From contig NZ_BOMM01000012.1 in assembly GCF_016862195.1 (NCBI RefSeq), forward strand, positions 124,001-188,000: a DNA stretch of 64,000 bases, read 5' to 3'. This document shows positions 1 through 64,000 of this stretch, in pieces; within the stretch, counting starts at the first letter, position 1, and every line of letters begins with the position of its first letter. This stretch comes from Paractinoplanes ferrugineus (GTDB taxonomy: Bacteria > Actinomycetota > Actinomycetes > Mycobacteriales > Micromonosporaceae). The notes under the pieces were generated by a model. The model was given only the letters and a program-made list of their open reading frames with translations. It was not told the origin of the DNA and did no database searches. Made by a program: the position numbers and the translations under genes.

Positions 1-2
1 CG

Positions 3-590
3 CTGGAGAAGCCGAACGAGCGCGAGAGCACGCAGTGGTATTACCAGCGCTACATCAAGCACCTGCCGGCCGCCGGGGAGATCGTGCTGTTCGACCGGTC
101 CTGGTACAACCGGGCCGGCGTCGAGCGGGTCATGGGCTTCTGCACCCGTGCCGAGTACCTCGAGTTCATGCGGCAGACCCCGGAACTCGAGCGGATGCTG
201 GTGCGCTCCGGCATCCACCTGATCAAGTTCTGGTTCTCGGTCACCCAGGGCGAGCAGCGCACCCGCTTCGCGATCCGGCAGGTCGATCCCGTACGCCAAT
301 GGAAGCTCTCGCCGATGGACCTCGCCTCGCTCGACAAGTGGGAGGACTACACCGAGGCCAAGGAGGCGATGTTCTTCTACACCGACACCGCGGACGCCCC
401 GTGGACGGTGGTGCGGAGCAACGACAAGAAGCGCGCCCGCCTGGAGGCGATCCGGCACGTCCTGAACCGCTTCCACTACGAGGACAAGGACGAGGACGTC
501 GTCGGCAAGCCGGATCCGCTGATCGTCGGGCCGGCCTCGCTGGCGGTGGAAGGAGCCGATATGTCCCCTCGGCTATTCCCTCGGCTGTAG
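3..590 (+). CDS. ppk2: Polyphosphate kinase 2 (PPK2 family), 5'-truncated by the window edge
   Basis: C-terminal about 195 residues of a PPK2-type polyphosphate:nucleotide phosphotransferase, a cytosolic enzyme that moves phosphate between polyphosphate and a nucleoside diphosphate. The Walker B-like segment LFDRSWYNRAGVE is present early in the fragment, followed by the helical lid region and the family-typical stretches RQWKLSPMD and KWEDYTEAKEAMF. The N-terminal Walker A loop lies upstream of the window. The reading frame is open from base 3 to the TAG at 588-590. An exopolyphosphatase gene at 28.5-29.4 kb suggests the strain both makes and degrades polyphosphate, but the two genes are not linked. 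Family is clear; AMP, ADP or GDP preference cannot be read. Confidence 0.9.
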   Translation: MEKPNERESTQWYYQRYIKHLPAAGEIVLFDRSWYNRAGVERVMGFCTRAEYLEFMRQTPELERMLVRSGIHLIKFWFSVTQGEQRTRFAIRQVDPVRQWKLSPMDLASLDKWEDYTEAKEAMFFYTDTADAPWTVVRSNDKKRARLEAIRHVLNRFHYEDKDEDVVGKPDPLIVGPASLAVEGADMSPRLFPRL

Positions 591-811
591 TGATTCAAAA
601 AGCATTGGCACCGAGCCGCCGACCTGGATAACGTGGCCGTACACGTGAAGGGAGGTGGTCCAAAGTTGGATAGCAACGGGACTCGTGAGGTGGCTGTCCG
701 CTAGCCGCTGTCCTCGACAGCTTGTTTGAGCGTCGAGACCGTGTGGCAGCGGTTGCGGCGAATACCAGACAGCCATCCGACCCCCGGGGATCCGGCCTTG
801 TCCGACCGGAC

Positions 812-850
812 CACGTCTCGCTCCGCGAGCGTGGAAGACCCCCGGGGGTC
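812..850. repeat. Stem-loop plus perfect 14-bp palindrome upstream of rnz
   Basis: CTCGC (817-821) and GCGAG (825-829) form a hairpin extended by CACG/CGTG with one bulged base (812-833). It is followed at 837-850 by the perfect palindrome GACCCCCGGGGGTC, which ends 12 bases before the rnz RBS. A near copy of the palindrome half occurs at 779-790. The gap 591-872 otherwise shows no convincing gene. These could be a terminator for ppk2 or an operator or 5' UTR structure for rnz. Confidence 0.45.
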
Positions 851-872
851 GCTTTATATCCAGGAGTCGGTG

Positions 873-1769
873 ATGCGTGAGCTGGTGGTGCTCGGCACGG
901 CGAGCCAAGTCCCCACCCGGCACCGCAACCACAACGGTTACGTGCTGCGCTGGGACGAGGAAGCGATCCTCTTCGACCCGGGTGAGGGCACCCAGCGGCA
1001 GATGCTGATGGCCGGCCTGGCGGTGACCCCGCTGAAGCGCATCTGCATCACCCACTTCCACGGCGACCACAGCCTCGGCCTGCCCGGCGTGCTCCAGCGG
1101 ATCTCCCTCGACAAGGTCCAGCATCCGGTCACGGTGCATTACCCGGCCGAGGGCCAGGAGTTCTACGACCGGCTGCGGCACGCCACCAGCTACTGGGACA
1201 ACGCCGACATCAGGGCGGCCCCGGCCGGCGGCGCGATCTTCGAGACCGAGACCCCCGCCGGGCGACTCACGGCGCTGCCGCTGTCGCATTCCCTGCCGAC
1301 GTACGGCTATCGCCTCGCCGAACCGGACACCCGCCGCATGGTCGCCGCGAAACTGGCCGACCACGGCATCGCCGGACCGGCCGTCGGCGAGTTGCAGCGC
1401 ACCGGCCGCCTCGGTGACGTGACGCTGGAACAGGTGAGCGAGCCCCGCCCGGGCCAGACGTTCGCCTTCGTGATGGACACCGGTCTGTGCGACAACGTCT
1501 ATGCCCTGGCCGACGGCGCCGACCTGCTGGTGATCGAGTCGACCTTCCTGGACGAGGACGCGGAACTGGCCGCGATGGTCGGGCACCTGACCGCCGCCCA
1601 GGCCGGCAAGGTCGCCGCCGAGTCGGGCGTGCGCACCCTGGTGCTGACCCACTTCTCGCAGCGCTACCCGGATGCCGACCTCTTCCGGGAGCAGGCCGGC
1701 CGGCACTTCGACGGCGACCTCGTGCTGGCCGAGGACCTCATGCGTGTCCCGGTTCCGCCCCGGCGTTAG
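873..1769 (+). CDS. rnz: Ribonuclease Z (tRNA 3'-endonuclease)
   Basis: 298-residue metallo-beta-lactamase-fold endonuclease that trims the 3' trailer of tRNA precursors in the cytosol. The zinc motif HFHGDH lies at residues 61-66, preceded by the [10 protein letters not shown] stretch seen in ElaC-type enzymes; a distal metal-ligand region contains MDTG, and LTHFSQRY lies near the C-terminus. The length fits the short bacterial RNase Z (about 300). I chose ATG 873 because AGGAG sits 6 bases upstream at 862-866 and the protein then begins directly at the first beta strand. The open frame extends upstream to 726, but that part has no similarity to the family. Confidence 0.93.
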
Positions 1770-1778
1770 CGTGAGGCG

Positions 1779-2321
1779 GTGACTGTCTCCCTCCGTACCG
1801 CCGAAGACGTTGACCTTTTGCTCGTGGGGGATCTGCACTTCCGATCCCGGGCCGCGGCCTATGCGGAGATCATCTCTCCCGAGGCGCTGGCCTCGCTGTC
1901 GCCGGAAGCGCTGGGCGCGTGGTGGACCGAGCGCTGGAAGTGGGAGGGTGACACGCATCGGCTGACCGTCGCGGAGAGCGACGGGCGCCTCGTCGGCTTC
2001 AGCTACGCCGGGCCGAGCGAGGTCGAGGGCGCCGCCGAGCTGTACGCCATCCACGTCGACCCGGACCTGGTCGGCAGCGGCATCGGCCGGCAGCTCATGC
2101 GCAATGCTCTCGGTCAGCTCGCCGAACTGGCGCCGGAACTCGCCCTGCTGTGGGTGCTCGAGGCGAACGAGCGGGCGCGCCGCTTCTACGACGGCGGCGG
2201 CTGGCGTCCCGACGGCACCACCCGCGTCGAGCCGATCGGCGGCGAACCGGTGCCCCAACTGCGCTACCGCCTCGATCACCCGCGGCCGGCCGGCTCTCGA
2301 AGCCGCCCGGGCGGTGAATGA
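1779..2321 (+). CDS. GNAT-family N-acetyltransferase
   Basis: 180-residue protein starting at GTG 1779, nine bases after the rnz stop and probably co-transcribed with it. It has the GNAT fold: beta strands around the acetyl-CoA pyrophosphate loop VGSGIGRQLM (about residues 97-106), then LLWVLEANERARRFYDGGGW, typical of motif B. GNAT enzymes transfer an acetyl group from acetyl-CoA to an amine. The substrate cannot be inferred. The C-terminal 15 or so residues are Pro/Arg/Gly-rich and probably disordered. Confidence 0.85.
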   Translation: MTVSLRTAEDVDLLLVGDLHFRSRAAAYAEIISPEALASLSPEALGAWWTERWKWEGDTHRLTVAESDGRLVGFSYAGPSEVEGAAELYAIHVDPDLVGSGIGRQLMRNALGQLAELAPELALLWVLEANERARRFYDGGGWRPDGTTRVEPIGGEPVPQLRYRLDHPRPAGSRSRPGGE

Positions 2322-2420
2322 GGCCGCCCGGGCGCTCCCCCGAGATGCGTAACGCTTCGGATTGATGATCAGCCGTGGTGGGCCGGCCGCCCAGGCAACG
2401 AACCGGCAAGCGACCGGCAA

Positions 2421-4607
2421 TCAGCGGGACAGGGCCTCGTGGAAATCGTCGCGCTCCGCGCCGACCAGGCCGAACGCGTCGGCCAGCAGGCGCGCCGTCT
2501 CCGGCCGGGGCCGACCGGCCTTGCCCGATTCGAGGTAGCGGATCGTGCGCACGCTCAGCCCGGTGCGGTCGGCCAGGTCCTCCTGCGACAGGCCACGACG
2601 CAGGCGGTGGGCGCGGAGGTCGGAACCTCCCGGCCGGACCGTCGAGCCGAGCTTTCGGCGCAGGTCGGCGGCCTGCGGGTGGCCCAGGTCGGCGAGGATT
2701 TCGTACGCCTGACGCCAGCGCTCGCCGGCCGCGCCGGGGTCGCGCACCACCTCGTACAGGTCGCCGAGATGGGCGATGATCTGCGCCTCCAGCACCGGGT
2801 TGCCGGTCTTGCGGGCCAGCCGCAGGCCCTCCTCGAAGTGCCGGGCGGCGTGGTCGTGCTCGCCGTTCACCAGGTGCAGCAGGCCGAGGCCGTCCCGGGT
2901 GATCGCCTCGCCCGCCCAGTCCCCCACCCGTTGCTGGCTCGCCAACGCCCGGGTGAAGTACGGCAACGCGGTGGCCGGCGAGCCCCGCTGCGCGTGGTAC
3001 CACCCCACCGCCAGCGCCGCCTTGCCCTCCCAGATCGGGTCGCCGACCGCACCGAACAGCTCCAGCGCCGTCCCCGCCTCGGCGAGCGCCCGTTCCTGAT
3101 CACCCTGGAGCCACCACAGGTAGGACAGGATGAACCGGCATTCCGCGGTGCCGGCCCGATCGCCGGCCGCTTCGACCAGGGCCAGGGCGCGGCTCAGATT
3201 GGCTTGCGCTTCCTCGAAGCGCTGCCGGCGCCCGTCGGCCACGGCGAGGAAGGAGTACGCGTACGCCAAAGCGGGCCCGTCGGCGAGGGTGGCCGCCGAA
3301 TCCAGCGCCACCACCCACGCCGCGCCCTCGTCGTCCCAGCGCCGCTCCTCGTTCAGGAACGAGTCGAGCGCCCAGCTCAACTGCCACGCCTGGGTGTCGA
3401 GTCCTTCGTCGCGGGCCTGCCGGACCGCCGCCAGCAGCGTCTCGTGCTCGCCCCGCAGCCAGGAGATCGCGGCCTTCATGTCGACGAGCGGGCGCGGTTG
3501 GGCGTCGTCGGCGGGCGCCCCCAAACTCATCGGGATCGGCGCGCGGGTCGGGTTGAGCACCAGATCGGCCTGGTATGCCGTGTGCGTGTAATGGTCGAGC
3601 AGCCGGGTGAGCGCCGCCCGCCGCTCGGCCGGTTCCTCCTGCTCGCGGGCCAGCTCACCGGCGTAGGCCCGGATCAGGTCGTGCATCGCGTACCGCCCCG
3701 GCACCGGCTCGTCCACCAGGCCCGTATCGATCAGGTCGGCAAGCACGCGCCTGGTCTCGGCGGGGGTCGCACCACCGAGCGCGGCCACCGCGGCGAGCGC
3801 GATGTCCGGCCCGGCCGCCAGTCCGAGCAGCCGGAACAGCCGGGCCGCGGGCCGATCGAGGCCGTGATAGGACCAGGAGAAGACGGCTCGGGCGTTCTCC
3901 AGGGCCGCCAGCCGGTCGGCCGGGCGGCGCAGCTCGGCCGCCAGCGCGGTGAGCGCGGCCAGCGGACAGCCGGCGATGCGGATGCGGGCCGCGGCCAGGG
4001 TCAACGCCAGTGGCAGGCCACCGCACGCGCGGACGATCTCGGCCTCGGCCGCCGGTTCGGTCCGCTCCGGGCCGAGCCGCCGGCGGAACAGCGCGGTCGC
4101 GTCGGCCGGCGGGAGCACCTCGACGGCCAGCGGGCGGGCACCGACCCCGGCGATCAGGCCGGTCAGCTTGGCGCGGCTGGTCACCAGCGTGCGGGTGGCG
4201 TCGCCGGTCGGCAGAAAGGGCCGCACCTGCTCGTCGTCGCGGGCGTTGTCCAGCACCAGCAGCAGGCGCCGGGTCGCGGTCAACTCGTGGTAGACGTTCC
4301 GCCGACCATCCAGATCGTCGGGCATCGCGGCCGCTTCCACGCCGAGCGCGGCCAGCAGCAGTCGCAGGCCGTCGGCCGGGTCACGGGGCGTCGACGTGCT
4401 GAAACCCCGCAGATCAAGATAGAGATGCCCGCCCTCGTAGCGATGGGCGTTTTTCCGCGCCCAGCGCACGGCGAGAGCGCTCTTGCCGGTGCCGGGCGGT
4501 CCGTTGAGCACGGTCACGCCGGTCGGGTCGGCATCGAGCGCGGTGAGCTCGGCGTCGCGGCCGGTGAACTCGGCGATGTCAGGCGGGAGCAAGGCCGGAA
4601 CGGACAT
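2421..4607 (-). CDS. NB-ARC/TPR transcriptional regulator with C-terminal XRE-type HTH
   Basis: 728-residue STAND-type regulator. Residues 10-24 resemble the FTGRDAEL motif that precedes the NTPase in AfsR-like proteins; Walker A is GPPGTGKS (36-43) and Walker B-like LLLVLDNARDDEQV follows. GGLPLAL is the GLPL motif of NB-ARC ATPases and MHDLIRAYA the MHD-like motif. The middle part holds several TPR-like helical repeats (for example AALAVGWYHAQRGSPATAL). The last 65 or so residues form a helix-turn-helix (LSQEDLADRTGLSVRTIRYLE). In many family members the DNA-binding domain is N-terminal, so this order is notable. Start ATG 4607 has GGAGG 13 bases upstream; a longer frame to 4814 has no family match. 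Effector and targets are unknown. Confidence 0.87.
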   Translation of the reverse strand: MSVPALLPPDIAEFTGRDAELTALDADPTGVTVLNGPPGTGKSALAVRWARKNAHRYEGGHLYLDLRGFSTSTPRDPADGLRLLLAALGVEAAAMPDDLDGRRNVYHELTATRRLLLVLDNARDDEQVRPFLPTGDATRTLVTSRAKLTGLIAGVGARPLAVEVLPPADATALFRRRLGPERTEPAAEAEIVRACGGLPLALTLAAARIRIAGCPLAALTALAAELRRPADRLAALENARAVFSWSYHGLDRPAARLFRLLGLAAGPDIALAAVAALGGATPAETRRVLADLIDTGLVDEPVPGRYAMHDLIRAYAGELAREQEEPAERRAALTRLLDHYTHTAYQADLVLNPTRAPIPMSLGAPADDAQPRPLVDMKAAISWLRGEHETLLAAVRQARDEGLDTQAWQLSWALDSFLNEERRWDDEGAAWVVALDSAATLADGPALAYAYSFLAVADGRRQRFEEAQANLSRALALVEAAGDRAGTAECRFILSYLWWLQGDQERALAEAGTALELFGAVGDPIWEGKAALAVGWYHAQRGSPATALPYFTRALASQQRVGDWAGEAITRDGLGLLHLVNGEHDHAARHFEEGLRLARKTGNPVLEAQIIAHLGDLYEVVRDPGAAGERWRQAYEILADLGHPQAADLRRKLGSTVRPGGSDLRAHRLRRGLSQEDLADRTGLSVRTIRYLESGKAGRPRPETARLLADAFGLVGAERDDFHEALSR

Positions 4608-4685
4608 GGCGGTCGGCGCACCTCCACTATGGACCACTTCCACTCTAGGCCCTTGGCCGGGCCTGATCGGTGGGACTTTGGTTGG

Positions 4686-4739
4686 GCGGGAGCGCGCGAC
4701 CGAGTTGTTACGGGGGAACCTGTGGTCACGCGCTCCCGC
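4686..4739. promoter_or_regulatory. 11-bp inverted repeat upstream of the NB-ARC regulator
   Basis: GCGGGAGCGCG (4686-4696) and CGCGCTCCCGC (4729-4739) are perfect inverted repeats with a 32-bp spacer, 79 bases upstream of the regulator start. A second perfect pair, GGACCAGC (4785-4792) and GCTGGTCC (4801-4808), forms a hairpin. The 353-bp gap 4608-4960 contains these two structures and no credible gene. The first could be an operator (possibly autoregulatory); the second may terminate the small gene ending at 4961. Confidence 0.45.
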
Positions 4740-4960
4740 CAACCGTCCCGCCCCGAACCGGGGGCGCGCCTGGCCGGAGGCGCTGGACCAGCGGAGGCGT
4801 GCTGGTCCTACCAATTCAAGGGCGGGTCTTGTGACGGTGTCGCGGCGCTGGCGGGGCGCAGCGAGACACCGCCGGAGACGTCAGCCGGGCTTTTGAGCCG
4901 TGGCCTGCCGGGGGAGGTCAAGCTGTCGGCGACGTCGGGTCCTGGGAAGCGATGCAGTTG

Positions 4961-5260
4961 TCAGTCGAAATAGCCGCGGTTACGGGCCCGGGCGTGCCGG
5001 TCCGGGGTGTCCCCGAAACCGGGCATGGCCCGGATGCTGTTCAGGTCGTGCCGCAGCGTCCACGCCTCCCGCCAGGGGCGTCGGGACGCGGCGTCAGCGC
5101 GTTCAGCCAGACGGCGCGGCGCGCACGGCCACCGCCATCCACACCAGACGCAGTCGCCTTCGCGGTTCGCCTCGGCATGGCGGCCCAGCATCTGCTGAGC
5201 GTCACGCCAGAGAAGACGGTCCACGATGTCGGCCGGCACTGGCTGGTCGGCGATGACCAT
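4961..5260 (-). CDS. Small conserved-looking Cys/Trp protein, function unknown
   Basis: 99 residues from ATG 5260, with GGAG eight bases upstream (5269-5272). The protein has no membrane segment or signal peptide. It contains a compact Cys/Trp motif, DCVWCGWRWPC (about residues 36-46), flanked by charged helices such as DIVDRLLWRDAQQMLGRHAE and WREAWTLRHDLNSIRAMP. Three cysteines in eleven residues could bind metal, but there is no fourth obvious ligand. The codon pattern on this strand is GC3-rich and the RBS is good, so I take it as real rather than the long overlapping plus-strand frame. I do not recognise a named family. Confidence 0.6.
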   Translation of the reverse strand: MVIADQPVPADIVDRLLWRDAQQMLGRHAEANREGDCVWCGWRWPCAPRRLAERADAASRRPWREAWTLRHDLNSIRAMPGFGDTPDRHARARNRGYFD

Positions 5261-5422
5261 TCGTCACACTCCGTAAGGACGTGTTGCAACCTCCGTATGT
5301 CAGATACAACCGCAGCAACCTCACCCACGGTCGGACAACGGGTGCGATCCGTGATGTTCCCTGTTCGCCGTGGGCGGACGGCGGCCAGGCATGGACCGGT
5401 CCGCCGAGCTGTTGTGGCCGTC

Positions 5423-6367
5423 ATGGATACCGAACACACCGGTGCCGAACCTGAGGCACTCGATGCCTACAGCCGCATCGTGACCGGTGTCGCCACCAGC
5501 CTGCTGCCCTCGGTCGCCGCCCTGTCGGTGCGCACCGCCCGCGGTGCCGGGGCCGGCTCGGCAGTCACCTTCACCGATGACGGATTCCTGCTCACCAACG
5601 CCCACGTGGTAGTCGGCGCGAACGGCGGCACCGCCGATTTCGCCGACGGCACCGAGACGAAGTTCGACGTGGTCGGCTCGGACGCGCTCTCCGACCTGGC
5701 GGTGGTCCGGGTGCACCACCCGGGCGCCCCGGCGGCCCCGCTCGGCGACGCCGACAAGCTGCGCATCGGCCAACTGGTGGTCGCGGTCGGCAACCCGATG
5801 GGTCTGGCCGGCTCGGTGACCGCCGGCGTGGTCTCCGGCCTGGGCCGCTCACTACCCGCCCGCGACGGCCGCCGGGTGCGAATAATCGACAGCGTCATCC
5901 AGACCGACGCGGCCCTGAACCCCGGCAACTCCGGCGGCGCGCTGGCCGACTCCACCGGCACCGTGGTCGGCGTCAACACCGCGGTGGCCGGCTACGGCCT
6001 GGGCCTGGCCGTCCCGATCAACGCCACCACCCGAACCATCATCAGCGAGCTGCTGACCACCGGCAAAGTCCGCCGGGCCTGGCTGGGCGTAGCCGGCGTG
6101 CCGGTCCCGTTGCCCCCGGCCCTGGCCACCCGCTTGGGCCAGAAGCTGGGCCTACGGGTGGTCGAGGTGGTCCCCGACAGCCCGGCCGGCCAGGCCGGCA
6201 TCTATCTGGGCGACATCCTGATCTCGGCCGGCTCGCAGCCCTTGGAGACCGTCCAGTCCCTGCAGCGCCTGATGCTCAGCCCCGCCATCGGCACCCCGCT
6301 CCCCATCACCTTGCTACGCAAAAACGCCCTGGTAGACGCAATAACAGTCCCCACCGAGCTCCCCTAA
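5423..6367 (+). CDS. HtrA/DegP-like trypsin-type serine protease with PDZ domain
   Basis: 314 residues. The catalytic triad is visible: His61 (NAHVV), Asp91 (SDLAVV) and Ser170 (GNSGG). After the protease domain a PDZ domain begins near residue 215, with VVEVVPDSPAGQAGI and GDILISAGSQPL typical of HtrA. Unlike many actinobacterial HtrA proteins there is no N-terminal transmembrane helix or signal peptide, so it may act in the cytosol. The start at ATG 5423 gives the usual short N-terminal helix; GTG 5414 is an in-frame alternative, and neither has a strong RBS. It is divergent from the small gene at 4961-5260, with about 160 bp between them. Confidence 0.88.
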   Translation: MDTEHTGAEPEALDAYSRIVTGVATSLLPSVAALSVRTARGAGAGSAVTFTDDGFLLTNAHVVVGANGGTADFADGTETKFDVVGSDALSDLAVVRVHHPGAPAAPLGDADKLRIGQLVVAVGNPMGLAGSVTAGVVSGLGRSLPARDGRRVRIIDSVIQTDAALNPGNSGGALADSTGTVVGVNTAVAGYGLGLAVPINATTRTIISELLTTGKVRRAWLGVAGVPVPLPPALATRLGQKLGLRVVEVVPDSPAGQAGIYLGDILISAGSQPLETVQSLQRLMLSPAIGTPLPITLLRKNALVDAITVPTELP

Positions 6368-6464
6368 AACCCCACTCCCACTCCCACGCCCCCAGCCCCA
6401 GCCCGTCGCCCAGCCCGCGCCATAACCCCCTATTTCCAGCAAGGTCGTTACCACGGAACTGCCC

Positions 6465-6572
6465 GCGATCGCCCGCTGATGAGGAGGTCGCCGTTTTCGC
6501 GTCGCCGCGGGGTTTGCGGTGCCGCGGAAACGGTGACCTCCTCATCAGCTCCCAGGGGCGATCGCCCGCTGA
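6465..6572. repeat. Large hairpin flanked by 15-bp direct repeats, between convergent genes
   Basis: Arms 6475-6496 and 6528-6549 are complementary over 22 bp with a single G.T pair; the 31-bp loop is itself GC-rich and partly self-complementary. The sequence GCGATCGCCCGCTGA occurs at 6465-6479 and again at 6558-6572, in direct orientation around the hairpin. The element fills the gap (6368-6643) between the convergent protease and cbs genes and contains no gene. It could be a bidirectional terminator or a copy of a dispersed intergenic repeat. Confidence 0.7.
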
Positions 6573-6643
6573 GCGAAGCGAAGCCAGCCGGCTCAGCAGC
6601 GTGTAAAACCAAGCCCAGCCAAGTCCCGCCTTAACTACCCACC

Positions 6644-8002
6644 TCAACTCAAATGGGTCAACAAATCCTGTCGGGTGAGCACCCCAGCCGGCTTCCCGTC
6701 GATCAGGACCATCGCGGCGTCGGCCTTCTCCAGGAGGGCGACGGCCTCGGCCACCGGCTGTCCGCCGCCGATCATCGGCAACGGTTCGCCCATGTGCCGC
6801 TCGATCGTGTCGTGGAGATGCGCCTGCCCGGTGAACAGGGCATCCAGCAGCGCCTTCTCCGCGATCGAACCGGCCACCTCGCCGGTCACCACCGGCGGTT
6901 CGGCTTTGAGGACCGGGAGCTGGCTCACGCCGTACTCCCGCATGTAGTCGATGGCGTCGCGCACCGTCTCGGTCGGGTGCACGTGAATCAGTGGCGGCAT
7001 CCCGCCGTCCTTGCCTTCGAGCGCGTCGGCGACCGTAGGTGCGTCGCCGGCGCCGGTGCGCAGGAAGCCGTAGCGGGCCATCCAGTCGTCGTTGAAGATC
7101 TTCGACAGGTAGCCGCGACCGCCGTCGGGCAGGAGCACCACGATCACGTCGTCGGGGCCGGCTTTGCGGGCGACCTCGAGGGCGGCCACCACCGCCATTC
7201 CGCAGGAGCCGCCGACCAGCAGGCCTTCCTCGCGGGCGAGGCGGCGGGTCATCTCGAACGAGTCGGAGTCGGAGACCTCGATGACCTCGTCGCAGATGTT
7301 CCGGTCGTAGGCGGTGGGCCAGAAGTCCTCACCGACACCTTCGACGAGGTAGGGCCGGCCGGTGCCGCCGGAGTAGACGGAGCCTTCCGGGTCGGCGCCG
7401 ATCACCCGGACCTGGCCCTGTTCTTTCAGGTAGCGCCCGACGCCGCTGATCGTGCCACCGGTGCCGACCCCCGCGACGAAGTGGGTGAGCTGGCCGCCTG
7501 TCTGTTTCCACAGTTCGGGGCCGGTGTCTTCGTAGTGGGAGCGGGGGTTGGCCGGGTTGGAGTACTGGTCCGGCTTCCACGCGCCGGGTTCGGCGGCGAG
7601 CCGGTCGGAGACGTTGTAGTAGGACCGCGGGTCTTCGGGTGCGACCGCGGTCGGGCAGACGACGACGTCAGCGCCGTACGCCCGGAGGACGTTCTGCTTG
7701 TCTTCGCTGACCTTGTCGGGGCACACGAAGATGCACTTGTAGCCGCGCTGTTGCGCGACGAGAGCCAGGCCGACACCGGTGTTTCCGCTGGTCGGCTCGA
7801 CGATGGTGCCACCCGGGCGGAGCAGGCCGGCCTTCTCGGCGTCGAGCACCATCCGCATCGCGATCCGGTCTTTCACCGATCCGCCGGGATTGAAGTATTC
7901 GACCTTCGCCAGCACCGTGGCAGAGATGCCCTCGGTGACACGGTTCAGCTTGACCAGGGGTGTATCACCGATTATCTCGACGACGTTGTCGTAGTAACGC
8001 AC
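6644..8002 (-). CDS. cbs: Cystathionine beta-synthase (PLP domain plus CBS-domain pair)
   Basis: 452 residues. The enzyme condenses serine and homocysteine to cystathionine using pyridoxal phosphate (reverse transsulfuration). The PLP lysine is Lys44 in NPGGSVKDR; the phosphate-binding TSGNTG and GTGGT loops follow, as does GGSCGMA. The C-terminal 120 or so residues form two CBS domains (PLIHVHPTETVRDAI, then AVALLEKADAAMVLIDGKPAGVL written in two parts), which distinguishes it from plain O-acetylserine sulfhydrylase. The GTG start at 8002 is 3 bases after the stop of the DUF1232 gene, so the two are probably translationally coupled. Activity on O-acetylserine remains possible. Confidence 0.92.
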   Translation of the reverse strand: MRYYDNVVEIIGDTPLVKLNRVTEGISATVLAKVEYFNPGGSVKDRIAMRMVLDAEKAGLLRPGGTIVEPTSGNTGVGLALVAQQRGYKCIFVCPDKVSEDKQNVLRAYGADVVVCPTAVAPEDPRSYYNVSDRLAAEPGAWKPDQYSNPANPRSHYEDTGPELWKQTGGQLTHFVAGVGTGGTISGVGRYLKEQGQVRVIGADPEGSVYSGGTGRPYLVEGVGEDFWPTAYDRNICDEVIEVSDSDSFEMTRRLAREEGLLVGGSCGMAVVAALEVARKAGPDDVIVVLLPDGGRGYLSKIFNDDWMARYGFLRTGAGDAPTVADALEGKDGGMPPLIHVHPTETVRDAIDYMREYGVSQLPVLKAEPPVVTGEVAGSIAEKALLDALFTGQAHLHDTIERHMGEPLPMIGGGQPVAEAVALLEKADAAMVLIDGKPAGVLTRQDLLTHLS

Positions 8003-8005
8003 GCC

Positions 8006-8350
8006 TTAGATTACGACGACGCGGTCCCGCTCCTTCTCCCACTCCAGGAAGCGCTCGGTTTCGGCGAGCACCGAGCCGGCCAGCCAGGTGATCATGACGG
8101 CGTCGTCGGCGAGCCCGGCGACCAACAGGAACGCCTCGGGAATGAAGTCGATCGGGGACACGACGTAGGCCGTGGCGGCCGCCATCATCGCGACGCGCAG
8201 ACCGCCGTCGTACTGTCCTTTGGCGGTTGCTTTGAGCATGCGGGGCAGGGCGGCGAGTCGCTTGCTGATCGGCGTGCCACCTCGCGCACCGGACATGAGT
8301 GCCTTGGCCAGCGCCGTGAAGGCCGCGGTCCGTTGCAACGTCTTAGCCAT
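8006..8350 (-). CDS. DUF1232 (YkvA-like) small membrane protein
   Basis: 114 residues. Contains the family signature YVVSPIDFIPE (about residues 62-72) inside a hydrophobic segment, followed by a second one (LLVAGLADDAVMITWLAGSVLA). DUF1232 proteins are small integral or peripheral membrane proteins without an established biochemical role. The gene sits directly upstream of cbs, three bases apart. The ATG at 8350 is preceded by GGAGGGAAGC on the minus strand. It is divergent from the SGNH hydrolase gene. Confidence 0.85.
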   Translation of the reverse strand: MAKTLQRTAAFTALAKALMSGARGGTPISKRLAALPRMLKATAKGQYDGGLRVAMMAAATAYVVSPIDFIPEAFLLVAGLADDAVMITWLAGSVLAETERFLEWEKERDRVVVI

Positions 8351-8454
8351 TGCTTCCCTCCTTCGTCACTCCAGCATGACTTGGGCGCGCCATGATTACC
8401 CTTCGCGGGAGCGAGTTAGCCTCGAAATCCGAGCCGGATCCGGAGGGGGGACCC

Positions 8455-9519
8455 GTGAGTGGCATCGCGTTCACCGCACAGGACTGGCGCCGGATCAAGC
8501 TGGCGGGCCAGATCGTCGGCGGCGTGACCGGCACTTTGGCCGGTCTGACCGCGCTCTCGGCAGGGGTGTTGCTGCGACAGGCGGCCGATGCCCGCCGGAT
8601 CATCCCGATGGCCGAGGCGCCCCCGCCGCGCGGCGACGGACTTTACGGGGCGAAGCTCGGCGGCAAGCCGATCACGATGGTCGTGCTGGGGGATTCGTCC
8701 GCGGCGGGGTACGGCGTGCACCGTCCCCGGGAGACACCGGGCGCGCTGCTCGCCATCAGCGTCTCGCGCCGTCTGCACCGCCCGGTGCGGCTCTACCGGG
8801 TGGCCGTGGTCGGTGCCATGTCGTCGGGCCTGCCCTATCAGGTCGACGCCGCGCTGGAGTACGAGCCGGACGTCGCGGTGATCCTGATCGGCGGCAACGA
8901 CATCACGCACGCGTCGGCGCGGGCCATGGCGGTGCGCTACCTCGGTGACTCGGTGCGCCGGCTGCGCGCGGCCGGCTGCAAGGTCGTGGTCGGCACGTGT
9001 CCCGACATCGGGGCGATCCAGCCGATCAAGCCGCCGCTGCGCTGGCTCGCCCACAAGTGGAGCCGGGACCTGGCCGCCGCCCAGACCGTCGCCGTGGTCG
9101 AGGCGGGCGGCCGCACGGTTTCGCTTGTCAACCTGCTGGGCCCGATCTTCGAGGCGGACCCGGGGCGGATGTTCAGCTCGGATCATTTCCACCCGTCGGC
9201 GGAGGGCTACGCCCGGGCCGCCTCGGTGCTGCTGCCGACGCTGCTGGCGGCGCTCGGCGAGGACGACCGGCCGGCCCTGGCCGCGGGGGAGGGCGTGTGC
9301 AGCCTGCCGGAGGCGGCGCAGGAGGCCGTTTCCGCACCGGGCACCGAGGTCAGTCCGGCTCGGGTGGGCGGCCGTGAGCGCGGTCCGGCGGGCCGCTGGG
9401 CGGTGCTGCGCCGGCACCCGTGGTTCGGCGAGCCGCGGGCCTGGTTCGGACATAAGGCACCCGTTCCCAGCGGCCGTACGGCGGCCGGAGCCGTAGTCTG
9501 GACACCAGGGGATCAATAA
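8455..9519 (+). CDS. SGNH/GDSL hydrolase, N-terminally membrane-anchored
   Basis: 354 residues. After a hydrophobic segment at about residues 15-40 (GGVTGTLAGLTALSAGVLL) the SGNH blocks are seen: block I GDSSAAGYG with nucleophile Ser81, block III IGGNDITH with the oxyanion-hole Asn, and block V DHFHPSAEGY with the Asp and His of the triad. The family comprises esterases, lipases and carbohydrate deacetylases; the substrate is not evident. The tail beyond about residue 275 is Pro/Gly/Ala-rich. GTG 8455 is preceded by GGAGGGGGG at 8441-8449; the frame extends further upstream to 8392 without similarity. It is followed after 19 bp by a paralogue. Confidence 0.88.
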   Translation: MSGIAFTAQDWRRIKLAGQIVGGVTGTLAGLTALSAGVLLRQAADARRIIPMAEAPPPRGDGLYGAKLGGKPITMVVLGDSSAAGYGVHRPRETPGALLAISVSRRLHRPVRLYRVAVVGAMSSGLPYQVDAALEYEPDVAVILIGGNDITHASARAMAVRYLGDSVRRLRAAGCKVVVGTCPDIGAIQPIKPPLRWLAHKWSRDLAAAQTVAVVEAGGRTVSLVNLLGPIFEADPGRMFSSDHFHPSAEGYARAASVLLPTLLAALGEDDRPALAAGEGVCSLPEAAQEAVSAPGTEVSPARVGGRERGPAGRWAVLRRHPWFGEPRAWFGHKAPVPSGRTAAGAVVWTPGDQ

Positions 9520-9538
9520 GTCACAGAGGAGGCGAGAG

Positions 9539-10327
9539 ATGTCGGGGCTCAACGCACGGATAGCTAAAGCGGCAGCCACGGGTCTGCTCGCCGGGGCGGT
9601 GAGCGGCACGGCTCTGCTCGTCGGTGAGGTGCTCGCCGCGAAGGCCCGGCGCTATGCCAAGCCCACGATGGGGCTGGCCCTGCGCACCTCGATGGGCAAG
9701 ATGTCGGCGCCCACGCTGCGCCTGGTGCTGCTCGGCGACTCGGCGGCGATCGGGGTCGGCGTGGAGTGGCTGTCCGAGACGGTCGGCGGCCAGTTGGCCC
9801 GGTTGCTCGCCGAGGGTGGCACCGACAGCGGCGAGCGGCACGTGCTGCTCTCCAGCGTGGGAGTGGCCGGTTCCCGCTCGTCCGATCTGAGCACGCAGGT
9901 GGCGCGGGCGCTGCTGGGTGACCGCCCGGATGTGGCGGTGGTGCTGGTCGGGGCGCACGACGCGACGAGCCTGCGCAACCCCGAGGAGTCGGCGGAGTTG
10001 CTCGGTCAGGCGGTGCACCGGTTGCGTGAGGCGGGTGTGCGCGTGGTCGTCGGCACGTGTCCTGACCTGGGCGCCCTGCGGGCGATCGCGCCGCCGTTGC
10101 GCCAGGTGGCCGGCGTGCTGGGCCGGCGCATGGCGAAGGCTCAGGCGAAGGCGGTCACGGCAGCCGGCGGCGCGGTGGTCGATCTGGCCGAGGAGACGGG
10201 CGCGGTGTTCCGGGCCGACGCCGGCACGTTCTGCTACGACGGCTTCCACCCATCGGCTGACGGCTATCGGGTCTGGGCCCACGCCCTTTACCCGGCGGTG
10301 GCGAAAGCGGCGATGTCCGGGGTGTGA
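9539..10327 (+). CDS. SGNH/GDSL hydrolase paralogue with altered block III
   Basis: 262 residues, with a strong RBS (GAGGAGG, 7 bases before ATG 9539). An N-terminal hydrophobic stretch is present (ATGLLAGAVSGTALLVGEVLA). Block I is LLGDSAAIGVG with Ser68, and block V is DGFHPSADGY. Block III reads VGAHDATS, where the usual GxN is replaced by G-A-His140, so the oxyanion-hole Asn is missing. The neighbouring paralogue keeps IGGND. The two are closely similar through the block III to V region (both have VVVGTCPD and a downstream PPLR), indicating tandem duplication and divergence. Activity of this copy is therefore uncertain. Confidence 0.85.
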   Translation: MSGLNARIAKAAATGLLAGAVSGTALLVGEVLAAKARRYAKPTMGLALRTSMGKMSAPTLRLVLLGDSAAIGVGVEWLSETVGGQLARLLAEGGTDSGERHVLLSSVGVAGSRSSDLSTQVARALLGDRPDVAVVLVGAHDATSLRNPEESAELLGQAVHRLREAGVRVVVGTCPDLGALRAIAPPLRQVAGVLGRRMAKAQAKAVTAAGGAVVDLAEETGAVFRADAGTFCYDGFHPSADGYRVWAHALYPAVAKAAMSGV

Positions 10328-10398
10328 CCGGAATTCCCGGGTGATCTGTGAGGAAGTTGCACTCGCACGTGTTGTTACTCCCCAGTTAACATCGACGC

Positions 10399-11643
10399 AT
10401 GCCCGAAGCCGTCATCGTCGCCACCGCTCGCTCCCCCATCGGCCGTGCCGTCAAGGGATCGCTGAAGGATCTCCGCCCGGACGACCTTGCCGCCACCATC
10501 GTGGACGCGGTCCTGAACAAGGTTCCCCAGCTCGACCGCGCCCTCATCGAGGACCTCTACCTCGGCTGCGGGCTCCCCGGCGGTGAGCAGGGCTTCAACA
10601 TGGCCCGCGTGGTCGCCACCAAGCTCGGCCTCGACGGCCTGCCCGGCGCCACCGTCACGCGGTACTGCTCGTCCTCGCTGCAGACCACCCGGATGGCCTT
10701 CCACGCGATCAAGGCCGGGGAGGGCGACATCTTCCTGTCCGCCGGCGTCGAGACCGTGTCCCGGTTCGTCCGCGGTTCCTCCGACGGCCTGCCGTCCGCG
10801 GCGGCCGAACTGGTCGGCGGCGGCTGGGAAAACCCCTACTTCGCCGGTGCGCAGGCGCGCACCGCCTCGTTCGCCGAGGGCGGCCAGGTCTGGCACGACC
10901 CGCGGGCGGACGACCAGGTGCCCGACGTCTACATCGCGATGGGGCAGACCGCGGAGAACCTCGCCCAGCTCAAGGGCATTTCCCGCGAAGAGATGGACGA
11001 GTTCGGCGTACGCAGCCAGAACCTCGCGGAGAAGGCGATCGCCGACGGCTTCTGGGAGCGGGAGATCACCCCGGTGACGCTGCCCGACGGCACCGTGGTG
11101 TCGAAGGACGACGGCCCCCGGGCGGGCGTGACGCTCGAGGGCGTGTCCGGTCTCAAGCCCGTCTTCCGCCCCGACGGCCGGGTCACGGCCGGCAACTGCT
11201 GCCCGCTCAACGACGGCGCCGCCGCGGTGGTCATCATGAGCGACACGAAGGCGCGCGAGCTGGGCATCACCCCGCTGGCCCGGATCGTCTCGACCGGGGT
11301 CACCGCGCTCTCCCCCGAGATCATGGGGCTCGGCCCGGTGGAGGCGTCCAAGCAGGCGCTGAAGCGGGCCGGCATGAGCATCGGCGACGTCGACCTGGTC
11401 GAGATCAACGAGGCGTTCGCGGCCCAGGTCATCCCGTCGTACCAGGATCTCGGCATCCCGATCGAGAAGCTGAACGTCAACGGTGGCGCGATCGCGGTCG
11501 GGCACCCGTTCGGCATGACCGGCGCCCGGCTCACCGGCACCCTGCTCAACTCGCTCGACTGGCACGACAAGTCGATCGGCCTGGAGACGATGTGCGTCGG
11601 CGGCGGTCAGGGCATGGCGCTGATCATCGAGCGCCTGAGCTGA
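10399..11643 (+). CDS. Thiolase (acetyl-CoA C-acetyltransferase type)
   Basis: 414 residues. Thiolases condense or cleave acyl-CoA; this one resembles the degradative/biosynthetic type II group. The nucleophilic Cys90 is in RYCSSSLQT, His369 in GHPFGMTG, and the second active-site Cys399 in CVGGGQG. INEAFAAQ is the family's Asn-containing motif. The ATG at 10399 follows a 71-bp gap after the SGNH gene that could hold a promoter. A terminator-like hairpin with a T tract follows the gene. Position in fatty acid oxidation versus polyhydroxybutyrate or other pathways cannot be decided, as no pathway partner is adjacent. Confidence 0.92.
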   Translation: MPEAVIVATARSPIGRAVKGSLKDLRPDDLAATIVDAVLNKVPQLDRALIEDLYLGCGLPGGEQGFNMARVVATKLGLDGLPGATVTRYCSSSLQTTRMAFHAIKAGEGDIFLSAGVETVSRFVRGSSDGLPSAAAELVGGGWENPYFAGAQARTASFAEGGQVWHDPRADDQVPDVYIAMGQTAENLAQLKGISREEMDEFGVRSQNLAEKAIADGFWEREITPVTLPDGTVVSKDDGPRAGVTLEGVSGLKPVFRPDGRVTAGNCCPLNDGAAAVVIMSDTKARELGITPLARIVSTGVTALSPEIMGLGPVEASKQALKRAGMSIGDVDLVEINEAFAAQVIPSYQDLGIPIEKLNVNGGAIAVGHPFGMTGARLTGTLLNSLDWHDKSIGLETMCVGGGQGMALIIERLS

Positions 11644-11650
11644 TCCGGCT

Positions 11651-11695
11651 ACCGCCGGGCCCGGCCTGCTGAGGGCGGCCGAGCTCGGCGGTTTT
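11651..11695 (+). terminator. Rho-independent-like terminator after the thiolase gene
   Basis: ACCGCCG (11651-11657) pairs with CGGCGGT (11686-11692), followed by TTTT. The loop contains the perfect 12-bp palindrome GCCGGGCCCGGC (11654-11665) that can compete with the outer stem. It lies between convergent genes and overlaps the 3' end of the minus-strand gene by a few bases. Confidence 0.5.
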
Positions 11696-11981
11696 ACATG
11701 CCCCGACGGGTGCGGTCGACGGCCTCGGTCGCCTCGGCGAGAGCTTCCGGCGCCGGCGCGGCGGCCAGCAGGTCGTCGGCGACCACCCGCAACTGATCGG
11801 GCAGGATCATGTCGTGCTCACGCGGGACGACCCGGCGCGGCTGCCCCTCGGCGTCGGCGCCCAGGTCGGCGAGGTGCTGGACCAGCGCGTACATCTGCTC
11901 CGCCTTGCCCTTCCACCGCGGCTGTTCCCAATGCCGCACCTGATTGTGCAGGCGCTCGACGGACGTGGCGAAATCGGTCAC
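11694..11981 (-). CDS. Hypothetical small soluble protein
   Basis: 95 residues from GTG 11981. Predicted helical, with no membrane segment; residues 5-40 (SVERLHNQVRHWEQPRWKGK and onward) look amphipathic and the C-terminus is Ala/Glu-rich. The GC3-rich codon use and a placement that fits between thiolase and the BI-1 gene support a real gene. No named family recognised and no context clue to function. Confidence 0.6.
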   Translation of the reverse strand: MTDFATSVERLHNQVRHWEQPRWKGKAEQMYALVQHLADLGADAEGQPRRVVPREHDMILPDQLRVVADDLLAAAPAPEALAEATEAVDRTRRGM

Positions 11982-12054
11982 CGGGCGAGCCTAGCCCGGA
12001 CATGACTCGGCGCCCGGACCGTGGGAGGACGATCCGGGCGCCGAGGGTGAGACG

Positions 12055-12846
12055 TCAGTCTCTGCTGCTGCCCTGCAGGTAGCTGAGCAGCCGCAGGATC
12101 TCGAGGTAGAGCCAGATCAGGCCGACCAGGATGCCGAACGCGCAGGTCCACGAGTAACGCTGCGGCAGGCCCATCCGGACGCCCTGCTCGATCTGGTCGA
12201 AGTCGAGGATGAAGCTCAGGGCCGCGACCACGATGCACACGACGCTGAAGATGATGCCGAGCGCGCCGTTGTCCCGGATGCCGGTGTGCACGCCGAACAA
12301 CGACAGCACCAGGTTGATCAGCATGATCATGAACAGGCCGCCCATGACGGCGATCAGTCCCTTGGTGAACTTCGGCGTCGCCCGGATCACCCGGAACTTG
12401 TAGAGCACCGCCATCAGCAGGAACACACCGAACGTAGCGGTGACCGCCTGCAGCACGATGCCGTTGTAGAACGACTCGAAAACCTTGCTGATCAGGCCGA
12501 CGAAGACACCCTCGATGACCGCGTAGGCCACCACGAGAGCCGGGTTGGCCATCCGCATGAAGGCGATGACGAAGCCGAGGATCATGCCGACGATCGCGGC
12601 ACCGAACAGGGCACCGCCGGCCACGCTGTCGGGAAGAAAGTTCCACGCGACGATGGCCGAGATGCCGGTGAGACCGAGCAGGATCACGGTCTTCACGACC
12701 ACGTCGTCGATCGACATGGCCTGAGCAACTGGCGGCGCGGCCGGGTAACCCTGAGTCGGGTACGGCTCGCTGTATCCGTACCCGGCGGTGCGCTCCCGCT
12801 CGGCCGCCTGGCCGAGGCGGCTCAGCACCGGGTTCGACGATTTCAC
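12055..12846 (-). CDS. Bax inhibitor-1/YccA-family membrane protein
   Basis: 263 residues. A soluble N-terminal 45 residues (Pro/Tyr/Gly-rich) precede about seven hydrophobic segments, beginning with VVVKTVILLGLTGISAIVAW and ending with CAFGILVGLIWLYLEILRLL. The C-terminal region keeps the DFDQIEQG stretch with the two Asp residues typical of the BI-1 (TMBIM) family, whose members are pH-sensitive calcium leak channels in bacteria (YetJ). GTG 12846 has GGGAGG nine bases upstream. It is not obviously in an operon with the Hsp70-like gene, which ends 57 bp upstream. Confidence 0.87.
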   Translation of the reverse strand: MKSSNPVLSRLGQAAERERTAGYGYSEPYPTQGYPAAPPVAQAMSIDDVVVKTVILLGLTGISAIVAWNFLPDSVAGGALFGAAIVGMILGFVIAFMRMANPALVVAYAVIEGVFVGLISKVFESFYNGIVLQAVTATFGVFLLMAVLYKFRVIRATPKFTKGLIAVMGGLFMIMLINLVLSLFGVHTGIRDNGALGIIFSVVCIVVAALSFILDFDQIEQGVRMGLPQRYSWTCAFGILVGLIWLYLEILRLLSYLQGSSRD

Positions 12847-12902
12847 TGTGTCCAGCCTCCCTGAGTTGTACTGCGCTCCCAAGCGTACGGGCCAGTGGCT
12901 CG

Positions 12903-14294
12903 TCATGCGGGTGCCAGAAGCTGTGAGCAGGCTGAAAAAACAACCGTCGAAGCAGCCAGACCCCTCTTCGCCGGGGCCGGACCGCGGCCGAATCCGATGA
13001 GCAGGAGGGTCAGAACGCCGAGCAGGGCCAGAACGGCCAGGACGATCACCGCGAGCCGCCGGCGGCGGGTCCGGCTCGGCGGTGGGGTCCGCCCGGGAGC
13101 CCGGCCGGGGGGTGCCGGCCGGGAGACGCCACGCGGGGACGGCGAGTGCGGCCGGACGTGTCCCGCCGACATCCCCGCGTTCGCCGGGACACCACCCCCG
13201 ACCAGGACCCGAGTGCCGGCCACGGCCGGTCGAACCCCCGCCGCCGCCACCGTCGCGGCGCCGAGCGCCACCGCGTGTTTCGGGTGGGCGTCGGTCCGGA
13301 TCGGGCATCCGAGCTCTTCGGTGATCATCTGCCCGATCAGCGGGATGCGGGCCGACCCGCCGACCAGCAGCACGGCGGCGAGGTCGTCCACCCCGATCCG
13401 GGCCGAGTGCACCGCCCGGACCAGGGCGCCGATCGTCGACTCGATCCGCGGCCGGATCATCGACTCGAGGTCCTGGCGGGTGAGCTGGGCGAAGAAGCGC
13501 CGGTTGGACAGCAGGACGGAGATACTGGCCTCGGTGTCGACCGACAGCGCCTCCTTGGCCCGTACGCACTCCTGGCGCAGCAGTGCCAGGGCCACCACCG
13601 AGGCGGGCTCGAACGGGTCGAGCTCGGCCGGCCGGCCGCCGTGCCGATAGTTGATCCACTCGACGATCGCCTCGTCGAAGTCGGCCCCGCCGAGCCGTTC
13701 GATCCCCTCCGGCTCGCCCACCACCTCGATCGCCCCGGCGCGCTTGCGCAGCACGGTGGCGTCGAAGGTGCCACCGCCCAGGTCGTACACCGCGATGGTG
13801 GCGCCGTCGCCGAGGGTGCGGTTCACGCCGTAGTAGGCGGCGGCCGCCTCCGGCTCGGTCAGGACCAGGTGGTCACGCAGTCCGGCGAGCCGTGGGACCT
13901 CGTCGAAGAGCTCCCGCCGGTACGGGCCCCAGCCGGCCGGGTGGGTCAGCGCGACCCGGTCCGGTGGGCCGCCCTGCGCCCGGCTGACGATGTCGAGCAC
14001 GTCGCGCAGCTGCTCCGCCATCAGCGCGGTCACCTCGTGCGGCGTCCCGCCGAGGAGCACCGGGGTCGGATCGCCGAGCCGCCGCTTGAACCAGCGCTCG
14101 ACCCGGCCCGGATCGCTCAGCGCGTGCCGCTCGGCCGCCTCGCCGAAGATCAGCCTCGAGTCCTCCGCGCGATACACGGCCGCCGGAGCGACCGTCGAGT
14201 GGTCACCGAGAGCGCACATCTCGACTTGGCCGTCGCGCGCGACGGCGGCGGCCACGAAGGTGGTCCCAAGATCGACACCGAGGTCGTAGCCCAC
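12903..14294 (-). CDS. Hsp70-like ATPase with C-terminal transmembrane anchor
   Basis: 463 residues. The N-terminal 370 form an actin-like/Hsp70 nucleotide-binding domain: phosphate-1 motif YDLGVDLGTTF, phosphate-2 VYDLGGGTFDATVL and the adenosine loop LLVGGSARIPLI. There is no DnaK substrate-binding domain. Instead a Pro/Arg-rich linker leads to a single predicted transmembrane helix, VIVLAVLALLGVLTLLLIGF, near residues 425-445, and a short tail that would lie outside the cytosol. GTG 14294 has GGGAGGG six bases upstream. It is divergent from the four-gene signalling operon with a shared 119-bp upstream region, suggesting related roles. Not canonical DnaK. Confidence 0.85.
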   Translation of the reverse strand: MGYDLGVDLGTTFVAAAVARDGQVEMCALGDHSTVAPAAVYRAEDSRLIFGEAAERHALSDPGRVERWFKRRLGDPTPVLLGGTPHEVTALMAEQLRDVLDIVSRAQGGPPDRVALTHPAGWGPYRRELFDEVPRLAGLRDHLVLTEPEAAAAYYGVNRTLGDGATIAVYDLGGGTFDATVLRKRAGAIEVVGEPEGIERLGGADFDEAIVEWINYRHGGRPAELDPFEPASVVALALLRQECVRAKEALSVDTEASISVLLSNRRFFAQLTRQDLESMIRPRIESTIGALVRAVHSARIGVDDLAAVLLVGGSARIPLIGQMITEELGCPIRTDAHPKHAVALGAATVAAAGVRPAVAGTRVLVGGGVPANAGMSAGHVRPHSPSPRGVSRPAPPGRAPGRTPPPSRTRRRRLAVIVLAVLALLGVLTLLLIGFGRGPAPAKRGLAASTVVFSACSQLLAPA

Positions 14295-14321
14295 CGCATC
14301 CCTCCCCAAGGAAACCAACGA

Positions 14322-14346
14322 GCGGGGACCACCCGCCGCGGGGACC
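14322..14346. promoter_or_regulatory. Direct repeat in the divergent Hsp70-like/signalling promoter region
   Basis: GCGGGGACC occurs at 14322-14330 and 14338-14346 (16-bp period) in the 119-bp region between the divergent starts at 14294 and 14414. It could be an operator for the response regulator encoded just downstream. No clear -10/-35 pair is visible. GGGAG at 14399-14403 is the RBS for the plus-strand operon. Confidence 0.35.
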
Positions 14347-14413
14347 GAATCCCCCCGGTGCAAGTAGGGCTGGCCCCACTGACGACAACGGTCCACCACG
14401 GGAGAATGACGTC

Positions 14414-15004
14414 ATGACGCTCGACACGTACGACGCCACCCGTTCGGCCCGGCGGTCGGCGGACGAGCAATGGAGCCAGCGCCGCGACATCGAGCGTCAG
14501 TTGCACGACGGCCCGGCCCTGCGGATCGCGGCGCTGACCCTGCGCCTCGGACTGCTCGCCCAGAAGGCCCGCTCCGACGCCGGCGACCTGCCGCGCGACA
14601 TCGCGGAACTGCAGGACCAACTGCACCTCATCCAGCAGGAACTGCGTGCGGTCGCCGACCGCATCTATCCGCCGCTGCTGCAGGAAGCCGGTCTCGGGGC
14701 GGCCCTGCGCGAGCTGGCGGGCAGCGCCTCGATGCGCGTCGACGCCGACGGCGGCCGCTTCGACACGGCGGTGGAGGGGGTGGCCTACTTCGCCGTCCTC
14801 GGGGTTCTGGCCGCACTGCCGCCCACCACTCGAACGGTGGACGTGGTCATCCGACGGGATGCCGAGGGCTTGGCGCTCGACCTGGGCAATGTCGATACTT
14901 GCCAGATCGACGCCGTCCGCGACCGCGTCCAGTGGGTCGGCGGGGTGGCCGCGGTGTTCGGCGGCCTGATCGGAACAATCAAAGTGAGGATTCCGTGCGA
15001 GTAG
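14414..15004 (+). CDS. Short histidine-kinase-like protein (HisKA_3 with degenerate ATPase)
   Basis: 196 residues, no membrane segment or sensor domain. Residues 25-36 read RQLHDGPALRI, matching the dimerisation/phosphoacceptor helix of NarL-partner kinases, with candidate His31. The rest has the size of a HATPase_c domain, but the N-box Asn and the Gly-rich ATP-lid motifs are not recognisable (the region reads DLGNVDTCQIDAVRDRVQW). It may accept phosphate or dimerise with the intact kinase encoded by the fourth gene rather than act as an ATP-dependent kinase. First gene of the operon; its stop overlaps the response regulator start by 10 bp. Confidence 0.72.
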   Translation: MTLDTYDATRSARRSADEQWSQRRDIERQLHDGPALRIAALTLRLGLLAQKARSDAGDLPRDIAELQDQLHLIQQELRAVADRIYPPLLQEAGLGAALRELAGSASMRVDADGGRFDTAVEGVAYFAVLGVLAALPPTTRTVDVVIRRDAEGLALDLGNVDTCQIDAVRDRVQWVGGVAAVFGGLIGTIKVRIPCE

Positions 15005-15660
15005 CGGTGGCCGACGACGGGGCGTTGTTCCGCGACGGCTTGGTGATGTTGCTCGACGCGGCCGGGCACGAGGTGGTCGGTTGCGCCGCGGACGGAGACG
15101 CCCTGGTCGAACTGCTCGCCACCGAACCCGCCGACGTGGCGGTGCTCGACATCCGGATGCCGCCCGAGCCGGACGGCGGTCTGGTCACGGCCGAGCGGCT
15201 GCGGGCCGATCACCCGGGCCTCGGCCTGCTGTTCCTGTCGCACTACGCCGAGGCCCACTACCTCATCCGCGTGCTGCACATCGGCACCGACTCGATCGGT
15301 TACCGCCTCAAGGAGAAGGTCGGCAGCGTCGAGGTCCTCAGCGACACGCTCACCCGCATCCGCGACGGCGAGATCGTCATCGAGCCGGTGCTGGCCCAGC
15401 GGCTGGTCGAACAGCCGAGCAGCAGCCGGCGCGACGCGCTGGTGGCGCTGTCGGAGCGCGAGACCGAGGTGCTGCGACTGATGTCCGAGGGCCGGTCCAA
15501 CGCGGGCATCGCCAGTGTGCTGTTCGTGGCGGCCAAGAGCGTCGAGAAGCACATCGCCAGCATCTTCACCAAACTCGGTCTGCCGTCGGACACCGCCGAG
15601 CACCACCGGCGGGTGCTCGCCGTGCTGACCTTCCTGCGATCGCAGGAGGGCAGTGGCTGA
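14995..15660 (+). CDS. LuxR/NarL-family response regulator
   Basis: 221 residues. N-terminal receiver domain: acidic pair ADD near residues 6-8, phospho-acceptor Asp52 in VAVLDIRMPPE, and a conserved Lys in YRLKEKVGS. The C-terminal LuxR HTH runs from about residue 153 (LSERETEVLRLMSEG, then AAKSVEKHIASIFTKLGL). It would bind DNA as a dimer after phosphorylation, probably by the kinase encoded at 16936-18861. GTG 14995 overlaps the preceding gene by 10 bp, with GAGGA just upstream. The receiver replaces the usual switch Thr/Ser region with LSHYAEAHY, a form common in this subfamily. Confidence 0.92.
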   Translation: MRVAVADDGALFRDGLVMLLDAAGHEVVGCAADGDALVELLATEPADVAVLDIRMPPEPDGGLVTAERLRADHPGLGLLFLSHYAEAHYLIRVLHIGTDSIGYRLKEKVGSVEVLSDTLTRIRDGEIVIEPVLAQRLVEQPSSSRRDALVALSERETEVLRLMSEGRSNAGIASVLFVAAKSVEKHIASIFTKLGLPSDTAEHHRRVLAVLTFLRSQEGSG

Positions 15661-16939
15661 CCCGGTCACCAGGCTGGTGCGGACGATTCTGCCGGCCGGC
15701 GTGACGTTCCTTCTGCTGATGGTCGTCGCCCCGGTCGCCGGTCGGGCCGGAGCGGACCGCCCGGTCGCTCTCTGGCTGCCGTTCGCCGTGATCGCGGGCG
15801 CGACTGTCCTGCTGGCCCGGTCGCGTGGCACCGTCGTCCGGATCGCGGCGCGGATCACCCGGCGCGGCGAGGTCACGCCGTACTCGGCGCTGGCGGAGGC
15901 GGCCCGTCATCTGCGGTCACCGTCGCTGCGCGACGCCCTGCCCGGGTTGGCCCGGGCCCTCGCCGGTGGCACCGGGGCCCGGCGGGCGACGATCTGGCTG
16001 GTCGTCGGCGATCGGCTGACCCTCGTCGCATCCAGCCCGGCGGTGCGGGCCGGCGGGCCGGAGAGCGTGGCCGGACTGGACGCGCTGCTGTCCCGGCCGG
16101 GCATCGCGTACGCCGTACCGCGGCTGAACACCGGCGGACCGCGGGCCGTGCTGGCGATCGAGAAGCCCGGATCGCCGGTCACCAAGCAGGACCGGCGGCT
16201 GCTGGACGACATCGCCCACGGAACCGCTCTGCTGCTGCGCCGGACCACCCTCAACAACGAACTGACCGAACACGCGCTCCGCGCCGATCAGCTGGTCCGG
16301 GAGTCCCACGACTTCCAGCGCCGGCTCGCCCAGGCCCGCGAGGTGGAGCGGCGCCGGCTGCGGACCCAGCTGTCCCGCGCGACCGCCGGGCGCCTGGCCG
16401 CCCTGCGAGCCCACCTGAGCGCCGCCCGGACCACCCTCGGCGGGCACAGCGCCGGGCGCGCGCTGCGGCTGGCCCGCACCGAGCTGGACGAGCTGATCGA
16501 CCGGTTCCGGGTCATCGCCCGCGGCGTCTACCCCGCGGTGCTGCGCGGGCAGGGACCGGCGGCGGCCCTGGAGGAACTGGTGGCCGATCTGGGCCGGCCG
16601 GTCCGGCTCAGCGGCGACCTCGACGTACGGGCCGGGTGGGCGGTCGAGTCGGCCGCCTACCAGGTGACGGCGGCCGCCCTCGAGGTGCTGGCCACGCACC
16701 CGGCCGCCGAGGAGATCCGGGTGCGGGTGGTCCACGGCGAGGCCCGGATGCGGATCCTCGTGGAGGACCCGGCGCCGCCGGTGACCGCGGAACAGATGCG
16801 CGCCGTCCTGGTCGACGACGTCGAACGGCTGGCGGCTCTGGGCGGTGCCATCGAGTTCGCCGACGGCGAGGCGGGCGAGCTGTGCCTGGATGCCTGGCTG
16901 CCGGACGGGCTCGACGCGCGGACGGAGCCGACGTCGTGA
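15653..16939 (+). CDS. Degenerate histidine-kinase-like membrane protein (phosphoacceptor His absent)
   Basis: 428 residues. Two predicted membrane helices lie in the first 55 residues, then a GAF-like domain (about 80-200), then a kinase-like C-terminus. At the position where NarL-type kinases have ERDLHDGAQ this protein has RRRLRTQLSRATA; Ser241 takes the place of the His. The ATPase region also lacks the N-box Asn and the DxGxG lid (it reads LVEDPAPPVTA). It is therefore probably a pseudokinase: a sensor or scaffold. GTG 15653 overlaps the regulator by 8 bp, with GGAGG just upstream, and its own stop overlaps the next start by 4 bp. Confidence 0.78.
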   Translation: MADPVTRLVRTILPAGVTFLLLMVVAPVAGRAGADRPVALWLPFAVIAGATVLLARSRGTVVRIAARITRRGEVTPYSALAEAARHLRSPSLRDALPGLARALAGGTGARRATIWLVVGDRLTLVASSPAVRAGGPESVAGLDALLSRPGIAYAVPRLNTGGPRAVLAIEKPGSPVTKQDRRLLDDIAHGTALLLRRTTLNNELTEHALRADQLVRESHDFQRRLAQAREVERRRLRTQLSRATAGRLAALRAHLSAARTTLGGHSAGRALRLARTELDELIDRFRVIARGVYPAVLRGQGPAAALEELVADLGRPVRLSGDLDVRAGWAVESAAYQVTAAALEVLATHPAAEEIRVRVVHGEARMRILVEDPAPPVTAEQMRAVLVDDVERLAALGGAIEFADGEAGELCLDAWLPDGLDARTEPTS

Positions 16940-18861
16940 CTTCGCGCGTGGCCCGGCTGGCAACCGCGAGCATCGGGCTGATCTGTGGGGTGCTGGCACT
17001 TGGCCGGCTCCTGATCGAGCTCTTCCTGCTCACCTCCGGCCACGACCATCCCGGCGTGCAGATCGTCACGCAGCTCGGCTGCGGGCTGATCACGCTCGGC
17101 CTCGGCACCGCGCTCCTCGTCTCCGGGCACCGGGACCGGGCCATGCGGCCGTTCGCCCTGGCCCTACTGGCCGGCGCCGGATCCGATCTCGGCCCGGTGA
17201 TCACCGGTGACTTCATCCTCCCGGCGGTGTCCCTGGGCGCCTTCGCCTGCGCGCTGCTGTCCTACCCGCCGGCCGGTGGACCGCGCAGCCCCGACCGGGA
17301 CGAGATCGTGGTGGCGGCCGGCTCGACCGCCGCGCTGGGCGCGGCCGTCGCGGCCGCCTTCCCGCCGGCGCTGAGCCAGATCGCGCTCTTCGGCGCCATG
17401 CTGCCGGCACTCGCCTTCATGCTTCTGCGGCATCGGGGGCGCGCCGACCTGACCGCGATCGAGCGGGCCCGGATCCGGCTGCTCTTCGGCATCCTGGTCA
17501 GCGCGGCCCTGATCATGCTGGTGCTGATGCTGGTCTTCCTGCCCATCCCGGCGGTACGCGATCCGGCGCCGCTGGTCTGGTTCAGTCATCTCGTGCCGGT
17601 CACCGTCGCGATCGCCGCGAGCCGGCGCGCGTCCCTGCGAGCGGTTCAGCGCCGGCTCGGCACCGTACTCGTCGTCGCCCTGGTCACCGTTCTGATCGGC
17701 GGCCTGTTCGTGGTCCTGCACACCGTCGTGCCGGCTCCGGTCGCGGCGGTGCCGGCGGCCGTGCTCCTGCGTCCCGTTCACGTTCGCGTCGAGCGTTACC
17801 TCAACCGCCTGCTCTACGGGCGGCGCCCGACGCCCTACAGCGTGCTGGCGCGGATCGGCGCGCTGGCGCGGGCGAGCACGCCGCACACCACCGATCTGGC
17901 CCGGGTCACCGAAGCGGTCGGACGCGATCTGGGCGCGCACGTGTGCCGGCTCAGCGTGGTGCGACCGGGGCTGCCCGAGCGTACGTACGCGTGGACCCGC
18001 CCCGGGGCGAGCGAGACCGAAGCCCTGGTCACGCTGCCCATCACCCGCGGCGGCGTACGGCTCGGCTCGATCACGGTGGACCGCTCGGCCACGCTGGTGC
18101 CGGACACCCGGCACGCCCCGCTGGTGGCCGACGTGGCCGACAGCCTCAGCGCGGTGCTCGAGGCGTACCGCCTGCAGATCGAACTGGAACGCCAGATGCG
18201 GACCGTCCAGGCGCACACGGCGGAGATCGGCCGCTCCCGGCAGCGGCTGGTGGCCGAGATGGACGCCGAACGCCGGCGGATCGAGCGGGACCTGCACGAC
18301 GGCGCCCAGCACCACCTGGTCTCGTTGCGGCTGGCGATCGGGCTGGCCGAGCACCGGGTCCGCACCGACGGCACCGAGGCGGCCAAGGCCCACCTCGACC
18401 GGATCACCGTCCAGATCGACGAGGCGGAGTCCATCCTGGCGCGTACGGCCACGGGCGGGACCTCACCGCGGCTCACCGAACTCGGACTGGTCGCGGCGCT
18501 GGAGACGGAACTGGGCCTGCGCGTCACGACCACCGGCATGCCGGCCGAGCGGCGGTTCCCGGCCGCGATCGAGAAGGCTGTCTGGTTCTGCTGTCTCGAA
18601 GCGGTGCACAACGCTCGCAAACACGCGCCCGGCGCAGCCGTCCGGCTCTCCCTCGACCTCGGCGGGGACCGCCTGGAGTTCGGTGTCCACGACGACGGCC
18701 CGGGCTGGGACATGACCGCGGGAACCGACGGCCTGGGCCGCGGTCTGCGGAACATGACGGCTCGGGTCACGGCGCTGGGCGGCATGGTCGAGGTGCGTTC
18801 GCACCCCGCCACCGGCACGCGAATAGCCGGCTGGGTGCCGTTGCCGGTCACGCCCAGCTGA
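16936..18861 (+). CDS. Multi-pass membrane sensor histidine kinase (NarL/DesK type)
   Basis: 641 residues. The N-terminal 290 contain about eight hydrophobic segments, followed by a GAF-like region (about 300-400) and a coiled stretch. The HisKA_3 motif RDLHDGAQHH carries His454, and the HATPase_c has its N-box EAVHNARKHA and lid DDGPGWD, so this is the only complete kinase in the operon. It is expected to phosphorylate the response regulator encoded at 14995-15660. GTG 16936 overlaps the stop of the pseudokinase gene (GTGA). The membrane-embedded sensor suggests a lipid, envelope or small hydrophobic signal, but this is inference. Confidence 0.9.
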   Translation: MTSRVARLATASIGLICGVLALGRLLIELFLLTSGHDHPGVQIVTQLGCGLITLGLGTALLVSGHRDRAMRPFALALLAGAGSDLGPVITGDFILPAVSLGAFACALLSYPPAGGPRSPDRDEIVVAAGSTAALGAAVAAAFPPALSQIALFGAMLPALAFMLLRHRGRADLTAIERARIRLLFGILVSAALIMLVLMLVFLPIPAVRDPAPLVWFSHLVPVTVAIAASRRASLRAVQRRLGTVLVVALVTVLIGGLFVVLHTVVPAPVAAVPAAVLLRPVHVRVERYLNRLLYGRRPTPYSVLARIGALARASTPHTTDLARVTEAVGRDLGAHVCRLSVVRPGLPERTYAWTRPGASETEALVTLPITRGGVRLGSITVDRSATLVPDTRHAPLVADVADSLSAVLEAYRLQIELERQMRTVQAHTAEIGRSRQRLVAEMDAERRRIERDLHDGAQHHLVSLRLAIGLAEHRVRTDGTEAAKAHLDRITVQIDEAESILARTATGGTSPRLTELGLVAALETELGLRVTTTGMPAERRFPAAIEKAVWFCCLEAVHNARKHAPGAAVRLSLDLGGDRLEFGVHDDGPGWDMTAGTDGLGRGLRNMTARVTALGGMVEVRSHPATGTRIAGWVPLPVTPS

Positions 18862-19966
18862 ACCGCTGAGCGCGCTGCCGCAGCTCACCGATCGAGGCGA
18901 GGTCCAACTCGATCTCGGCGAGGGCCTCCGGCAGTCGCTCGCTCTCCGCGGCCGCGCGGCGTGCCGCATCGGCCATCGCCGACAGCCGGCGCGACTCGTT
19001 CGTCACCGCCTCACTCAGACCGGCATGCATCTGCTGTTCGATGGCGCGTACCTCGTCGCGCACCCGCTTGCTGACCGCCAGCCGGAACGCGTCGATCAAC
19101 GACCGCAGCTCACCGGCGCTCTCCGCGTCGCGCCGGCTCCGTTGCCGCTGCCGCTCGCCGGCCAGGGCGGCCCCGCCCAGGCCGGCCGCGCCGGTCACGG
19201 CCGCGACCACGGTCAGCCACAACGACATCCCGATGCCGAAGAGCCGGGGAAGGACGAGGGCGACCATGATGCCGCTGTAGGTCGGCATGACGACACCGAC
19301 CAGCCGGGTGGCCAGCGCCTGCCGTTCGGACAGGGCTCGCGGACCGCGGTGGATGTAGTCCACCAGGTCGGCCGGCGGCTCGAGATCGAGAACGACGGGC
19401 GGCACCGGCTCGCTCAGTCCGATCGAGGAGGCGACCCGCTCGCCGATCTCACCCGCCGCCAGACGCACCGCCCGGTGCACCGCCTCGACCTCGGCCACCA
19501 GGCGTTTGCGCACCCAGCGGTCGAGCTCGTCGCCGGTCAGTCCCTGCTCCTCGATGGCTCCGGTGCCCTCGTCGAGCAGCGCGCGCAACCAGTTGTGCAC
19601 GGCGAACTCGATGTCCGAATCGGTCGCCGCCAGGGCATCGCCGAGAACTCGCGGCCAGCGGCCGGCCCGGTCCTGGAACTGGCGCAGGCGGGACTCCGCG
19701 TGCCGCGCCTCGGCGGCCAGCCGCGCCCCGCGGCCGGGATCGGCCAGGGTGGCCTGTCGGCTGCGAAGGTCGACCTCCAGCGAGCGCAGCGCACCCACCA
19801 CCGTGTCGGCGACGGCCGCGGCCGGGCGAGCGGCCGCCAGGTCGGCGGCGGCCAACCGCATCCGGCGTACGAGATCGGGCCGGACGTTGGCCTCGGCCCC
19901 GCGCAGCACCAGGTCGACAATTTCCCCCAGGTCGTCCTGGACGACCGGGTCGTTCGTCACGGTCAT
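18848..19966 (-). CDS. Helical protein with membrane hairpin, dynamin-C-terminus-like, function unknown
   Basis: 372 residues, nearly all helical and Ala/Arg/Glu-rich. Residues 220-265 contain two adjacent hydrophobic helices (GVVMPTYSGIMVALVLP and MSLWLTVVAAVTGAAGL), flanked by long charged helices. This layout resembles the C-terminal stalk and membrane paddle of bacterial dynamin-like proteins, but no GTPase motif is present. ATG 19966 has GGAGG five bases upstream; the GTG at 19978 overlaps that RBS. It converges on the kinase gene with a 14-bp overlap and is probably co-transcribed with the repeat protein 73 bp upstream. Confidence 0.65.
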   Translation of the reverse strand: MTVTNDPVVQDDLGEIVDLVLRGAEANVRPDLVRRMRLAAADLAAARPAAAVADTVVGALRSLEVDLRSRQATLADPGRGARLAAEARHAESRLRQFQDRAGRWPRVLGDALAATDSDIEFAVHNWLRALLDEGTGAIEEQGLTGDELDRWVRKRLVAEVEAVHRAVRLAAGEIGERVASSIGLSEPVPPVVLDLEPPADLVDYIHRGPRALSERQALATRLVGVVMPTYSGIMVALVLPRLFGIGMSLWLTVVAAVTGAAGLGGAALAGERQRQRSRRDAESAGELRSLIDAFRLAVSKRVRDEVRAIEQQMHAGLSEAVTNESRRLSAMADAARRAAAESERLPEALAEIELDLASIGELRQRAQRFSWA

Positions 19967-20039
19967 CGTGGCCTCCACCAGGTGCCGGTCGGAGGGCGGA
20001 CGGCCGCCGGCCGAAGCCGGCGGCTACCCACGCCAGTCG

Positions 20040-20360
20040 TCAGTGGCAGGAGAGGAACGAGTTGTGGTCGAAGCTGATCAGACCGCGCGGGCCGTCGTGG
20101 CACTCCTGGCCACCGCCCCAGCGCGGGCCGTCGTTGCAGTCCTGGATGCCGCTCCAGCGCGGGCCGTCGTCGCAGCCCTGGATGCCGCTCCAGCCGCCAC
20201 CGCCGCCCCAGCCACCGCCCCAGCCACCGCCGTCGTGGCAGCCGTTGTCGCCCCAGCCGAACTGATGCGATCCCTGGCCCCGGCCGAAGCTGATGAAGCG
20301 CTGGCCCGGGTCGAAGCATTCTTCCTTGCCGCCTTGGTGGGCGCTGTGCCACTTCGTCAT
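20040..20360 (-). CDS. Gly/Trp-rich protein with Cys-Asp-Gly repeats, unknown
   Basis: 106 residues from ATG 20360, with AAGGA at suitable spacing. No signal peptide or membrane helix. The composition is extreme: about one third Gly, many Trp/His/Asp, six Cys and almost no aliphatic core. Four copies of C(H/D/N)DG are seen, three in a 12-residue register (CDDGPRWSGIQD, CNDGPRWGGGQE, CHDGPRG). Both ends carry an ISF motif (RFISFG near residue 25 and LISFDHNSF near the C-terminus). GC3 is about 95% on this strand, supporting it over the Ala-rich antisense frame. Structural repeat protein, metal binder or peptide precursor are all possible; no family recognised. Confidence 0.65.
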   Translation of the reverse strand: MTKWHSAHQGGKEECFDPGQRFISFGRGQGSHQFGWGDNGCHDGGGWGGGWGGGGGWSGIQGCDDGPRWSGIQDCNDGPRWGGGQECHDGPRGLISFDHNSFLSCH

Positions 20361-20433
20361 GTCACTGTCCTTCAAATCGGGGGGTCGTTCTGACTGGGAC
20401 GATGCTGCCGCGTCATCGCCTACGCCATCGACC

Positions 20434-20468
20434 GAGCAAACCCCCGAAGTCCAAGGAGCCAACCCCCG
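20434..20468. promoter_or_regulatory. 22-bp-spaced direct repeats upstream of the Gly/Trp-rich gene
   Basis: GAGCAAACCCCCG (20434-20446) and GAGCCAACCCCCG (20456-20468) differ at one base and are spaced 22 bp, two helical turns. They lie 74-108 bases upstream of the start at 20360, on the side of the tRNA gene. The spacing is typical of a site bound by a dimeric activator such as a response regulator. No strong sigma-70 promoter is visible nearby. Confidence 0.4.
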
Positions 20469-20541
20469 AGGCCGGAGTGGGGTTCTCCCTACCTCAAAGG
20501 TGCGCGTCAACCACGGAGAGTGACATCAGAATTCCTTTGGG

Positions 20542-20624
20542 TGCCCGGGGCGGGTCTCGAACCCGCACGCCTCGAAAGGCAGCCGCTTTTAAGGCGGCCG
20601 TGTCTGCCATTCCACCACCCGGGC
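20542..20624 (-). tRNA. tRNA-Leu (anticodon UAA; bldA type)
   Basis: On the minus strand the acceptor 5' arm GCCCGGG (20618-20624) pairs with CCCGGGC (20543-20549), the D arm GGTGGAATGGCAGAC follows, and the anticodon stem GCCGC/GCGGC encloses the loop CTTAAAA with anticodon TAA. A long variable arm (GCCTTTCGAGGC) marks a class II tRNA and the T arm GCGGGTTCGAGACCCGC is intact. Discriminator is A; a standard CCA is not encoded. It reads UUA, the rarest codon in such GC-rich genomes. In Streptomyces this tRNA (bldA) limits translation of developmental and accessory genes. Confidence 0.95.
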
Positions 20625-20683
20625 GGGCAAGGAACACCGTATCGGTTGCCGGTGGGGTGGTGGAATCGGACAGGCGGGTGGGT

Positions 20684-22033
20684 CTAGCGAGCTCCGGCGC
20701 CCACTGTTTCGCGCTCCGCCGGGACCGAGGGGGTCACGTGGGTGAATTCCTCGCGCGGGGTGTGCAGTTGACCGAGTGCCACGGTCTCGCGGCGCAGCAC
20801 GAAGGCGAGCGTCCAGTCGGCGACGACCCGGACTTTGCGGTTGAACGACGGGATACGGCTCATGTGGTACGTCCGGTGCATGAACCACGCGGGCATGCCC
20901 TTGACCTTGATGCCGTAGACGTGCGCGACACCCTTGTAGAGGCCGAGGCCGGCGACGCTGCCGACGTACTTGTGCCGGTATTCCTCGGGCTCACCGCCGA
21001 GGACCACCTCGCGGATGTTGTCGGCGAGCACCTTCGCCTGCCGGACCGCGTGCTGGGCGCTCGGCGAGCACCAGCCGCCCGGGTTGGTCAGGTCGGGGAC
21101 CTGGGCGCAGTCACCGGCCGACCAGGCGCCCTCGAGCACCGTGTCGCCGTCGACGACCTGCAGGGTGGGCCGGCAGGTGACGTGGCCACGGGGGCCGCGC
21201 GGCAGGTCGGTGCGGTCCAGCATCGGCGACGGCTTGACGCCGGCCGTCCAGACCAGGGTCTCGGCCTGGAAACGTTCACCGTCACTGAGCACGATCTCGC
21301 CGTCGACGCACGACTCGAGCCGGGTGTCCAGACGCAGGTCGATGCCGCGTTTGTCGAGCTCGCGGGCGGCGTACGCGCCCATCTTCGGGCCGACCTCGGG
21401 CAGGATGCGGTTGGTCGCCTCGACGAGCACGAAGCGCACCTCGGCCTGGTCGAGGTCGGGGTAGTAGCGCAGGGCGTCGCGGACGACGTCCTCCATCTCC
21501 GCGAGCGCCTCGATGCCGGCGAAGCCGCCGCCGACGAACACGAAGGTCAGCGATGCCTTGCGCACCGCCGGGTCGGGGGTGACCGCCGCGACGTCGAGCC
21601 GGTTCAGGATGTGGTTACGCAGGTAGATGGCCTCACCGATGGTCTTGAACCCGATGCCCCGCTCGCGCAGGCCGGGGATCGGCAGGGTCCGGGAGACCGA
21701 GCCGGGCGCCACGATGATGTGGTCGTACGTCATCTCGGTGGACGGGCCGTCGATCGGCTGGACGGTGACCGTCTTGCGCGCGTGCTCGATCTTCGTCACT
21801 TCGCCGGACACGATGCGGCACTTGGACAGCTCCCGACGGAGCGGAACGACCGAGTGCCGCGGGCTGATGTTGCCGGCCGCCGCCTCGGGCAGGAACGGCT
21901 GGTAGGTCATGTGCGGCTGAGGGTCGATGACGACCACCTCGGCGCGGCGCCGGTTGAGCTTCTTGGACAGGCGCAGGGCGGCGTACAGACCGACGTGACC
22001 TGCTCCTACGACAACGATGCGCTGCGGATTCAC
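20684..22033 (-). CDS. Type II NADH dehydrogenase (NDH-2) family flavoprotein
   Basis: 449 residues. The N-terminal FAD-binding Rossmann loop is VVVGAGHVG (residues 6-14), a second dinucleotide (NADH) loop VFVGGGFAGIE is central, and LVWTAGVKPSP plus GAWSAGDCAQVPD fit the pyridine nucleotide-disulfide oxidoreductase core of single-subunit NADH:quinone oxidoreductases. The C-terminal third (GLYKGVAHVYGIKVKG, MPAWFMHRTYHM) fits the membrane-associating region. It transfers electrons from NADH to menaquinone without proton pumping. GTG 22033 was chosen because the Rossmann fold starts just after it; the frame continues to 22117 without similarity. RBS is weak. Confidence 0.88.
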   Translation of the reverse strand: MNPQRIVVVGAGHVGLYAALRLSKKLNRRRAEVVVIDPQPHMTYQPFLPEAAAGNISPRHSVVPLRRELSKCRIVSGEVTKIEHARKTVTVQPIDGPSTEMTYDHIIVAPGSVSRTLPIPGLRERGIGFKTIGEAIYLRNHILNRLDVAAVTPDPAVRKASLTFVFVGGGFAGIEALAEMEDVVRDALRYYPDLDQAEVRFVLVEATNRILPEVGPKMGAYAARELDKRGIDLRLDTRLESCVDGEIVLSDGERFQAETLVWTAGVKPSPMLDRTDLPRGPRGHVTCRPTLQVVDGDTVLEGAWSAGDCAQVPDLTNPGGWCSPSAQHAVRQAKVLADNIREVVLGGEPEEYRHKYVGSVAGLGLYKGVAHVYGIKVKGMPAWFMHRTYHMSRIPSFNRKVRVVADWTLAFVLRRETVALGQLHTPREEFTHVTPSVPAERETVGAGAR

Positions 22034-22095
22034 ATATTGATTGTCTCGCCTGGAAGCGCTCGACGCCCCGTTCTGTGACGTACGACAAGCCCGTT

Positions 22096-22101
22096 TGTCA
22101 A
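22096..22101 (-). promoter_or_regulatory. Candidate -35 element for the NDH-2 gene
   Basis: On the minus strand a perfect TTGACA lies 63 bases upstream of GTG 22033. Seventeen bases downstream is TCACAG, a poor -10, so the promoter assignment is tentative. A GTGAA/TTCAC inverted pair further upstream (about 22108-22136) could be an operator. Confidence 0.3.
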
Positions 22102-22131
22102 GTGCCGTGAAGCACATATTTCAGGGAGATT

Positions 22132-22698
22132 TCACGCTCGGCGCAGAAGCCGTGCGATCAGGACGGTGGCGCCGACCGCCCCGAGAATGCCGAGCAGGGT
22201 GGCCACCAGAAACGCACCACCGGCCAGATCGGCGGAAAGCGCCAGAGTGACCACGGTGAGTACGGCCGAGACCAGTAGGACCGCCGCGGCGCGCAACAGC
22301 CAGCCCCCGACCACCTCCAGGTTGACCACCGCGTCGTAGGGCAGAACCGCGGCCAGGGCCGTCAAGGTGTGTCCGAGGTAGAGCAACGACGCGATCGACA
22401 GCACCCGCCACAACTCGACCGAGGCCCCGTACCCGGCGGTGTCGACGAGCCAACCGGTCACCACCACCATCGCGGCCAGGGTGGCCCCCCGGCCGCGCGG
22501 CACCACCGCCGGATAGACGGCGAGCAACGTGAGGGGGATGAAATATTGCGTCCCGGTGAGCGAGACCGGCCACGCCACAAGCATCGCGAGCAGGCCCGAT
22601 ATGCCTATCCCGCACCGAACCAGGAACGGGGTGCCGGTGGCTCGGGCGGTGACCGCCCGGGCGGCCGCCACGGCGTTCGTCACTGAACCGGCCATCAT
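22132..22698 (-). CDS. Five-helix membrane protein of the MoxR/DUF58 operon, unknown function
   Basis: 188 residues. Start ATG 22698 overlaps the DUF58 stop by 4 bases (ATGATG context), so it is the last gene of the operon. About five hydrophobic segments are seen (for example GISGLLAMLVAWPVSLTGTQ and AVLLVSAVLTVVTLALSADL), with very few charged residues. No named domain recognised. Its coupling to MoxR and DUF58 suggests a role in the same membrane complex, which is inference. Confidence 0.7.
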   Translation of the reverse strand: MMAGSVTNAVAAARAVTARATGTPFLVRCGIGISGLLAMLVAWPVSLTGTQYFIPLTLLAVYPAVVPRGRGATLAAMVVVTGWLVDTAGYGASVELWRVLSIASLLYLGHTLTALAAVLPYDAVVNLEVVGGWLLRAAAVLLVSAVLTVVTLALSADLAGGAFLVATLLGILGAVGATVLIARLLRRA

Positions 22699-24056
22699 CG
22701 CCCCCGCGGAGCCGAGGCGAGCCGGGCCACGTCGCGCAGCACCAGGTCGAGGCTGCCGGACCCGGCCCAGGCCACCACCGGGACGCCGTGCTCGCGCAAC
22801 CGGCCCAGCACGTTCTCCCGTTCCATCCGCCACAGCCGAGTGGCCAGCGGCGTCCACTGGCCCCGGTTGCCGGGGGCGGCGTCCGGCGGCAGCGTGTCGA
22901 CCGCCACCACGTAACGCCCGGACCGGGTGAGCTGGGCCAGCATGTCGGCCGAGCGGGGATCGACAAGCGGGGTCAACACCATCACCAGAGCATCCGACGA
23001 GACGTGGTGGAAACCGAAGACGTTCGCGTAGTCGTCGTCGCCCTCGACCGGATCGGGGCGGACGTCGAGCAGCCACTCCAGGACCGTCAGGTATTGCCGG
23101 CGGCCGGTGGCGGCCCGCAGCCGGCGGGCCGTCGCACCGTACTCCAGCAGCGAGACCCGGTCGCCGCGCTGGAGGTAGTGCTCGGCGATCGCGGCCGCGG
23201 CCCGGACCGTGGTGTCGAGCACCGACGCACCCCCGGCCACGCCACCGGACCGGCCCACCTCACCCAGCACGTCGAGCAGCAGCAGCACCTCGGCGTCCCG
23301 GTCGGACAGGGTCGAGGCGACATGCAGGTCGCGGGTGCGCAGGGAGACCCGCCAGTCGATGCGCCGGAGCCGGTCGCCGGGCGCGAACGGGCGTACCCCC
23401 GCGAGCTCGCCGCCCTCCCCCGGTCGCCGCGACCGGTGGTTTCCCACCAGGCCGGCCGCCGCCGGCATGGCCTCGGTCGCCTTGAACGGATCGGTGACCG
23501 GATAGACCCGCACGCCCCGGGCCGGCACCACCACCGGCCGGCAGGCCAGCAGACCGCCACAGGCCGCCACGCGGGCCGCGGCCGGGCCGACGTCCTGCCG
23601 CCCCCACCGGTTGGCGTCGCCGGGCAGATCGACCGCGTGCCAGCCGTCCGGCGGCACCGAGATCGCGAACGGGCGATCGGCGTGTTCCAGCTTGAGCCAC
23701 GGCGACGTGCGGGTGCGCACCACGACCAGGTCGTAGGCGATGACGTCGGGGTTGGTCACGGTGAGCGAGGCGTCCACGTGGCCGCCCTCGACGATGTGTT
23801 CGTCGCCGGTCGCGATGGTCAGCTCGGGGGCCGAGCGCGGCATCCGGCGCAGGCTCGCCGCGGCACCGATCGCGAACGGCGCGGCCAGCAGCACCAGGTC
23901 GACCCGGCCCAGGGCCACCCCGAGCAGCAGGAGCAGACCGGTCAGCAGCACCGCCCGGCCCAGCGCCCGGGTCGGCACCCACGCCGGACCGGCGAACTGC
24001 TCCGGCTCGGGCGGGAGCGGCGGCACCATGTGCCGCAGCGGGGGACGGTCAGTCAT
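22695..24056 (-). CDS. DUF58 domain protein
   Basis: 453 residues. Two hydrophobic helices near residues 30-70 anchor the protein; DUF58 follows, with the signature region GELAGVRPFAPGDRLRRIDW (about 215-234) and a von Willebrand A-like fold with DVLGEVG. DUF58 proteins are regularly encoded next to MoxR AAA+ ATPases and are thought to be assembly or chaperone partners of cell-envelope or enzyme complexes. ATG 24056 overlaps the end of moxR by 8 bp and its stop overlaps the next start, giving tight translational coupling. Confidence 0.9.
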   Translation of the reverse strand: MTDRPPLRHMVPPLPPEPEQFAGPAWVPTRALGRAVLLTGLLLLLGVALGRVDLVLLAAPFAIGAAASLRRMPRSAPELTIATGDEHIVEGGHVDASLTVTNPDVIAYDLVVVRTRTSPWLKLEHADRPFAISVPPDGWHAVDLPGDANRWGRQDVGPAAARVAACGGLLACRPVVVPARGVRVYPVTDPFKATEAMPAAAGLVGNHRSRRPGEGGELAGVRPFAPGDRLRRIDWRVSLRTRDLHVASTLSDRDAEVLLLLDVLGEVGRSGGVAGGASVLDTTVRAAAAIAEHYLQRGDRVSLLEYGATARRLRAATGRRQYLTVLEWLLDVRPDPVEGDDDYANVFGFHHVSSDALVMVLTPLVDPRSADMLAQLTRSGRYVVAVDTLPPDAAPGNRGQWTPLATRLWRMERENVLGRLREHGVPVVAWAGSGSLDLVLRDVARLASAPRGR

Positions 24057-25041
24057 GCCGCGCGTAGGTGGGCAGCGCGCCGCTGGCCGGCGCCGGCACG
24101 TTTGTCAGCACCTCCTGCACCACGAAGGCGGGGTCGACACGACGCAGCCACATCTCCGGCCGCAGCGTGATCCGGTGGGCCAGGGCCGGGATCGCCACGT
24201 CCTTGACGTCCTCCGGCACCACGTAGTCGCGGCCGGCCATCGCGGCCCGCGCCCGGGCCAGCAGCAGCAGCGCCAGCGAGCCGCGCGGCGACGAACCGAC
24301 AAGCACCGACGCGTGCTCCCGGGTGGCCGCGGCGAGCGACACGATGTAGCGGCCGATCGAGTCCTCGACCGTGACGCTCTCCAGCGCGGCCTGCATCGCC
24401 TGCAGCACCTGGGCATTGACCACCGGCTGCAGGAAAGCCTCCTCCTGGCGGCGGTTCATCCGGCGCTGCAGGACCTCCCACTCCTCCTCGGCGCTCGGAT
24501 AGCCGAACGACACCCGGATCAGGAACCGGTCGAGCTGCGCCTCGGGCAGCGGATAGGTGCCCTCGTACTCGATCGGGTTGGCCGTGGCCAGCACGTGGAA
24601 CGGCGGATCGAGGCGGTAGGTCACCCCCTCGACCGAGACCTGCTTCTCCTGCATCGCCTCGAGCAGCGCCGCCTGCGTCTTCGGCGGCGTGCGGTTGATC
24701 TCGTCGGCGAGCAGCATGTTGGTGAAGACCGGACCGGCCCGGAACGCGAAGTCACCCTTGCGCTGGTCGTAGAGGAACGAGCCGGTGACGTCGGCCGGCA
24801 GCAGGTCGGGAGTGAACTGCAAGCGGCGGAAGTCGAGGCCGAGCGACTGCGCGAACGAGCGGGCGGTCAGCGTCTTACCCAGGCCGGGCAGGTCCTCCAG
24901 GAGCACGTGACCACCGGCCAGGATGCCGGCCAGGACGAGCTCCAGGGAGTCGCGCTTGCCCACCAGGACGCTGCCGACCGAGTCGAGAACGGCACCGGCC
25001 AGCCTGCCCACCTCGTACGGGGGAAGGGCATTTTCCGTCAC
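24049..25041 (-). CDS. MoxR-family AAA+ ATPase
   Basis: 330 residues. Walker A LEDLPGLGKT with Lys56, Walker B LLADEINR, sensor region ATANPIEYEGTYPLPEAQLDRF and the C-terminal lid (RGSLALLLLARARAAMAGRD) place it firmly in the MoxR AAA+ family, hexameric ATP-dependent chaperones that activate or assemble partner proteins, often with DUF58/VWA partners. GTG 25041 overlaps the upstream gene by 4 bases; the 3' end overlaps DUF58 by 8. Confidence 0.94.
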   Translation of the reverse strand: MTENALPPYEVGRLAGAVLDSVGSVLVGKRDSLELVLAGILAGGHVLLEDLPGLGKTLTARSFAQSLGLDFRRLQFTPDLLPADVTGSFLYDQRKGDFAFRAGPVFTNMLLADEINRTPPKTQAALLEAMQEKQVSVEGVTYRLDPPFHVLATANPIEYEGTYPLPEAQLDRFLIRVSFGYPSAEEEWEVLQRRMNRRQEEAFLQPVVNAQVLQAMQAALESVTVEDSIGRYIVSLAAATREHASVLVGSSPRGSLALLLLARARAAMAGRDYVVPEDVKDVAIPALAHRITLRPEMWLRRVDPAFVVQEVLTNVPAPASGALPTYARHD

Positions 25042-25613
25042 AGTCGCTCCAACGCTTCCACGTAGGTCTCCAGTTCACGGGTTTTCGCCGAGCGGCGCCC
25101 GTGATCGTGCATAGCCGCCCAGAGAGGGTCACCGAGCAGTTCGCGCGCGCGCCGCGGATCGGACGCGCGGGTGATGCCGTGACGCAGGCGCAGCCGCTCG
25201 TCCGCGAGCTCGGTCAGCACCGGCAGAACGTTACGCGTATAGAGATCGGGGTCGGTGTTCGCCCGGTCCAGACTTTTCTCCCAGCGCCGCACCGCGGCCC
25301 GCAGCGAGTCGAACGCCCGCCCGTCGTCGGCGCGCGCGGCCCGGCGCCGTTTCGGCAGGGGCGGCGGCGCGACCTCGGACACCGCCCACAGGACCGCCCG
25401 CAGTCCGATGAAGAACGCCACCACGAGCAGCACCGAGATGTGCAGGCCGCCGGCTCGCAGCGCGGCGATCGTCACCACCGTCGCACCCGCGATCAGCAGG
25501 GCGTTGCGCACCACCCACCAGAGCCGGGACTTGCGCTTGACGACCGGTTCGGCCACCTCCTCGACCGACTCGTCGCGGAAGCTGAACAGCTCGTCAAGTC
25601 CGCCGTCACTCAT
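25038..25613 (-). CDS. Membrane protein between DUF4129-like and MoxR genes, unknown
   Basis: 191 residues. Soluble N-terminus (LDELFSFRDESVEEVAEPVV), two hydrophobic segments at about 32-75 (NALLIAGATVVTIAALRAGG and ISVLLVVAFFIGLRAVLWAV), then a basic linker and a helical cytosolic domain (SLRAAVRRWEKSLDRANTD onward). Start ATG 25613 overlaps the upstream stop by 4 bases and its own end overlaps the moxR start by 4. Proteins of this shape are found in actinobacterial MoxR operons; no catalytic motif is visible. Confidence 0.75.
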   Translation of the reverse strand: MSDGGLDELFSFRDESVEEVAEPVVKRKSRLWWVVRNALLIAGATVVTIAALRAGGLHISVLLVVAFFIGLRAVLWAVSEVAPPPLPKRRRAARADDGRAFDSLRAAVRRWEKSLDRANTDPDLYTRNVLPVLTELADERLRLRHGITRASDPRRARELLGDPLWAAMHDHGRRSAKTRELETYVEALERL

Positions 25614-26305
25614 CCGGGCACCCCCGCCCCGAGGTCGGCGCGCAGCCGCTCGAGGGCGCTGATCGCCTGCTGGCGCATCGTGTTGTCGACGGCGTGCGTG
25701 GCATATCGCGCCTCGCGGTAGACCTCCAGCAGCGCGGCCAGCACCTGAGCGTCGACCCGCTGCTCGCGCAGCAGCCGGCCGACCAGGTCGGTCGGACTGT
25801 CGCCGGGATTTCGGGGGGTGCCGGCGGCCGCCGCCGCCTGCTCCAGTCGCACCCAGCAGGCGATCACCGCGCGCCGCGGGTCCCGGTCGGTGTCGGACAG
25901 CTCCTCCAGGCCGGCGTCGAGCGCGGCGACGAGTTCCTCGGCCGTGCGCACGCCCTCCTGGCCGGTGCGCCGGCCGCGTTTGCCCTTGCGGGCCCGCCGC
26001 TTGGCGGCGTCGCGCAGCACCGCCCAGGCCACCAGCACGAGCACGACCACCAGGATGATGCCGAGAATCACCAGGGCCACGGTGCCGACCCATTCGGGCA
26101 GGCCCCGAGCCGCTTCCGGCGGCGCTTCCGGCGGCCGCGAACCGCCGGACCGGGTCGGCGGCAGCAGCGGCGGCGGCGTCGGGGTGGCGTCGGGCTGGAT
26201 CTGGTCGAGCTGCGGCGACGACCGGGTGGCGGCCAGCGCGGTGACAAAGAGCAGCACGAAGACGGCGGCCATCGGCCACCAACGGCGCACAGCGGCGAGA
26301 TCCAT
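25610..26305 (-). CDS. DUF4129-type membrane protein, first gene of the MoxR operon
   Basis: 231 residues. An N-terminal signal-anchor helix (WPMAAVFVLLFVTALAAT) is followed by a Pro-rich extracytoplasmic loop, a second helix (VALVILGIILVVVLVLVAWAV), a very basic cytosolic stretch (KRRARKGKRGRRTG) and a C-terminal helical domain. That last domain carries the DUF4129 pattern of a Trp-containing CWVRLEQAAA followed by RLLREQRVDAQVLAALLEVYREARY, typical of transglutaminase/MoxR-associated proteins. ATG 26305 has a weak RBS. It starts a five-gene overlapping operon running to 22132. Confidence 0.78.
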   Translation of the reverse strand: MDLAAVRRWWPMAAVFVLLFVTALAATRSSPQLDQIQPDATPTPPPLLPPTRSGGSRPPEAPPEAARGLPEWVGTVALVILGIILVVVLVLVAWAVLRDAAKRRARKGKRGRRTGQEGVRTAEELVAALDAGLEELSDTDRDPRRAVIACWVRLEQAAAAAGTPRNPGDSPTDLVGRLLREQRVDAQVLAALLEVYREARYATHAVDNTMRQQAISALERLRADLGAGVPG

Positions 26306-26348
26306 CAGCGCAGGCTCAGTTCCACTATCGGGATCGGATGTGCCCGAA

Positions 26349-27101
26349 TCATGCCAGGCCGGCGAGCCTCTTCGCACGGTCGAACACCTCGTCGAGCATC
26401 GCCGGGGTAAGCCGTCCGGTGAAGGTGTTCTGCTGGCTGACGTGAAAACACCCGAGCAGCTCGGGTACGCCGGGCAGGCTGACCTGCGCTCCGTGGCCGA
26501 ATCGGGGTCGCGGGACGGGCGCTTCGACCCGGTAGACGGCGCGCATCGCGGGCCACCACGCACCCCAGGCAAATGCCCCGAGGGCCACCACGACCTTGAG
26601 TGTCGGGCGGATCAGCTCCAGCTCCCGGTGGAACCAGGGGGCGCAGTTGTCGCGTTCCCCGGGCGTCGGTTTGTTGTCGGGCGGCGCGCAGCGGACAGCC
26701 GGGAAGATCCTCGTGTTTCGCAGTTCGAGGCCGTCCTCCCGCGACACGCTCGATGCCTGGTTGGCCAACCCGGCCCGGTGCAGCGCCGCGAACAGCACGT
26801 CACCCGAACGATCCCCGGTGAACAGCCGCCCGGTGCGATTGCCCCCGTGCGCGGCCGGCGCCAGCCCGAGAATCCCGATCTCCGCGTCCGCCACCCCGAA
26901 ACCCGGAATCGGCCGCCCCCAGTAGACCTGGTCGCGGAACGCGGCCCGCTTGACCCGGGCCACCTCCTCGCGCCAGGCGACCAGGCGCGGGCAGGCGAAA
27001 CAATCCACGATCCGGGCGTCGAGCACGCCGAGGTCAGCGGCCTCGGCGGCGAGGCGCGCCACGTCTTGCGGGGTACGGGATTCCACCTGACCCAATTTCA
27101 C
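26349..27101 (-). CDS. Uracil-DNA glycosylase, family 5 (UdgB-like, iron-sulfur)
   Basis: 250 residues. Motif GLAPAAHGGNRTGRLFTGD matches the catalytic motif of family 5 enzymes, where the usual Asp/Asn of motif 1 is replaced, and HVSQQN is the C-terminal motif. Cysteines in CFACPR and in VRCAPPDN and NCAPW supply the four ligands expected for a [4Fe-4S] cluster. It excises uracil and related lesions from DNA in base-excision repair. GTG 27101 is chosen; GTG at 27122 and 27086 are in frame and the RBS does not decide clearly. Confidence 0.87.
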   Translation of the reverse strand: MKLGQVESRTPQDVARLAAEAADLGVLDARIVDCFACPRLVAWREEVARVKRAAFRDQVYWGRPIPGFGVADAEIGILGLAPAAHGGNRTGRLFTGDRSGDVLFAALHRAGLANQASSVSREDGLELRNTRIFPAVRCAPPDNKPTPGERDNCAPWFHRELELIRPTLKVVVALGAFAWGAWWPAMRAVYRVEAPVPRPRFGHGAQVSLPGVPELLGCFHVSQQNTFTGRLTPAMLDEVFDRAKRLAGLA

Positions 27102-27136
27102 ACACCGCCCCCGCGGCGGCACCTCCGGGTGGGCCG

Positions 27137-28111
27137 CTAGCGCGACGGACTCGGCGACACCGCGGGACTCGACGGCGCAGTCGGCGTCGGGGTGGCGGTC
27201 GGGGTGGCGGATGCGGAGGTGGAGGCGGACGGCTGCGGGGTTCGTGTGTTCGGGTCGGTGAACGGGGCGTTGACCGGGCAGTACGGATAACCCAGGTGGA
27301 CCGAGCGGCCGGATTCGCCGGTGATCGGGTCGTCGCAGTGGTTGTCGCCGAGCCTGATCGGGTTGCCCTCCTGGTCGAAGAGGCGGGCGTCGTTCACCAG
27401 CCGGCCCTGGCCGTCGTAGACGAAGACGTCACTGATGTTGCTGTACGGGTTGCTGCCGCTGTAGTCGACGTAGTTCGCACCGCCGTTCTCGTTGCGGGCG
27501 TGGCTGTCGGCGGTCTGGAACCCGGCAAGCGCGAAGATGATCAGGAAGGCGGTGCCGGCGCGCAACGCGTAGCGGGGGGTGCGGGTCAGGTCGGGACTGC
27601 GCCTGGCCAGGATTATCGAGAGGGTCACGCAGCCGGCCAGCAGCACCAGGGCGACCAGGTCGCTGTCGCCGATCCGGGGCAGCAGACCCATGTTGCCGCG
27701 GTTGGCCTGCAGCAGGAACGCGATGGCCATGGCGGCCAGGTAGCCGCGGGCCACCCACCAGGCCGGGCGGAGCAGGCGCAGGAAGTCACCGGCCTTCTCG
27801 TAACCGATCACCGGGCCGACCCGGACATCCACCTTGCGCAGGATCTCCAGGATGTTGTCGCGCGCCTCGATCAGCTCGGGGTAGCGGGGCTTCGGCGGCT
27901 CCGGGAAGTCACCGACGAGGCCGGCGGTGGCGCGCAGCTCCGCGGCGTACGCCTCCGGTGTGCCCAGTCGCTCGACGAGCGTGCCCGAGCCCTCGGCCCG
28001 CACCTCCGCCAGGTGTTCCGGGAGATCCTCCAGCAGTTCGTCCCGCACCTCGGCGGACAGGCCCGACAGGGCCTGCCGTACGCCGTCGACGTATGCGTCT
28101 ATCTCGGTCAC
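27137..28111 (-). CDS. Membrane protein partner of PadR regulator (HAAS/DUF1700-like N-terminus)
   Basis: 324 residues. The N-terminal 60 residues (YVDGVRQALSGLSAEVRDEL, then EDLPEHLAEV and RLGTPEAYAAELR) form the helical domain seen in PadR-linked membrane proteins (HAAS/DUF1700). A membrane part with about four hydrophobic segments follows, then an extracytoplasmic region with Cys residues (NHCDDPITG, YPYCPVN) and a Ser/Thr/Pro tail. GTG 28111 overlaps the padR stop by 4 bases. PadR-HAAS pairs commonly govern envelope stress or transport; the target here is not visible. Confidence 0.78.
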   Translation of the reverse strand: MTEIDAYVDGVRQALSGLSAEVRDELLEDLPEHLAEVRAEGSGTLVERLGTPEAYAAELRATAGLVGDFPEPPKPRYPELIEARDNILEILRKVDVRVGPVIGYEKAGDFLRLLRPAWWVARGYLAAMAIAFLLQANRGNMGLLPRIGDSDLVALVLLAGCVTLSIILARRSPDLTRTPRYALRAGTAFLIIFALAGFQTADSHARNENGGANYVDYSGSNPYSNISDVFVYDGQGRLVNDARLFDQEGNPIRLGDNHCDDPITGESGRSVHLGYPYCPVNAPFTDPNTRTPQPSASTSASATPTATPTPTAPSSPAVSPSPSR

Positions 28112-28437
28112 GCCGCCCCCCGCTCGCGCAGCAGATCGTCCATGGTGGATGCAAACCCGTGCCACACCTTGCCGGACCGCTGCAACTCGGCCCGGCCGGC
28201 GGCGTTGAGGCCGTAGTACTTGCGGTGCGGGCCCTCGTCGCTGGGCACCACGTAGGTGTTGAGGAGGCCGCCGCTGAAGAGGCGGCGCAGCGTGCCGTAG
28301 ACGGACGCGTCGCCGACTTCCTCGATGCCCGCCGCGCGCAATCGGCGCAGGATGTCGTAGCCGTAGCCGTCCTCGTCGCGCAGGACGGCGAGGACGGCCA
28401 AGTCCAGCACGCCTTTGAGGAGCTGGGTCGTGTCCAC
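28108..28437 (-). CDS. PadR-family transcriptional regulator
   Basis: 109 residues. Winged helix with the characteristic start DTTQLLKGVLDLAVLAVL, then GYGYDILRRL, ASVYGTLRRLFSGGLL and the wing HRKYYGLNAAG. Short PadR proteins of this type dimerise via a C-terminal helix and repress their own operon and a neighbouring membrane gene. GTG 28437 gives the usual N-terminus; GTG 28446 is an in-frame alternative. Translationally coupled to the HAAS-type membrane protein. No clear palindromic operator was found upstream. Confidence 0.92.
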   Translation of the reverse strand: MDTTQLLKGVLDLAVLAVLRDEDGYGYDILRRLRAAGIEEVGDASVYGTLRRLFSGGLLNTYVVPSDEGPHRKYYGLNAAGRAELQRSGKVWHGFASTMDDLLRERGAA

Positions 28438-28496
28438 GCACGGCACAGTAGTGTGGATTGCGAAGTACCGTCAAGCGCGAACTAGCACCGACCTTC

Positions 28497-29402
28497 TCAG
28501 GAAAGCGAGAAGGCGATTCCGTCGAGGATGTCGTGTTCGGACGCGACCAGTTCGGTCCGGCCCACCCGGTCCATGATGATCTTCAGGATGAGGGCGCCGC
28601 CGGCGATCACGTCGGCTCGGCCGGGATGCATGACCGGCAGCGCCAGCCGCTCGGCAGTGGTCATCGCGAGCAGTTCGTCGGCCACCTTGGCGACCGCCGC
28701 GCGGCTGACGCGGGCGTGGTGGATGCGGGCCGAGTCGTACGACGGCAGCCCCAGGGCCAGCGCCGTCACTGTGGTGACCGTGCCGGCCAGCCCGACGAGG
28801 GTGCCCGCCGACCGCCCCGGAACGGCCGCCAGCGCGGTCTCGACCGCCTCGGTGATGTCCCGGGTGGCGGCGGCGACCTCGGCCGCCGCGGGCGGGTCGG
28901 AGTGCAGATGGCGCTCGGTCATCCGGACACAACCGATGTCCATCGAGATCGCGTGCTCGACCCGGGCGGAGCCGGTCACGAACTCGGTCGAGCCGCCGCC
29001 GATGTCGAAGATCAGGAAGGGTGGCGCGGCGTCCAGGCCGGCCACCGCCCCCGCGAACGAGAGCCGGGCCTCCTCGTCGCCGGTGATCACCTCGGGGTCG
29101 ACGCCGAGCACCCCGCGGACCATGTCACGGAAGTCGGCGGCGTTGGCGGCGTCCCGCGAGGCCGACGTCGCGCACATCCGGACCCGGTCGATGCCCAGCT
29201 CGGCGATCTCCGCCGCGTACACCTGCAAGGCCTTTCGGGTGCGCGCCAGCGCGGCGTCGGACAGCCGGCCGGTGCGATCGACGCCCTCGCCGAGCCGCAC
29301 GATCTCCATCCGCCGGGCGATGTCGGTGCTCCGCCCGTCCGTGACGTCGGCGATGAGCAGGCGGATCGAGTTGGTTCCGCAGTCGATGGCCGCGACTCTC
29401 AC
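28497..29402 (-). CDS. ppx: Exopolyphosphatase / guanosine pentaphosphatase (Ppx/GppA family)
   Basis: 301 residues, the short actinobacterial form. ASKHA-fold motifs: phosphate-1 AAIDCGTNSIRLLIAD at the N-terminus, ITGDEEARLSFAG, phosphate-2 LIFDIGGGSTEFV, and VGLAGTVTTVTALAL. It releases phosphate from polyphosphate ends and may hydrolyse pppGpp. GTG 29402 overlaps the stop of the acetyltransferase gene by 4 bases. Location downstream of DUF501, ftsB-like and eno is the usual actinobacterial order. Confidence 0.92.
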   Translation of the reverse strand: MRVAAIDCGTNSIRLLIADVTDGRSTDIARRMEIVRLGEGVDRTGRLSDAALARTRKALQVYAAEIAELGIDRVRMCATSASRDAANAADFRDMVRGVLGVDPEVITGDEEARLSFAGAVAGLDAAPPFLIFDIGGGSTEFVTGSARVEHAISMDIGCVRMTERHLHSDPPAAAEVAAATRDITEAVETALAAVPGRSAGTLVGLAGTVTTVTALALGLPSYDSARIHHARVSRAAVAKVADELLAMTTAERLALPVMHPGRADVIAGGALILKIIMDRVGRTELVASEHDILDGIAFSLS

Positions 29403-29893
29403 AGGTGCAGCAGCATTCTCGTGTTCCCCAGGGTGTTGGGTTTGACCCGCTCGAGGTCGAGGAATTCGGCGACACCCTCGTCGTAGGAGCGCAGCAGCTG
29501 CTCGTAGACCGGGTGCGGGACGGGCGCGCCGTCGATCTCGGTGAAGCCGAACGAGCCGAAGAAGCGGGTCTCGAACGTGAGGCAGAAAACCCGGGCCACG
29601 CCCAGCTCACGGGCGACATCGAGAAGCCGGGACACGATCTGGTGGCCGATCTTGCGGCCGCGGCAGGCCGGATCCACCGCAACGGTACGGATCTCGGCGA
29701 GGTCCTCCCACATGACGTGCAGGGCCCCGCAACCGAGCACGCGACCCGGCTCGTCGACCGCGACCCAGAACTCCTGGACCGCCTCGTAGAGCGTGACCGT
29801 GGCCTTCGACAGCAGGCGCCGATCGGTGGTGTAGGTGTCCACGAGGGCCCTGATCGCCCGTACGTCACTGGTGCGCGCCCGCCGGATCTCCAC
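29399..29893 (-). CDS. Amino-acid N-acetyltransferase (short ArgA-like GNAT)
   Basis: 164 residues. GNAT domain with the motif TVAVDPACRGRKIGHQIV for acetyl-CoA, and the N-terminal RRARTSDVRAIRALVDTY and LCLT-like VFCLTFETRFFGSFGF stretches of the small actinobacterial glutamate acetyltransferases that begin arginine biosynthesis. It is much shorter than E. coli ArgA because the kinase-like domain is absent, as known for the mycobacterial enzyme. GTG 29893 immediately follows the DUF501 stop. Confidence 0.82.
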   Translation of the reverse strand: MEIRRARTSDVRAIRALVDTYTTDRRLLSKATVTLYEAVQEFWVAVDEPGRVLGCGALHVMWEDLAEIRTVAVDPACRGRKIGHQIVSRLLDVARELGVARVFCLTFETRFFGSFGFTEIDGAPVPHPVYEQLLRSYDEGVAEFLDLERVKPNTLGNTRMLLHL

Positions 29894-30397
29894 CTATTCG
29901 TCCTTCTTCGCGGTTACGCAGGGCCCGCCCGCCCACCACGGTTCGACCGCGTCCCGCACCTCGTCGCCGAACGGGTTGACGCCCCGGCCGGCGGCGAGCG
30001 CGTGGCCCAGGTGGACATGCAGGCACTTGACCCGGTCGGGCATCCCGCCGGCGGCGACCTCGGCGATCTCGGGTACGTCCTCGATCGCCTTGCGGCGCGC
30101 CAGATAGTCCTCGGCCGCCTGCTCGTAACGCTCGGCCAGCACGGGATCGGTCGACAGGCGCTCCTGCATGTCGCGCATGACTCCGGCGGACTCCAGCCGG
30201 CTGCACGCGGCCGTCGCATGCGGGCAGGTCAGGTAGAAGAGCGTGGGGAACGGGGTGCCGTCGGGCAGGCGCGGCGCCGTCTCGACGACGTCCGGGTTGC
30301 CGCACGGGCAACGGTGCGCGACGGCGCGGGTGCCGCGAGGTGCGCGGCCGAGCTGGGCCGCCACGATGTCGAGATCGGCTTCGGAGGGACTTGCCAT
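29894..30397 (-). CDS. DUF501 protein
   Basis: 167 residues. The DUF501 signatures are clear: CPCGNPDVVETAPRLPDGTPF written in part, FYLTCPHATAACSRLE, and KCLHVHLGHALAAG with GVNPFGDEV. Four Cys/His-rich positions suggest metal binding. Function is not established, but the gene is conserved next to eno/ftsB-like and ppx in actinobacteria. ATG 30397 follows the stop of the FtsB-like gene by 1 base. Confidence 0.9.
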   Translation of the reverse strand: MASPSEADLDIVAAQLGRAPRGTRAVAHRCPCGNPDVVETAPRLPDGTPFPTLFYLTCPHATAACSRLESAGVMRDMQERLSTDPVLAERYEQAAEDYLARRKAIEDVPEIAEVAAGGMPDRVKCLHVHLGHALAAGRGVNPFGDEVRDAVEPWWAGGPCVTAKKDE

Positions 30398-30398
30398 G

Positions 30399-30956
30399 TC
30401 AGTTTCGAGGCTCCGCGTCTGCTGATTGCACGCTGCTCCACAGCGTGTCGTACCACCGGTCGGGGGTGGCCGGCGCGGCCTTGTTGCCGGACTCGCGGGC
30501 GGCCCCGGCCGGATCGTTGATCACCAACAGCGGGGTCTCCCCGGGCAGCACGTAGGAGAGCCGCTTGCGAGCCTGCGCCCGGAGGTATTCCGGGTCCTTC
30601 CACTTCGCCAGTTCCTGCTGGTCGAGAGCGATCTGCTGGCGCTGGGCGGCCTGATCGGCCTCCATCTGGGCGATTTCCGACTTCTGCGCCAGATAGACCC
30701 GGAGCGGATATGTGTACGCCAAGGCCAGCGCCACGAACACCACGATCAGGACGGTCGCGCGGCCGGTCAGCGCGCGGGGCCGGGGGGCGGCCGTCCGCTT
30801 CGCCGGGCCGGTGCCCACACCCACCGTGCGGCGGGTCGGGGCGGGCCGCGCCCGGGTGCGGGTCTGCACGCGGGTGGTGCCGGTCGTGCGCACCCGCGAC
30901 GAACCGGTGCGGCGGGTCGGGCCCTGTCCGCTCGGCGCGCGTCGCTGTGTGGTCAC
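30399..30956 (-). CDS. FtsB/DivIC-like septum formation protein
   Basis: 185 residues. A very basic, Arg/Thr/Pro-rich cytosolic N-terminus (about 65 residues) leads to one membrane helix (TVLIVVFVALALAYTYPLRV) and an extracytoplasmic coiled coil (SEIAQMEADQAAQRQQIALD) followed by the DPEYLRAQARKRLSYVLPGE motif typical of the FtsB/DivIC family. It is expected to be part of the FtsQ-FtsL-FtsB divisome subcomplex. Start is GTG 30956. Downstream of enolase, the normal position in this phylum. Confidence 0.88.
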   Translation of the reverse strand: MTTQRRAPSGQGPTRRTGSSRVRTTGTTRVQTRTRARPAPTRRTVGVGTGPAKRTAAPRPRALTGRATVLIVVFVALALAYTYPLRVYLAQKSEIAQMEADQAAQRQQIALDQQELAKWKDPEYLRAQARKRLSYVLPGETPLLVINDPAGAARESGNKAAPATPDRWYDTLWSSVQSADAEPRN

Positions 30957-30984
30957 CCTGCTCCCCCGCTCGACCGGTCACGGA

Positions 30985-31013
30985 TTGTGGCACTCCCCTT
31001 GAGAGTGCCACAA
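30985..31013 (-). terminator. Perfect 11-bp hairpin after enolase
   Basis: TTGTGGCACTC (30985-30995) and GAGTGCCACAA (31003-31013) form a perfect stem with a 7-nt loop, 24 bases beyond the enolase stop and 29 bases before the FtsB-like start. No T tract follows, as is common in actinomycete terminators. It could attenuate read-through from eno into the division gene. Confidence 0.6.
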
Positions 31014-31036
31014 CTCCATGATCTTCGGTCCGGCTG

Positions 31037-32338
<1,302 letters not shown>

Positions 32339-32484
32339 TCACATAGGTTGCAGTCACCGACCGCGACCCTGCGGCCGACCACGGCACTGAGCGTATCCGG
32401 GCGCGGTAGCGGACGTACGCGCGGCCGGTGAACTTACGACCGATGGCTCAAGGTCGGGACTTTGGTGCCGATCTCTCGGGCACT

Positions 32485-33114
32485 ATGAGCGCTTCGAGTC
32501 TCCCGCCGGACGGGTCGTTCATCGAGATGACCTCCTACGGCGAAACGCATCCCGAGGTGAGGGTCGTGCACGCCTCCGGGACGGTGGTCACCCTCTCCCT
32601 GGCGAAGGCCCACCTGCCACCCACGAATTCGACCGTGCAACTGCGCTGGGCAGCGGCTCCGCGCGGGCGCTACGCCCAGGACGGCTATGTCGTCTCGGTC
32701 GACGGCAACCGGGTGGAGGTCCACTTCACCGGCCAGCCGGCGATCATGCAGAGCCGCTCCTTCGTGCGGGGCGGAGGCGGCGAACCGGTCGTGCTGAGCC
32801 GTCCCGGGGAGGCGGACGCGATCGGGGTGGTGCACGACATGAGCGAGCGGGCGGTGCGCGCCCACTTCACCGACGTCCAGTTGCGCCCCGGCGACGAGAT
32901 GACGCTCAGTATTCATGTCGGCGACGAGTTGGTCGCCTTCCCGGCCACCGCCTTCAAGGTCAACTCACTGCGCCAGCAGGTGCCGTTCCCCGGCCCGCTC
33001 TCCGTCGAGATGGTCGCCGTCTTCGATGACGAGCAGGAGGAGTCCCAGGCCCGGGTCATCCGGCGGTACATCATGCGGCACCAGATGTCGCACCGGAACC
33101 GCTCCCACGACTGA
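32485..33114 (+). CDS. PilZ-domain protein (putative c-di-GMP receptor)
   Basis: 209 residues with two beta domains. An N-terminal YcgR-like domain (VRVVHASGTVVTLSLAK) is followed by a PilZ domain. The c-di-GMP binding pattern is present: RxxxR as RSFVR (Arg91-Arg95) and DxSxxA as DMSERA (Asp118). The C-terminal IRRYIMRHQM helix is typical of PilZ proteins. Start ATG 32485 gives a compact N-terminus; ATG 32443 is an in-frame alternative and the RBS is unclear. Divergent from eno. In actinomycetes such proteins link c-di-GMP to motility, development or polysaccharide; no partner is adjacent. Confidence 0.82.
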   Translation: MSASSLPPDGSFIEMTSYGETHPEVRVVHASGTVVTLSLAKAHLPPTNSTVQLRWAAAPRGRYAQDGYVVSVDGNRVEVHFTGQPAIMQSRSFVRGGGGEPVVLSRPGEADAIGVVHDMSERAVRAHFTDVQLRPGDEMTLSIHVGDELVAFPATAFKVNSLRQQVPFPGPLSVEMVAVFDDEQEESQARVIRRYIMRHQMSHRNRSHD

Positions 33115-33169
33115 GGTGAGACTGATACTCGTTTGCGCCGGGTTGCGGGCGTAGGCAAGGGTGTCAGTC

Positions 33170-33817
33170 GTGCCTTCGCGTCTACGCCTCACCGCCGCCG
33201 GTCTCACCACCGGGGCGGTGCTGCTCGGCCTGACCGGGTGCACCGGCCTCGACCAGGCCAGCGCGGCCGGCATCAGCCGGGACGACATGGTGTCGGAGAT
33301 GGCCGTCCAGCTCGCCCGGGTGACCGGGCTCACCTACACCGCGACCTATCAGCTCGCCGGGGGCGACACCGCGACCGTGACGCAGGCCCAGAAACCCACC
33401 CGCACGGCCTACGACTTTCCGGGCGGCCGCCTCGTCGAGGAGACCGCCGGCACCGTCCGCTGCTCGGCCAAGCGGGAGTGCACGCGAACCGCTCCGCAGC
33501 CGGCCACCGCCCTGCCCCTGCCCGGCAGCACGCTGGTCACCCCGGAGGCCGCGCTCGCCCTGCTCAACGCGGCCACGCTCGACCAGGACGTCGAGGTCAC
33601 CCCGCACGACACCACCATCGCCGGCCGGCACGCCACCTGTCTCGACCTGACCCGGGTCGACGGCACCCCGACGTCCGAGTTCGGCATCTGCGTGACCAAC
33701 GAGGGCGCGCTCGGCAGCTTCGCCGCCACCATCGCCGGCACCCGCTACGAGCAGGCCATGACGGCGTACAAGGAGAAGGCCGCGCCGGAAGCGTTCGAAG
33801 CTCAGACCTTGCGATAA
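33170..33817 (+). CDS. Secreted lipoprotein, function unknown
   Basis: 215 residues. The signal sequence RLRLTAAGLTTGAVLLGLTGC ends in a lipobox LTGC, so the mature protein is expected to be a lipid-anchored extracytoplasmic protein. The mature part is Thr/Ala-rich beta-type (TYTATYQLAGGDTATVTQ) with a possible disulfide between CSAKREC cysteines and a second pair (ATCLDL, FGICVT). It may belong to the LppX/LprG-like shape, but I cannot confirm. GTG 33170 is preceded by AAGGG; GTG 33161 is in frame. Its 3' end overlaps the convergent DUF1206 gene by 16 bp. Confidence 0.72.
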   Translation: MPSRLRLTAAGLTTGAVLLGLTGCTGLDQASAAGISRDDMVSEMAVQLARVTGLTYTATYQLAGGDTATVTQAQKPTRTAYDFPGGRLVEETAGTVRCSAKRECTRTAPQPATALPLPGSTLVTPEAALALLNAATLDQDVEVTPHDTTIAGRHATCLDLTRVDGTPTSEFGICVTNEGALGSFAATIAGTRYEQAMTAYKEKAAPEAFEAQTLR

Positions 33818-34614
33818 CGCATCTGCACCACCGAGAACAAGCCGTAGGCCGCGATCCCGAGGGCGGTCGCCACCAGCATCCACGTGCCGTACGCCTGCGC
33901 GGCCATCGCCCGCAGCGCCGCGTCGAGCCCGCGCGCCTTGTCCGGGTCGTAGTTGACGGCCGCCACCACCAGCAGCACCCCGCCCGTCCCGTAGGCGACG
34001 CCCTTGGCGGTGTAACCGATCTCACCCAGCCGCTGGATCGTCCGCCGGACACCGGCGGTCATCTGCGACGTCTTCAGGTGCTTCTCGAACTTCCTGGTGA
34101 GGCCGTAGACAGCCAGGCCGGCCCCGATCACCGCCACCGTGACCCCGATCGCCGCCACCGCGAACCGGCCGCCCGCCGACACCATGAGGTCCTGGCTGGT
34201 CTGTTCCTGCAGGTCGGCGCTCGACTTGTTCTTGCCCTTGAGGACCTTGATGCCGGTCCACGCGAGGTAGGTGTAGAAGGCGGCCCGGCCGGCCGACGCC
34301 ACCCGCTCGTAGACACGGTGCCGTCCGCGCTGGTCACGGTGCCCGATGGCGGCCTCGAAGATCTGCCAGATGGTCATCGCGAGCAGGCCGGCCACGAGCG
34401 CGACGATGAGTGCGGCGCCGTACGGCTTGGCGGCAAGCGTGTGCAGCGCCCCGGACTGGTCGCCGTCGGCCGGGGCGGTGCCGAACGCGATGCGCAGGAT
34501 CAGCCAGGCGAACAGCAGGTGCAGGGCGCCGTAGCCGGCCAGCCCGGCGCGGGTCAGGCGCTCGAGCCACAGGTTGTCTTTCGCCTTGTTGGCGTGCGAG
34601 GTCAAGGAGGCCAC
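33802..34614 (-). CDS. DUF1206 integral membrane protein
   Basis: 270 residues with six hydrophobic segments in three internal repeats of about 80 residues, each beginning with a GxxGYxA/xKG-like element (AGLAGYGALHLLFAW, ASAGRAAFYTYLAW, GEIGYTAKGVAYGTGGVLL). DUF1206 proteins are widespread in actinobacteria, of unknown function. GTG 34614 is supported by AAGGAGG at 34620-34626 on this strand; a longer frame has no similarity. The RBS itself lies in a perfect hairpin (see separate entry). Confidence 0.87.
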   Translation of the reverse strand: MASLTSHANKAKDNLWLERLTRAGLAGYGALHLLFAWLILRIAFGTAPADGDQSGALHTLAAKPYGAALIVALVAGLLAMTIWQIFEAAIGHRDQRGRHRVYERVASAGRAAFYTYLAWTGIKVLKGKNKSSADLQEQTSQDLMVSAGGRFAVAAIGVTVAVIGAGLAVYGLTRKFEKHLKTSQMTAGVRRTIQRLGEIGYTAKGVAYGTGGVLLVVAAVNYDPDKARGLDAALRAMAAQAYGTWMLVATALGIAAYGLFSVVQMRYRKV

Positions 34615-34630
34615 GGTGTCCTCCTTGACC
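34600..34630 (-). promoter_or_regulatory. RBS-sequestering hairpin at the DUF1206 start
   Basis: In the minus-strand mRNA GGTCAAGGAGG (34620-34630) is perfectly complementary to CCTCCTTGACC (34600-34610), with a 9-nt loop that contains the GTG start codon. The entire Shine-Dalgarno AAGGAGG is in the stem. The 3' arm encodes residues 2-5 of the protein. The structure would be expected to block initiation unless melted or bound. Confidence 0.7.
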
Positions 34631-34655
34631 TGTAGATCTCTCCGCGAAACCCGCT

Positions 34656-36272
34656 TCACACCCCGAGCAGCGTGCGCAGGTGGCGCGGCGGCGGGGAGCC
34701 GTGCGCCAGCATCGCGTCGTGCCAGGCTTTCGGGGTGGCGCCGAACGGGCGGGCCGCGGCGATCCCGGCCATCTCGGTGTAGCCCACGAAATAGGTGCTG
34801 AGCTGGGTCGACGTGAGCAGGGCCCGGCGCCACTTGCCGGCCGCCTCGCCCTCCTCCTGGAAGCCGCGGCCGGTCATCAGCGCCATCGCCTCGGCCTCGG
34901 GCAGGTCCTCGCAGTGGGCCAGCTGGTCGATCATCGCGTTGATGCTTATCCGCAGCTGCATCTTGAGCTGCTGGAGACGCACCGGCAGGCCGCCGAAGCC
35001 GACCGAGGCCATCAGCTCCTCGGCATAGACCGCCCAGCCCTCGATGAACGGGCCCGACGAACCGAGCGAGCGCACCCGGGTCTCGGCCCGGAACCGGCGC
35101 GCGTGGGCCAGCTGCAGGAAGTGGCCGGGCATCGCCTCGTGGACGGTCAGGTCGCGGATCATGTGGTCGTTGTATTCGCGGTAGAACGACTCGACTCGCT
35201 CCGGCGACCACCCCGCCGGGGTCGGCGAGATGCAGTAGAACGTCGGCACGTCGGCCGTCTCGAACGGGCCGGGCGGGTCGCAATAGGCCACCGCGACGCC
35301 GCGGGCGAACTCGGGCATCTCCTCGATCACGAGCGGGTCGTCGATGAGCGTGAGGAGGTCGTGCGCCCGGACGAACGCGGTCGCCTCGGCCATCGTGACC
35401 TTGGCGAGGTCGACGATGGTGGCGTCGTCGGGATGGTCGGCGGACAGCGTGCCGAGGGCGCGGCGGACCGTCTCGTCGGTCTCCGGACCGCCCACCAACT
35501 CGGCCGCGGCCGCGCGCAGCTGCTCGCCGAGCTGATCGAGCCGGCCGCGGGCGCGGGACAGCACCTCGGCGGCGGGCAGCTCGGTGTCGAGGGTGTGCCA
35601 GAGCCGCGCCTCCCACAGCGGGCGGCCCAGACGCGGGTCACGGCCCGGCTCACCGGTCTCGAGCCGCTCGCGCAGCCAGCCGTCGAACTCGGCGAGCGCG
35701 GCCAGCGCGGTGGCGGCGGCCGGCTCGACCGCGGCACGCATGCCGGGCTCCTGCTCGAGGAGCGCCGGCAACTCGTCCCGGATCAGCGCGGCCGTGCCGG
35801 CGAACTGGCCCACCGCCGTCTCGGCGTGGATGCGTGGCACGTCACGCAGCACCGCGCGGGCCGTGGCCAGCGCGTCGGGAATCGCGGCGAGCCGGCCGCC
35901 GAGGCTGGTCAGGCGCTCCTCGACGGGCGCGAACTGGCGGGCGAGCAGTGCGTGCAGCAGCGGCCCGGGATTGTGGCCCAGCGGGTTCCACTCGTGCTCG
36001 CGCACGTCGGTCAGCTCGAACAGCCCGCGCTCCACCACCGCCGCGAGAATCGCGTGGTCGGCCTGGTCCTCCGGGCCGAAGGTGTCGGGATCGATGCCGG
36101 AGAGCGCGTCGGCGGCGTCGCGCAGCATGGCCACCCGGTCGGCGACGGCGCCCGGCGACAGGTCGGGTATGCGGTCGTCGTAGCGGTGGTCACCGACCTC
36201 CGCGGCCAGACCGGGGTCGGCCTGCAGGATGGCGTCGACGATGTCTTCGGCGAGTTGTACGAACTCCGGCAT
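34656..36272 (-). CDS. DUF885 family protein (putative metallopeptidase-like)
   Basis: 538 residues, typical DUF885 length. The zinc-peptidase-like motif VHEAMPGHFLQLAHARR and the downstream EGWAVYAEELM are the family signature. Other conserved stretches: HEWNPLGHNPGPLLHAL and PTPAGWSPERVESFYREYN. No signal peptide, so cytosolic. The family resembles M32/M3-like helical metallopeptidases, but the substrate is not known. ATG 36272 lies 9 bp after mazG; RBS weak. Part of the mfd to DUF1206 gene row on this strand. Confidence 0.85.
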   Translation of the reverse strand: MPEFVQLAEDIVDAILQADPGLAAEVGDHRYDDRIPDLSPGAVADRVAMLRDAADALSGIDPDTFGPEDQADHAILAAVVERGLFELTDVREHEWNPLGHNPGPLLHALLARQFAPVEERLTSLGGRLAAIPDALATARAVLRDVPRIHAETAVGQFAGTAALIRDELPALLEQEPGMRAAVEPAAATALAALAEFDGWLRERLETGEPGRDPRLGRPLWEARLWHTLDTELPAAEVLSRARGRLDQLGEQLRAAAAELVGGPETDETVRRALGTLSADHPDDATIVDLAKVTMAEATAFVRAHDLLTLIDDPLVIEEMPEFARGVAVAYCDPPGPFETADVPTFYCISPTPAGWSPERVESFYREYNDHMIRDLTVHEAMPGHFLQLAHARRFRAETRVRSLGSSGPFIEGWAVYAEELMASVGFGGLPVRLQQLKMQLRISINAMIDQLAHCEDLPEAEAMALMTGRGFQEEGEAAGKWRRALLTSTQLSTYFVGYTEMAGIAAARPFGATPKAWHDAMLAHGSPPPRHLRTLLGV

Positions 36273-36281
36273 GCGAGAAAA

Positions 36282-37247
36282 CTACTCGGCGGGTCCGACA
36301 TTCTTCTGCTCGGCGCTCCGCACCGACGTCGCGTACGTCAATGTGGTGCGCCGCAGTTCCGCCTCGGCGTCCACCCCGGCCGCCCGCGCCTGGGCGACCA
36401 CCCGCAGCAGCGCCGGGCCGAGCTCGTCGCCGGCCGGCAACGGCACCTCGAGGCCGGCCCGCTCGGCCCGCTGGAGGATCTTCGCGGCCAGCGCCAGCGC
36501 CGGCTGACTCAGCGCGACGCCGTCCAGGATCGACTCCCGCGACTTCTCGGCCTTCTTGATCCGCTCCCAGTTGGCGGTGATCTCCTCGATGTCGGTGATG
36601 TCGGCATCGGCGAAGACGTGCGGATTGCGGCGCACCATCTTCTCGACCAGGCCGCCGGCCACGTCGTCGATGCCCCAGGCCGAGCCGTCCGGGAGCTCCT
36701 CGGCCATCCGGGCGTGCAGGATCACCTGCAGGAGCACGTCACCCAGCTCCTCGCGGAGGGTTTCCAGGTCGTCGGCCTCGATCGCGTCGAACGCCTCGTA
36801 GGCCTCCTCCAGCATGTACTGGGCGAGGCTGCGATGGGTCTGCACGCGCTTCCACGGGTCGCCGCCCGGGGAGGCCAGCCGGTCCAGCACCGCCACCGCG
36901 TCGAGCAGGCGGGCGCCGGGCGGGTCCCACGAGCCGTACATCAGCTCGAGTTCGGCCAGCTCGGGTTCGCGGGTCAGGCGCAGGCCCAGCTGACGGGCGA
37001 AATCCTGGTCGCCGGCCGGACCGGCGAGCCAGACAACCGCCGCCTTGCCCGACAATTCCGACACAACGCGCTCGGGGTCCGGAATGATCACTTCGACCGG
37101 AACTCCCGCGTGCCGCAACGCGTCGGCCTGCTCCGACTCGGCCGCGGTGAGGACCGGGAACTGCCGGACGGCGTCCCAGGCCGCAGCCGTGAGCAGGCCG
37201 GCCGGCAGGCGCGGCGAGGTGACCAGCAGGATGATGCGGGCGGGCAC
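36282..37247 (-). CDS. mazG: Nucleoside triphosphate pyrophosphohydrolase MazG
   Basis: 321 residues. The central MazG domain has the metal-binding pattern EEAYEAFDAIEADDLE followed by REELGDVLLQVILHARMAEE, and a second part NPHVFADADITDIEEITANW completes the fold. It hydrolyses NTPs to NMP and pyrophosphate, cleaning the nucleotide pool. The N-terminal 100 or so residues (LLVTSPRLPAGLLTAAAWDA) are an actinobacterial extension as in the mycobacterial homologue. GTG 37247 directly follows the lipoprotein stop (1 bp); the frame upstream is a shadow. Confidence 0.92.
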   Translation of the reverse strand: MPARIILLVTSPRLPAGLLTAAAWDAVRQFPVLTAAESEQADALRHAGVPVEVIIPDPERVVSELSGKAAVVWLAGPAGDQDFARQLGLRLTREPELAELELMYGSWDPPGARLLDAVAVLDRLASPGGDPWKRVQTHRSLAQYMLEEAYEAFDAIEADDLETLREELGDVLLQVILHARMAEELPDGSAWGIDDVAGGLVEKMVRRNPHVFADADITDIEEITANWERIKKAEKSRESILDGVALSQPALALAAKILQRAERAGLEVPLPAGDELGPALLRVVAQARAAGVDAEAELRRTTLTYATSVRSAEQKNVGPAE

Positions 37248-37248
37248 C

Positions 37249-37977
37249 TTAAGAGGCGCTGACCGGCGCGGACTCGTCGTCGCCCAGCGGCACGCTGACC
37301 AGCGGGCGGACCTCGCCGTTGGCCGTCTGGAACTGCAGGACCGGGATGCCGAGCGGCTGGTAACGCGGGTTGACCTTGATGTCGAGCGGCTTGGCCACCT
37401 CGGCGATCTCGGTGCGCACCGCCGTCGCGGTCTGCACCAGCTGCTTGTTCGAGTCGGGCAGGCTCGTCTTGAACTGCTCGAACGAGCTGCCCTCCTGGAT
37501 CTGCCCGTTCGCCGCGAGGACCTCGAAGATCTCCCGGAGGTCGGCATCGGACAGCGCCGCCGGGCTGGTGATGCCCTGACGCAGCACGCGCACATAGGTG
37601 TCGGCCTCGGCGTAGAGCCGGACGAACTCGGTGGTCGCCGGCACGTGCAACGACGAGGCGTATTCCTCGAGGTTCATCTCGGCCGGCAGCGACACGCTCT
37701 TCGCCTTGGCCACCTTGGCCAGCACATCGGCGCTGATCAGGGTGCGCACCACGTCGGTGCGGGTGACCGCCATGGTGGCCGGCGTGCCGGGGGTGGACCG
37801 GGCGGCCTTGACGACGGCGTCGTGGGCCTCGTCCCACACGTCCTGCACGCGGGCCTCGGTGAGGCGGGAATCGCCCAGATAGGCGGCCACGGACGGCTCG
37901 GAGCGGCAGGCGGAAAGGCCGGCCACGGCGAGGGACGCGACGACAACGACGGATGCGAGTCGGCGAACACGCTGCAT
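37249..37977 (-). CDS. SurA_N-like chaperone lipoprotein
   Basis: 242 residues. Signal peptide RRLASVVVVASLAVAGLSAC ends in a lipobox, so it should be anchored outside the membrane. The mature part is helical and resembles the SurA N-terminal chaperone domain, with SRLTEARVQDVWDEAHDAVV and SDADLREIFEVLAANGQIQE; no PPIase (parvulin) domain is present. It probably helps fold exported proteins. ATG 37977 is preceded by a purine-rich stretch with AGGA. Placed between mfd and mazG as in many actinobacteria. Confidence 0.8.
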   Translation of the reverse strand: MQRVRRLASVVVVASLAVAGLSACRSEPSVAAYLGDSRLTEARVQDVWDEAHDAVVKAARSTPGTPATMAVTRTDVVRTLISADVLAKVAKAKSVSLPAEMNLEEYASSLHVPATTEFVRLYAEADTYVRVLRQGITSPAALSDADLREIFEVLAANGQIQEGSSFEQFKTSLPDSNKQLVQTATAVRTEIAEVAKPLDIKVNPRYQPLGIPVLQFQTANGEVRPLVSVPLGDDESAPVSAS

Positions 37978-38033
37978 GGTCCTGACTCTCTCACGCCCGC
38001 TGGGACACACGTCGCCGACCCCCGGAAAACGGA

Positions 38034-41000
38034 TCATCCGGCCACCGGCGCCTTGACCGGCACCTCACCCAGGACGTCTTTGAGCAGCTGCGCGCACCAC
38101 TGCAGGAGGGCCTGGTCGCGCAGCGGTTCGCCACCCATCCGGCGGGTGGCCGGCCGGGGCACGCTCACCTGGTCGGTGGCCTGCTTGTAGACCGAGTCGG
38201 GGTGGTAGCGCTTGAGCCGCAGCTGCTTGGAGTCGGGCAGCGGCAGCGGGGCGAGCCGGATGTGCTTGCCCTGCATCGACACGTCGGTCAGGCCGTAGGC
38301 ACGGGCCGTCTGCCGGAAGCGGGCCACCGCGATCAGGTTGGCGACCTGGGCCGGCGGCTCGCCGTAGCGGTCGGTCATCTCGGCGATGACCTCCTCGAGC
38401 TTCCTGTCGTCCCGGGCCTCGGCCAGTTTCCGGTACATCTCGAGGCGCAGCCGCTCGACCGAGATGTACTCGACAGGCAGGTGGGCGTCGACCGGGAGGT
38501 CGATCTTGACCTCCGGCTCCTCCTCGGGGCGCTCGCCCTTGAACGCTTGCACGGCCTCGCCGACCATCCGGACGTAGAGGTCGAAGCCGACGCCCTCGAT
38601 GTGGCCGGACTGCTCGCCGCCGAGCAGGTTGCCGGCGCCGCGGATCTCGAGGTCCTTCATCGCCACGTACATGCCGGCGCCGAGCTCGGTGTGCTGGGCG
38701 ATGGTGGCGAGACGCTCGTGGGCGTGCTCGGTCAGCGGCTTCTCGCGGGGGTAGAGGAAGTAGGCGTACGCCCGCTCGCGGCCCCGGCCGACCCGGCCCC
38801 GGATCTGGTGCAGCTGGGCCAGGCCGAGCAGGTCGGCACGCTCGACGATCAGGGTGTTGGCGTTGGGGATGTCGATGCCGGACTCGACGATCGTGGTGCA
38901 GACCAGGACGTCGAACTCCTTCTCCCAGAAGCCGACCATCACCTTCTCCAGCTGTTCCTCGCTCATCTGGCCGTGCGCCACCGCGACCCGGGCCTCGGGG
39001 ACCAGCTCGCGCAGCTTGCGGGCGGCGCGGTCGATCGACTCGACCCGGTTGTGCAGGTAGAACACCTGACCGTCGCGGAGCAGCTCACGGTGGATGGAGG
39101 CGGCGATCTGCTTCTCGTCGTGGGCGCCGACGAAGGTCAGCACCGGGTGCCGCTCCTCGGGCGGGGTGGCGATGGTGGACATCTCCCGGATGCCGGTGAT
39201 CGCCATCTCGAGGGTGCGCGGGATCGGGGTGGCCGACATGGTCAGCACGTCGACCGAGGCGCGCAGAGCCTTGAGCTGCTCCTTGTGCTCGACGCCGAAC
39301 CGCTGCTCCTCGTCCACGATGATCAGGCCGAGGTTCTTGAACTTCGTCGAGTTGGCCAGCAGGCGGTGGGTGCCGATGACGATGTCGGCGGTGCCGTCGG
39401 CGGCCTGTTCCAGGGCCAGTTTCGCCTCGGTCGGCGTCTGGAACCGGGACAGCTGCTTGATCTGCACCGGGAACTGGCCCATCCGGTCGGTGAACGTGTT
39501 GAAGTGCTGCTGGACGAGCAGCGTGGTGGGCACCAGCACGGCCACCTGCTTGCCGTCCTGCACGGCCTTGAAGGCGGCCCGCACCGCGATCTCGGTCTTG
39601 CCGTAGCCGACGTCGCCACAGATCAGCCGGTCCATCGGGACGGCCAGCTCCATGTCGTGCTTGACCTCGTGGATCGCGGCCAGCTGGTCCGGGGTCTCGG
39701 TGTAGGGGAAGGCGTCCTCCAGCTCGCGCTGCCAGGGCGAGTCGGGACCGAACGCGTGCCCCTTGGACGCCTGCCGGGCCGCGTAGAGCTGGATCAGCTG
39801 GGCGGCGATCTCGCGCACCGCCTTGCGGGCGCGGGCCTTGCTCTTCTGCCAGTCGGAGCCGCCCATCTTGTGCAGCGTGGGCTGCTCGCCGCCGACGTAA
39901 CGGGACAGCTGGTCGAGCTGGTCGGTCGGCACGTAGAGGCGGTCGCCCGGTTGGCCACGCTTGGACGCGGCGTACTCGATCACCAGGTATTCGCGGTCGG
40001 CGCCGTTGACCGTGCGCTGCACCAGCTCGACGTAGCGACCGATGCCGTGCTGCTCGTGCACCACGTGGTCGCCGGGCTTGAGCTCGAGCGGGTCGATCGT
40101 GTTGCGCCGCCGCGACGGCATCTTCCGCATGTCCTTTGTCGAGGCTCCGCGGCCCCCGCTGATGTCGTTGCCGGTGATGACGGCCAGCTGCGAGGCCTCG
40201 TCGACGAAGCCGTGGTTGAGACCGCCGCAGGTGATCAGCACCTGGCCGGGCTCGATCGCCTTCTCGATGTGGTCGACCGGGGTCACCCCGACGCCGGCGT
40301 CGCGCAGCACCTCGGTCGCCCGCTGGGCCGTGCCGTGCCCCTCGAAGACCAGGGCGACGGTCCAGCCGGCGGCGACCCAGGCGGTCAGATCGGAGGTGAG
40401 CCGAGCGGTGTCGCCGTGGTAGAGCGGCACGGGCTGGGCGGCGAGGGCGATGGCGTCACCCTGGTCGGGCGACACCTGAACGGCCGAGGGGGCGTCGAGC
40501 CACGGCTGGTCGGCCGCGGCGGTCTCGTCGGAGTCGGCCGACGCCAGGCCGAACGGCGAGAGGGTCCACCACGGCTGGGACAGCGTCGCGGCGTGGGCGC
40601 GCACGTCGGCGAGAGTCTTGAAAGCGGCGGCGCCGACGTCGATCGGCGCCTGGCCGCCGACGGCGGCCGCGGCCCAGGAGGCCTCGAGGAACTCGTCCGA
40701 GGTACGGGTGAGGTCGTGCGCGCGGGTGCGGATCCGCTCCGGGTCGCAGAGCAGCACGTGGGTGCCGGCCGGCATGCAGTCGAGGAGCAGCTCCATGCTG
40801 CCGGTGCCGTCGAGCAGGGCCGGCGCCAGCGACTCCATGCCCTCGACCGGGATGCCTTCGGCCAGCTTGTCGAGGATCTCGGCGAGCTCCGGGTGGGCGG
40901 CGGACAGCTCGGCAGCCCGTTCCCGGACCGCGGGCGTCAGCAGCAGCTCCCGGCAGGGCGGCGCCCAGAGCCGGGTGACGGCGTCGATGGTGCGCTGGTC

Positions 41001-41663
41001 GGCGACCGCGAAGGTGCGGATCTCCTCGACCTCGTCGCCCCAGAACTCGACCCGGGACGGGTGCTCGTCGGTGGGCGGGAAGACGTCGAGGATGCCGCCG
41101 CGCACCGCGAACTCGCCCCGCTTGGTGACGAGGTCGACGCGGGCGTAGGCCATGTCGGCCAGCCGCCGCGCCACCCCCTCGAGGTCGGCCGCGCCGCCGT
41201 TGACCAGCTCGACCGGTTCGAGGTCGCCGAGGCCCTTGAGCTGTGGCTGGAGCAGGCTGCGCACCGGCGCCACGACCACCTGCAGCGGCTGCTCGCCGGG
41301 GTGGGCGAGCCGGCGCAGCACGGCCAGCCGCCGGCCGACGGTGTCGGAGCGGGGTGACAGGCGCTCGTGCGGCAGCGTCTCCCACGAGGGGAAGACCGCG
41401 ATGCGGTCGGAGTCGATCAGGCAGCCCAGCGCGTCGGCCAGGTCGTCGGCCTCGCGGCTGGTGGCGGTGACGGCGAGCACCGGCCGCCCGGCGCCGCCCA
41501 GCTCGGTGCGGCCGGCGACGGTCGAGACCACGAACGGCCGCAGCGAGGCGGGGGCGGTCAGGTCGAGCGAGTCGGAATCCACGAAACCCTTGCGCGCCAG
41601 ATCACGAGCGCGGGCGAGCCCTCGGTCACGCAGGGCCGCCGGGATCAGGCCGGAGAGTTGCAT
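38034..41663 (-). CDS. mfd: Transcription-repair coupling factor Mfd
   Basis: 1209 residues, usual length. UvrB-homology N-terminal domains ([20 protein letters not shown]), a RNAP-interaction domain ([20 protein letters not shown]), then the RecG-like translocase: Walker [10 protein letters not shown] at residues 683-691, [17 protein letters not shown] (DEEQ box), [12 protein letters not shown], and [16 protein letters not shown] (motif VI). The C-terminal TRCF domain follows. It displaces RNA polymerase stalled at DNA lesions and recruits UvrA. ATG 41663 has GGGAGC at good spacing. Confidence 0.97.
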
Positions 41664-41680
41664 GCTGACTGCTCCCACGT

Positions 41681-41709
41681 CGAATAACCCAGACGAATAA
41701 CCCCAGACG
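41681..41709. repeat. Short direct repeat upstream of mfd
   Basis: CGAATAACCC(C)AGACG occurs twice, at 41681-41695 and 41694-41709, immediately upstream of the mfd RBS region. It is AT-richer than the surroundings and could be part of the promoter. No function assigned. Confidence 0.4.
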
Positions 41710-41764
41710 TCCGATGGGACGGGGGTAGGCGTTCGAGTCTAGTCCGGCCCACCGACGTTGCCGG

Positions 41765-41783
41765 GTCGGACAACATGTCCGAC
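41765..41783. promoter_or_regulatory. Interrupted palindrome in the mfd/hypX divergent region
   Basis: GTCGGAC (41765-41771) and GTCCGAC (41777-41783) are perfect 7-bp inverted repeats separated by AACAT. The site lies 65 bases upstream of hypX and 102 bases upstream of mfd. Just downstream, GTCGATA occurs twice with an 18-bp period (41790-41796 and 41808-41814). The size fits a dimeric repressor site. No regulator gene is adjacent. Confidence 0.4.
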
Positions 41784-41847
41784 ATAACGGTCGATATCCG
41801 GAGAATAGTCGATAGCTGTTAGTCAGTACGGCTCCCTGGGAGGCAAC

Positions 41848-43647
41848 GTGCGGATCCTGCTGCTCGTAACGGCATTCAACGGACTGAGCCAGCGAGCCTG
41901 GTGTGCCCTGCGCGAGGCCGGGCACGAGGTCGGTGTCCAGTTCGCGACCAGCGGCCCCGACATGATCGCGGCCGTCCGGAAGGCCGATCCGGAGCTGATC
42001 ATCTGCCCGTTCCTCAAGGAGCGGGTGCCGGCCGAGATCTGGCGGCGCCGGCGCACCGTGATCATCCACCCCGGCCCGGTCGGCGATCGCGGGCCGTCCG
42101 CACTGGACTGGGCGATCACCGAGAGCGCGCGGCTCTGGGGCGTCACGGCCCTGCAGGCGGTGCAGGAGATGGACGCGGGTCCGATCTGGGCCACCCGGAC
42201 ATTCCCCATGTCCGCCGCGCCGCCTCGCAAGTCGTCGCTCTACCACGGGCCGGTCGCCGACGCCGCCCTGGAGTGCATCTTCGAGGTCGTCGCCAAGGCC
42301 CAGGACCCGAAGTTCAAACCGACTCCGGCCGACCAGGCCCCCGCCGAGGTGCCCGGCGCCCGGCCGCGCGAGCTGATGCGCCAGTCCGACCGCGCCTTCG
42401 ACTTCGCCGACCCGACCGAGCAGATCGTCCGGAAGATCCGCGCGGCCGACGGCGCCCCGGGCGTACGCACCGAACTGGGCGGACTCGCCGTCTTCGCCTA
42501 CGACGCGCTGCCCGGCCTCGCCCGCGGCGCCCGCCCCGGCGAGATCATCAGCCGCCGGCAGGGCGCCGTGCTCGTCGGCACCGGCGACGGCAGCGTCTGG
42601 CTCGGCCACCTGCGGGCCGCCGAGCCGGCCGCCGGCGGGAAAGAACGGCCCAAGAACTCGGCGAAGCCCGGCCGAGCCGGTGTCAAGCTCCCGGCGACCA
42701 CCCTGCTCGGCGCCCGCCTGCGCGGCGTACCCCACTCGCCGTTGCCGCCCGGCAGCGAACCCGAGCACCCGGCCACCTACCGGCAGGTCCGCTACCGGCG
42801 CAGCGGCGCCGTCGGGTGGCTCGCCTTCGACTTCTACAACGGCGCGATGGCGCCCGGGCACTCCCGCCGGCTGCTCGCCGGGCTGCGGCACGCGGTCGCG
42901 CAGGACACCGAGGTCCTAGTGCTGCGCGGGGGCACGGACGCCTTCAGCAACGGCATCCACCTCAACGTCATCGAGGCCTCCCCGGACCCCGCAAACGCCG
43001 CCTGGGCGAGCATCCGGGCGATCAACGAGGTCTGCCGGGAGATCATCACGTGCACCCGGCAGGTGGTCATCGCCGGGTACGCGGGCAACGCCGGTGCCGG
43101 GGGCGTGATGCTCGGGCTCGGCGCCGACATCGTGGCCGCCCGCGACGGGATCGTGCTCAACCCGTACTACGAGATCGGGTTGTACGGCTCCGAGCTGCAC
43201 ACCTTCACGCTCCCCCGGCGGGTCGGGGCCGATCCGGCGCAACGGCTCATCGACGACAAACTGCCGGTGAGCGCCGTCCGGGCCCGATCGATCGGGCTGG
43301 TGGACGAGGTCGGGCCGCGCCATCCCGACGCGTACACCGAATGGCTCACCGCCCTCGCCGAACGGGAGAGTGAGGTGCGCTCGGCCCGCACCAAGCGCCA
43401 GGCGAAGGCCCGGCGGCTGGCCGCCGAGAGGGTCCCGCTCGAGGTGTACGAGGCCCGCGAGCTCGCCGAGATGAGCCGCGACATGTACGGCGACCGGTCC
43501 GGTTTCGCCGAGGCCCGGCACAACTTCGTGCACAAGGTGAAAGCCACCGAGACGCCGGCCCGACTGCGCCCGGCCGGCCCGGCCAACGCCGCCCCCAAGG
43601 CCCGCCGACCCGCTATTCTTCGCCCGGCGGTGCCCCTTTCCGCCTGA
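41848..43647 (+). CDS. hypX: HypX-like CO synthase for [NiFe]-hydrogenase maturation
   Basis: 599 residues with two domains. The N-terminal formyltransferase-like part has HPGPVGDRGPSALDWAI (His74), the signature of HypX/HoxX proteins that take formate from formyl-tetrahydrofolate. The C-terminal part is an enoyl-CoA hydratase-like fold with IVLNPYYEIGLYGSELHTF, closely matching HypX, which forms formyl-CoA and releases CO. That CO becomes a ligand of the hydrogenase Fe centre under oxic conditions. GTG 41848 follows GGGAGG. No hydrogenase or other hyp gene is in this window, so its partner is elsewhere or it works in another context. Confidence 0.86.
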   Translation: MRILLLVTAFNGLSQRAWCALREAGHEVGVQFATSGPDMIAAVRKADPELIICPFLKERVPAEIWRRRRTVIIHPGPVGDRGPSALDWAITESARLWGVTALQAVQEMDAGPIWATRTFPMSAAPPRKSSLYHGPVADAALECIFEVVAKAQDPKFKPTPADQAPAEVPGARPRELMRQSDRAFDFADPTEQIVRKIRAADGAPGVRTELGGLAVFAYDALPGLARGARPGEIISRRQGAVLVGTGDGSVWLGHLRAAEPAAGGKERPKNSAKPGRAGVKLPATTLLGARLRGVPHSPLPPGSEPEHPATYRQVRYRRSGAVGWLAFDFYNGAMAPGHSRRLLAGLRHAVAQDTEVLVLRGGTDAFSNGIHLNVIEASPDPANAAWASIRAINEVCREIITCTRQVVIAGYAGNAGAGGVMLGLGADIVAARDGIVLNPYYEIGLYGSELHTFTLPRRVGADPAQRLIDDKLPVSAVRARSIGLVDEVGPRHPDAYTEWLTALAERESEVRSARTKRQAKARRLAAERVPLEVYEARELAEMSRDMYGDRSGFAEARHNFVHKVKATETPARLRPAGPANAAPKARRPAILRPAVPLSA

Positions 43648-43777
43648 CGAACTCGTGAGTCTTGCCTCAATTCACCCCTCCCAGGGGTCCCGCCGATACC
43701 ATCGGCGGAGTCGGGACAGCGCCGTCCTGGAGCACTGACCGAGCTCCCTTTTCTTGGGGGGCAGAAGGAGCGCCCCG

Positions 43778-46579
43778 ATGAGCGACCCGCACGGCCACCC
43801 CGACACGGACGGCCCCGACTCCGACGCCGCGCTGCGCGCCGACATCCGGCGGATCAGCGCCCTGCTCGGCCAGACCCTGGCCCGGCAGGAAGGACGTCCG
43901 CTGCTCGACCTGGTCGAGGAGGTCCGGGCCCTGGTCCGGCAGGACGCCAACGCCGCCGCCGACCGGCTGGCCGCCATGGATGTCACCACCGGCACCAAAC
44001 TGGCCCGCGCGTTCTCCACCTATTTCCAACTCGCCAACATCACCGAGCAGGTGCACCGGTCCCGCTACCTCCGGCGGCGCCGGGCCCAGGACGGCGGATG
44101 GCTCGACCAGGCCGCCAAGCGCATCGCCGAGCACGGCGTGCCGGCCGACGAGATCGCCGCGGCCGCCCGCCGGCTCGCGGTCCGCCCCGTCTTCACCGCG
44201 CACCCGACCGAGGCGTCCCGCCGCTCGATCCTGTCCAAGCTGCGCCAGGTCGCCGACGAGCTCGACAACGAAGCCTCGGCCCAGGTCCTCTTCGGCGCCT
44301 CCGACACCACCGCCTCGACCCGCCGGTTCGCCGAGCTGATCGACCTGCTGTGGCAGACCGACGAGCTGCGGCTCGACCGGCCCGATCCGACCGACGAGGC
44401 CCGCAACGCCGTCTACTACCTGCGCGACCTCTATGCGGACGCGGCCCCGCAGGTGCTCACCGACCTCGCCGAGACGCTGCGCAACCTGGGCGTGGAGACC
44501 GCGCCGACGGCGCGCCCGTTGACCTTCGGCACGTGGATCGGCGGCGACCGCGACGGCAACCCGTTCGTCACCCCGGCCGTCACCCGCGACGTCCTGATGA
44601 TCCAGCACGAGCACGGCATCCAGGCCACCGAGAAGGCGATGGACCGGCTGATCGACGAACTGTCGGTCTCCCGCCGGCTGCGCGGGGTGTCCCTCGACCT
44701 GTCCGCCTCGATCGCCAAGGACCTGGACAACCTGCCCGAGGTCGCGCCCCGCTTCCGCAAGACCAACGCCGAGGAGCCCTACCGCCTCAAGGTACGGGCG
44801 ATCAAGGCGAAGCTGGCCAACACCCGGGAACGGCTGCGGCGCAACACCCCGCACGTCTCCGGCCGCGACTACCTCGGCAACGACGAGCTGATCGGTGACC
44901 TCGAGCTGATGCGCGCCTCGCTGGCCCGCAACTCCGGCCAGCTCACCGCGGTCGGCGTGGTCGCGTCGGCGATCCGCACGCTCTCCGCGTTCGGTCTCCA
45001 GCTGGCCACGCTCGACGTGCGTGAGCACGCCGAGAAGCACCACGAGGTGCTCCAGCAGATGTACACCCAGGTCGGCGAGGTCGACGACTACGCCGCCCTC
45101 GACCGGCCCGACCGCACCAAGCTGCTCGCCGCCGAGCTGGCCGGGCGGCGGCCGCTGTCCAGCGCGGACACCCCGCTCACCGATTCCGCCCGCAAGACCT
45201 TCGACGTGTTCAACACGATCCGCGAGGTGCAGGAGCGCTTCGGCGCGGACGTCATCGAGACGTACATCATCTCGATGACCCTGGGTGTCGACGACGTCCT
45301 CGCCGCGGCCGTGCTGGCCCGCGAGGCCGGCCTGGTCGACATCCACACCGGCCGGGCCCGGGTCAACATCGTGCCGCTGCTGGAGACGCCGGCCGAGCTC
45401 GCCGCCGGCGGTGAGCTGCTCGACGAGATGCTGTCGCTGCCGGCCTACCGGGAGATCGTGCGGGCCCGGGGTGACGTGCAGGAGGTCATGCTCGGCTACT
45501 CCGACTCCAACAAGGAGGGCGGCATCACCACCAGCCAGTGGGGCATCCACAAAGCCCAGCGTTCGCTGCGTGACGTGGCCGCCCGGCACGGCGTGCGCCT
45601 GCGCCTCTTCCACGGTCGTGGTGGCACCGTCGGCCGTGGTGGTGGCCCCACCCACGAGGCGATCCTGGCCCAGCCGTACGGCACGCTCGACGGCGCGATC
45701 AAGGTCACCGAGCAGGGCGAGGTCATCTCCGACAAGTACACGCTGCCCGCCCTGGCCCGGGAAAACCTGGAGCTCACCGTCGCGGCGGTGCTGCAGGCGA
45801 CGCTGCTGCACACCACCCCGTCGGTCGACGCCGAGCGCCTGGCGCAGTGGGACGCGACCATGGACGCGGCCTCCGACGCGGCGTTCGCGGCCTACCGCTC
45901 GCTGGTGGAAGACCCGGACCTGGCGGCCTACTTCTGGGCGTCCACCCCGACCGAACTGCTCGGTCAGCTCAACATCGGCTCCCGCCCGTCGAAGCGGCCC
46001 AACACCGACGCCGGCCTCGGCGGTCTGCGGGCCATCCCGTGGGTCTTCGGCTGGACCCAGACCCGGCAGATCGTGCCCGGCTGGTACGGCGTCGGCACCG
46101 GCCTCAAGGCGGCGCGCGAGGCCGGCCACGGCGAGTCGATCAAGCAGATGCACGCGGACTGGCAGTTCTTCAAGACGTTCCTGTCGAACGTCGAGATGAT
46201 GCTGAACAAGACCGACCTCGACATCGCACGCCGTTACGTCGAGACCCTGGTCCCCGAACACCTCCAGCCGATCTTCGAAAAGATCAAGCAGGAGTACGAG
46301 CTGACCGTACGCGAGGTACTGGCGATCACCGGCAGCGGCGGCCTGCTGGCCTCCCAGCCCGAGCTCCGGCGCACCCTCGATGTCCGCGACACCTACCTCC
46401 TGCCGCTGCACCACCTCCAGGTGGCCCTGCTCCGGCAGTACCGCGACCTCAGCGAGGCCGACCGTCAACTGGTCACGACACCCGGCGCCCGGCGCGCCCC
46501 GTCCGAGTCGACCGCCCTCGAGCGGGCGTTGCTCACCTCGGTGAACGGCATCGCCGCCGGCATGCGCAACACCGGCTGA
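43778..46579 (+). CDS. ppc: Phosphoenolpyruvate carboxylase
   Basis: 933 residues. It carboxylates PEP with bicarbonate to form oxaloacetate, replenishing the TCA cycle. The catalytic His142 is in [12 protein letters not shown]; substrate-binding motifs [22 protein letters not shown] and [14 protein letters not shown] are intact, and the C-terminus ends [11 protein letters not shown], the classical PEPC tail. ATG 43778 has AGAAGGAG at 43763-43770; an upstream in-frame ATG at 43754 precedes that RBS. Monocistronic, followed by a GC-rich hairpin. Confidence 0.97.
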
Positions 46580-46594
46580 CCATCGACGCGTACG

Positions 46595-46627
46595 CGGCCC
46601 GGCACGCCCGTAGGCGCAGCCGGGCCG
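46595..46627 (+). terminator. Hairpin terminator after ppc
   Basis: CGGCCCGGC (46595-46603) pairs perfectly with GCCGGGCCG (46619-46627) around a 15-nt loop, 16 bases after the ppc stop. No T run follows. A TTTTT tract occurs only at 46670-46674. Confidence 0.55.
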
Positions 46628-46761
46628 TTCCGCGTTCCGGGGCCGACCCGCCCGGGGCAGATCCGCGCGTTTTTCTTGAGAAAGGGGTCTCGGAGTGCCG
46701 CGGAGGCCCGTTGGCGTGGCAGAGGTCACCCGTACGATTCAAGTGAGTTTTCTGAGAGTGG

Positions 46762-46789
46762 CCTGAGAGACCCCGAGAGGGTCCTCAGG
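46762..46789 (+). promoter_or_regulatory. Leader hairpin upstream of the ABC operon
   Basis: CCTGAG-A-GACCC (46762-46773) pairs with GGGTC-CTCAGG (46779-46789) with one bulge and a 5-nt loop, 46 bases before GTG 46836. The 256-bp gap 46580-46835 also holds a segment at 46675-46709 that resembles one downstream of the operon. The hairpin could be a leader attenuator or the end of an upstream transcript. Confidence 0.4.
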
Positions 46790-46835
46790 GATTCTCCGGA
46801 TCCGCCGGGGTGCGGAGGCTTCCTAGGCTAGGCCC

Positions 46836-47750
46836 GTGACCATCATCGCGACCAAGGCGCTGACGAAGACTTACGGCGGCGGGGTGACGGCGCTTGCCGA
46901 CCTCACCGTCGAGGTCGATGCGGGCGTCATCGGGCTCGTCGGCGCCAACGGTGCCGGCAAGAGCACCTTCATCAAGATCATGCTGGGGCTTCTCGCGCCC
47001 AGCGCCGGCGACGTCCGGGTGTTCGGGATCGACCCGGTCACCGAGACCGACAAGGTGCGGGCGCGGGTCGGCTACATGCCGGAGAACGATGCCCTGCCGC
47101 CGGACGTGTCGGCCTCCGAGTTCGTCACCCACATGGGGCGGCTCAGCGGACTTCCCAAGACCGCGGCGCGGGAGCGAGCCTCCGAAGCGCTGCGCCACGT
47201 CGGGCTCTACGAGGAGCGCTATCGCCAGATCGGCGGCTACTCGACCGGCATGAAGCAGCGGGTCAAGCTGGCTCAGGCCCTCGTGCACGACCCTGACCTG
47301 CTGCTTCTCGACGAACCCACGAACGGCCTCGACCCGGCCGGGCGCGACGCCATGCTCACGCTGATCCATCGGATCGGCAACGAGTTCGGCATCTCCGTGG
47401 TGGTCTGCTCGCACCTGCTGGGCGAGGTCGAGCGCATCTGCGACTCGCTGATCGCCATCGAGGGCGGGCGCCTGCTGCGCGCCGACCGCATCGACCGGAT
47501 GACCGCGGCCTCCGACGTCCTCGCCGTGGAGGTCAGCGAGGGCACCGACGAACTGGCCGCGGCCCTGCGTGCCGCCGGCTTCGCCGTCACACCCGAGGGC
47601 CGGTTGCTCTTGGTGCCACTCGACTCCGACAGCGCGTACGACCGGATCCTGCAGGCCGTGGCCGAGCTCGACCTCCCGCTGCACCGCCTCGACCAGCGAC
47701 GTCACCGCGTCGCCGAGCTCTTCACCACGAAGGAGACGGCCGATGTCTGA
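46836..47750 (+). CDS. ABC transporter ATP-binding protein (first of two)
   Basis: 304 residues. Walker A GANGAGKST near residue 37, Walker B LLLLDEPTNGLD, and a variant signature YSTGMKQR in place of LSGGQ, as is usual in ABC-2 type exporters of the CcmA/NatA class. H-loop CSHLLGEVERICD. The C-terminal 90 residues form the accessory domain of this class. GTG 46836 has only a weak RBS. It forms an overlapping pair with the permease at 47743 (8 bp). Substrate unknown. Confidence 0.92.
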   Translation: MTIIATKALTKTYGGGVTALADLTVEVDAGVIGLVGANGAGKSTFIKIMLGLLAPSAGDVRVFGIDPVTETDKVRARVGYMPENDALPPDVSASEFVTHMGRLSGLPKTAARERASEALRHVGLYEERYRQIGGYSTGMKQRVKLAQALVHDPDLLLLDEPTNGLDPAGRDAMLTLIHRIGNEFGISVVVCSHLLGEVERICDSLIAIEGGRLLRADRIDRMTAASDVLAVEVSEGTDELAAALRAAGFAVTPEGRLLLVPLDSDSAYDRILQAVAELDLPLHRLDQRRHRVAELFTTKETADV

Positions 47751-48606
47751 CGCCGGCGTCATCCACGACATCGGATACCAGCGTTACCAGGGTCCGCGCC
47801 TGGGCCGCCGGGCCGTGTTCAGCTCCCTCTACCAGCACGGGCTGCGAGCCGCGTTCGGGTTCGGCCGGTCCGCCAAGTCCAAGATCTTCCCGTGGGGCGT
47901 GGCCGCCATCGCGCTGCTCGTCGCGGTGATCAACGCGGCGGTCCGGTCACAGACCGGCACCTGGCTCTTCGACTACTACAGCTTCGCCGACTCGATGAGC
48001 TGGCTGGTGATCTTCTTCGTCGCCATCGTCGCCCCCGAGCTGGTCTCCCGCGACCTGCGCTCCGGGGTCCTGCCGCTGTATTTCAGCCGGCCGCTGCGCG
48101 CCTTCGACTACGTCTCCGCGAAGGTCGCGGCCCTGGTCACGGCCGCCTGGCTGCTGCTGGGCGTGCCGCAGTTCATCATGTTCCTCGGCGGCGCGTTCAC
48201 CACCAAGACCGGCATGAAGGGCGTCTGGCACGAGCTGGGGCTGCTCCTGCCGGGCTGGGCCTACAGCCTGCTGTGGGCGCTCGTCTTCGCCAGCATCAGC
48301 CTGCTCATCGCCTCGCTGACCGGCAAGCGCGCGTTCGCGGCCGGCGGCATCGTCGCGGTCTTCCTGATGACCACCCCGGTCGTCGGCGTGCTCAGCGTGC
48401 TGCCCTCCGACACCTCCCGGCACCTGGCCGGCCTGGCCAGCCCGATGAGCCTGATCGCGGGGGTCGAGGCATGGCTGCGCGGCCGCGGCGATCTCGGCAT
48501 CGACGTCGGGGACTTCGGCGTGATCTACGGCATCGAGGCGTTCTGCCTCATCTTCGCGTGCCTGTTGCTGTTGCTGGCTCGCTACCGGAAGGTGGCCGCG
48601 CTGTGA
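47743..48606 (+). CDS. ABC-2 type permease (first of two)
   Basis: 287 residues with six hydrophobic segments, for example WLVIFFVAIVAPELVSRDLR and WAYSLLWALVFASISLLIAS. The N-terminus has the motif VIHDIGYQRYQGPRLGRR, often seen in actinobacterial ABC-2 permeases paired with CcmA-like ATPases. ATG 47743 has AAGGAGA upstream and overlaps the ATPase gene by 8 bp. Expected to form the membrane channel with the ATPase at 46836. Confidence 0.88.
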   Translation: MSDAGVIHDIGYQRYQGPRLGRRAVFSSLYQHGLRAAFGFGRSAKSKIFPWGVAAIALLVAVINAAVRSQTGTWLFDYYSFADSMSWLVIFFVAIVAPELVSRDLRSGVLPLYFSRPLRAFDYVSAKVAALVTAAWLLLGVPQFIMFLGGAFTTKTGMKGVWHELGLLLPGWAYSLLWALVFASISLLIASLTGKRAFAAGGIVAVFLMTTPVVGVLSVLPSDTSRHLAGLASPMSLIAGVEAWLRGRGDLGIDVGDFGVIYGIEAFCLIFACLLLLLARYRKVAAL

Positions 48607-48661
48607 GCGCGAGGAGAGAGCCGGTTTTGCGAGCCCCGCAGCGCGAAGGAAAGGTGGCACG
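48607..48661 (+). repeat. Intergenic GAGCGCGAGGAG/CCCCGCAGCGCGAAGG-type element
   Basis: The 55-bp spacer within the ABC operon reads as a run of short related segments (GAGCGCGAGGAGAG, then GCGAGCCCCGCAGCGCGAAGG) with no coding capacity. From memory, segments of this kind recur between genes in Micromonosporaceae; that is unverified here. It also supplies the RBS (GAAAGG) of the next gene. Confidence 0.3.
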
Positions 48662-49573
48662 GTGAGCGTCGTCGAACTTCAGAACGTCTCCCGCTGGTAC
48701 GGCAACGTCGTCGCCGTCAACGACATCAGCATGAGCCTGCAGCCCGGCGTGACCGGCCTGCTCGGACCGAACGGCGCCGGCAAGACCACGGTGCTGCACA
48801 TGATGGCGGGCTTCCTGGCGCCGTCGCGCGGCTCGGTGTCCGTCGACGGCGCGCCCACCTGGCGCAACCCCGCCATCTACCGCCAGCTCGGCCTGGTCGC
48901 CGAGAAGGAGGCGGTGCACGGCTTCCTGACCGCAAGGCAGTTCGTGGTGGCCTGCGCCAAGATGCAGAAGCTGCCCGACGCCGCGGCGGCCGCCGACCGC
49001 GCCCTGCGGCTGGTCGAGATGACCGACGCCCAGGACCGCCGCATCGAGACGTTCTCCAAGGGCATGCGCCAGCGCACCCGGGTGGCCGCGGCGCTCGTGC
49101 ACAACCCGCAGGTGCTGCTGCTCGACGAGCCGTTCAACGGCATGGACCCGCGCCAGCGCATGCACATGATGGAACTGCTGCACAAGCTCGGCGACGAGGG
49201 CCACACCATCCTGTTCAGCTCGCACATCCTGGAGGAGGTCGAGCAGCTCTCCGGCCTCGTCCAGGTGATCGTGGCCGGGCGCCTCGCCGCCTCCGGCGAC
49301 TTCCGCCGCATCCGCCGGCTGATGACCAACCGGCCGCACGTGTTCGCCGTGCAGAGCTCCGACGACCGGCGGCTGGCGGTGGCGCTGATCGGCGAGAAGT
49401 CGGTGAGCGGCGTCGAGATCGAGGCGGGCGGCCTCACGGTCCGCGCCTCCGACTACGGCAGCTTCACCCGCGCGCTGCCGCGCATCGCCCTCGGCGAGGG
49501 CATCCGCCTGCGGCGCCTGCTGCCGTCCGACGAGTCGCTGGAGAGCGTCTTCTCCTACCTGCTGGAGGCATGA
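48662..49573 (+). CDS. ABC transporter ATP-binding protein (second)
   Basis: 303 residues. Walker A GPNGAGKTT near residue 38, variant signature FSKGMRQR, Walker B LLLDEPFNGMDPRQR, H-loop FSSHILEEVEQL. Same ABC-2 class as the first ATPase but clearly diverged. GTG 48662; the stop overlaps the permease start (ATGATG). The duplication of ATPase-permease pairs suggests either two exporters or one heteromeric complex. Confidence 0.92.
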   Translation: MSVVELQNVSRWYGNVVAVNDISMSLQPGVTGLLGPNGAGKTTVLHMMAGFLAPSRGSVSVDGAPTWRNPAIYRQLGLVAEKEAVHGFLTARQFVVACAKMQKLPDAAAAADRALRLVEMTDAQDRRIETFSKGMRQRTRVAAALVHNPQVLLLDEPFNGMDPRQRMHMMELLHKLGDEGHTILFSSHILEEVEQLSGLVQVIVAGRLAASGDFRRIRRLMTNRPHVFAVQSSDDRRLAVALIGEKSVSGVEIEAGGLTVRASDYGSFTRALPRIALGEGIRLRRLLPSDESLESVFSYLLEA

Positions 49574-50283
49574 TGTCCACGGTCGCCTACATCACCGTCC
49601 GCGGCCTGTTCGGCCGCCGCCGGGCCCTGCTGCTGCTGCCCCTGCCCCTGCTGGTGATCGGCCTCGCGCTCATCTGCCGGTCCGTCGGCGTCGACGCCGA
49701 CCAGTGGGGCCAGGCCGTCGTGCAGGGCCTCGGCCTCGCCGTCGCGCTCCCGGTGATCAGCCTGATCGTCGGCACCGGGGTGCTCGGCTCCGAGGTGGAC
49801 GACGGCACGATCGTCCACATCCTCACCAAGCCGCTCCCCCGCCGCGACATCATCATCGCCAAGCTGCTGGTCGCCGCGGGCGTCTCGGCGGTCACCTCGG
49901 CGGTCCCGCTGTTCATCGCCGGCGTGCTGGCCGACAGCGTCAAGTTCGGCCTGGCGCTGTCCGCCGCGGCAGCGGTCGGGGCGCTGGCCTACTCCGCGCT
50001 GTTCCTGCTGCTGAGCCTGGTGACCCGGCGCCCGGTGCTGCTGGGCCTGGTCTACATCCTGATCTGGGAGGGCCTGCTGGGACGCTGGGTGAGCGGCACC
50101 CGGGTCCTGTCCATCGAGCAGTACGTGATCACCATCGCCGACAAGCTCGCCCCGACCAGCATGCTCGCCGGAAAGGTCTCCGTGCCGGTGGCCGTGGTGA
50201 TGGCGCTGATCTTCGCGATCGGCGGAACCCTGTTCGCGATCAACCGGCTGGGATCGTTCAGCGTGGCCGGCGAGACCAGCTGA
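49570..50283 (+). CDS. ABC-2 type permease (second)
   Basis: 237 residues with six hydrophobic segments, including RALLLLPLPLLVIGLALICR and LALSAAAAVGALAYSALFLL, and the cytosolic loop GSEVDDGTIVHILTKPLPRR typical of ABC-2 permeases. ATG 49570 overlaps the ATPase stop by 4 bases; ATG 49573 is equally possible. Last gene of the operon, followed by a strong hairpin. Confidence 0.87.
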   Translation: MMSTVAYITVRGLFGRRRALLLLPLPLLVIGLALICRSVGVDADQWGQAVVQGLGLAVALPVISLIVGTGVLGSEVDDGTIVHILTKPLPRRDIIIAKLLVAAGVSAVTSAVPLFIAGVLADSVKFGLALSAAAAVGALAYSALFLLLSLVTRRPVLLGLVYILIWEGLLGRWVSGTRVLSIEQYVITIADKLAPTSMLAGKVSVPVAVVMALIFAIGGTLFAINRLGSFSVAGETS

Positions 50284-50356
50284 CCGCGGGCCGGGGCTTC
50301 ACGCGGGAGCGCAGCTTCCTTGAAACGGACGCTTACCGGCACGCGAAGCCCGACAT

Positions 50357-50402
50357 CCCTGGAGAAGGGACCTCGAAGTGCACGGAGGCCCCTTCTTCAG
50401 GG
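50357..50402 (+). terminator. 18-bp hairpin terminator of the ABC operon
   Basis: Arms 50357-50374 and 50385-50402 are complementary at 17 of 18 positions (one G.U, one mismatch), with a 10-nt loop, 74 bases after the last ABC gene. No T tract follows. Segment 50358-50391 resembles the segment upstream of the operon at 46675-46709. Confidence 0.65.
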
Positions 50403-50436
50403 AAGTTGCGCTCGCACCTTCCGGTTTCCCCGGGCG

Positions 50437-50676
50437 ATGTCATGTGACTGGTCACTCGACGTGATGTTCGTGGGTGACGTCTCGCCGGCCGCGCGGTTGC
50501 CCTCCGAGTCGGCGATGTATCTGCGGGCCCGGGACCGGCGGATCCGGGACCATGTCGCCCGGGTCCGCGACCTGCTCGGCGTTCTCGCGATCACGGCGTC
50601 GTTCCGGGTGATCGGGGGCGCGGATCGGCCTCGGGCGGGCGGCCGTTCTCCAGGTAACGGGTCCGGCCGGGGATGA
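50437..50676 (+). CDS. Doubtful small ORF
   Basis: 79 residues from ATG 50437. GC3 is high and the sequence (VMFVGDVSPAARLPSESAMY, then RARDRRIRDHVARVRDLLGVL) looks protein-like for its first 55 residues, but there is no RBS and the last 86 bp run antisense into the convergent NUDIX gene. It could be a gene remnant. No family recognised. Confidence 0.25.
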   Translation: MSCDWSLDVMFVGDVSPAARLPSESAMYLRARDRRIRDHVARVRDLLGVLAITASFRVIGGADRPRAGGRSPGNGSGRG

Positions 50677-51058
50677 CGGCCTGGAGGCGGTGGGCCAGGC
50701 GGTCCAGGGTGTAGTCGGTCAGGCGGGCCGGCTCGACGTAGGCGTACTCCAGGATTTCGCCGTCAAGGAATTCGATCTGGCTGTGCTGGGCCTCGGTAAG
50801 GGTGCCGCCGTCAAAGACGAACAGCAGTTTGTCGCCCTGGGTGGGGTGCGGGGCCCAGTCGACGATCAGCGCCTGGCCGACCGAGATCTCCAGGCCCAGC
50901 TCTTCACGCACTTCGCGTTCGCAGGCAGCGGACGGCGTCTCGCCGTCCTCGACCATGCCGCCGGGGATCTCCCAGGCGTCCTTGTAGCTCGTCCGCACCA
51001 TCATGATGCGGCCGCCGGCGTCCCGGAACACGGCGCCGGCGGCGACCAGAAGGTTCAC
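50591..51058 (-). CDS. NUDIX hydrolase
   Basis: 155 residues. The complete Nudix box G-x5-E-x7-REVREELGL is present in GMVEDGETPSAACEREVREELGL (given here as pattern; start GMVEDGE). It hydrolyses a nucleoside diphosphate-linked compound; the substrate is unknown. The N-terminus LLVAAGAVFRDAGGRIMMVR is the usual first strand pair. The C-terminal 20 residues are Pro/Arg-rich. It lies 10 bp downstream of the GH26-like gene on the same strand. Confidence 0.9.
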   Translation of the reverse strand: MNLLVAAGAVFRDAGGRIMMVRTSYKDAWEIPGGMVEDGETPSAACEREVREELGLEISVGQALIVDWAPHPTQGDKLLFVFDGGTLTEAQHSQIEFLDGEILEYAYVEPARLTDYTLDRLAHRLQAVIPGRTRYLENGRPPEADPRPRSPGTTP

Positions 51059-51068
51059 CAGGAGAACT

Positions 51069-52400
51069 CTAGGGCGCGACGGCTACCTGGAAAATGGGCA
51101 ACTTGCCGAGGTTGCGGTAGGCCTGCAGCGCCGCCGGCGTGCTGTCGACGGAGGAGTCCTGGCCCTTCTGGTTGTGCGGGGTCTCGAACTGGACCATCGC
51201 GCGGACCTTCGGGAACCGGCGGATCTCCTGGCCGAGCTGGCGGTAGAAGTCGACCTTGTAGCCGGTGTTGCGTTTGGACGACCAGACGCCCCACTCGGCG
51301 ATCATGAGAGGCTTGCCGGGGTGCCGGGTCAGGGCCCAGTTGTAGAAGCCGGGCCAGTCGCCGATGCGGCGGTTGAAGATCTGGGCGAAGTCACCGTGGC
51401 CGTAGCCGGGGTCGCTGTAGGCGTACGTGTCGAAGCCGATCCAGTCGACCACGTCGTCGCCGGGGTACATGTGGTTGAACCAGCTCTGGGTCGCGTGCTT
51501 CACGTACGCCATGTGCACCAGCACGCTGACGATGTTGTCGACCCCGTGGGCGCGCAGTCGTTTGATCACGTGCCGGTACATGGCCGCGTAGTCGCGCGCG
51601 GTGTAGCCGGACCCGGCCTTCTCCCGTACGTCGTTCTCGCCCTCGTGATGCACGGCGAAGAAGAACTTCTCGGGATAGGTCTTCTTGATGTGTACGGCGA
51701 GCCGGTCGAGGAACGCGTCGGTGCCCTTGTCGCCGCGGGCGATGGCGGCCCAGGAGGCGGACTCGGGTTTCCAGTTGAGGAACAGGATGCGGTTGCGCCC
51801 CGGCTGCCGGGAGATCGCGATCTCCTGCTCGGTCGGGAACAGCTGCCGGATCCCGCCGTGATAGGCGTGGTAGATCGCCTGGGTGCGCCCGGTCTTGCGC
51901 TCGAACGCGGCCAGTGCCTGGACGCCGCGACTCTGGGTGTGCGCTCCGGGCGCGACGCCCCACAGCACGTTGCAGGTGGGGATCAGCAGGCGTCCGGTGC
52001 GACAGCGGCCGCCCTTGGCGTCCGCGTCGGGGACCAGGCCGGGGGCGGCGGCGCGCGGCGAGGCCGTGTCGGGCTGCGCTGAGGTGTCCGGGCTGACCGG
52101 CACCGACCCGACGACTGCCGGTTCGCTGGGGGTCGTCGGGCTCGGTGACGCGGGCCGGCGGAGGGACTCCACACCTCGCCGGGGGGCGTCGGGCACCGGG
52201 AACGCACGGGCGGCGATCACCGGCCGGGCGACGGTGGGGTCGGCGGCCGTGCTGAGCGACGGCTCGACCTGGTCGACCGGCCCGGCCTGGTCGACCGGCC
52301 CGCCGCCGCCGGTCCAGGCCAGTGTGGTCACGACGGAGAGCACGAAAGCCCCGGGCACGGCAGCGAAGTTGAGGAGCCGGAAGCGGCGCGGACGGTTCAC
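51069..52400 (-). CDS. Secreted GH26-like glycoside hydrolase
   Basis: 443 residues. A signal-anchor helix (NFAAVPGAFVLSVVTTLAW) is followed by a low-complexity Pro/Ser/Ala linker to about residue 130, then a TIM-barrel domain. The candidate acid/base is Glu253 in VHHEGEND and the nucleophile Glu369 in MIAEWGV, the spacing and motif style of GH26 (mannanase-like) enzymes. WFNHMYPGDDVVDWIGFDTY is also typical. It probably acts on a mannan or the strain's own polysaccharide outside the cell. A sigma-70-type promoter lies directly upstream, and the GTG start is at or near the transcription start. Confidence 0.82.
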   Translation of the reverse strand: MNRPRRFRLLNFAAVPGAFVLSVVTTLAWTGGGGPVDQAGPVDQVEPSLSTAADPTVARPVIAARAFPVPDAPRRGVESLRRPASPSPTTPSEPAVVGSVPVSPDTSAQPDTASPRAAAPGLVPDADAKGGRCRTGRLLIPTCNVLWGVAPGAHTQSRGVQALAAFERKTGRTQAIYHAYHGGIRQLFPTEQEIAISRQPGRNRILFLNWKPESASWAAIARGDKGTDAFLDRLAVHIKKTYPEKFFFAVHHEGENDVREKAGSGYTARDYAAMYRHVIKRLRAHGVDNIVSVLVHMAYVKHATQSWFNHMYPGDDVVDWIGFDTYAYSDPGYGHGDFAQIFNRRIGDWPGFYNWALTRHPGKPLMIAEWGVWSSKRNTGYKVDFYRQLGQEIRRFPKVRAMVQFETPHNQKGQDSSVDSTPAALQAYRNLGKLPIFQVAVAP

Positions 52401-52409
52401 GAGGTGCCA

Positions 52410-52438
52410 GTATTATGACAAAGGTACGTTTTGTCCAA
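52410..52438 (-). promoter_or_regulatory. Sigma-70-like promoter for the GH26-like gene
   Basis: On the minus strand TTGGAC (52433-52438), a 17-bp spacer and TAATAC (52410-52415) form a near-consensus promoter in an AT-rich patch. The -10 ends 10 bases upstream of GTG 52400, so the transcript would be leaderless or nearly so. No RBS is present, in agreement. Confidence 0.65.
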
Positions 52439-52544
52439 TCCTCGGTGCCGGAAATGTAGACCGGAATACCGCTCCACCCCGCCTCGACCACGACCGGCCG
52501 GGCTGCAAAACTGTCTCCCTAGTCGGCCGCAGGGGGATGCAAAG

Positions 52545-54065
52545 GTGAATGGTTCGGTGCTTCCCGAAGACGTGCTGCGCGACGCGCCGTCATACACGCC
52601 CAACCCGCACGAGCTCGCTGATCTGGAACTGCTGCTCAGCGGCGCCTACGCACCGCTGACCGGGTTCCTGGGCCGGGCCGATCTCGACGCCCTGCGCCGC
52701 CGCGGACGGCTCGCCGACGGCACCCAGTGGCCGGCCGCGGTGACGCTCGCCGTGCCCGCCGAGCTGGCGAGCGAATTGGTGCTGGCCGATCCGCTGCGCC
52801 GCACGATAATCCTGACCGACCCGGAGGGCGCGCCGGTCGCCGCCCTGGAGGTCACCGACGCCTGGCCGAGCGGCGAGCGCAGCTACGGCGTGGGCGGCAC
52901 GGTGCGCGCGATGGGCGACGGCGGCCGGCACACCTTCCAGCGGCTGCGACGCACGCCGGCCGAGGTCCGGGCGCTGCTGCCCCCGGGCCGGGTGCTCGGC
53001 GTGATCGCCGACCGGCCGCTGCACCGCCCGCAGCTGGCGCAGATCGCCCACGCGGCCCGCACACTCGCCGCCCACCTGCTGATCCTGATCCCGGTGAGCG
53101 GCCCCGGGCCGGACGGCCTGCCGACCGAGGCGCTGGTGCGAGCGATCTTCGCGGCCCGCGACCGGCTGCCACCGGCGACGATCGTGGCGCTGCCGCTGCT
53201 CAACCGGGGCGACGAGTTGCGCGACGCGATGCTGCGGTCCAAAGTCGCCGCTTCCTACGGCGTGACCCACGTGCTCTCCACCGGCGGCACGCTCTCCGGC
53301 GGCGGCCTGCGTGTGCTGGTGCCACGCGAGCTGGCCTACGACAACCGGGACGGTCAATGGCGCTGGCGCGACGACATCCCGCCGCGCAACCGTCGCCTGG
53401 CGATGGCCCCGGCCGAGATCGACGACCTGCTCGACCGCGGTTTCCCGCTGCCCGAGTGGCACACGCCCCCGGCGGTGGCCAAGGAACTGGTGCGGGCCCG
53501 GCCGCCGCGCCGGCACCGCGGCCTGGTCGTGTTCTTCACCGGCCTCTCCGGCTCCGGTAAATCGACCATCGCCCGCGGCCTGGCCGACTCGCTGCGCGAG
53601 TCCGGCGACCGCACGGTCACCCTGCTCGACGGTGACGTGGTGCGGCGCGAGCTCTCCGCGGGGCTGGGCTTCAGCAAGGCCGACCGGGACCGCAACGTAC
53701 GCCGGATCGGCTGGGTCGCCGCCGAGATCGGCAGGCATCGCGGCATGGCGGTGGCGTGCCCGATCGCGCCGTACGAGGCGGCCCGCGCGGCCGTCCGGGC
53801 GATGGCCAGCGAGGCCGGCGCCGGTTTCGTGCTGGTGCACGTGGCCACCCCGCTGGAGGTGTGCGAGCAGCGTGACCGCAAGGGCCTCTACGCCCGGGCC
53901 CGCGCCGGCCAGCTGCGTGGGATGACCGGCATCGACGACCCGTACGAGACGCCGGCCGACGCCGAATTGACGGTCGACACCACCACGATGACCGTCTCCG
54001 AGGCGATCGGGGTCGTGCTCGCCGACCTCGTGGAGAACGGCTGGGTGGAGCCGAAACTGGCGTAA
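52545..54065 (+). CDS. cysC: APS kinase fused to a degenerate ATP-sulfurylase-like domain
   Basis: 506 residues. Residues 1-310 resemble ATP sulfurylase: the entry motif LLSGAYAPLTGFLGRADLDAL (first 20 shown as pattern) is kept, but the ATP-binding QxRNPxHxxH is VIADRPLHRPQ and the GRDHAG loop is STGGTLSG, so sulfurylase activity is doubtful. The C-terminal 180 residues form APS kinase: Walker A GLSGSGKST (333-341), LLDGDVVRRELSAGLGFSK, DRNVRRIGWVA and GLYARARAGQLRGMTGIDDP. This makes PAPS, the sulfate donor for sulfotransferases. GTG 52545 has AGGGGG upstream. Separated by 93 bp from the polysaccharide operon that contains a sulfotransferase. Confidence 0.87.
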   Translation: MNGSVLPEDVLRDAPSYTPNPHELADLELLLSGAYAPLTGFLGRADLDALRRRGRLADGTQWPAAVTLAVPAELASELVLADPLRRTIILTDPEGAPVAALEVTDAWPSGERSYGVGGTVRAMGDGGRHTFQRLRRTPAEVRALLPPGRVLGVIADRPLHRPQLAQIAHAARTLAAHLLILIPVSGPGPDGLPTEALVRAIFAARDRLPPATIVALPLLNRGDELRDAMLRSKVAASYGVTHVLSTGGTLSGGGLRVLVPRELAYDNRDGQWRWRDDIPPRNRRLAMAPAEIDDLLDRGFPLPEWHTPPAVAKELVRARPPRRHRGLVVFFTGLSGSGKSTIARGLADSLRESGDRTVTLLDGDVVRRELSAGLGFSKADRDRNVRRIGWVAAEIGRHRGMAVACPIAPYEAARAAVRAMASEAGAGFVLVHVATPLEVCEQRDRKGLYARARAGQLRGMTGIDDPYETPADAELTVDTTTMTVSEAIGVVLADLVENGWVEPKLA

Positions 54066-54158
54066 ACCCATCACGAAGGCGGAGTTGAGACGTTTACCTC
54101 CCTGGGGGCAAATCGCCCATGACCAGCGTCTCACTCACCCCGGAAGGTCCGCCGACAG

Positions 54159-55997
54159 ATGGAAGCGTCCCGCCCAGCGGATGTCTCGCAATACCTCGGC
54201 GTGTTCCGCCGTCACTGGTGGATCGCGCTGATCGCGACAGGCGCGGGACTGGGTGCGGGGGCAGCGCTGACCCGCGCCATGCCCAAGGTCTACCAGTCGT
54301 CGGCCGCCGTCCTCGTGCAGGCCATCGACCAGGACACCAACGCGCAGGGCGGCCGGACCAAGGGTGCCGTCAACCTGGACACCGAGGCCCAGCTGGTCGG
54401 CTCGGGCGCGGTCGCGGCCAAGGCCCAGGCCCTGCTGCGCACCCCCCGTTCGCCGCTCGAGCTGGCCAAGGACGTGTCGGTCGAGGTCCCGGCGAACACC
54501 ACCGTCCTGGTGATCACGTTCAAGGCCGGCTCGCCGCAGGAGGCCCAGGCCGGGGCGCACTCGTTCGCCGAGGCCTACCTGCGGAACCGCGAGGAGACCG
54601 CGCAGAACGGCCTCGATCAGCAGATCAAGACGCTCACCGCGAAGATCAAGCAGCTCACCACGACGCTTACCGGGATCAACGCCCGGCTGTCGCGGGCGCT
54701 CCGGGGCAGCCCGGACGAGAGCAACCTGCAGAGCCTGCGCAACAACTCGCAGAACCAGCTCAACGGACTCACCGGCCGGCTCAACGAGCTGACCACGACC
54801 ACTGTCGGGGCCGGCAGCATCATCAGCGACGCCCGCCTGCCGGACACTCCGGTCAGCCCGAACGGCATGATCAACGTGGCCACCGGCGGCATGATCGGCC
54901 TGCTGCTCGGCATCGCTCTCGCGTTCGTGCGGGAACGGTTCGACCGGCGCCTGCGTTCGGCCGCCGACGTGCGCGACCGGGGCCGCGTCAACGTCCTCGC
55001 CACCCTGGACGAGCGCACCACCCCGCACTTCGACGACGTCCTGCAGCCGTACGGGGCGGGTGGCCGGATCTTCAACCGGCTGCGCAACGAGATCCTCGCG
55101 ACGCTTCGCCCCAGTGATCAGGTGATCGTGGTGACCGGCGCGAGCCGCGGGTCGGCCGCCACCCTGGTCGCCGCCAACCTGGCCGCCGCGCTCGCCCGCA
55201 CCGGCAGTGACGTGGTGCTGATCGGCGCCCACCTGCCGGACAGCGTGGTGGACGCGGCCCCGCTGGCCCGGATGCTCGGCGTCTCGGCCACCCCGGGCCT
55301 GTCCGATCTGCTCGCCGGCCGGGTCGGCCTGGCCCGGGCGATCCAGCGCACCCCGCGCATCCCGTCGCTGCGGGTGATCACGACGGGTGGTGCCGCCACC
55401 GCGGCCGGCCTGATGCAGTCCCAGCGACTCAAGGACACGCTGGAGACGCTGCGCCGGCAGGGCGGCTACATCATCATCGAGGCGCCGTCGACAAGCACCG
55501 GCGCCGACGCGCAGGGGCTGGCGAGCCTGTCCGACGCCGCGTTGCTCGCGGTCGAGCTGCGCAAGTCGCGCCGGCCCGCCCTGCTGGACGCGACCGAGCA
55601 GCTCCAGCGGGTGGGCACGCCGCTGCTGGGGGCCGTGGTGATGCCGCGGCTGTCCGGTCTGCGGACCGCCGAGGCGAGCGGGCCGGCGGTGACGCTCGCG
55701 CCCTCGCCGGCCGGGGCCAAGGACAAGCCGATCGAGCTCGGCGGCCCGGTGCTGGACAGCGAGCTGACCGAGCCGGTGCGCTTCCCGACGAACACGATGT
55801 CGGCGGCCGAGAAGGCGGACCGCACGGCGAGGGCCGCCGCGCTCGCCGCCGCGAACGCGAAGACCACCGAGAAACCGCAGGTACGGCCACGCACGGCCGC
55901 ATCGGCCGACGAGATCACTGCGGTGATCGACATGTCGGGCCTGGTCAAGGAGGGTACGCGTAAGGACGGTACGGCCACGGACGGCGACCAGACGTGA
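54159..55997 (+). CDS. Wzz/BY-kinase-like chain-length protein with degenerate ATPase
   Basis: 612 residues. Two membrane helices (WIALIATGAGLGAGAALTRA near 20-40 and GGMIGLLLGIALAFVRERF near 245-265) flank an extracytoplasmic coiled coil, the Wzz polysaccharide co-polymerase layout. The cytosolic part looks like a BY-kinase/ParA fold, but Walker A reads VTGASRGSAATL without the Lys and Walker A' reads VVLIGAHLPDS without the Asp pair; there is no tyrosine cluster. It is probably a non-catalytic regulator of polymer length or export. ATG 54159 has GGAAGG upstream and starts a seven-gene overlapping operon. Confidence 0.85.
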   Translation: MEASRPADVSQYLGVFRRHWWIALIATGAGLGAGAALTRAMPKVYQSSAAVLVQAIDQDTNAQGGRTKGAVNLDTEAQLVGSGAVAAKAQALLRTPRSPLELAKDVSVEVPANTTVLVITFKAGSPQEAQAGAHSFAEAYLRNREETAQNGLDQQIKTLTAKIKQLTTTLTGINARLSRALRGSPDESNLQSLRNNSQNQLNGLTGRLNELTTTTVGAGSIISDARLPDTPVSPNGMINVATGGMIGLLLGIALAFVRERFDRRLRSAADVRDRGRVNVLATLDERTTPHFDDVLQPYGAGGRIFNRLRNEILATLRPSDQVIVVTGASRGSAATLVAANLAAALARTGSDVVLIGAHLPDSVVDAAPLARMLGVSATPGLSDLLAGRVGLARAIQRTPRIPSLRVITTGGAATAAGLMQSQRLKDTLETLRRQGGYIIIEAPSTSTGADAQGLASLSDAALLAVELRKSRRPALLDATEQLQRVGTPLLGAVVMPRLSGLRTAEASGPAVTLAPSPAGAKDKPIELGGPVLDSELTEPVRFPTNTMSAAEKADRTARAAALAAANAKTTEKPQVRPRTAASADEITAVIDMSGLVKEGTRKDGTATDGDQT

Positions 55998-57397
55998 CCC
56001 TGGCAGCCCCGGCCACCGTACGGACCGGCGGCCCGGCCCACAGCCCGCCCAAGATCACCACTCTTCCGGCCTGGCCGGTGGCGAGCATCCTGACGCTCTA
56101 TCCGCTGTGGTGGGCGCTCGGACTGGGCGTACTGATCTTCGCCGGGATGGCCGTACCCATGCTGTTCCTGCTCCTGCGGCGGCGGGTCGCCGGCCGGCCG
56201 CTGCTGCTGCCACCGGGTTTCGGGTGGTGGGCGCTCTTCCTCATGGCGGTCGTGGTGAGCATCGGCGCGCTCGGCGTCGACCCGGTCGGCACGCTCCCCG
56301 AGCACGGCAGCGGGCGACTGCCCGCGGTCGCCTACAAGCTGGCCATGTACCTGTCGATCACGGTGCTGCTGATCTACGCGGGCAACCTGACCGAACGCGA
56401 GCTGCCCAAGGCCAAGCTGGTCCGATATCTCGGCTGGCTGTTCGTGGTGACGGTGGCCGGTGGCTTCCTCGGCATGATGGCGGGGCACTTCCAGTTCACC
56501 TCGCCGGTCGAGATGCTGCTGCCGCCGGGCATCCGCGGCAAGGGTTTCGTGCAGTCCCTGGTGCACCCCTACGCCGCGCAGATCATGGACATCGTCGGCG
56601 GGGCGAAACCCCGCCCGGCCGCGCCCTGGGGCTACACCAACACCTGGGGCAACAACTTCTGCCTGCTTGTCGGCTTCCTGGTGGTGGCCGCCTGGCGGAG
56701 CGGCCGGGGCCGGCACCGGACCCTCGCGATCATCTGCCTGCTCGCGTCGATCGTGCCGGCCGTGGTGAGTCTCAACCGCGGACTGTGGATCGGCATCGGC
56801 GTCCTGGTGCTCTACGTCGCCGTCCGGTACGTGCTGGCCGGCAAGCTGTGGATCATCGGGGTGGTGGCGGTGGCCGGCGCGATGCTCACCTTCGCCGTCG
56901 TCGCCACCCCACTGGGCGGGGTGGTCAGCGCCCGCCTCGACAACGGCAAGTCCAACGGCGTCCGCTCGTTCCTGATCGACCGCGCGATCGACGGCTTCAC
57001 CAGCTCGCCGGTGATCGGTTACGGCGGTACCCGGAACACCCGTGGCGGCCGCCAGTCGATCACGGTGGGTGAGAGCGCCGGCTGCGAACGCTGCGGCAAC
57101 TTCACCGTCGGCGGCAACGGCCAGCTGTGGCAGCTCCTCTATGCGCACGGGGCGGCCGGCACGGTCGGCTATCTCGGCTTCTTCCTGTACGGGCTGTGGC
57201 GGTTCCGGCGCGACCGAAGCGCGATCGGGGTGGCGGCGAGCGCCGCCTTGGTCACCTCGTTCTCGGCAATGCTCTGGTACAACGCGCTGGTCACCCCGCT
57301 GGCCTTCATGGTTCTGGCATTCGCGCTGCTGTGGCGGAATTCACTGGAGCGAACTCCGACGGAGCGCACTTCCACCGAGGGGGATGAAACTCGATGA
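55994..57397 (+). CDS. O-antigen ligase/Wzy-like polysaccharide polymerase
   Basis: 467 residues with about eleven membrane helices, for example LWWALGLGVLIFAGMAVPML and LAIICLLASIVPAVVSLNRG. A large extracytoplasmic loop and the RGLWIGIG motif (Arg after a helix) fit the Wzy_C/O-antigen ligase family, which joins or polymerises lipid-linked glycan repeats outside the membrane. GTG 55994 overlaps the Wzz stop by 4 bp and the stop overlaps the next start by 4 bp. Confidence 0.83.
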   Translation: MTLAAPATVRTGGPAHSPPKITTLPAWPVASILTLYPLWWALGLGVLIFAGMAVPMLFLLLRRRVAGRPLLLPPGFGWWALFLMAVVVSIGALGVDPVGTLPEHGSGRLPAVAYKLAMYLSITVLLIYAGNLTERELPKAKLVRYLGWLFVVTVAGGFLGMMAGHFQFTSPVEMLLPPGIRGKGFVQSLVHPYAAQIMDIVGGAKPRPAAPWGYTNTWGNNFCLLVGFLVVAAWRSGRGRHRTLAIICLLASIVPAVVSLNRGLWIGIGVLVLYVAVRYVLAGKLWIIGVVAVAGAMLTFAVVATPLGGVVSARLDNGKSNGVRSFLIDRAIDGFTSSPVIGYGGTRNTRGGRQSITVGESAGCERCGNFTVGGNGQLWQLLYAHGAAGTVGYLGFFLYGLWRFRRDRSAIGVAASAALVTSFSAMLWYNALVTPLAFMVLAFALLWRNSLERTPTERTSTEGDETR

Positions 57398-58623
57398 GTC
57401 CGGTCAAGACCGCGCCCGCCGAACTGAGGGCGGACGACGCGGCGCTGCGCACGCAGTACCTGACCGAGGTGCTCGACCTCCTGTACCCCTGGCCGTGCCG
57501 CACCGACGGTTCACCCGGCACCCCGATCGCGGAGTACCTGGTGGTGCCCGACGCCCGCCGGCCCCGGCTGCTGGTGCCGGCCGGGTCACGCCGGGTCGCC
57601 GCCGCCGCGGTCCGCCGCTACGCCGAGCCGCAGTCGCGGACCGCGAAGCTGAAACGGGACGCGGTGGTCGCGGCCGTGCGCACCGGGGCGTCGGCGGTGC
57701 TGCTGCGCGACCGGGTGCGGGTGACGGGTCCGTATTCGTCGAGCATCGACGGCTACCTGAGCGAGAAACTCGGCCGCGAACTGTCGGTGAGCGTCCACAT
57801 CGGCCCGGCCCGCGCCAACCGCAAACCGGTGCTGCAGCTGATCGGTCCGGAGGGTGACACCTTCGGCTTCGGCAAGCTCAGCACCGGTCCGCTCACCCAG
57901 CAACTGGTCCGGGCCGAGACGGCCGCGCTGGACCGACTCGGCAGCTGCGGCCTGACCAAGCTGACCGTGCCGCGGGTGCTGCTCGCCGGTGACTGGCGCG
58001 GACTGCCGGTGCTGATCCAGTCGGCGCTGCCGGTGTGGCTGCCCCGGGCGCCGCTCGGCCGGCACCGCCTCGTCACCGCGATGCTCGACATCGCCAACTG
58101 CTGCGGTGTGACGTCCGGGCCGGTTCAGGGCAGCTCGTACTGGCAGGAGACGCGGGCCCGGCTCGCCGCGGTCGCCGATCGCGCCGAGGCGGCCGGGCTC
58201 GCCTCGGCGGCGGAACTGCTCGTCAAGCACGCCGGGGACATCCCGTTCCGGTTCGGCGCCTGGCACGGCGACTGGGCCCCCTGGAACATGGCGAACCTCG
58301 CCGACGCGCTGCTGGTGTGGGACTGGGAACGGTTCGCGACCGGGGTGCCGATGGGCTTCGACGCCATCCACCACGAGCTGCAGCGGCGGATCCAGGCGAC
58401 CGACGACGCCGCGGACGCGGTCGAGCAGACCGTCAAGCGGGCCGGCGAACTGCTGGCGCCGTTCGGCGTGGCCCCGCACGCCCGCGAGGTGACCGCCCTG
58501 CTCTATCTGGTGGACCTGGCCGTCCGCTACCTGACCGACCGCCAGGCGGAGGCCGGCGCCCGCCTGGGCGTGCTCGGCACCTGGCTGCTCCCGGTGCTGA
58601 TCCGCCGGGTCGAGGAGCTCTGA
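57394..58623 (+). CDS. Aminoglycoside phosphotransferase-fold kinase of the polysaccharide operon
   Basis: 409 residues, no membrane segment. The C-terminal half has the APH-type catalytic loop AWHGDWAPWNM (Brenner motif HxDxxxxN) and metal-binding VWDWERFATG. The N-terminal lobe includes GFGKLSTGPLTQQLVRAE, with a Lys and Glu at the positions used for ATP binding. These enzymes phosphorylate small alcohols such as sugars, choline or antibiotics. Here the context suggests phosphorylation of a sugar or lipid intermediate of the polymer, but this is inference. Start overlaps the previous gene by 4 bp. Confidence 0.75.
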   Translation: MSPVKTAPAELRADDAALRTQYLTEVLDLLYPWPCRTDGSPGTPIAEYLVVPDARRPRLLVPAGSRRVAAAAVRRYAEPQSRTAKLKRDAVVAAVRTGASAVLLRDRVRVTGPYSSSIDGYLSEKLGRELSVSVHIGPARANRKPVLQLIGPEGDTFGFGKLSTGPLTQQLVRAETAALDRLGSCGLTKLTVPRVLLAGDWRGLPVLIQSALPVWLPRAPLGRHRLVTAMLDIANCCGVTSGPVQGSSYWQETRARLAAVADRAEAAGLASAAELLVKHAGDIPFRFGAWHGDWAPWNMANLADALLVWDWERFATGVPMGFDAIHHELQRRIQATDDAADAVEQTVKRAGELLAPFGVAPHAREVTALLYLVDLAVRYLTDRQAEAGARLGVLGTWLLPVLIRRVEEL

Positions 58624-58628
58624 ACCAG

Positions 58629-59507
58629 ATGGACGTACGCAAGATGCCCGCCGGCGTGAAACGGGTGGTGCACCTGGGCTCCCGCTCCTACGGGCGGCTG
58701 ACCGCGCCCGGCCGGATGACGCCCTCGTTCCTGATCTGCGGCGGGCAGCGCTGCGGCACCACCTCGATGTACCGCGCGCTGGCCGCCCACCCGACCGTGC
58801 TGAAGGCCGTGCTGCACAAGGGCGTGCACTACTTCGACACGTCCTACGAGCGGGGCATGAGCTGGTACAAGGCGCACTTCCCGCTGGTGCGCAGCGGCGA
58901 CCGGATCGCCGAACGGTACGGGGTGCAGGCGCAGACCTTCGAGTCGAGCCCGTACTACATGTACCACCCGCAGGCCGCGGCCCGGATCGCCCAGGATCTG
59001 CCGAAGGCGAAGCTGATCGTCCTGGTCCGCGACCCGGTCGAGCGGGCCTACTCGCAGCACCACCACGAGGTGGCCCGCGAGTACGAGGCGGAGCGGGACT
59101 TCGGGGCGGCCCTCGCCCTGGAGCCGGCCCGGCTGCACCGGCAGGAGGAGCGGCTGGCCGAGGACCCGTCGTACTACAGCTTCGCGCACCAGCACCACGC
59201 CTACCGGGCGCGCGGCGAGTACGCCCGCTACCTCGGGGTGATGGCTCAGCACGTGGGCCGGGAGCGGATCCACGTGGTGGAGAGCGAGCGGTTCTTCGTC
59301 GAGCCGGAGGAAGTCTACGACGAGGTCTGCGAGTTCCTCGGCCTGCCGAGCTACCTGGAGCGGCCGCCGTTCGAACGGCACAACGCCCGCCCCCGGCAGG
59401 CCGACATGGACCCGCGCCTGCGTACCGAGTTGACCAACTACTACCTGCCCCACGACGACGCGCTGGCCGCCTGGCTGGGGCGGATGCCGATCTGGCGCCG
59501 TTCGTGA
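58629..59507 (+). CDS. PAPS-dependent sulfotransferase
   Basis: 292 residues. The 5'-phosphosulfate loop is FLICGGQRCGTTSMY (residues 34-48) and the 3'-phosphate site is VLVRDPVERAYSQHHH with Arg134 and Ser142. The central part has catalytic-type His/Glu in the KGVHYFD stretch. It transfers sulfate from PAPS to a hydroxyl of a carbohydrate or lipid. ATG 58629 has GAGGAG 11 bases upstream and lies 6 bases after the kinase stop; the end overlaps the flippase start by 4 bp. The upstream APS kinase gene provides its donor. Confidence 0.92.
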   Translation: MDVRKMPAGVKRVVHLGSRSYGRLTAPGRMTPSFLICGGQRCGTTSMYRALAAHPTVLKAVLHKGVHYFDTSYERGMSWYKAHFPLVRSGDRIAERYGVQAQTFESSPYYMYHPQAAARIAQDLPKAKLIVLVRDPVERAYSQHHHEVAREYEAERDFGAALALEPARLHRQEERLAEDPSYYSFAHQHHAYRARGEYARYLGVMAQHVGRERIHVVESERFFVEPEEVYDEVCEFLGLPSYLERPPFERHNARPRQADMDPRLRTELTNYYLPHDDALAAWLGRMPIWRRS

Positions 59508-61045
59508 CCGATCTGCTGGAGCGGGCCGGCGGCGAGACCAAGCGGGTCGCGCGCGGCGGGCTGGCCAACATGCTCGGCTCGGCGCTGGCCGGCGGCACCG
59601 GGGTCGCGGTCACCTGGATCGTGGCCCGGTCCCTCGGGGCCGAGCAGGCCGGCGCGTTCTTCGCCGCCACGGCCGCGTTCGTGCTCGTCGGCGGGCTGGC
59701 CAAGCTCGGCACCCAGACCGGGCTGGTCTACTGGCCGGCCCGGTTGCGCGCGACCGGGCGGGACGACCTGCTCGGCACCTGCCTGCGTACCGGCCTGACC
59801 CCGGTTCTGGTGGCTTCGGTGCTGCTCGGTGCCGCGATGTGGGTGGCCGCTCCGGCGATCGCCCGGATCACCGCGCACGAGGCCGCCCACGTGGTCGGCG
59901 CGCACACGACCGGCCTCCGCGTGCTGGCCGTCTTCCTGCCGCTGCAGGCGATGACCGACGCCCTGCTCACCGCCACCCGCGGGTACCGGGCGATGCGCCC
60001 GACCGTGCTGCTCGACCGGATCCTGCGCAGTGGGCTGCAGCTGCTTCTGCTGGCGACCGCGGCCGTGGTTTTCCAGCAACTGGAACTGCCCTGGGTCGCG
60101 CTCGCGTGGGTCGCGCCCTACCTCCCGGTGACGGTGCTGGCGGCGTACGCCCTCAAGAAGGTCTATCGGGCGGGTGAGTCGCCCCGCAAAGCCGAACAGC
60201 GCGCTCTGCGCCGCGATTTCTGGAAGTTCACCGGCCCGCGCGCCCTGGCCAGCGTGGCCCAGCTCGCGCTGCAGCGGGTGGACGTGCTGCTGGTGGCGGC
60301 GCTCGGCGGGCTGGCGGCGGCCGCCGTCTACGCCGTCGCGGGCCGGTTCGTGGTCCTCGTGCAGTTCGCCAACCAGGGGATCTCGCAGTCGGTGCAGCCC
60401 CGGCTCGCCGAGGCGCTCGCCACCGGTGACCGCCGCGCCGCCAACCACCTCTATCAGACCGCGACCGGCTGGCTGGTGCTCGTGGCCTGGCCGATCTGCC
60501 TGCTGGTGATCCACCTCGCGCCGTTCTACCTGCGGCTGTTCGGCGCCGGCTACGCCGCCGGCGCGACCGTGGTGCGGGTGCTGGCGGCGGCCATGCTGGT
60601 GGCCACCGGCTGCGGCATGGTCGACATGGTGCTCGCGATGGCCGGGCGCACCTCGTGGAACCTGGCCAACGTGCTGGTCGCGCTGGTCGTCACGATCGGC
60701 CTCGACCTGCTGCTGATCCCCCGGTACGGGGCGCTCGGCGCGGCCGTCGGCCTGGCCTGCGCGATGATCGCCAACAACCTGCTGCCGCTGATCCAGGTCG
60801 GCCGGGCGCTCGGGTTGCACCCCTTCGGGCCGGGCACCCGGGCGGCCGCGTCGCTGTCGCTCGGCTGCTTCGGCGTACTCCCCCTGATCGGCCTCGCCGG
60901 CCTCGCGCTTTCGATTCCGGCTTTCCTTACCGGGGTTTGGCTGTTTCGCCGGCACCTCGCGCTCGACGCCTTCCGACCCTCGTCGCGCCGAACCCCGGCA
61001 CGCCAACCCTCGTCGCGCCAACCCTCGTCGCGTTCAAATCCATGA
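59504..61045 (+). CDS. Wzx-like lipid-linked oligosaccharide flippase (MATE/MVF-type)
   Basis: 513 residues with 12-14 membrane helices (for example VLAAAMLVATGCGMVDMVLA and VALVVTIGLDLLLIPRYGAL), typical of the polysaccharide transporter family that turns lipid-linked repeats across the membrane. GTG 59504 overlaps the sulfotransferase gene (GTGA). The last 20 or so residues are a hydrophilic tail, RPSSRRTPARQPSSRQPSSR, coded by a 15-bp tandem repeat; it is cytosolic and probably dispensable. Confidence 0.88.
   Translation: MTDLLERAGGETKRVARGGLANMLGSALAGGTGVAVTWIVARSLGAEQAGAFFAATAAFVLVGGLAKLGTQTGLVYWPARLRATGRDDLLGTCLRTGLTPVLVASVLLGAAMWVAAPAIARITAHEAAHVVGAHTTGLRVLAVFLPLQAMTDALLTATRGYRAMRPTVLLDRILRSGLQLLLLATAAVVFQQLELPWVALAWVAPYLPVTVLAAYALKKVYRAGESPRKAEQRALRRDFWKFTGPRALASVAQLALQRVDVLLVAALGGLAAAAVYAVAGRFVVLVQFANQGISQSVQPRLAEALATGDRRAANHLYQTATGWLVLVAWPICLLVIHLAPFYLRLFGAGYAAGATVVRVLAAAMLVATGCGMVDMVLAMAGRTSWNLANVLVALVVTIGLDLLLIPRYGALGAAVGLACAMIANNLLPLIQVGRALGLHPFGPGTRAAASLSLGCFGVLPLIGLAGLALSIPAFLTGVWLFRRHLALDAFRPSSRRTPARQPSSRQPSSRSNP
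60974..61033 (+). repeat. Four tandem 15-bp repeats at the 3' end of the flippase gene
   Basis: Units CGACCCTCGTCGCGC (60974-60988), a diverged unit (60989-61003), CAACCCTCGTCGCGC (61004-61018) and CAACCCTCGTCGCGT (61019-61033) are head-to-tail and in frame, giving five-residue steps in the tail. The copy number is likely to vary between strains. Confidence 0.8.
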
Positions 61046-61055
61046 GGAGGACCCG

Positions 61056-61790
61056 TTGACCACGGACTACACCAAGGTGTTCCAGGACGCCGCGGCGGTC
61101 GAGAAGTACGAGACCATCACCTACGCGCCGGACAGTTACGCCTCGCAGATCAACCAACGGCAGCGCGACTACCTGCGCACGCTGGTGCGGCGCGAGTTCG
61201 GGCCGCGCGCACCGGTGCAGCACGACTTCGCCTGCGGCACCGGCCGGGCCATCCGCACCCTGCACGGACTGGTGCGGGAGGCGCACGGCTACGACACGTC
61301 GGCCGAGATGATGGCCAAGGCCGAGGAGGTCGGCTCGCACGCGCAGTGGCACCAGGTGCCCGCGGACGGGCCGGTGCCGGAGCCGGTCGAGGCCGGCGAC
61401 CCGGCGATCGTGACGATGTTCCGGCTGCTGCTCAATGTGGACGAAGCCATCCGTGACCGGGCGCTCGCGTTCGCCGCGAAGGTGCTGCCGAACCCGGCGG
61501 CCGGAATCCTCGTGGTGGAGAACCACGGCAACGCCGAGTCGCTGCGGCATCTGCGGGCGCGCCGGCACCGCGACGACCGGTGGTTCGCCGAGCTCTCCCA
61601 TGAGCAGATCGACAAGCTGCTGGCCAAGCACGGTTTCGAGGTGGTCGAGCGGCGGGGCTTCTCGATGATCACGCAGTCGCTGCACGGAAACCCGCTGGCC
61701 CGGGTCGCGGACGCGGCGATGCGCAAGCTGCCCGGTACGGACGGATATGCGGTCAACGTGCTCTACACGGCGCGGCGGATCCATGCGTAA
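61056..61790 (+). CDS. Class I SAM-dependent methyltransferase
   Basis: 244 residues. SAM-binding loop DFACGTGRAIRTL (about residues 58-70) and the acidic residue in GYDTSAEM; later VTMFRLLLNVDEAIRDRALA fits motif IV and post-motif regions. TTG 61056 is a rare start but is supported by GAGGAGGA at 61044-61051. It probably methylates a sugar or a small substrate in the polysaccharide pathway; no specific subfamily recognised. Its end overlaps the next gene by 8 bp. Confidence 0.83.
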   Translation: MTTDYTKVFQDAAAVEKYETITYAPDSYASQINQRQRDYLRTLVRREFGPRAPVQHDFACGTGRAIRTLHGLVREAHGYDTSAEMMAKAEEVGSHAQWHQVPADGPVPEPVEAGDPAIVTMFRLLLNVDEAIRDRALAFAAKVLPNPAAGILVVENHGNAESLRHLRARRHRDDRWFAELSHEQIDKLLAKHGFEVVERRGFSMITQSLHGNPLARVADAAMRKLPGTDGYAVNVLYTARRIHA

Positions 61791-62775
61791 GGCGTTAATC
61801 CTCGCCTTGGTGCTGCTGCTCGCGGGATGTTCGGGCGGGGACACCGACAAGACGCCGCCGCCCACCCCGTCGCCCGACCTGTCCGGCCGGCCCGCCGCCG
61901 TGGCGACCAACGCCGGCCCCTTCGAGAGCGGTCCGGTCGTCGCCCCGGCGAGGGGCGCGCTCGTCGGCGCCTGGATCAAACCGGACGAGCTGACCCACGT
62001 CGGCCGGCTCGCCGCGGTCGGCAGCCTGGAGAGCGACCTCGGCCGCAAGCTCAGCATCGTCAACACCTACCGCCGCTTCGAGCAGATGGTCGGCACCCCG
62101 TCGGACCGGGAGTTCCTGGCCCAGGGCGCCACCCTGATGGTCAGCTGGGCCACCGGCGACAACCGCTCCATCCTGGACGGTGAGCACGACGATCTGATCC
62201 GCAAGCAGGCCAAGGCGATCCGGAAGATCCACAAACCGGTGCTGCTGCGGATGCGCTGGGAGATGGACCGGCCCAACCTGCGGGCCACCATGTGGTCCGC
62301 CGGCGACTACATCGCCGCCTGGAAATATGTGCGGAACATCTTCAAGCAGGAGCACGCCGACAACGCCTCCTGGGTGTGGTGCCCGACCGCCGAGGGCTTC
62401 ATCCGCGGCGACGCACCCGGTTTCTATCCGGGCGACGATCAGGTCGACTGGACCTGTGTGGACGTCTACGCCGGCGAGCTGTTCCAACCGATCGGGCAAC
62501 TCATGGGCCCGTTCCTGGAGTTCGCCGCGAAGCACCCCAAGCCGATCGTGATCGGCGAGTTCGGGGTGGCCAAGGCCTGGGGCTCGGCCGGGCGGGCGGC
62601 GTGGCTGCGCGACGCCGAACGGACCTTCAAGGCCAATCCGCAGATCAAGGCGATCGCCTATTTCGAGTCCGACCCGGAGGGCAACCCGATCACCAAGCAG
62701 TTCCAGCTCACCGGCGACCGGCAGGCCTTCAAAGCCTTTCACGCGCTGGCGACGGACCCGTACTTCAATCCGTAG
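61783..62775 (+). CDS. GH26-like lipoprotein with a TTA codon
   Basis: 330 residues. Signal peptide with lipobox LLLAGC (cleavage before Cys about 15), so lipid-anchored outside. The barrel resembles GH26: acid/base Glu160 in RMRWEMDRPN and nucleophile Glu259 in IVIGEFGVAKAW. WVWCPTAEGFIRGDAPGFYPG and DQVDWTCVDVY are family-like. Codon 5 (61795-61797) is TTA, the only in-frame TTA I found in the window, so translation may depend on tRNA-Leu(UAA). Overlaps the methyltransferase gene by 8 bp and ends 11 bp inside the convergent VOC gene. Last gene of the operon. Confidence 0.84.
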   Translation: MRKALILALVLLLAGCSGGDTDKTPPPTPSPDLSGRPAAVATNAGPFESGPVVAPARGALVGAWIKPDELTHVGRLAAVGSLESDLGRKLSIVNTYRRFEQMVGTPSDREFLAQGATLMVSWATGDNRSILDGEHDDLIRKQAKAIRKIHKPVLLRMRWEMDRPNLRATMWSAGDYIAAWKYVRNIFKQEHADNASWVWCPTAEGFIRGDAPGFYPGDDQVDWTCVDVYAGELFQPIGQLMGPFLEFAAKHPKPIVIGEFGVAKAWGSAGRAAWLRDAERTFKANPQIKAIAYFESDPEGNPITKQFQLTGDRQAFKAFHALATDPYFNP

Positions 62776-63136
62776 GTTCCAGGAACTCCAGCCTGTTGCC
62801 ATGGGCGTCGAAGGCATAGAGCCGCCGGTGTCCGGGGAAGTGGGGATCCCACTCGACCGGATGGCCGGCGGCTTCCAATTTCTCCGCCAGAAGATCAAGG
62901 CCATCCACGAGTACGCCCGGATGAGCGCGCCGGGCCGGCTCGAAACTCGGCACCGGGGCCAGGTGGATCTCCCAGCCGCCACCTCGGAACCAGCAGCCGC
63001 CCCGGGCTTTGAGCACCGTCGGCTTCTCGAGTTCGGTCATCCCGAGGACGCCGGCGTAGAACCGCCGGGCGTCATCTTCCCCGCCCGACGGGATCAGCAA
63101 CTGCACGTGATGAAGGCCCACGAACTTCACCGGCAT
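62765..63136 (-). CDS. Glyoxalase/VOC-family protein
   Basis: 123 residues. A single VOC fold: GLHHVQLLIPSGGEDDARRF with the first metal-type His, GGGWEIHLAP, and RRLYAFDAHGNRLEFLEP with the C-terminal Glu. This family includes glyoxalases, fosfomycin-resistance enzymes and extradiol dioxygenases; the reaction is not evident. It overlaps the 3' end of the GH26-like gene by 11 bp and is probably not part of the polysaccharide operon. Confidence 0.85.
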   Translation of the reverse strand: MPVKFVGLHHVQLLIPSGGEDDARRFYAGVLGMTELEKPTVLKARGGCWFRGGGWEIHLAPVPSFEPARRAHPGVLVDGLDLLAEKLEAAGHPVEWDPHFPGHRRLYAFDAHGNRLEFLEPTD

Positions 63137-63155
63137 GACAGTACACGCGTACGGT

Positions 63156-63938
63156 TTAACGCGCCCGCACCCGCTGGCCCGGCGCCTGAGCCAGCAGCCG
63201 CAGCGCGTACGGGGCGTCGTGCCGCAGGTACCGACGGGCCAGCCGACGCGGTTCCGTGCCGAGCCGGTGCGCCCACTCCAGACCGGTTCGCTGCATCCAG
63301 CGCGGGGCCCGCTCCAGGTCGCCGGCCACGAAGTTGACCGCCGCCCCGCAACCGATGAACCAACTGCTCGGCAGCATCGGCCGCAGCTTGGCGATCATCC
63401 GTTCCTGCTTGGGGAACCCGAGACCGACGAAGACGAGGTCGGGCTTGGCGTCGGCCACCTGGGCGCAGACCTGGTCGTACGTCGCCCGACTCTGCTCGAA
63501 GCCGAATTCCGGACAGATCGCCCCGGCGACCCGCAGCCCGGGACACCGCGCCGCGAGCCGGTCGGCGGCTCGCGCGGCCCCGTCGTGGGCCGGTGAACCA
63601 CCGATCACGAAGATCGAACGCCGGTCGCGCCCCACACCCGCGGAGAGCGACCAGATCAGGCTGCTGCCGGCCACCCGTTCCGGCAGCGGCGTGCCGCCCA
63701 GCCGGCTGGCCCAGATCAGCGGCATGCCGTCGGCCACGATCAGGTCGGCGTCGTCGAGATGTGCGCGCGCCTCCGCCTCCCGTTGCGCGCGCCGCAAGAT
63801 GTCGATGTTCGGGGTGATGATGCGTCCGCCGCGGCCGCGCGCGAGCGCCTCACGCACCACCGCGACCACCTCGGCCTCGGTGATCCGGTCGATGCCGGTG
63901 CCGTCCAGTTCGACCCGGTCGAAAGCCTCGATGGACAC
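63156..63938 (-). CDS. WecG/TagA/CpsF-family glycosyltransferase
   Basis: 260 residues. Family motifs: RIITPNIDILRRA near residue 40, VADGMPLIWASRLGG, IFVIGGSPAHDGAA, LVFVGLGFPKQERMI (the QE motif) and WFIGCGAAVNFVAG. Members transfer N-acetylmannosamine or a similar sugar to undecaprenyl-linked acceptors as an early step in teichoic acid or exopolysaccharide synthesis. GTG 63938 has AAGGAGG six bases upstream. It is the only glycosyltransferase in the window; others must lie beyond base 64000. Confidence 0.92.
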   Translation of the reverse strand: MSIEAFDRVELDGTGIDRITEAEVVAVVREALARGRGGRIITPNIDILRRAQREAEARAHLDDADLIVADGMPLIWASRLGGTPLPERVAGSSLIWSLSAGVGRDRRSIFVIGGSPAHDGAARAADRLAARCPGLRVAGAICPEFGFEQSRATYDQVCAQVADAKPDLVFVGLGFPKQERMIAKLRPMLPSSWFIGCGAAVNFVAGDLERAPRWMQRTGLEWAHRLGTEPRRLARRYLRHDAPYALRLLAQAPGQRVRAR

Positions 63939-63958
63939 GTTCGCCTCCTTCAGACTTG

Positions 63959-63989
63959 TTCGCTCGTTATAGGGAGCGAAACGAGCGAA
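63959..63989 (-). promoter_or_regulatory. Inverted repeat and -10-like element upstream of the TagA-like gene
   Basis: TTCGCTCGTT (63959-63968) and AACGAGCGAA (63980-63989) are perfect 10-bp inverted repeats around 11 bp. On the minus strand TATAAC (63966-63971) falls at the edge of the repeat and would serve as a -10. The arrangement is that of a promoter overlapped by an operator. No good -35 is visible. Confidence 0.5.
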
Positions 63990-64000
63990 GGTGGGCCAAA

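Follow-up and report, generated by a model that had tools for sequence, protein, structure and literature searches.

The 64,000-nucleotide stretch of Paractinoplanes ferrugineus DNA analyzed here (hereafter the window) contains an operon that we read, with a probability of about 0.55, as a two-component system in which three histidine-kinase folds share the kinase functions, with a complete kinase (K) powering the system, a pseudokinase (G) tuning it, and a stripped kinase (A) docking and buffering the regulator. The genes for these proteins, that for the response regulator (R), and a divergent gene (H) are arranged as follows.

12903-14294, minus strand: H, Hsp70-type ATPase domain plus a single hydrophobic segment at the C-terminus, oriented divergently to the operon
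14414-15004, plus strand: A, DHp with His31 and a vestigial CA domain, ATP-binding motifs absent
14995-15660, plus strand: R, NarL-type response regulator with a complete receiver, start codon GTG at 14995
15653-16939, plus strand: G, pseudo histidine kinase with two hydrophobic helices, a GAF-like domain, a DHp with Ser241, and a CA part without N-box, G1, or lid
16936-18861, plus strand: K, complete multi-TM HisKA_3 histidine kinase with His454, Asn559, and DDGPG at 586-590

The coordinates confirm the four overlapping genes described in the first-pass annotation, with overlaps of 10 nt (A/R), 8 nt (R/G), and 4 nt (G/K), and A is 196 amino acids long. Relatives of R were found with two R peptide patterns, and the best 80 of the 289 relatives were taken as the named loci, which are a non-random sample because they were chosen by similarity to R. 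Five loci (L125, L137, L147, L151, and L163) lie at or near contig ends. R is present in all 80, A and G in 79 each, K in 78, and H in 73, in one of which (L133) it is on the same strand as R. A and R overlap by 10 nt at 77 of 79 loci and by 4 nt at two, L191 and L192, both of which were examined apart from the main overlap count. The cluster recurs across many actinobacterial genera in scores of genomes, and dN/dS is below 0.6 for every gene.

K matched the Pfam HMMs for HisKA_3 (5e-9) and HATPase_c (3e-9) and has the acceptor His, N-box, and DxGxG motif of a two-component kinase; 90 of 91 aligned rows retain the His, Asn559, and DxGxG, the remaining row being a gap. The annotation of K as a complete eight-helix kinase thus stands as to completeness, but the number of eight is only plausible because about ten hydrophobic segments, some of them overlapping, emerge from a crude hydropathy scan of the N-terminal part. 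R matched Response_reg and GerE and combines the receiver Asp, Ser/Thr, and Lys with the helix-turn-helix of a two-component regulator: Asp8, Asp52, Ser82, and Lys106 are invariant in 13 aligned relatives and residue 7 is Asp or Glu (L065, which contains Ns, and L106 and L109, whose first residues were unaligned, were left out). As a control, HisKA_3 matches from the same genome were examined (L207 was read by eye), and the best 30 of 36 all keep both the His and an N-box-like pattern, so two losses within one operon are not background.

The origin of the three folds was examined in unrooted trees displayed with midpoint rooting, the second of which was built without the G of L070. A, G, and K each fall on one side of a branch with support of 100/98 or better, and a recent duplication of G or K as the source of A finds no support in the trees and was rejected. 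A instead clusters, with support of 98/95, with kinases whose genes lie immediately upstream of those for R's sister regulators, in a group made up of A, nine kinases beside sister regulators, and one paralogue from the same genome; one sister kinase (L092) is placed elsewhere, and 7 of the 17 sister loci had no kinase core usable for the tree. The kinase/regulator pair to which this paralogue belongs (L258) has the same 10-nt overlap as A and R. Because of this clustering, A looks like R's own kinase cut down to its phosphoacceptor part.

For G, no Pfam family scored above the cut-off. Its AlphaFold2 model (pLDDT 77.7, pTM only 0.42) has two N-terminal hydrophobic helices and a GAF-like alpha/beta domain along with a long helix, a hairpin of the DHp type, and a lidless CA-like fold. 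The model matches DesK and DivL (4q20) and, in addition, 4fpp (ChpT). Alignment and model agree with the first-pass description of a GAF-containing membrane protein with Ser241 at the phosphoacceptor position and a lost ATP lid, the domain being GAF-like in the model. Among 94 G rows, His is found at 241 in none, the N-box pattern in none, DxGxG in two, and a loose GxG[LM] in 19; G has neither the acceptor His nor the ATP-binding motifs of a functional histidine kinase, and the orthologues examined, in which the N-box is uniformly missing, are not normal kinases either. The annotation had named a shifted His as a possible objection. In the window's G a misread acceptor was rejected, as residues 236-247 contain no His, but 33 of the 94 G proteins have His one residue later, at 242, followed by A, V, or L rather than an acidic residue; this His is absent from the Actinoplanes/Paractinoplanes rows and could be a re-registered acceptor. 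Conservation in the G alignment was too low for a scan of the collection. The combination of a histidine-kinase fold, a substituted His, and an adjacent active kinase is that of DivL-type pseudokinases, and the alignment supports the assignment of G as a conserved pseudokinase.

This resemblance raises the alternative that information flows in reverse, G (and perhaps A) reading the phosphorylation state of R and feeding back on K with no sensing of a stimulus, by analogy with DivL, which is reported to sense a phosphorylated regulator (PMC5361649). We consider this unlikely, as the N-terminal membrane/GAF part of G keeps conserved residues (29 rows), pointing to an input that G itself receives, and it is A rather than G that groups with the kinases of R's lineage.

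A matched HisKA_3 (E-value 9e-8, residues 23-87) with His31 within LHDGP, and no HATPase match was found with Pfam. Across 80 rows the N-box is absent from all and DxGxG present in six, which upholds the annotation of a candidate His31 without ATPase motifs. A had also been described as a short HisKA_3 protein; His31 is there, but the predicted structure is not a DHp alone and includes a small CA-like domain that lacks ATP motifs. The model matches DesK and DivL structures, and a DHp with His together with a degenerate CA is the make-up of Spo0B, ChpT, and PhyT. The acceptor His is present in 75 of 80 rows and the Asp after it in 78; four loci have Asn in place of His. At the 10 family-f32 loci with upstream sequence, and at L070 and L188, no A was found, while G occurs in all 11 f32 loci, L070, and L188. 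A's His is therefore not always needed, and the annotation of A as a His-only phosphotransfer partner holds insofar as A bears the His without an ATP site but does not extend to the loci where A is absent or carries Asn.

These counts bear on two further readings of A. It might serve solely as a decoy that sequesters R as an anti-activator, its His never being phosphorylated; the fixed A/R overlap, the retention of the rest of A in the four Asn loci, and the precedent of PhyT, which also sequesters its regulator (PMC5898713), point this way, but the conservation of the His and of the Asp after it makes the decoy doubtful as A's only role. Conversely, in an obligatory relay, K would phosphorylate His31 of A in trans, A alone would phosphorylate R, and G would be a scaffold. 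The conserved His, the grouping of A with kinases of R's lineage, and the degenerated kinases PhyT, ChpT, and Spo0B that act as phosphotransferases (PMC5898713) are consistent with such a relay. It is nonetheless improbable, and cannot be the general rule, because four loci carry Asn in A and no A was found at the 10 f32 loci with upstream sequence or at L070 and L188; in addition, no receiver besides R recurs in the cluster, though one encoded elsewhere may take part. That A and G are functionless decaying copies kept by linkage, as their lost catalytic motifs might imply, is very improbable and was rejected given their conservation over many genera as separate clades, dN/dS values against and among three relatives of 0.17-0.40 (A) and 0.33-0.55 (G), and close matches free of internal stops, the one A frame broken before the motif being on a short, low-depth contig (L163). 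Their conservation instead suggests that the degenerate A and G have a regulatory job.

The following features were recorded around the operon.

14364-14379, no strand: inverted repeat GTAGGGCTGGCCCCAC between H and A, in their divergent promoter; candidate R operator
18848-19978, minus strand: D, protein with a central hydrophobic hairpin (hydropathy 225-273), convergent with K
20040-20360, minus strand: small Gly/Trp/Cys-repeat protein, upstream of D, GC3 0.90, with similar proteins at L117-L119
20477-20492, no strand: a further operator-like site, GTGGGGTTCTCCCTAC, also exact and located 117 nt upstream of the repeat-protein gene

H matched the Pfam HSP70 family (1.8e-47), with the hydrophobic segment at 445-475 of the long ORF by hydropathy; its start was taken as the GTG at 14294, the frame being open from 14399. 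Repeats of the GTAGGGCTGGCCCCAC type were sought in 60 H/A regions (the window and 59 loci, 18.4 kb, including the first codons of both genes), of which 18 contain an exact site, 12 a site with one mismatch, 19 with two mismatches, and 11 none. The remainder of the 80 loci (1.32 Mb) contains 22 exact, 32 one-mismatch, and 241 two-mismatch sites; among the 22 exact control sites, one lies between H and A (L178) and three before the small gene (L117-L119), 115-121 nt upstream of it. Genome-wide (G000) there is no excess of exact repeats (4, against 10 for a reversed-pattern control), and the evidence for an operator is therefore one of position. The repeat is also found at another kinase/regulator pair, and this holds for a congener that has no close A (G030) as well; the protein that binds it may thus be a paralogous regulator. 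D has no Pfam match in the window and adjoins the cluster in seven of eight same-genus loci (L065 being at a contig end) and in 12 of the 80 named loci; it is associated with the cluster and perhaps a target of R, and the small repeat-protein gene is a possible target. The D protein of L149 has a sub-threshold Dynamin_N match (1.4e-4).

An exchangeable, pseudo-GTPase-like tail was found on K in 53 of the 80 loci and on G in 16, these being the loci with K on the opposite strand, and on both in none. Among 14 tail members no Pfam family scored above the cut-off; the tail is tied to TRAFAC GTPases only by PDB profile searches (mt-EngA, best E-value 1.2e-5; MeaB, 6e-5), and the P-loop Lys position is Thr or Val in the nine matched stretches. 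As the tail swaps between K and G and is never on both, its distribution hints that the two may act together; it is the sole pointer, and an indirect one, to the heterodimer formation proposed in the first-pass annotation. Across many actinobacterial genera the cluster is accompanied by a membrane Hsp70 and this exchangeable tail.

In the system as we picture it, with functions spread over three folds, K alone would use ATP and would supply the phosphoryl groups. G would sense through its membrane/GAF part and, as a partner contacting K, shift K between active and inactive states. A, probably a remnant of R's ancestral kinase that keeps the R-facing DHp and usually its His and is presumably translationally coupled to R, would dock R and, where its His is present, serve as a phosphotransfer or phosphate-buffer site. 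Phosphorylated R would bind the repeat and autoregulate the divergent promoter that serves H and A-R-G-K; in the clade of the window it would also regulate the small repeat-protein and D genes. More tentatively, the three folds might amount to one enzyme, in which R's sensor kinase was reduced to A, ATP catalysis passed to K from another lineage, and G became an inseparable control subunit.

Each kind of component has precedents, and the composition is a variant of the two-component system. No description of it was found among the matches listed in the open-access literature, in line with the first-pass remark that no such system had been described. According to a commentary, only a small number of pseudo histidine kinases from bacteria have been investigated, and the His is substituted in ~1% of sequenced kinases (PMC5361649). 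In Caulobacter the pseudo histidine kinase DivL modulates the active kinase CckA; its His is replaced by Tyr, and the regulator that it couples belongs to another pathway (PMC5361649). The pairing of a pseudokinase with an active kinase, and the match of the G model to 4q20, recall this system; unlike DivL, G has no recognizable ATP motifs, and pseudokinase, kinase, and regulator are encoded in one HisKA_3/NarL operon. In the Rcs system, the regulator RcsB is NarL-type. Rcs also brings together one active kinase and one inactive kinase domain with a site for His transfer and a regulator, but its RcsC is a hybrid that includes a receiver, and the Hpt is part of RcsD (PMC13317618, preprint). In the present cluster, by contrast, no intermediate receiver recurs, and the dead kinase and the His protein are separate. 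In M. tuberculosis, HK1 and HK2 split the ATP and His functions between two proteins. Their system, HK1-HK2-TcrA (Rv0600c-Rv0601c-Rv0602c), likewise has two kinase proteins and one regulator (PMC8965865), whereas here a complete kinase is accompanied by two degenerate ones. RocA of group A Streptococcus is also a pseudokinase acting through an active kinase, CovS; a second, His-bearing degenerate kinase is not mentioned in the abstract and outline of the paper on it (PMC7028121). PhyT, ChpT, and Spo0B are, like A, kinase-derived with a His and a degenerate catalytic domain (PMC5898713), but A belongs to the HisKA_3 class and clusters with R-lineage kinases, and no matching receiver step was found. 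In Corynebacterium glutamicum, inactive ChrS promotes phosphotransfer by the paralogous kinase HrrS, but it arose from a laboratory-evolved frameshift and is not a conserved gene (PMC9491836).

A pseudokinase and a stripped kinase thus recur beside an intact kinase in scores of genomes. The cluster may show a regulator that swapped its kinase yet retained the old docking domain, and its natural series (A present, A with Asn, or A not found, with the tail on K or on G) lends itself to tests of what dead kinase domains do.

The cluster occupies a single stretch of the window:

14414-18861: A, R, G and K, overlapping by 10, 8 and 4 nt in turn

The four genes overlap as the first-pass annotation had claimed. 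In Pfam searches of the window proteins, A (196 residues, with His31) matched HisKA_3 and no HATPase, R (a NarL-type response regulator) matched receiver and GerE domains, K matched both HisKA_3 and HATPase_c, and G (the pseudokinase with Ser241) matched no family above the cut-off. Upstream of A and in the opposite direction lies H, encoding an Hsp70-type ATPase with a single hydrophobic segment at its C-terminus (Pfam and hydropathy). Downstream of K and convergent with it is D, whose product contains a hydrophobic hairpin by hydropathy and has no Pfam match. Among the aligned relatives, the N-box pattern was found in none of the 80 A rows or 94 G rows, DxGxG in 6/80 and 2/94, and a loose GxG[LM] in 6/80 and 19/94, while K carried N-box and DxGxG in 90 of 91 rows. 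The assignments of A as a HisKA_3 protein without ATPase motifs, of G as having lost them and of K as the one complete kinase were thus borne out across orthologues. HisKA_3 matches from the window's own genome served as a control: of 36, the 30 best all had the His and an N-box-like pattern. The proposed loss of the acceptor His of G was supported: residue 241 was never His in 94 rows (S 31, T 20, A 16, L 12, G 10, R 4, Q 1), but His followed by A, V or L occurred one residue on in 33/94, which counts against a simple no-His reading; the window G has Arg242. Position His+5, the phosphatase position in kinases of this type (motif DxxxQ/H), was Leu in 64/80 A rows and His in 78/91 K rows.

Within the window's genus, 8 of the 59 other genomes contain a close match to A (E <= 2e-60); G was searched for in 35 of the 59, and the 6 with a close G match are exactly those of the 35 that also have a close A match. 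The cluster and H are syntenic in all 8 same-genus loci and D adjoins in 7, the eighth (L065) being a contig end. When named genomes were scanned with an alignment of R, the best 80 of 289 R relatives, some from MAGs, came from Actinoplanes, Paractinoplanes, Pseudonocardia, Actinomycetospora, Geodermatophilus, Saccharopolyspora, Actinokineospora, Thermocrispum, Prauserella and others; R was present in all 80 of these loci, A and G in 79 each, K in 78 and H in 73, with some absences due to contig ends. In one genome (G067), R is duplicated without A beside G and K (L070, 1527-2189 and 3029-3688). A class-wide draw of 394 genomes gave R relatives at 69% identity in Actinokineospora spheciospongiae and at 64-68% in 11 genomes of one family (f32), where R and G adjoin a convergent K. 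A was undetected in the locus sequence of all 11, of which L106 stops at R and is hence not judgeable. In all 11 K rows of this family (L105-L115), as in L174, residue His+5 is Leu; this position (459 in window numbering) then matches what is usual in A, although the family is one clade, possibly reflecting a single event, and L174 has Leu with A present. K has an Hsp70 gene as its neighbour in L106, L109 and L111, and the following EccC-like FtsK/SpoIIIE genes were found:

L110 13121-19000: beside K
L112 12585-16607: beside K
L113 11622-15680: beside K; EccC-like by Pfam, EccD gene follows
L114 3391-7467: beside K
L115 10806-16391: beside K
L196 3179-7210: Prauserella, near A/R; 56% identical to the L113 gene

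The other genes of this family are 73-98% identical to that of L113, and these neighbours of K or A/R hint at a type VII secretion connection.

The ancestry of A was read from maximum-likelihood trees drawn from the midpoint root, in which a single branch separates each of A, G and K from the remaining proteins. Of 17 loci with sister regulators of R (about 50% identity), 16 have a kinase gene beside the regulator; 15 of these 16 kinases have N-box and DxGxG patterns and 10 an LHD-type acceptor motif, the other six being truncated or unmatched by the search patterns. A groups, apart from K and G, with nine sister kinases and with one from the window's own genome that belongs to a paralogous kinase/regulator pair (support 98/95). 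One of the nine (L101) shows neither N-box nor DxGxG, and another sister kinase (L092) is placed elsewhere. The paralogous pair overlaps by 10 nt, as do A and R in 77 of 79 loci; in the other two (L191, L192) the A/R overlap is 4 nt. Most simply, A would be the ancestral kinase of R, cut down to its phosphoacceptor part.

A C-terminal tail, consisting of a degenerate TRAFAC GTPase-like stretch and a helical part (the part spanned by the tail HMM), is carried by K in 53 of the 80 loci, by G in 16 and by both in none; in 11 it was detected on neither, several of these being contig ends. The 16 loci with the tail on G are exactly those with K on the opposite strand, and the tail is absent in the window and L117-L119. 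Examples are:

L131 11089-14706: K fused to the tail; helical domain without Pfam family
L184 9668-11491: G fused to the tail; helical domain without Pfam family

That the domain changes its host protein within the cluster suggests that K and G may work in one complex. In Pseudonocardia L131, the product of H (5555-8026) continues beyond its Hsp70-like ATPase part into a C-terminal beta-propeller of lactonase/YNCE type, which could be an outside sensor.

A dyad search over 60 H/A regions (window and 59 loci), including the first codons of both genes, resulted in GTRGGG-N4-CCCYAC, with 18 exact, 12 one-mismatch and 19 two-mismatch sites and 11 regions without, against 22, 32 and 241 in the remaining 1.32 Mb of the same loci; some of the 22 lie within the same cluster, and the counts are not independent because the sequences are related. 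The sites and associated genes are:

Window 14364: exact dyad
Window 20477: exact dyad ahead of a small Gly/Trp/Cys-repeat protein gene, then D
Window 20040-20360 (-), L117 9441-9779, L118 14055-14384, L119 14060-14329: small Cys-repeat protein, directly following an exact operator-like site and preceding D
L257 6155, L260 4886, L261 4150: dyad beside a different kinase/regulator pair, in genomes of the genus that have a close A (G000, the window's genome, and G004) and in one that does not (G030)

The gene order is the same in L117-L119, with the exact dyad 115-121 nt upstream of the small gene, whose product has Cys-containing repeats (..DGPRWGGIQDCN..) and similar ends (L118: FDHNAFVACH). 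The window's genome holds four exact sites, fewer than the 10 of a reversed control. The third adjoins a kinase/regulator pair on contig C88, its regulator 43% identical to R, followed by a transporter read by eye as MMPL-type. Since the dyad also adjoins the corresponding pair in G030 (L260) and, as coordinate comparison suggests, in further congeners, R and the C88-type regulator probably have a common DNA specificity.

Against and among three relatives, dN/dS was 0.17-0.40 for A, 0.17-0.24 for R, 0.33-0.55 for G and 0.22-0.39 for K. The predicted structure of A (pLDDT 87, pTM 0.71) comprises a DHp hairpin and a small CA domain, with DesK as nearest solved fold and VraS and DosS nearest to the CA part (Z 13.6 and 11.9). 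That of G (pLDDT 78, pTM 0.42) matches bacteriophytochrome, DesK, DivL and the 'bacterial phosphotransferase' 4fpp, presumably ChpT, at low whole-model TM-scores (0.19-0.28). Likeness of fold is no proof of function. A DivL-like feedback role for G is a rival reading. K most likely starts the phosphorylation reaction, as the sole cluster protein with intact ATP motifs, and G probably belongs to K as a fixed control part, since it stays with R and K also in loci where A was not found. The likeliest role of A would be to dock R, given its grouping with kinases of R's lineage and its overlap with R. Its acceptor His is kept in 75/80 rows; Asn replaces it in four (L184-L187), and in L163, on a short, low-depth contig, the frame is broken ahead of the motif. 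Phosphotransfer via His31 would thus be possible, but not universal; A as a pure decoy is the rival reading. An obligatory relay through A, a further rival, is opposed by those loci where A was not found. We place the joint reading, in which K initiates, G controls K and A docks R, at slightly better than even odds (about 0.55).

As far as the text available from literature searches goes, pseudokinase partners (DivL, RocA, evolved ChrS), kinase-derived phosphotransferases (PhyT, ChpT, Spo0B), the Rcs relay and the HK1-HK2-TcrA trio each have one or two features in common with the cluster, and none combines an active kinase with both a separate pseudokinase and a stripped kinase, in agreement with the earlier statement that no such system is known to have been described. 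On this ground, the cluster is an apparently unreported arrangement within two-component systems rather than a separate category.
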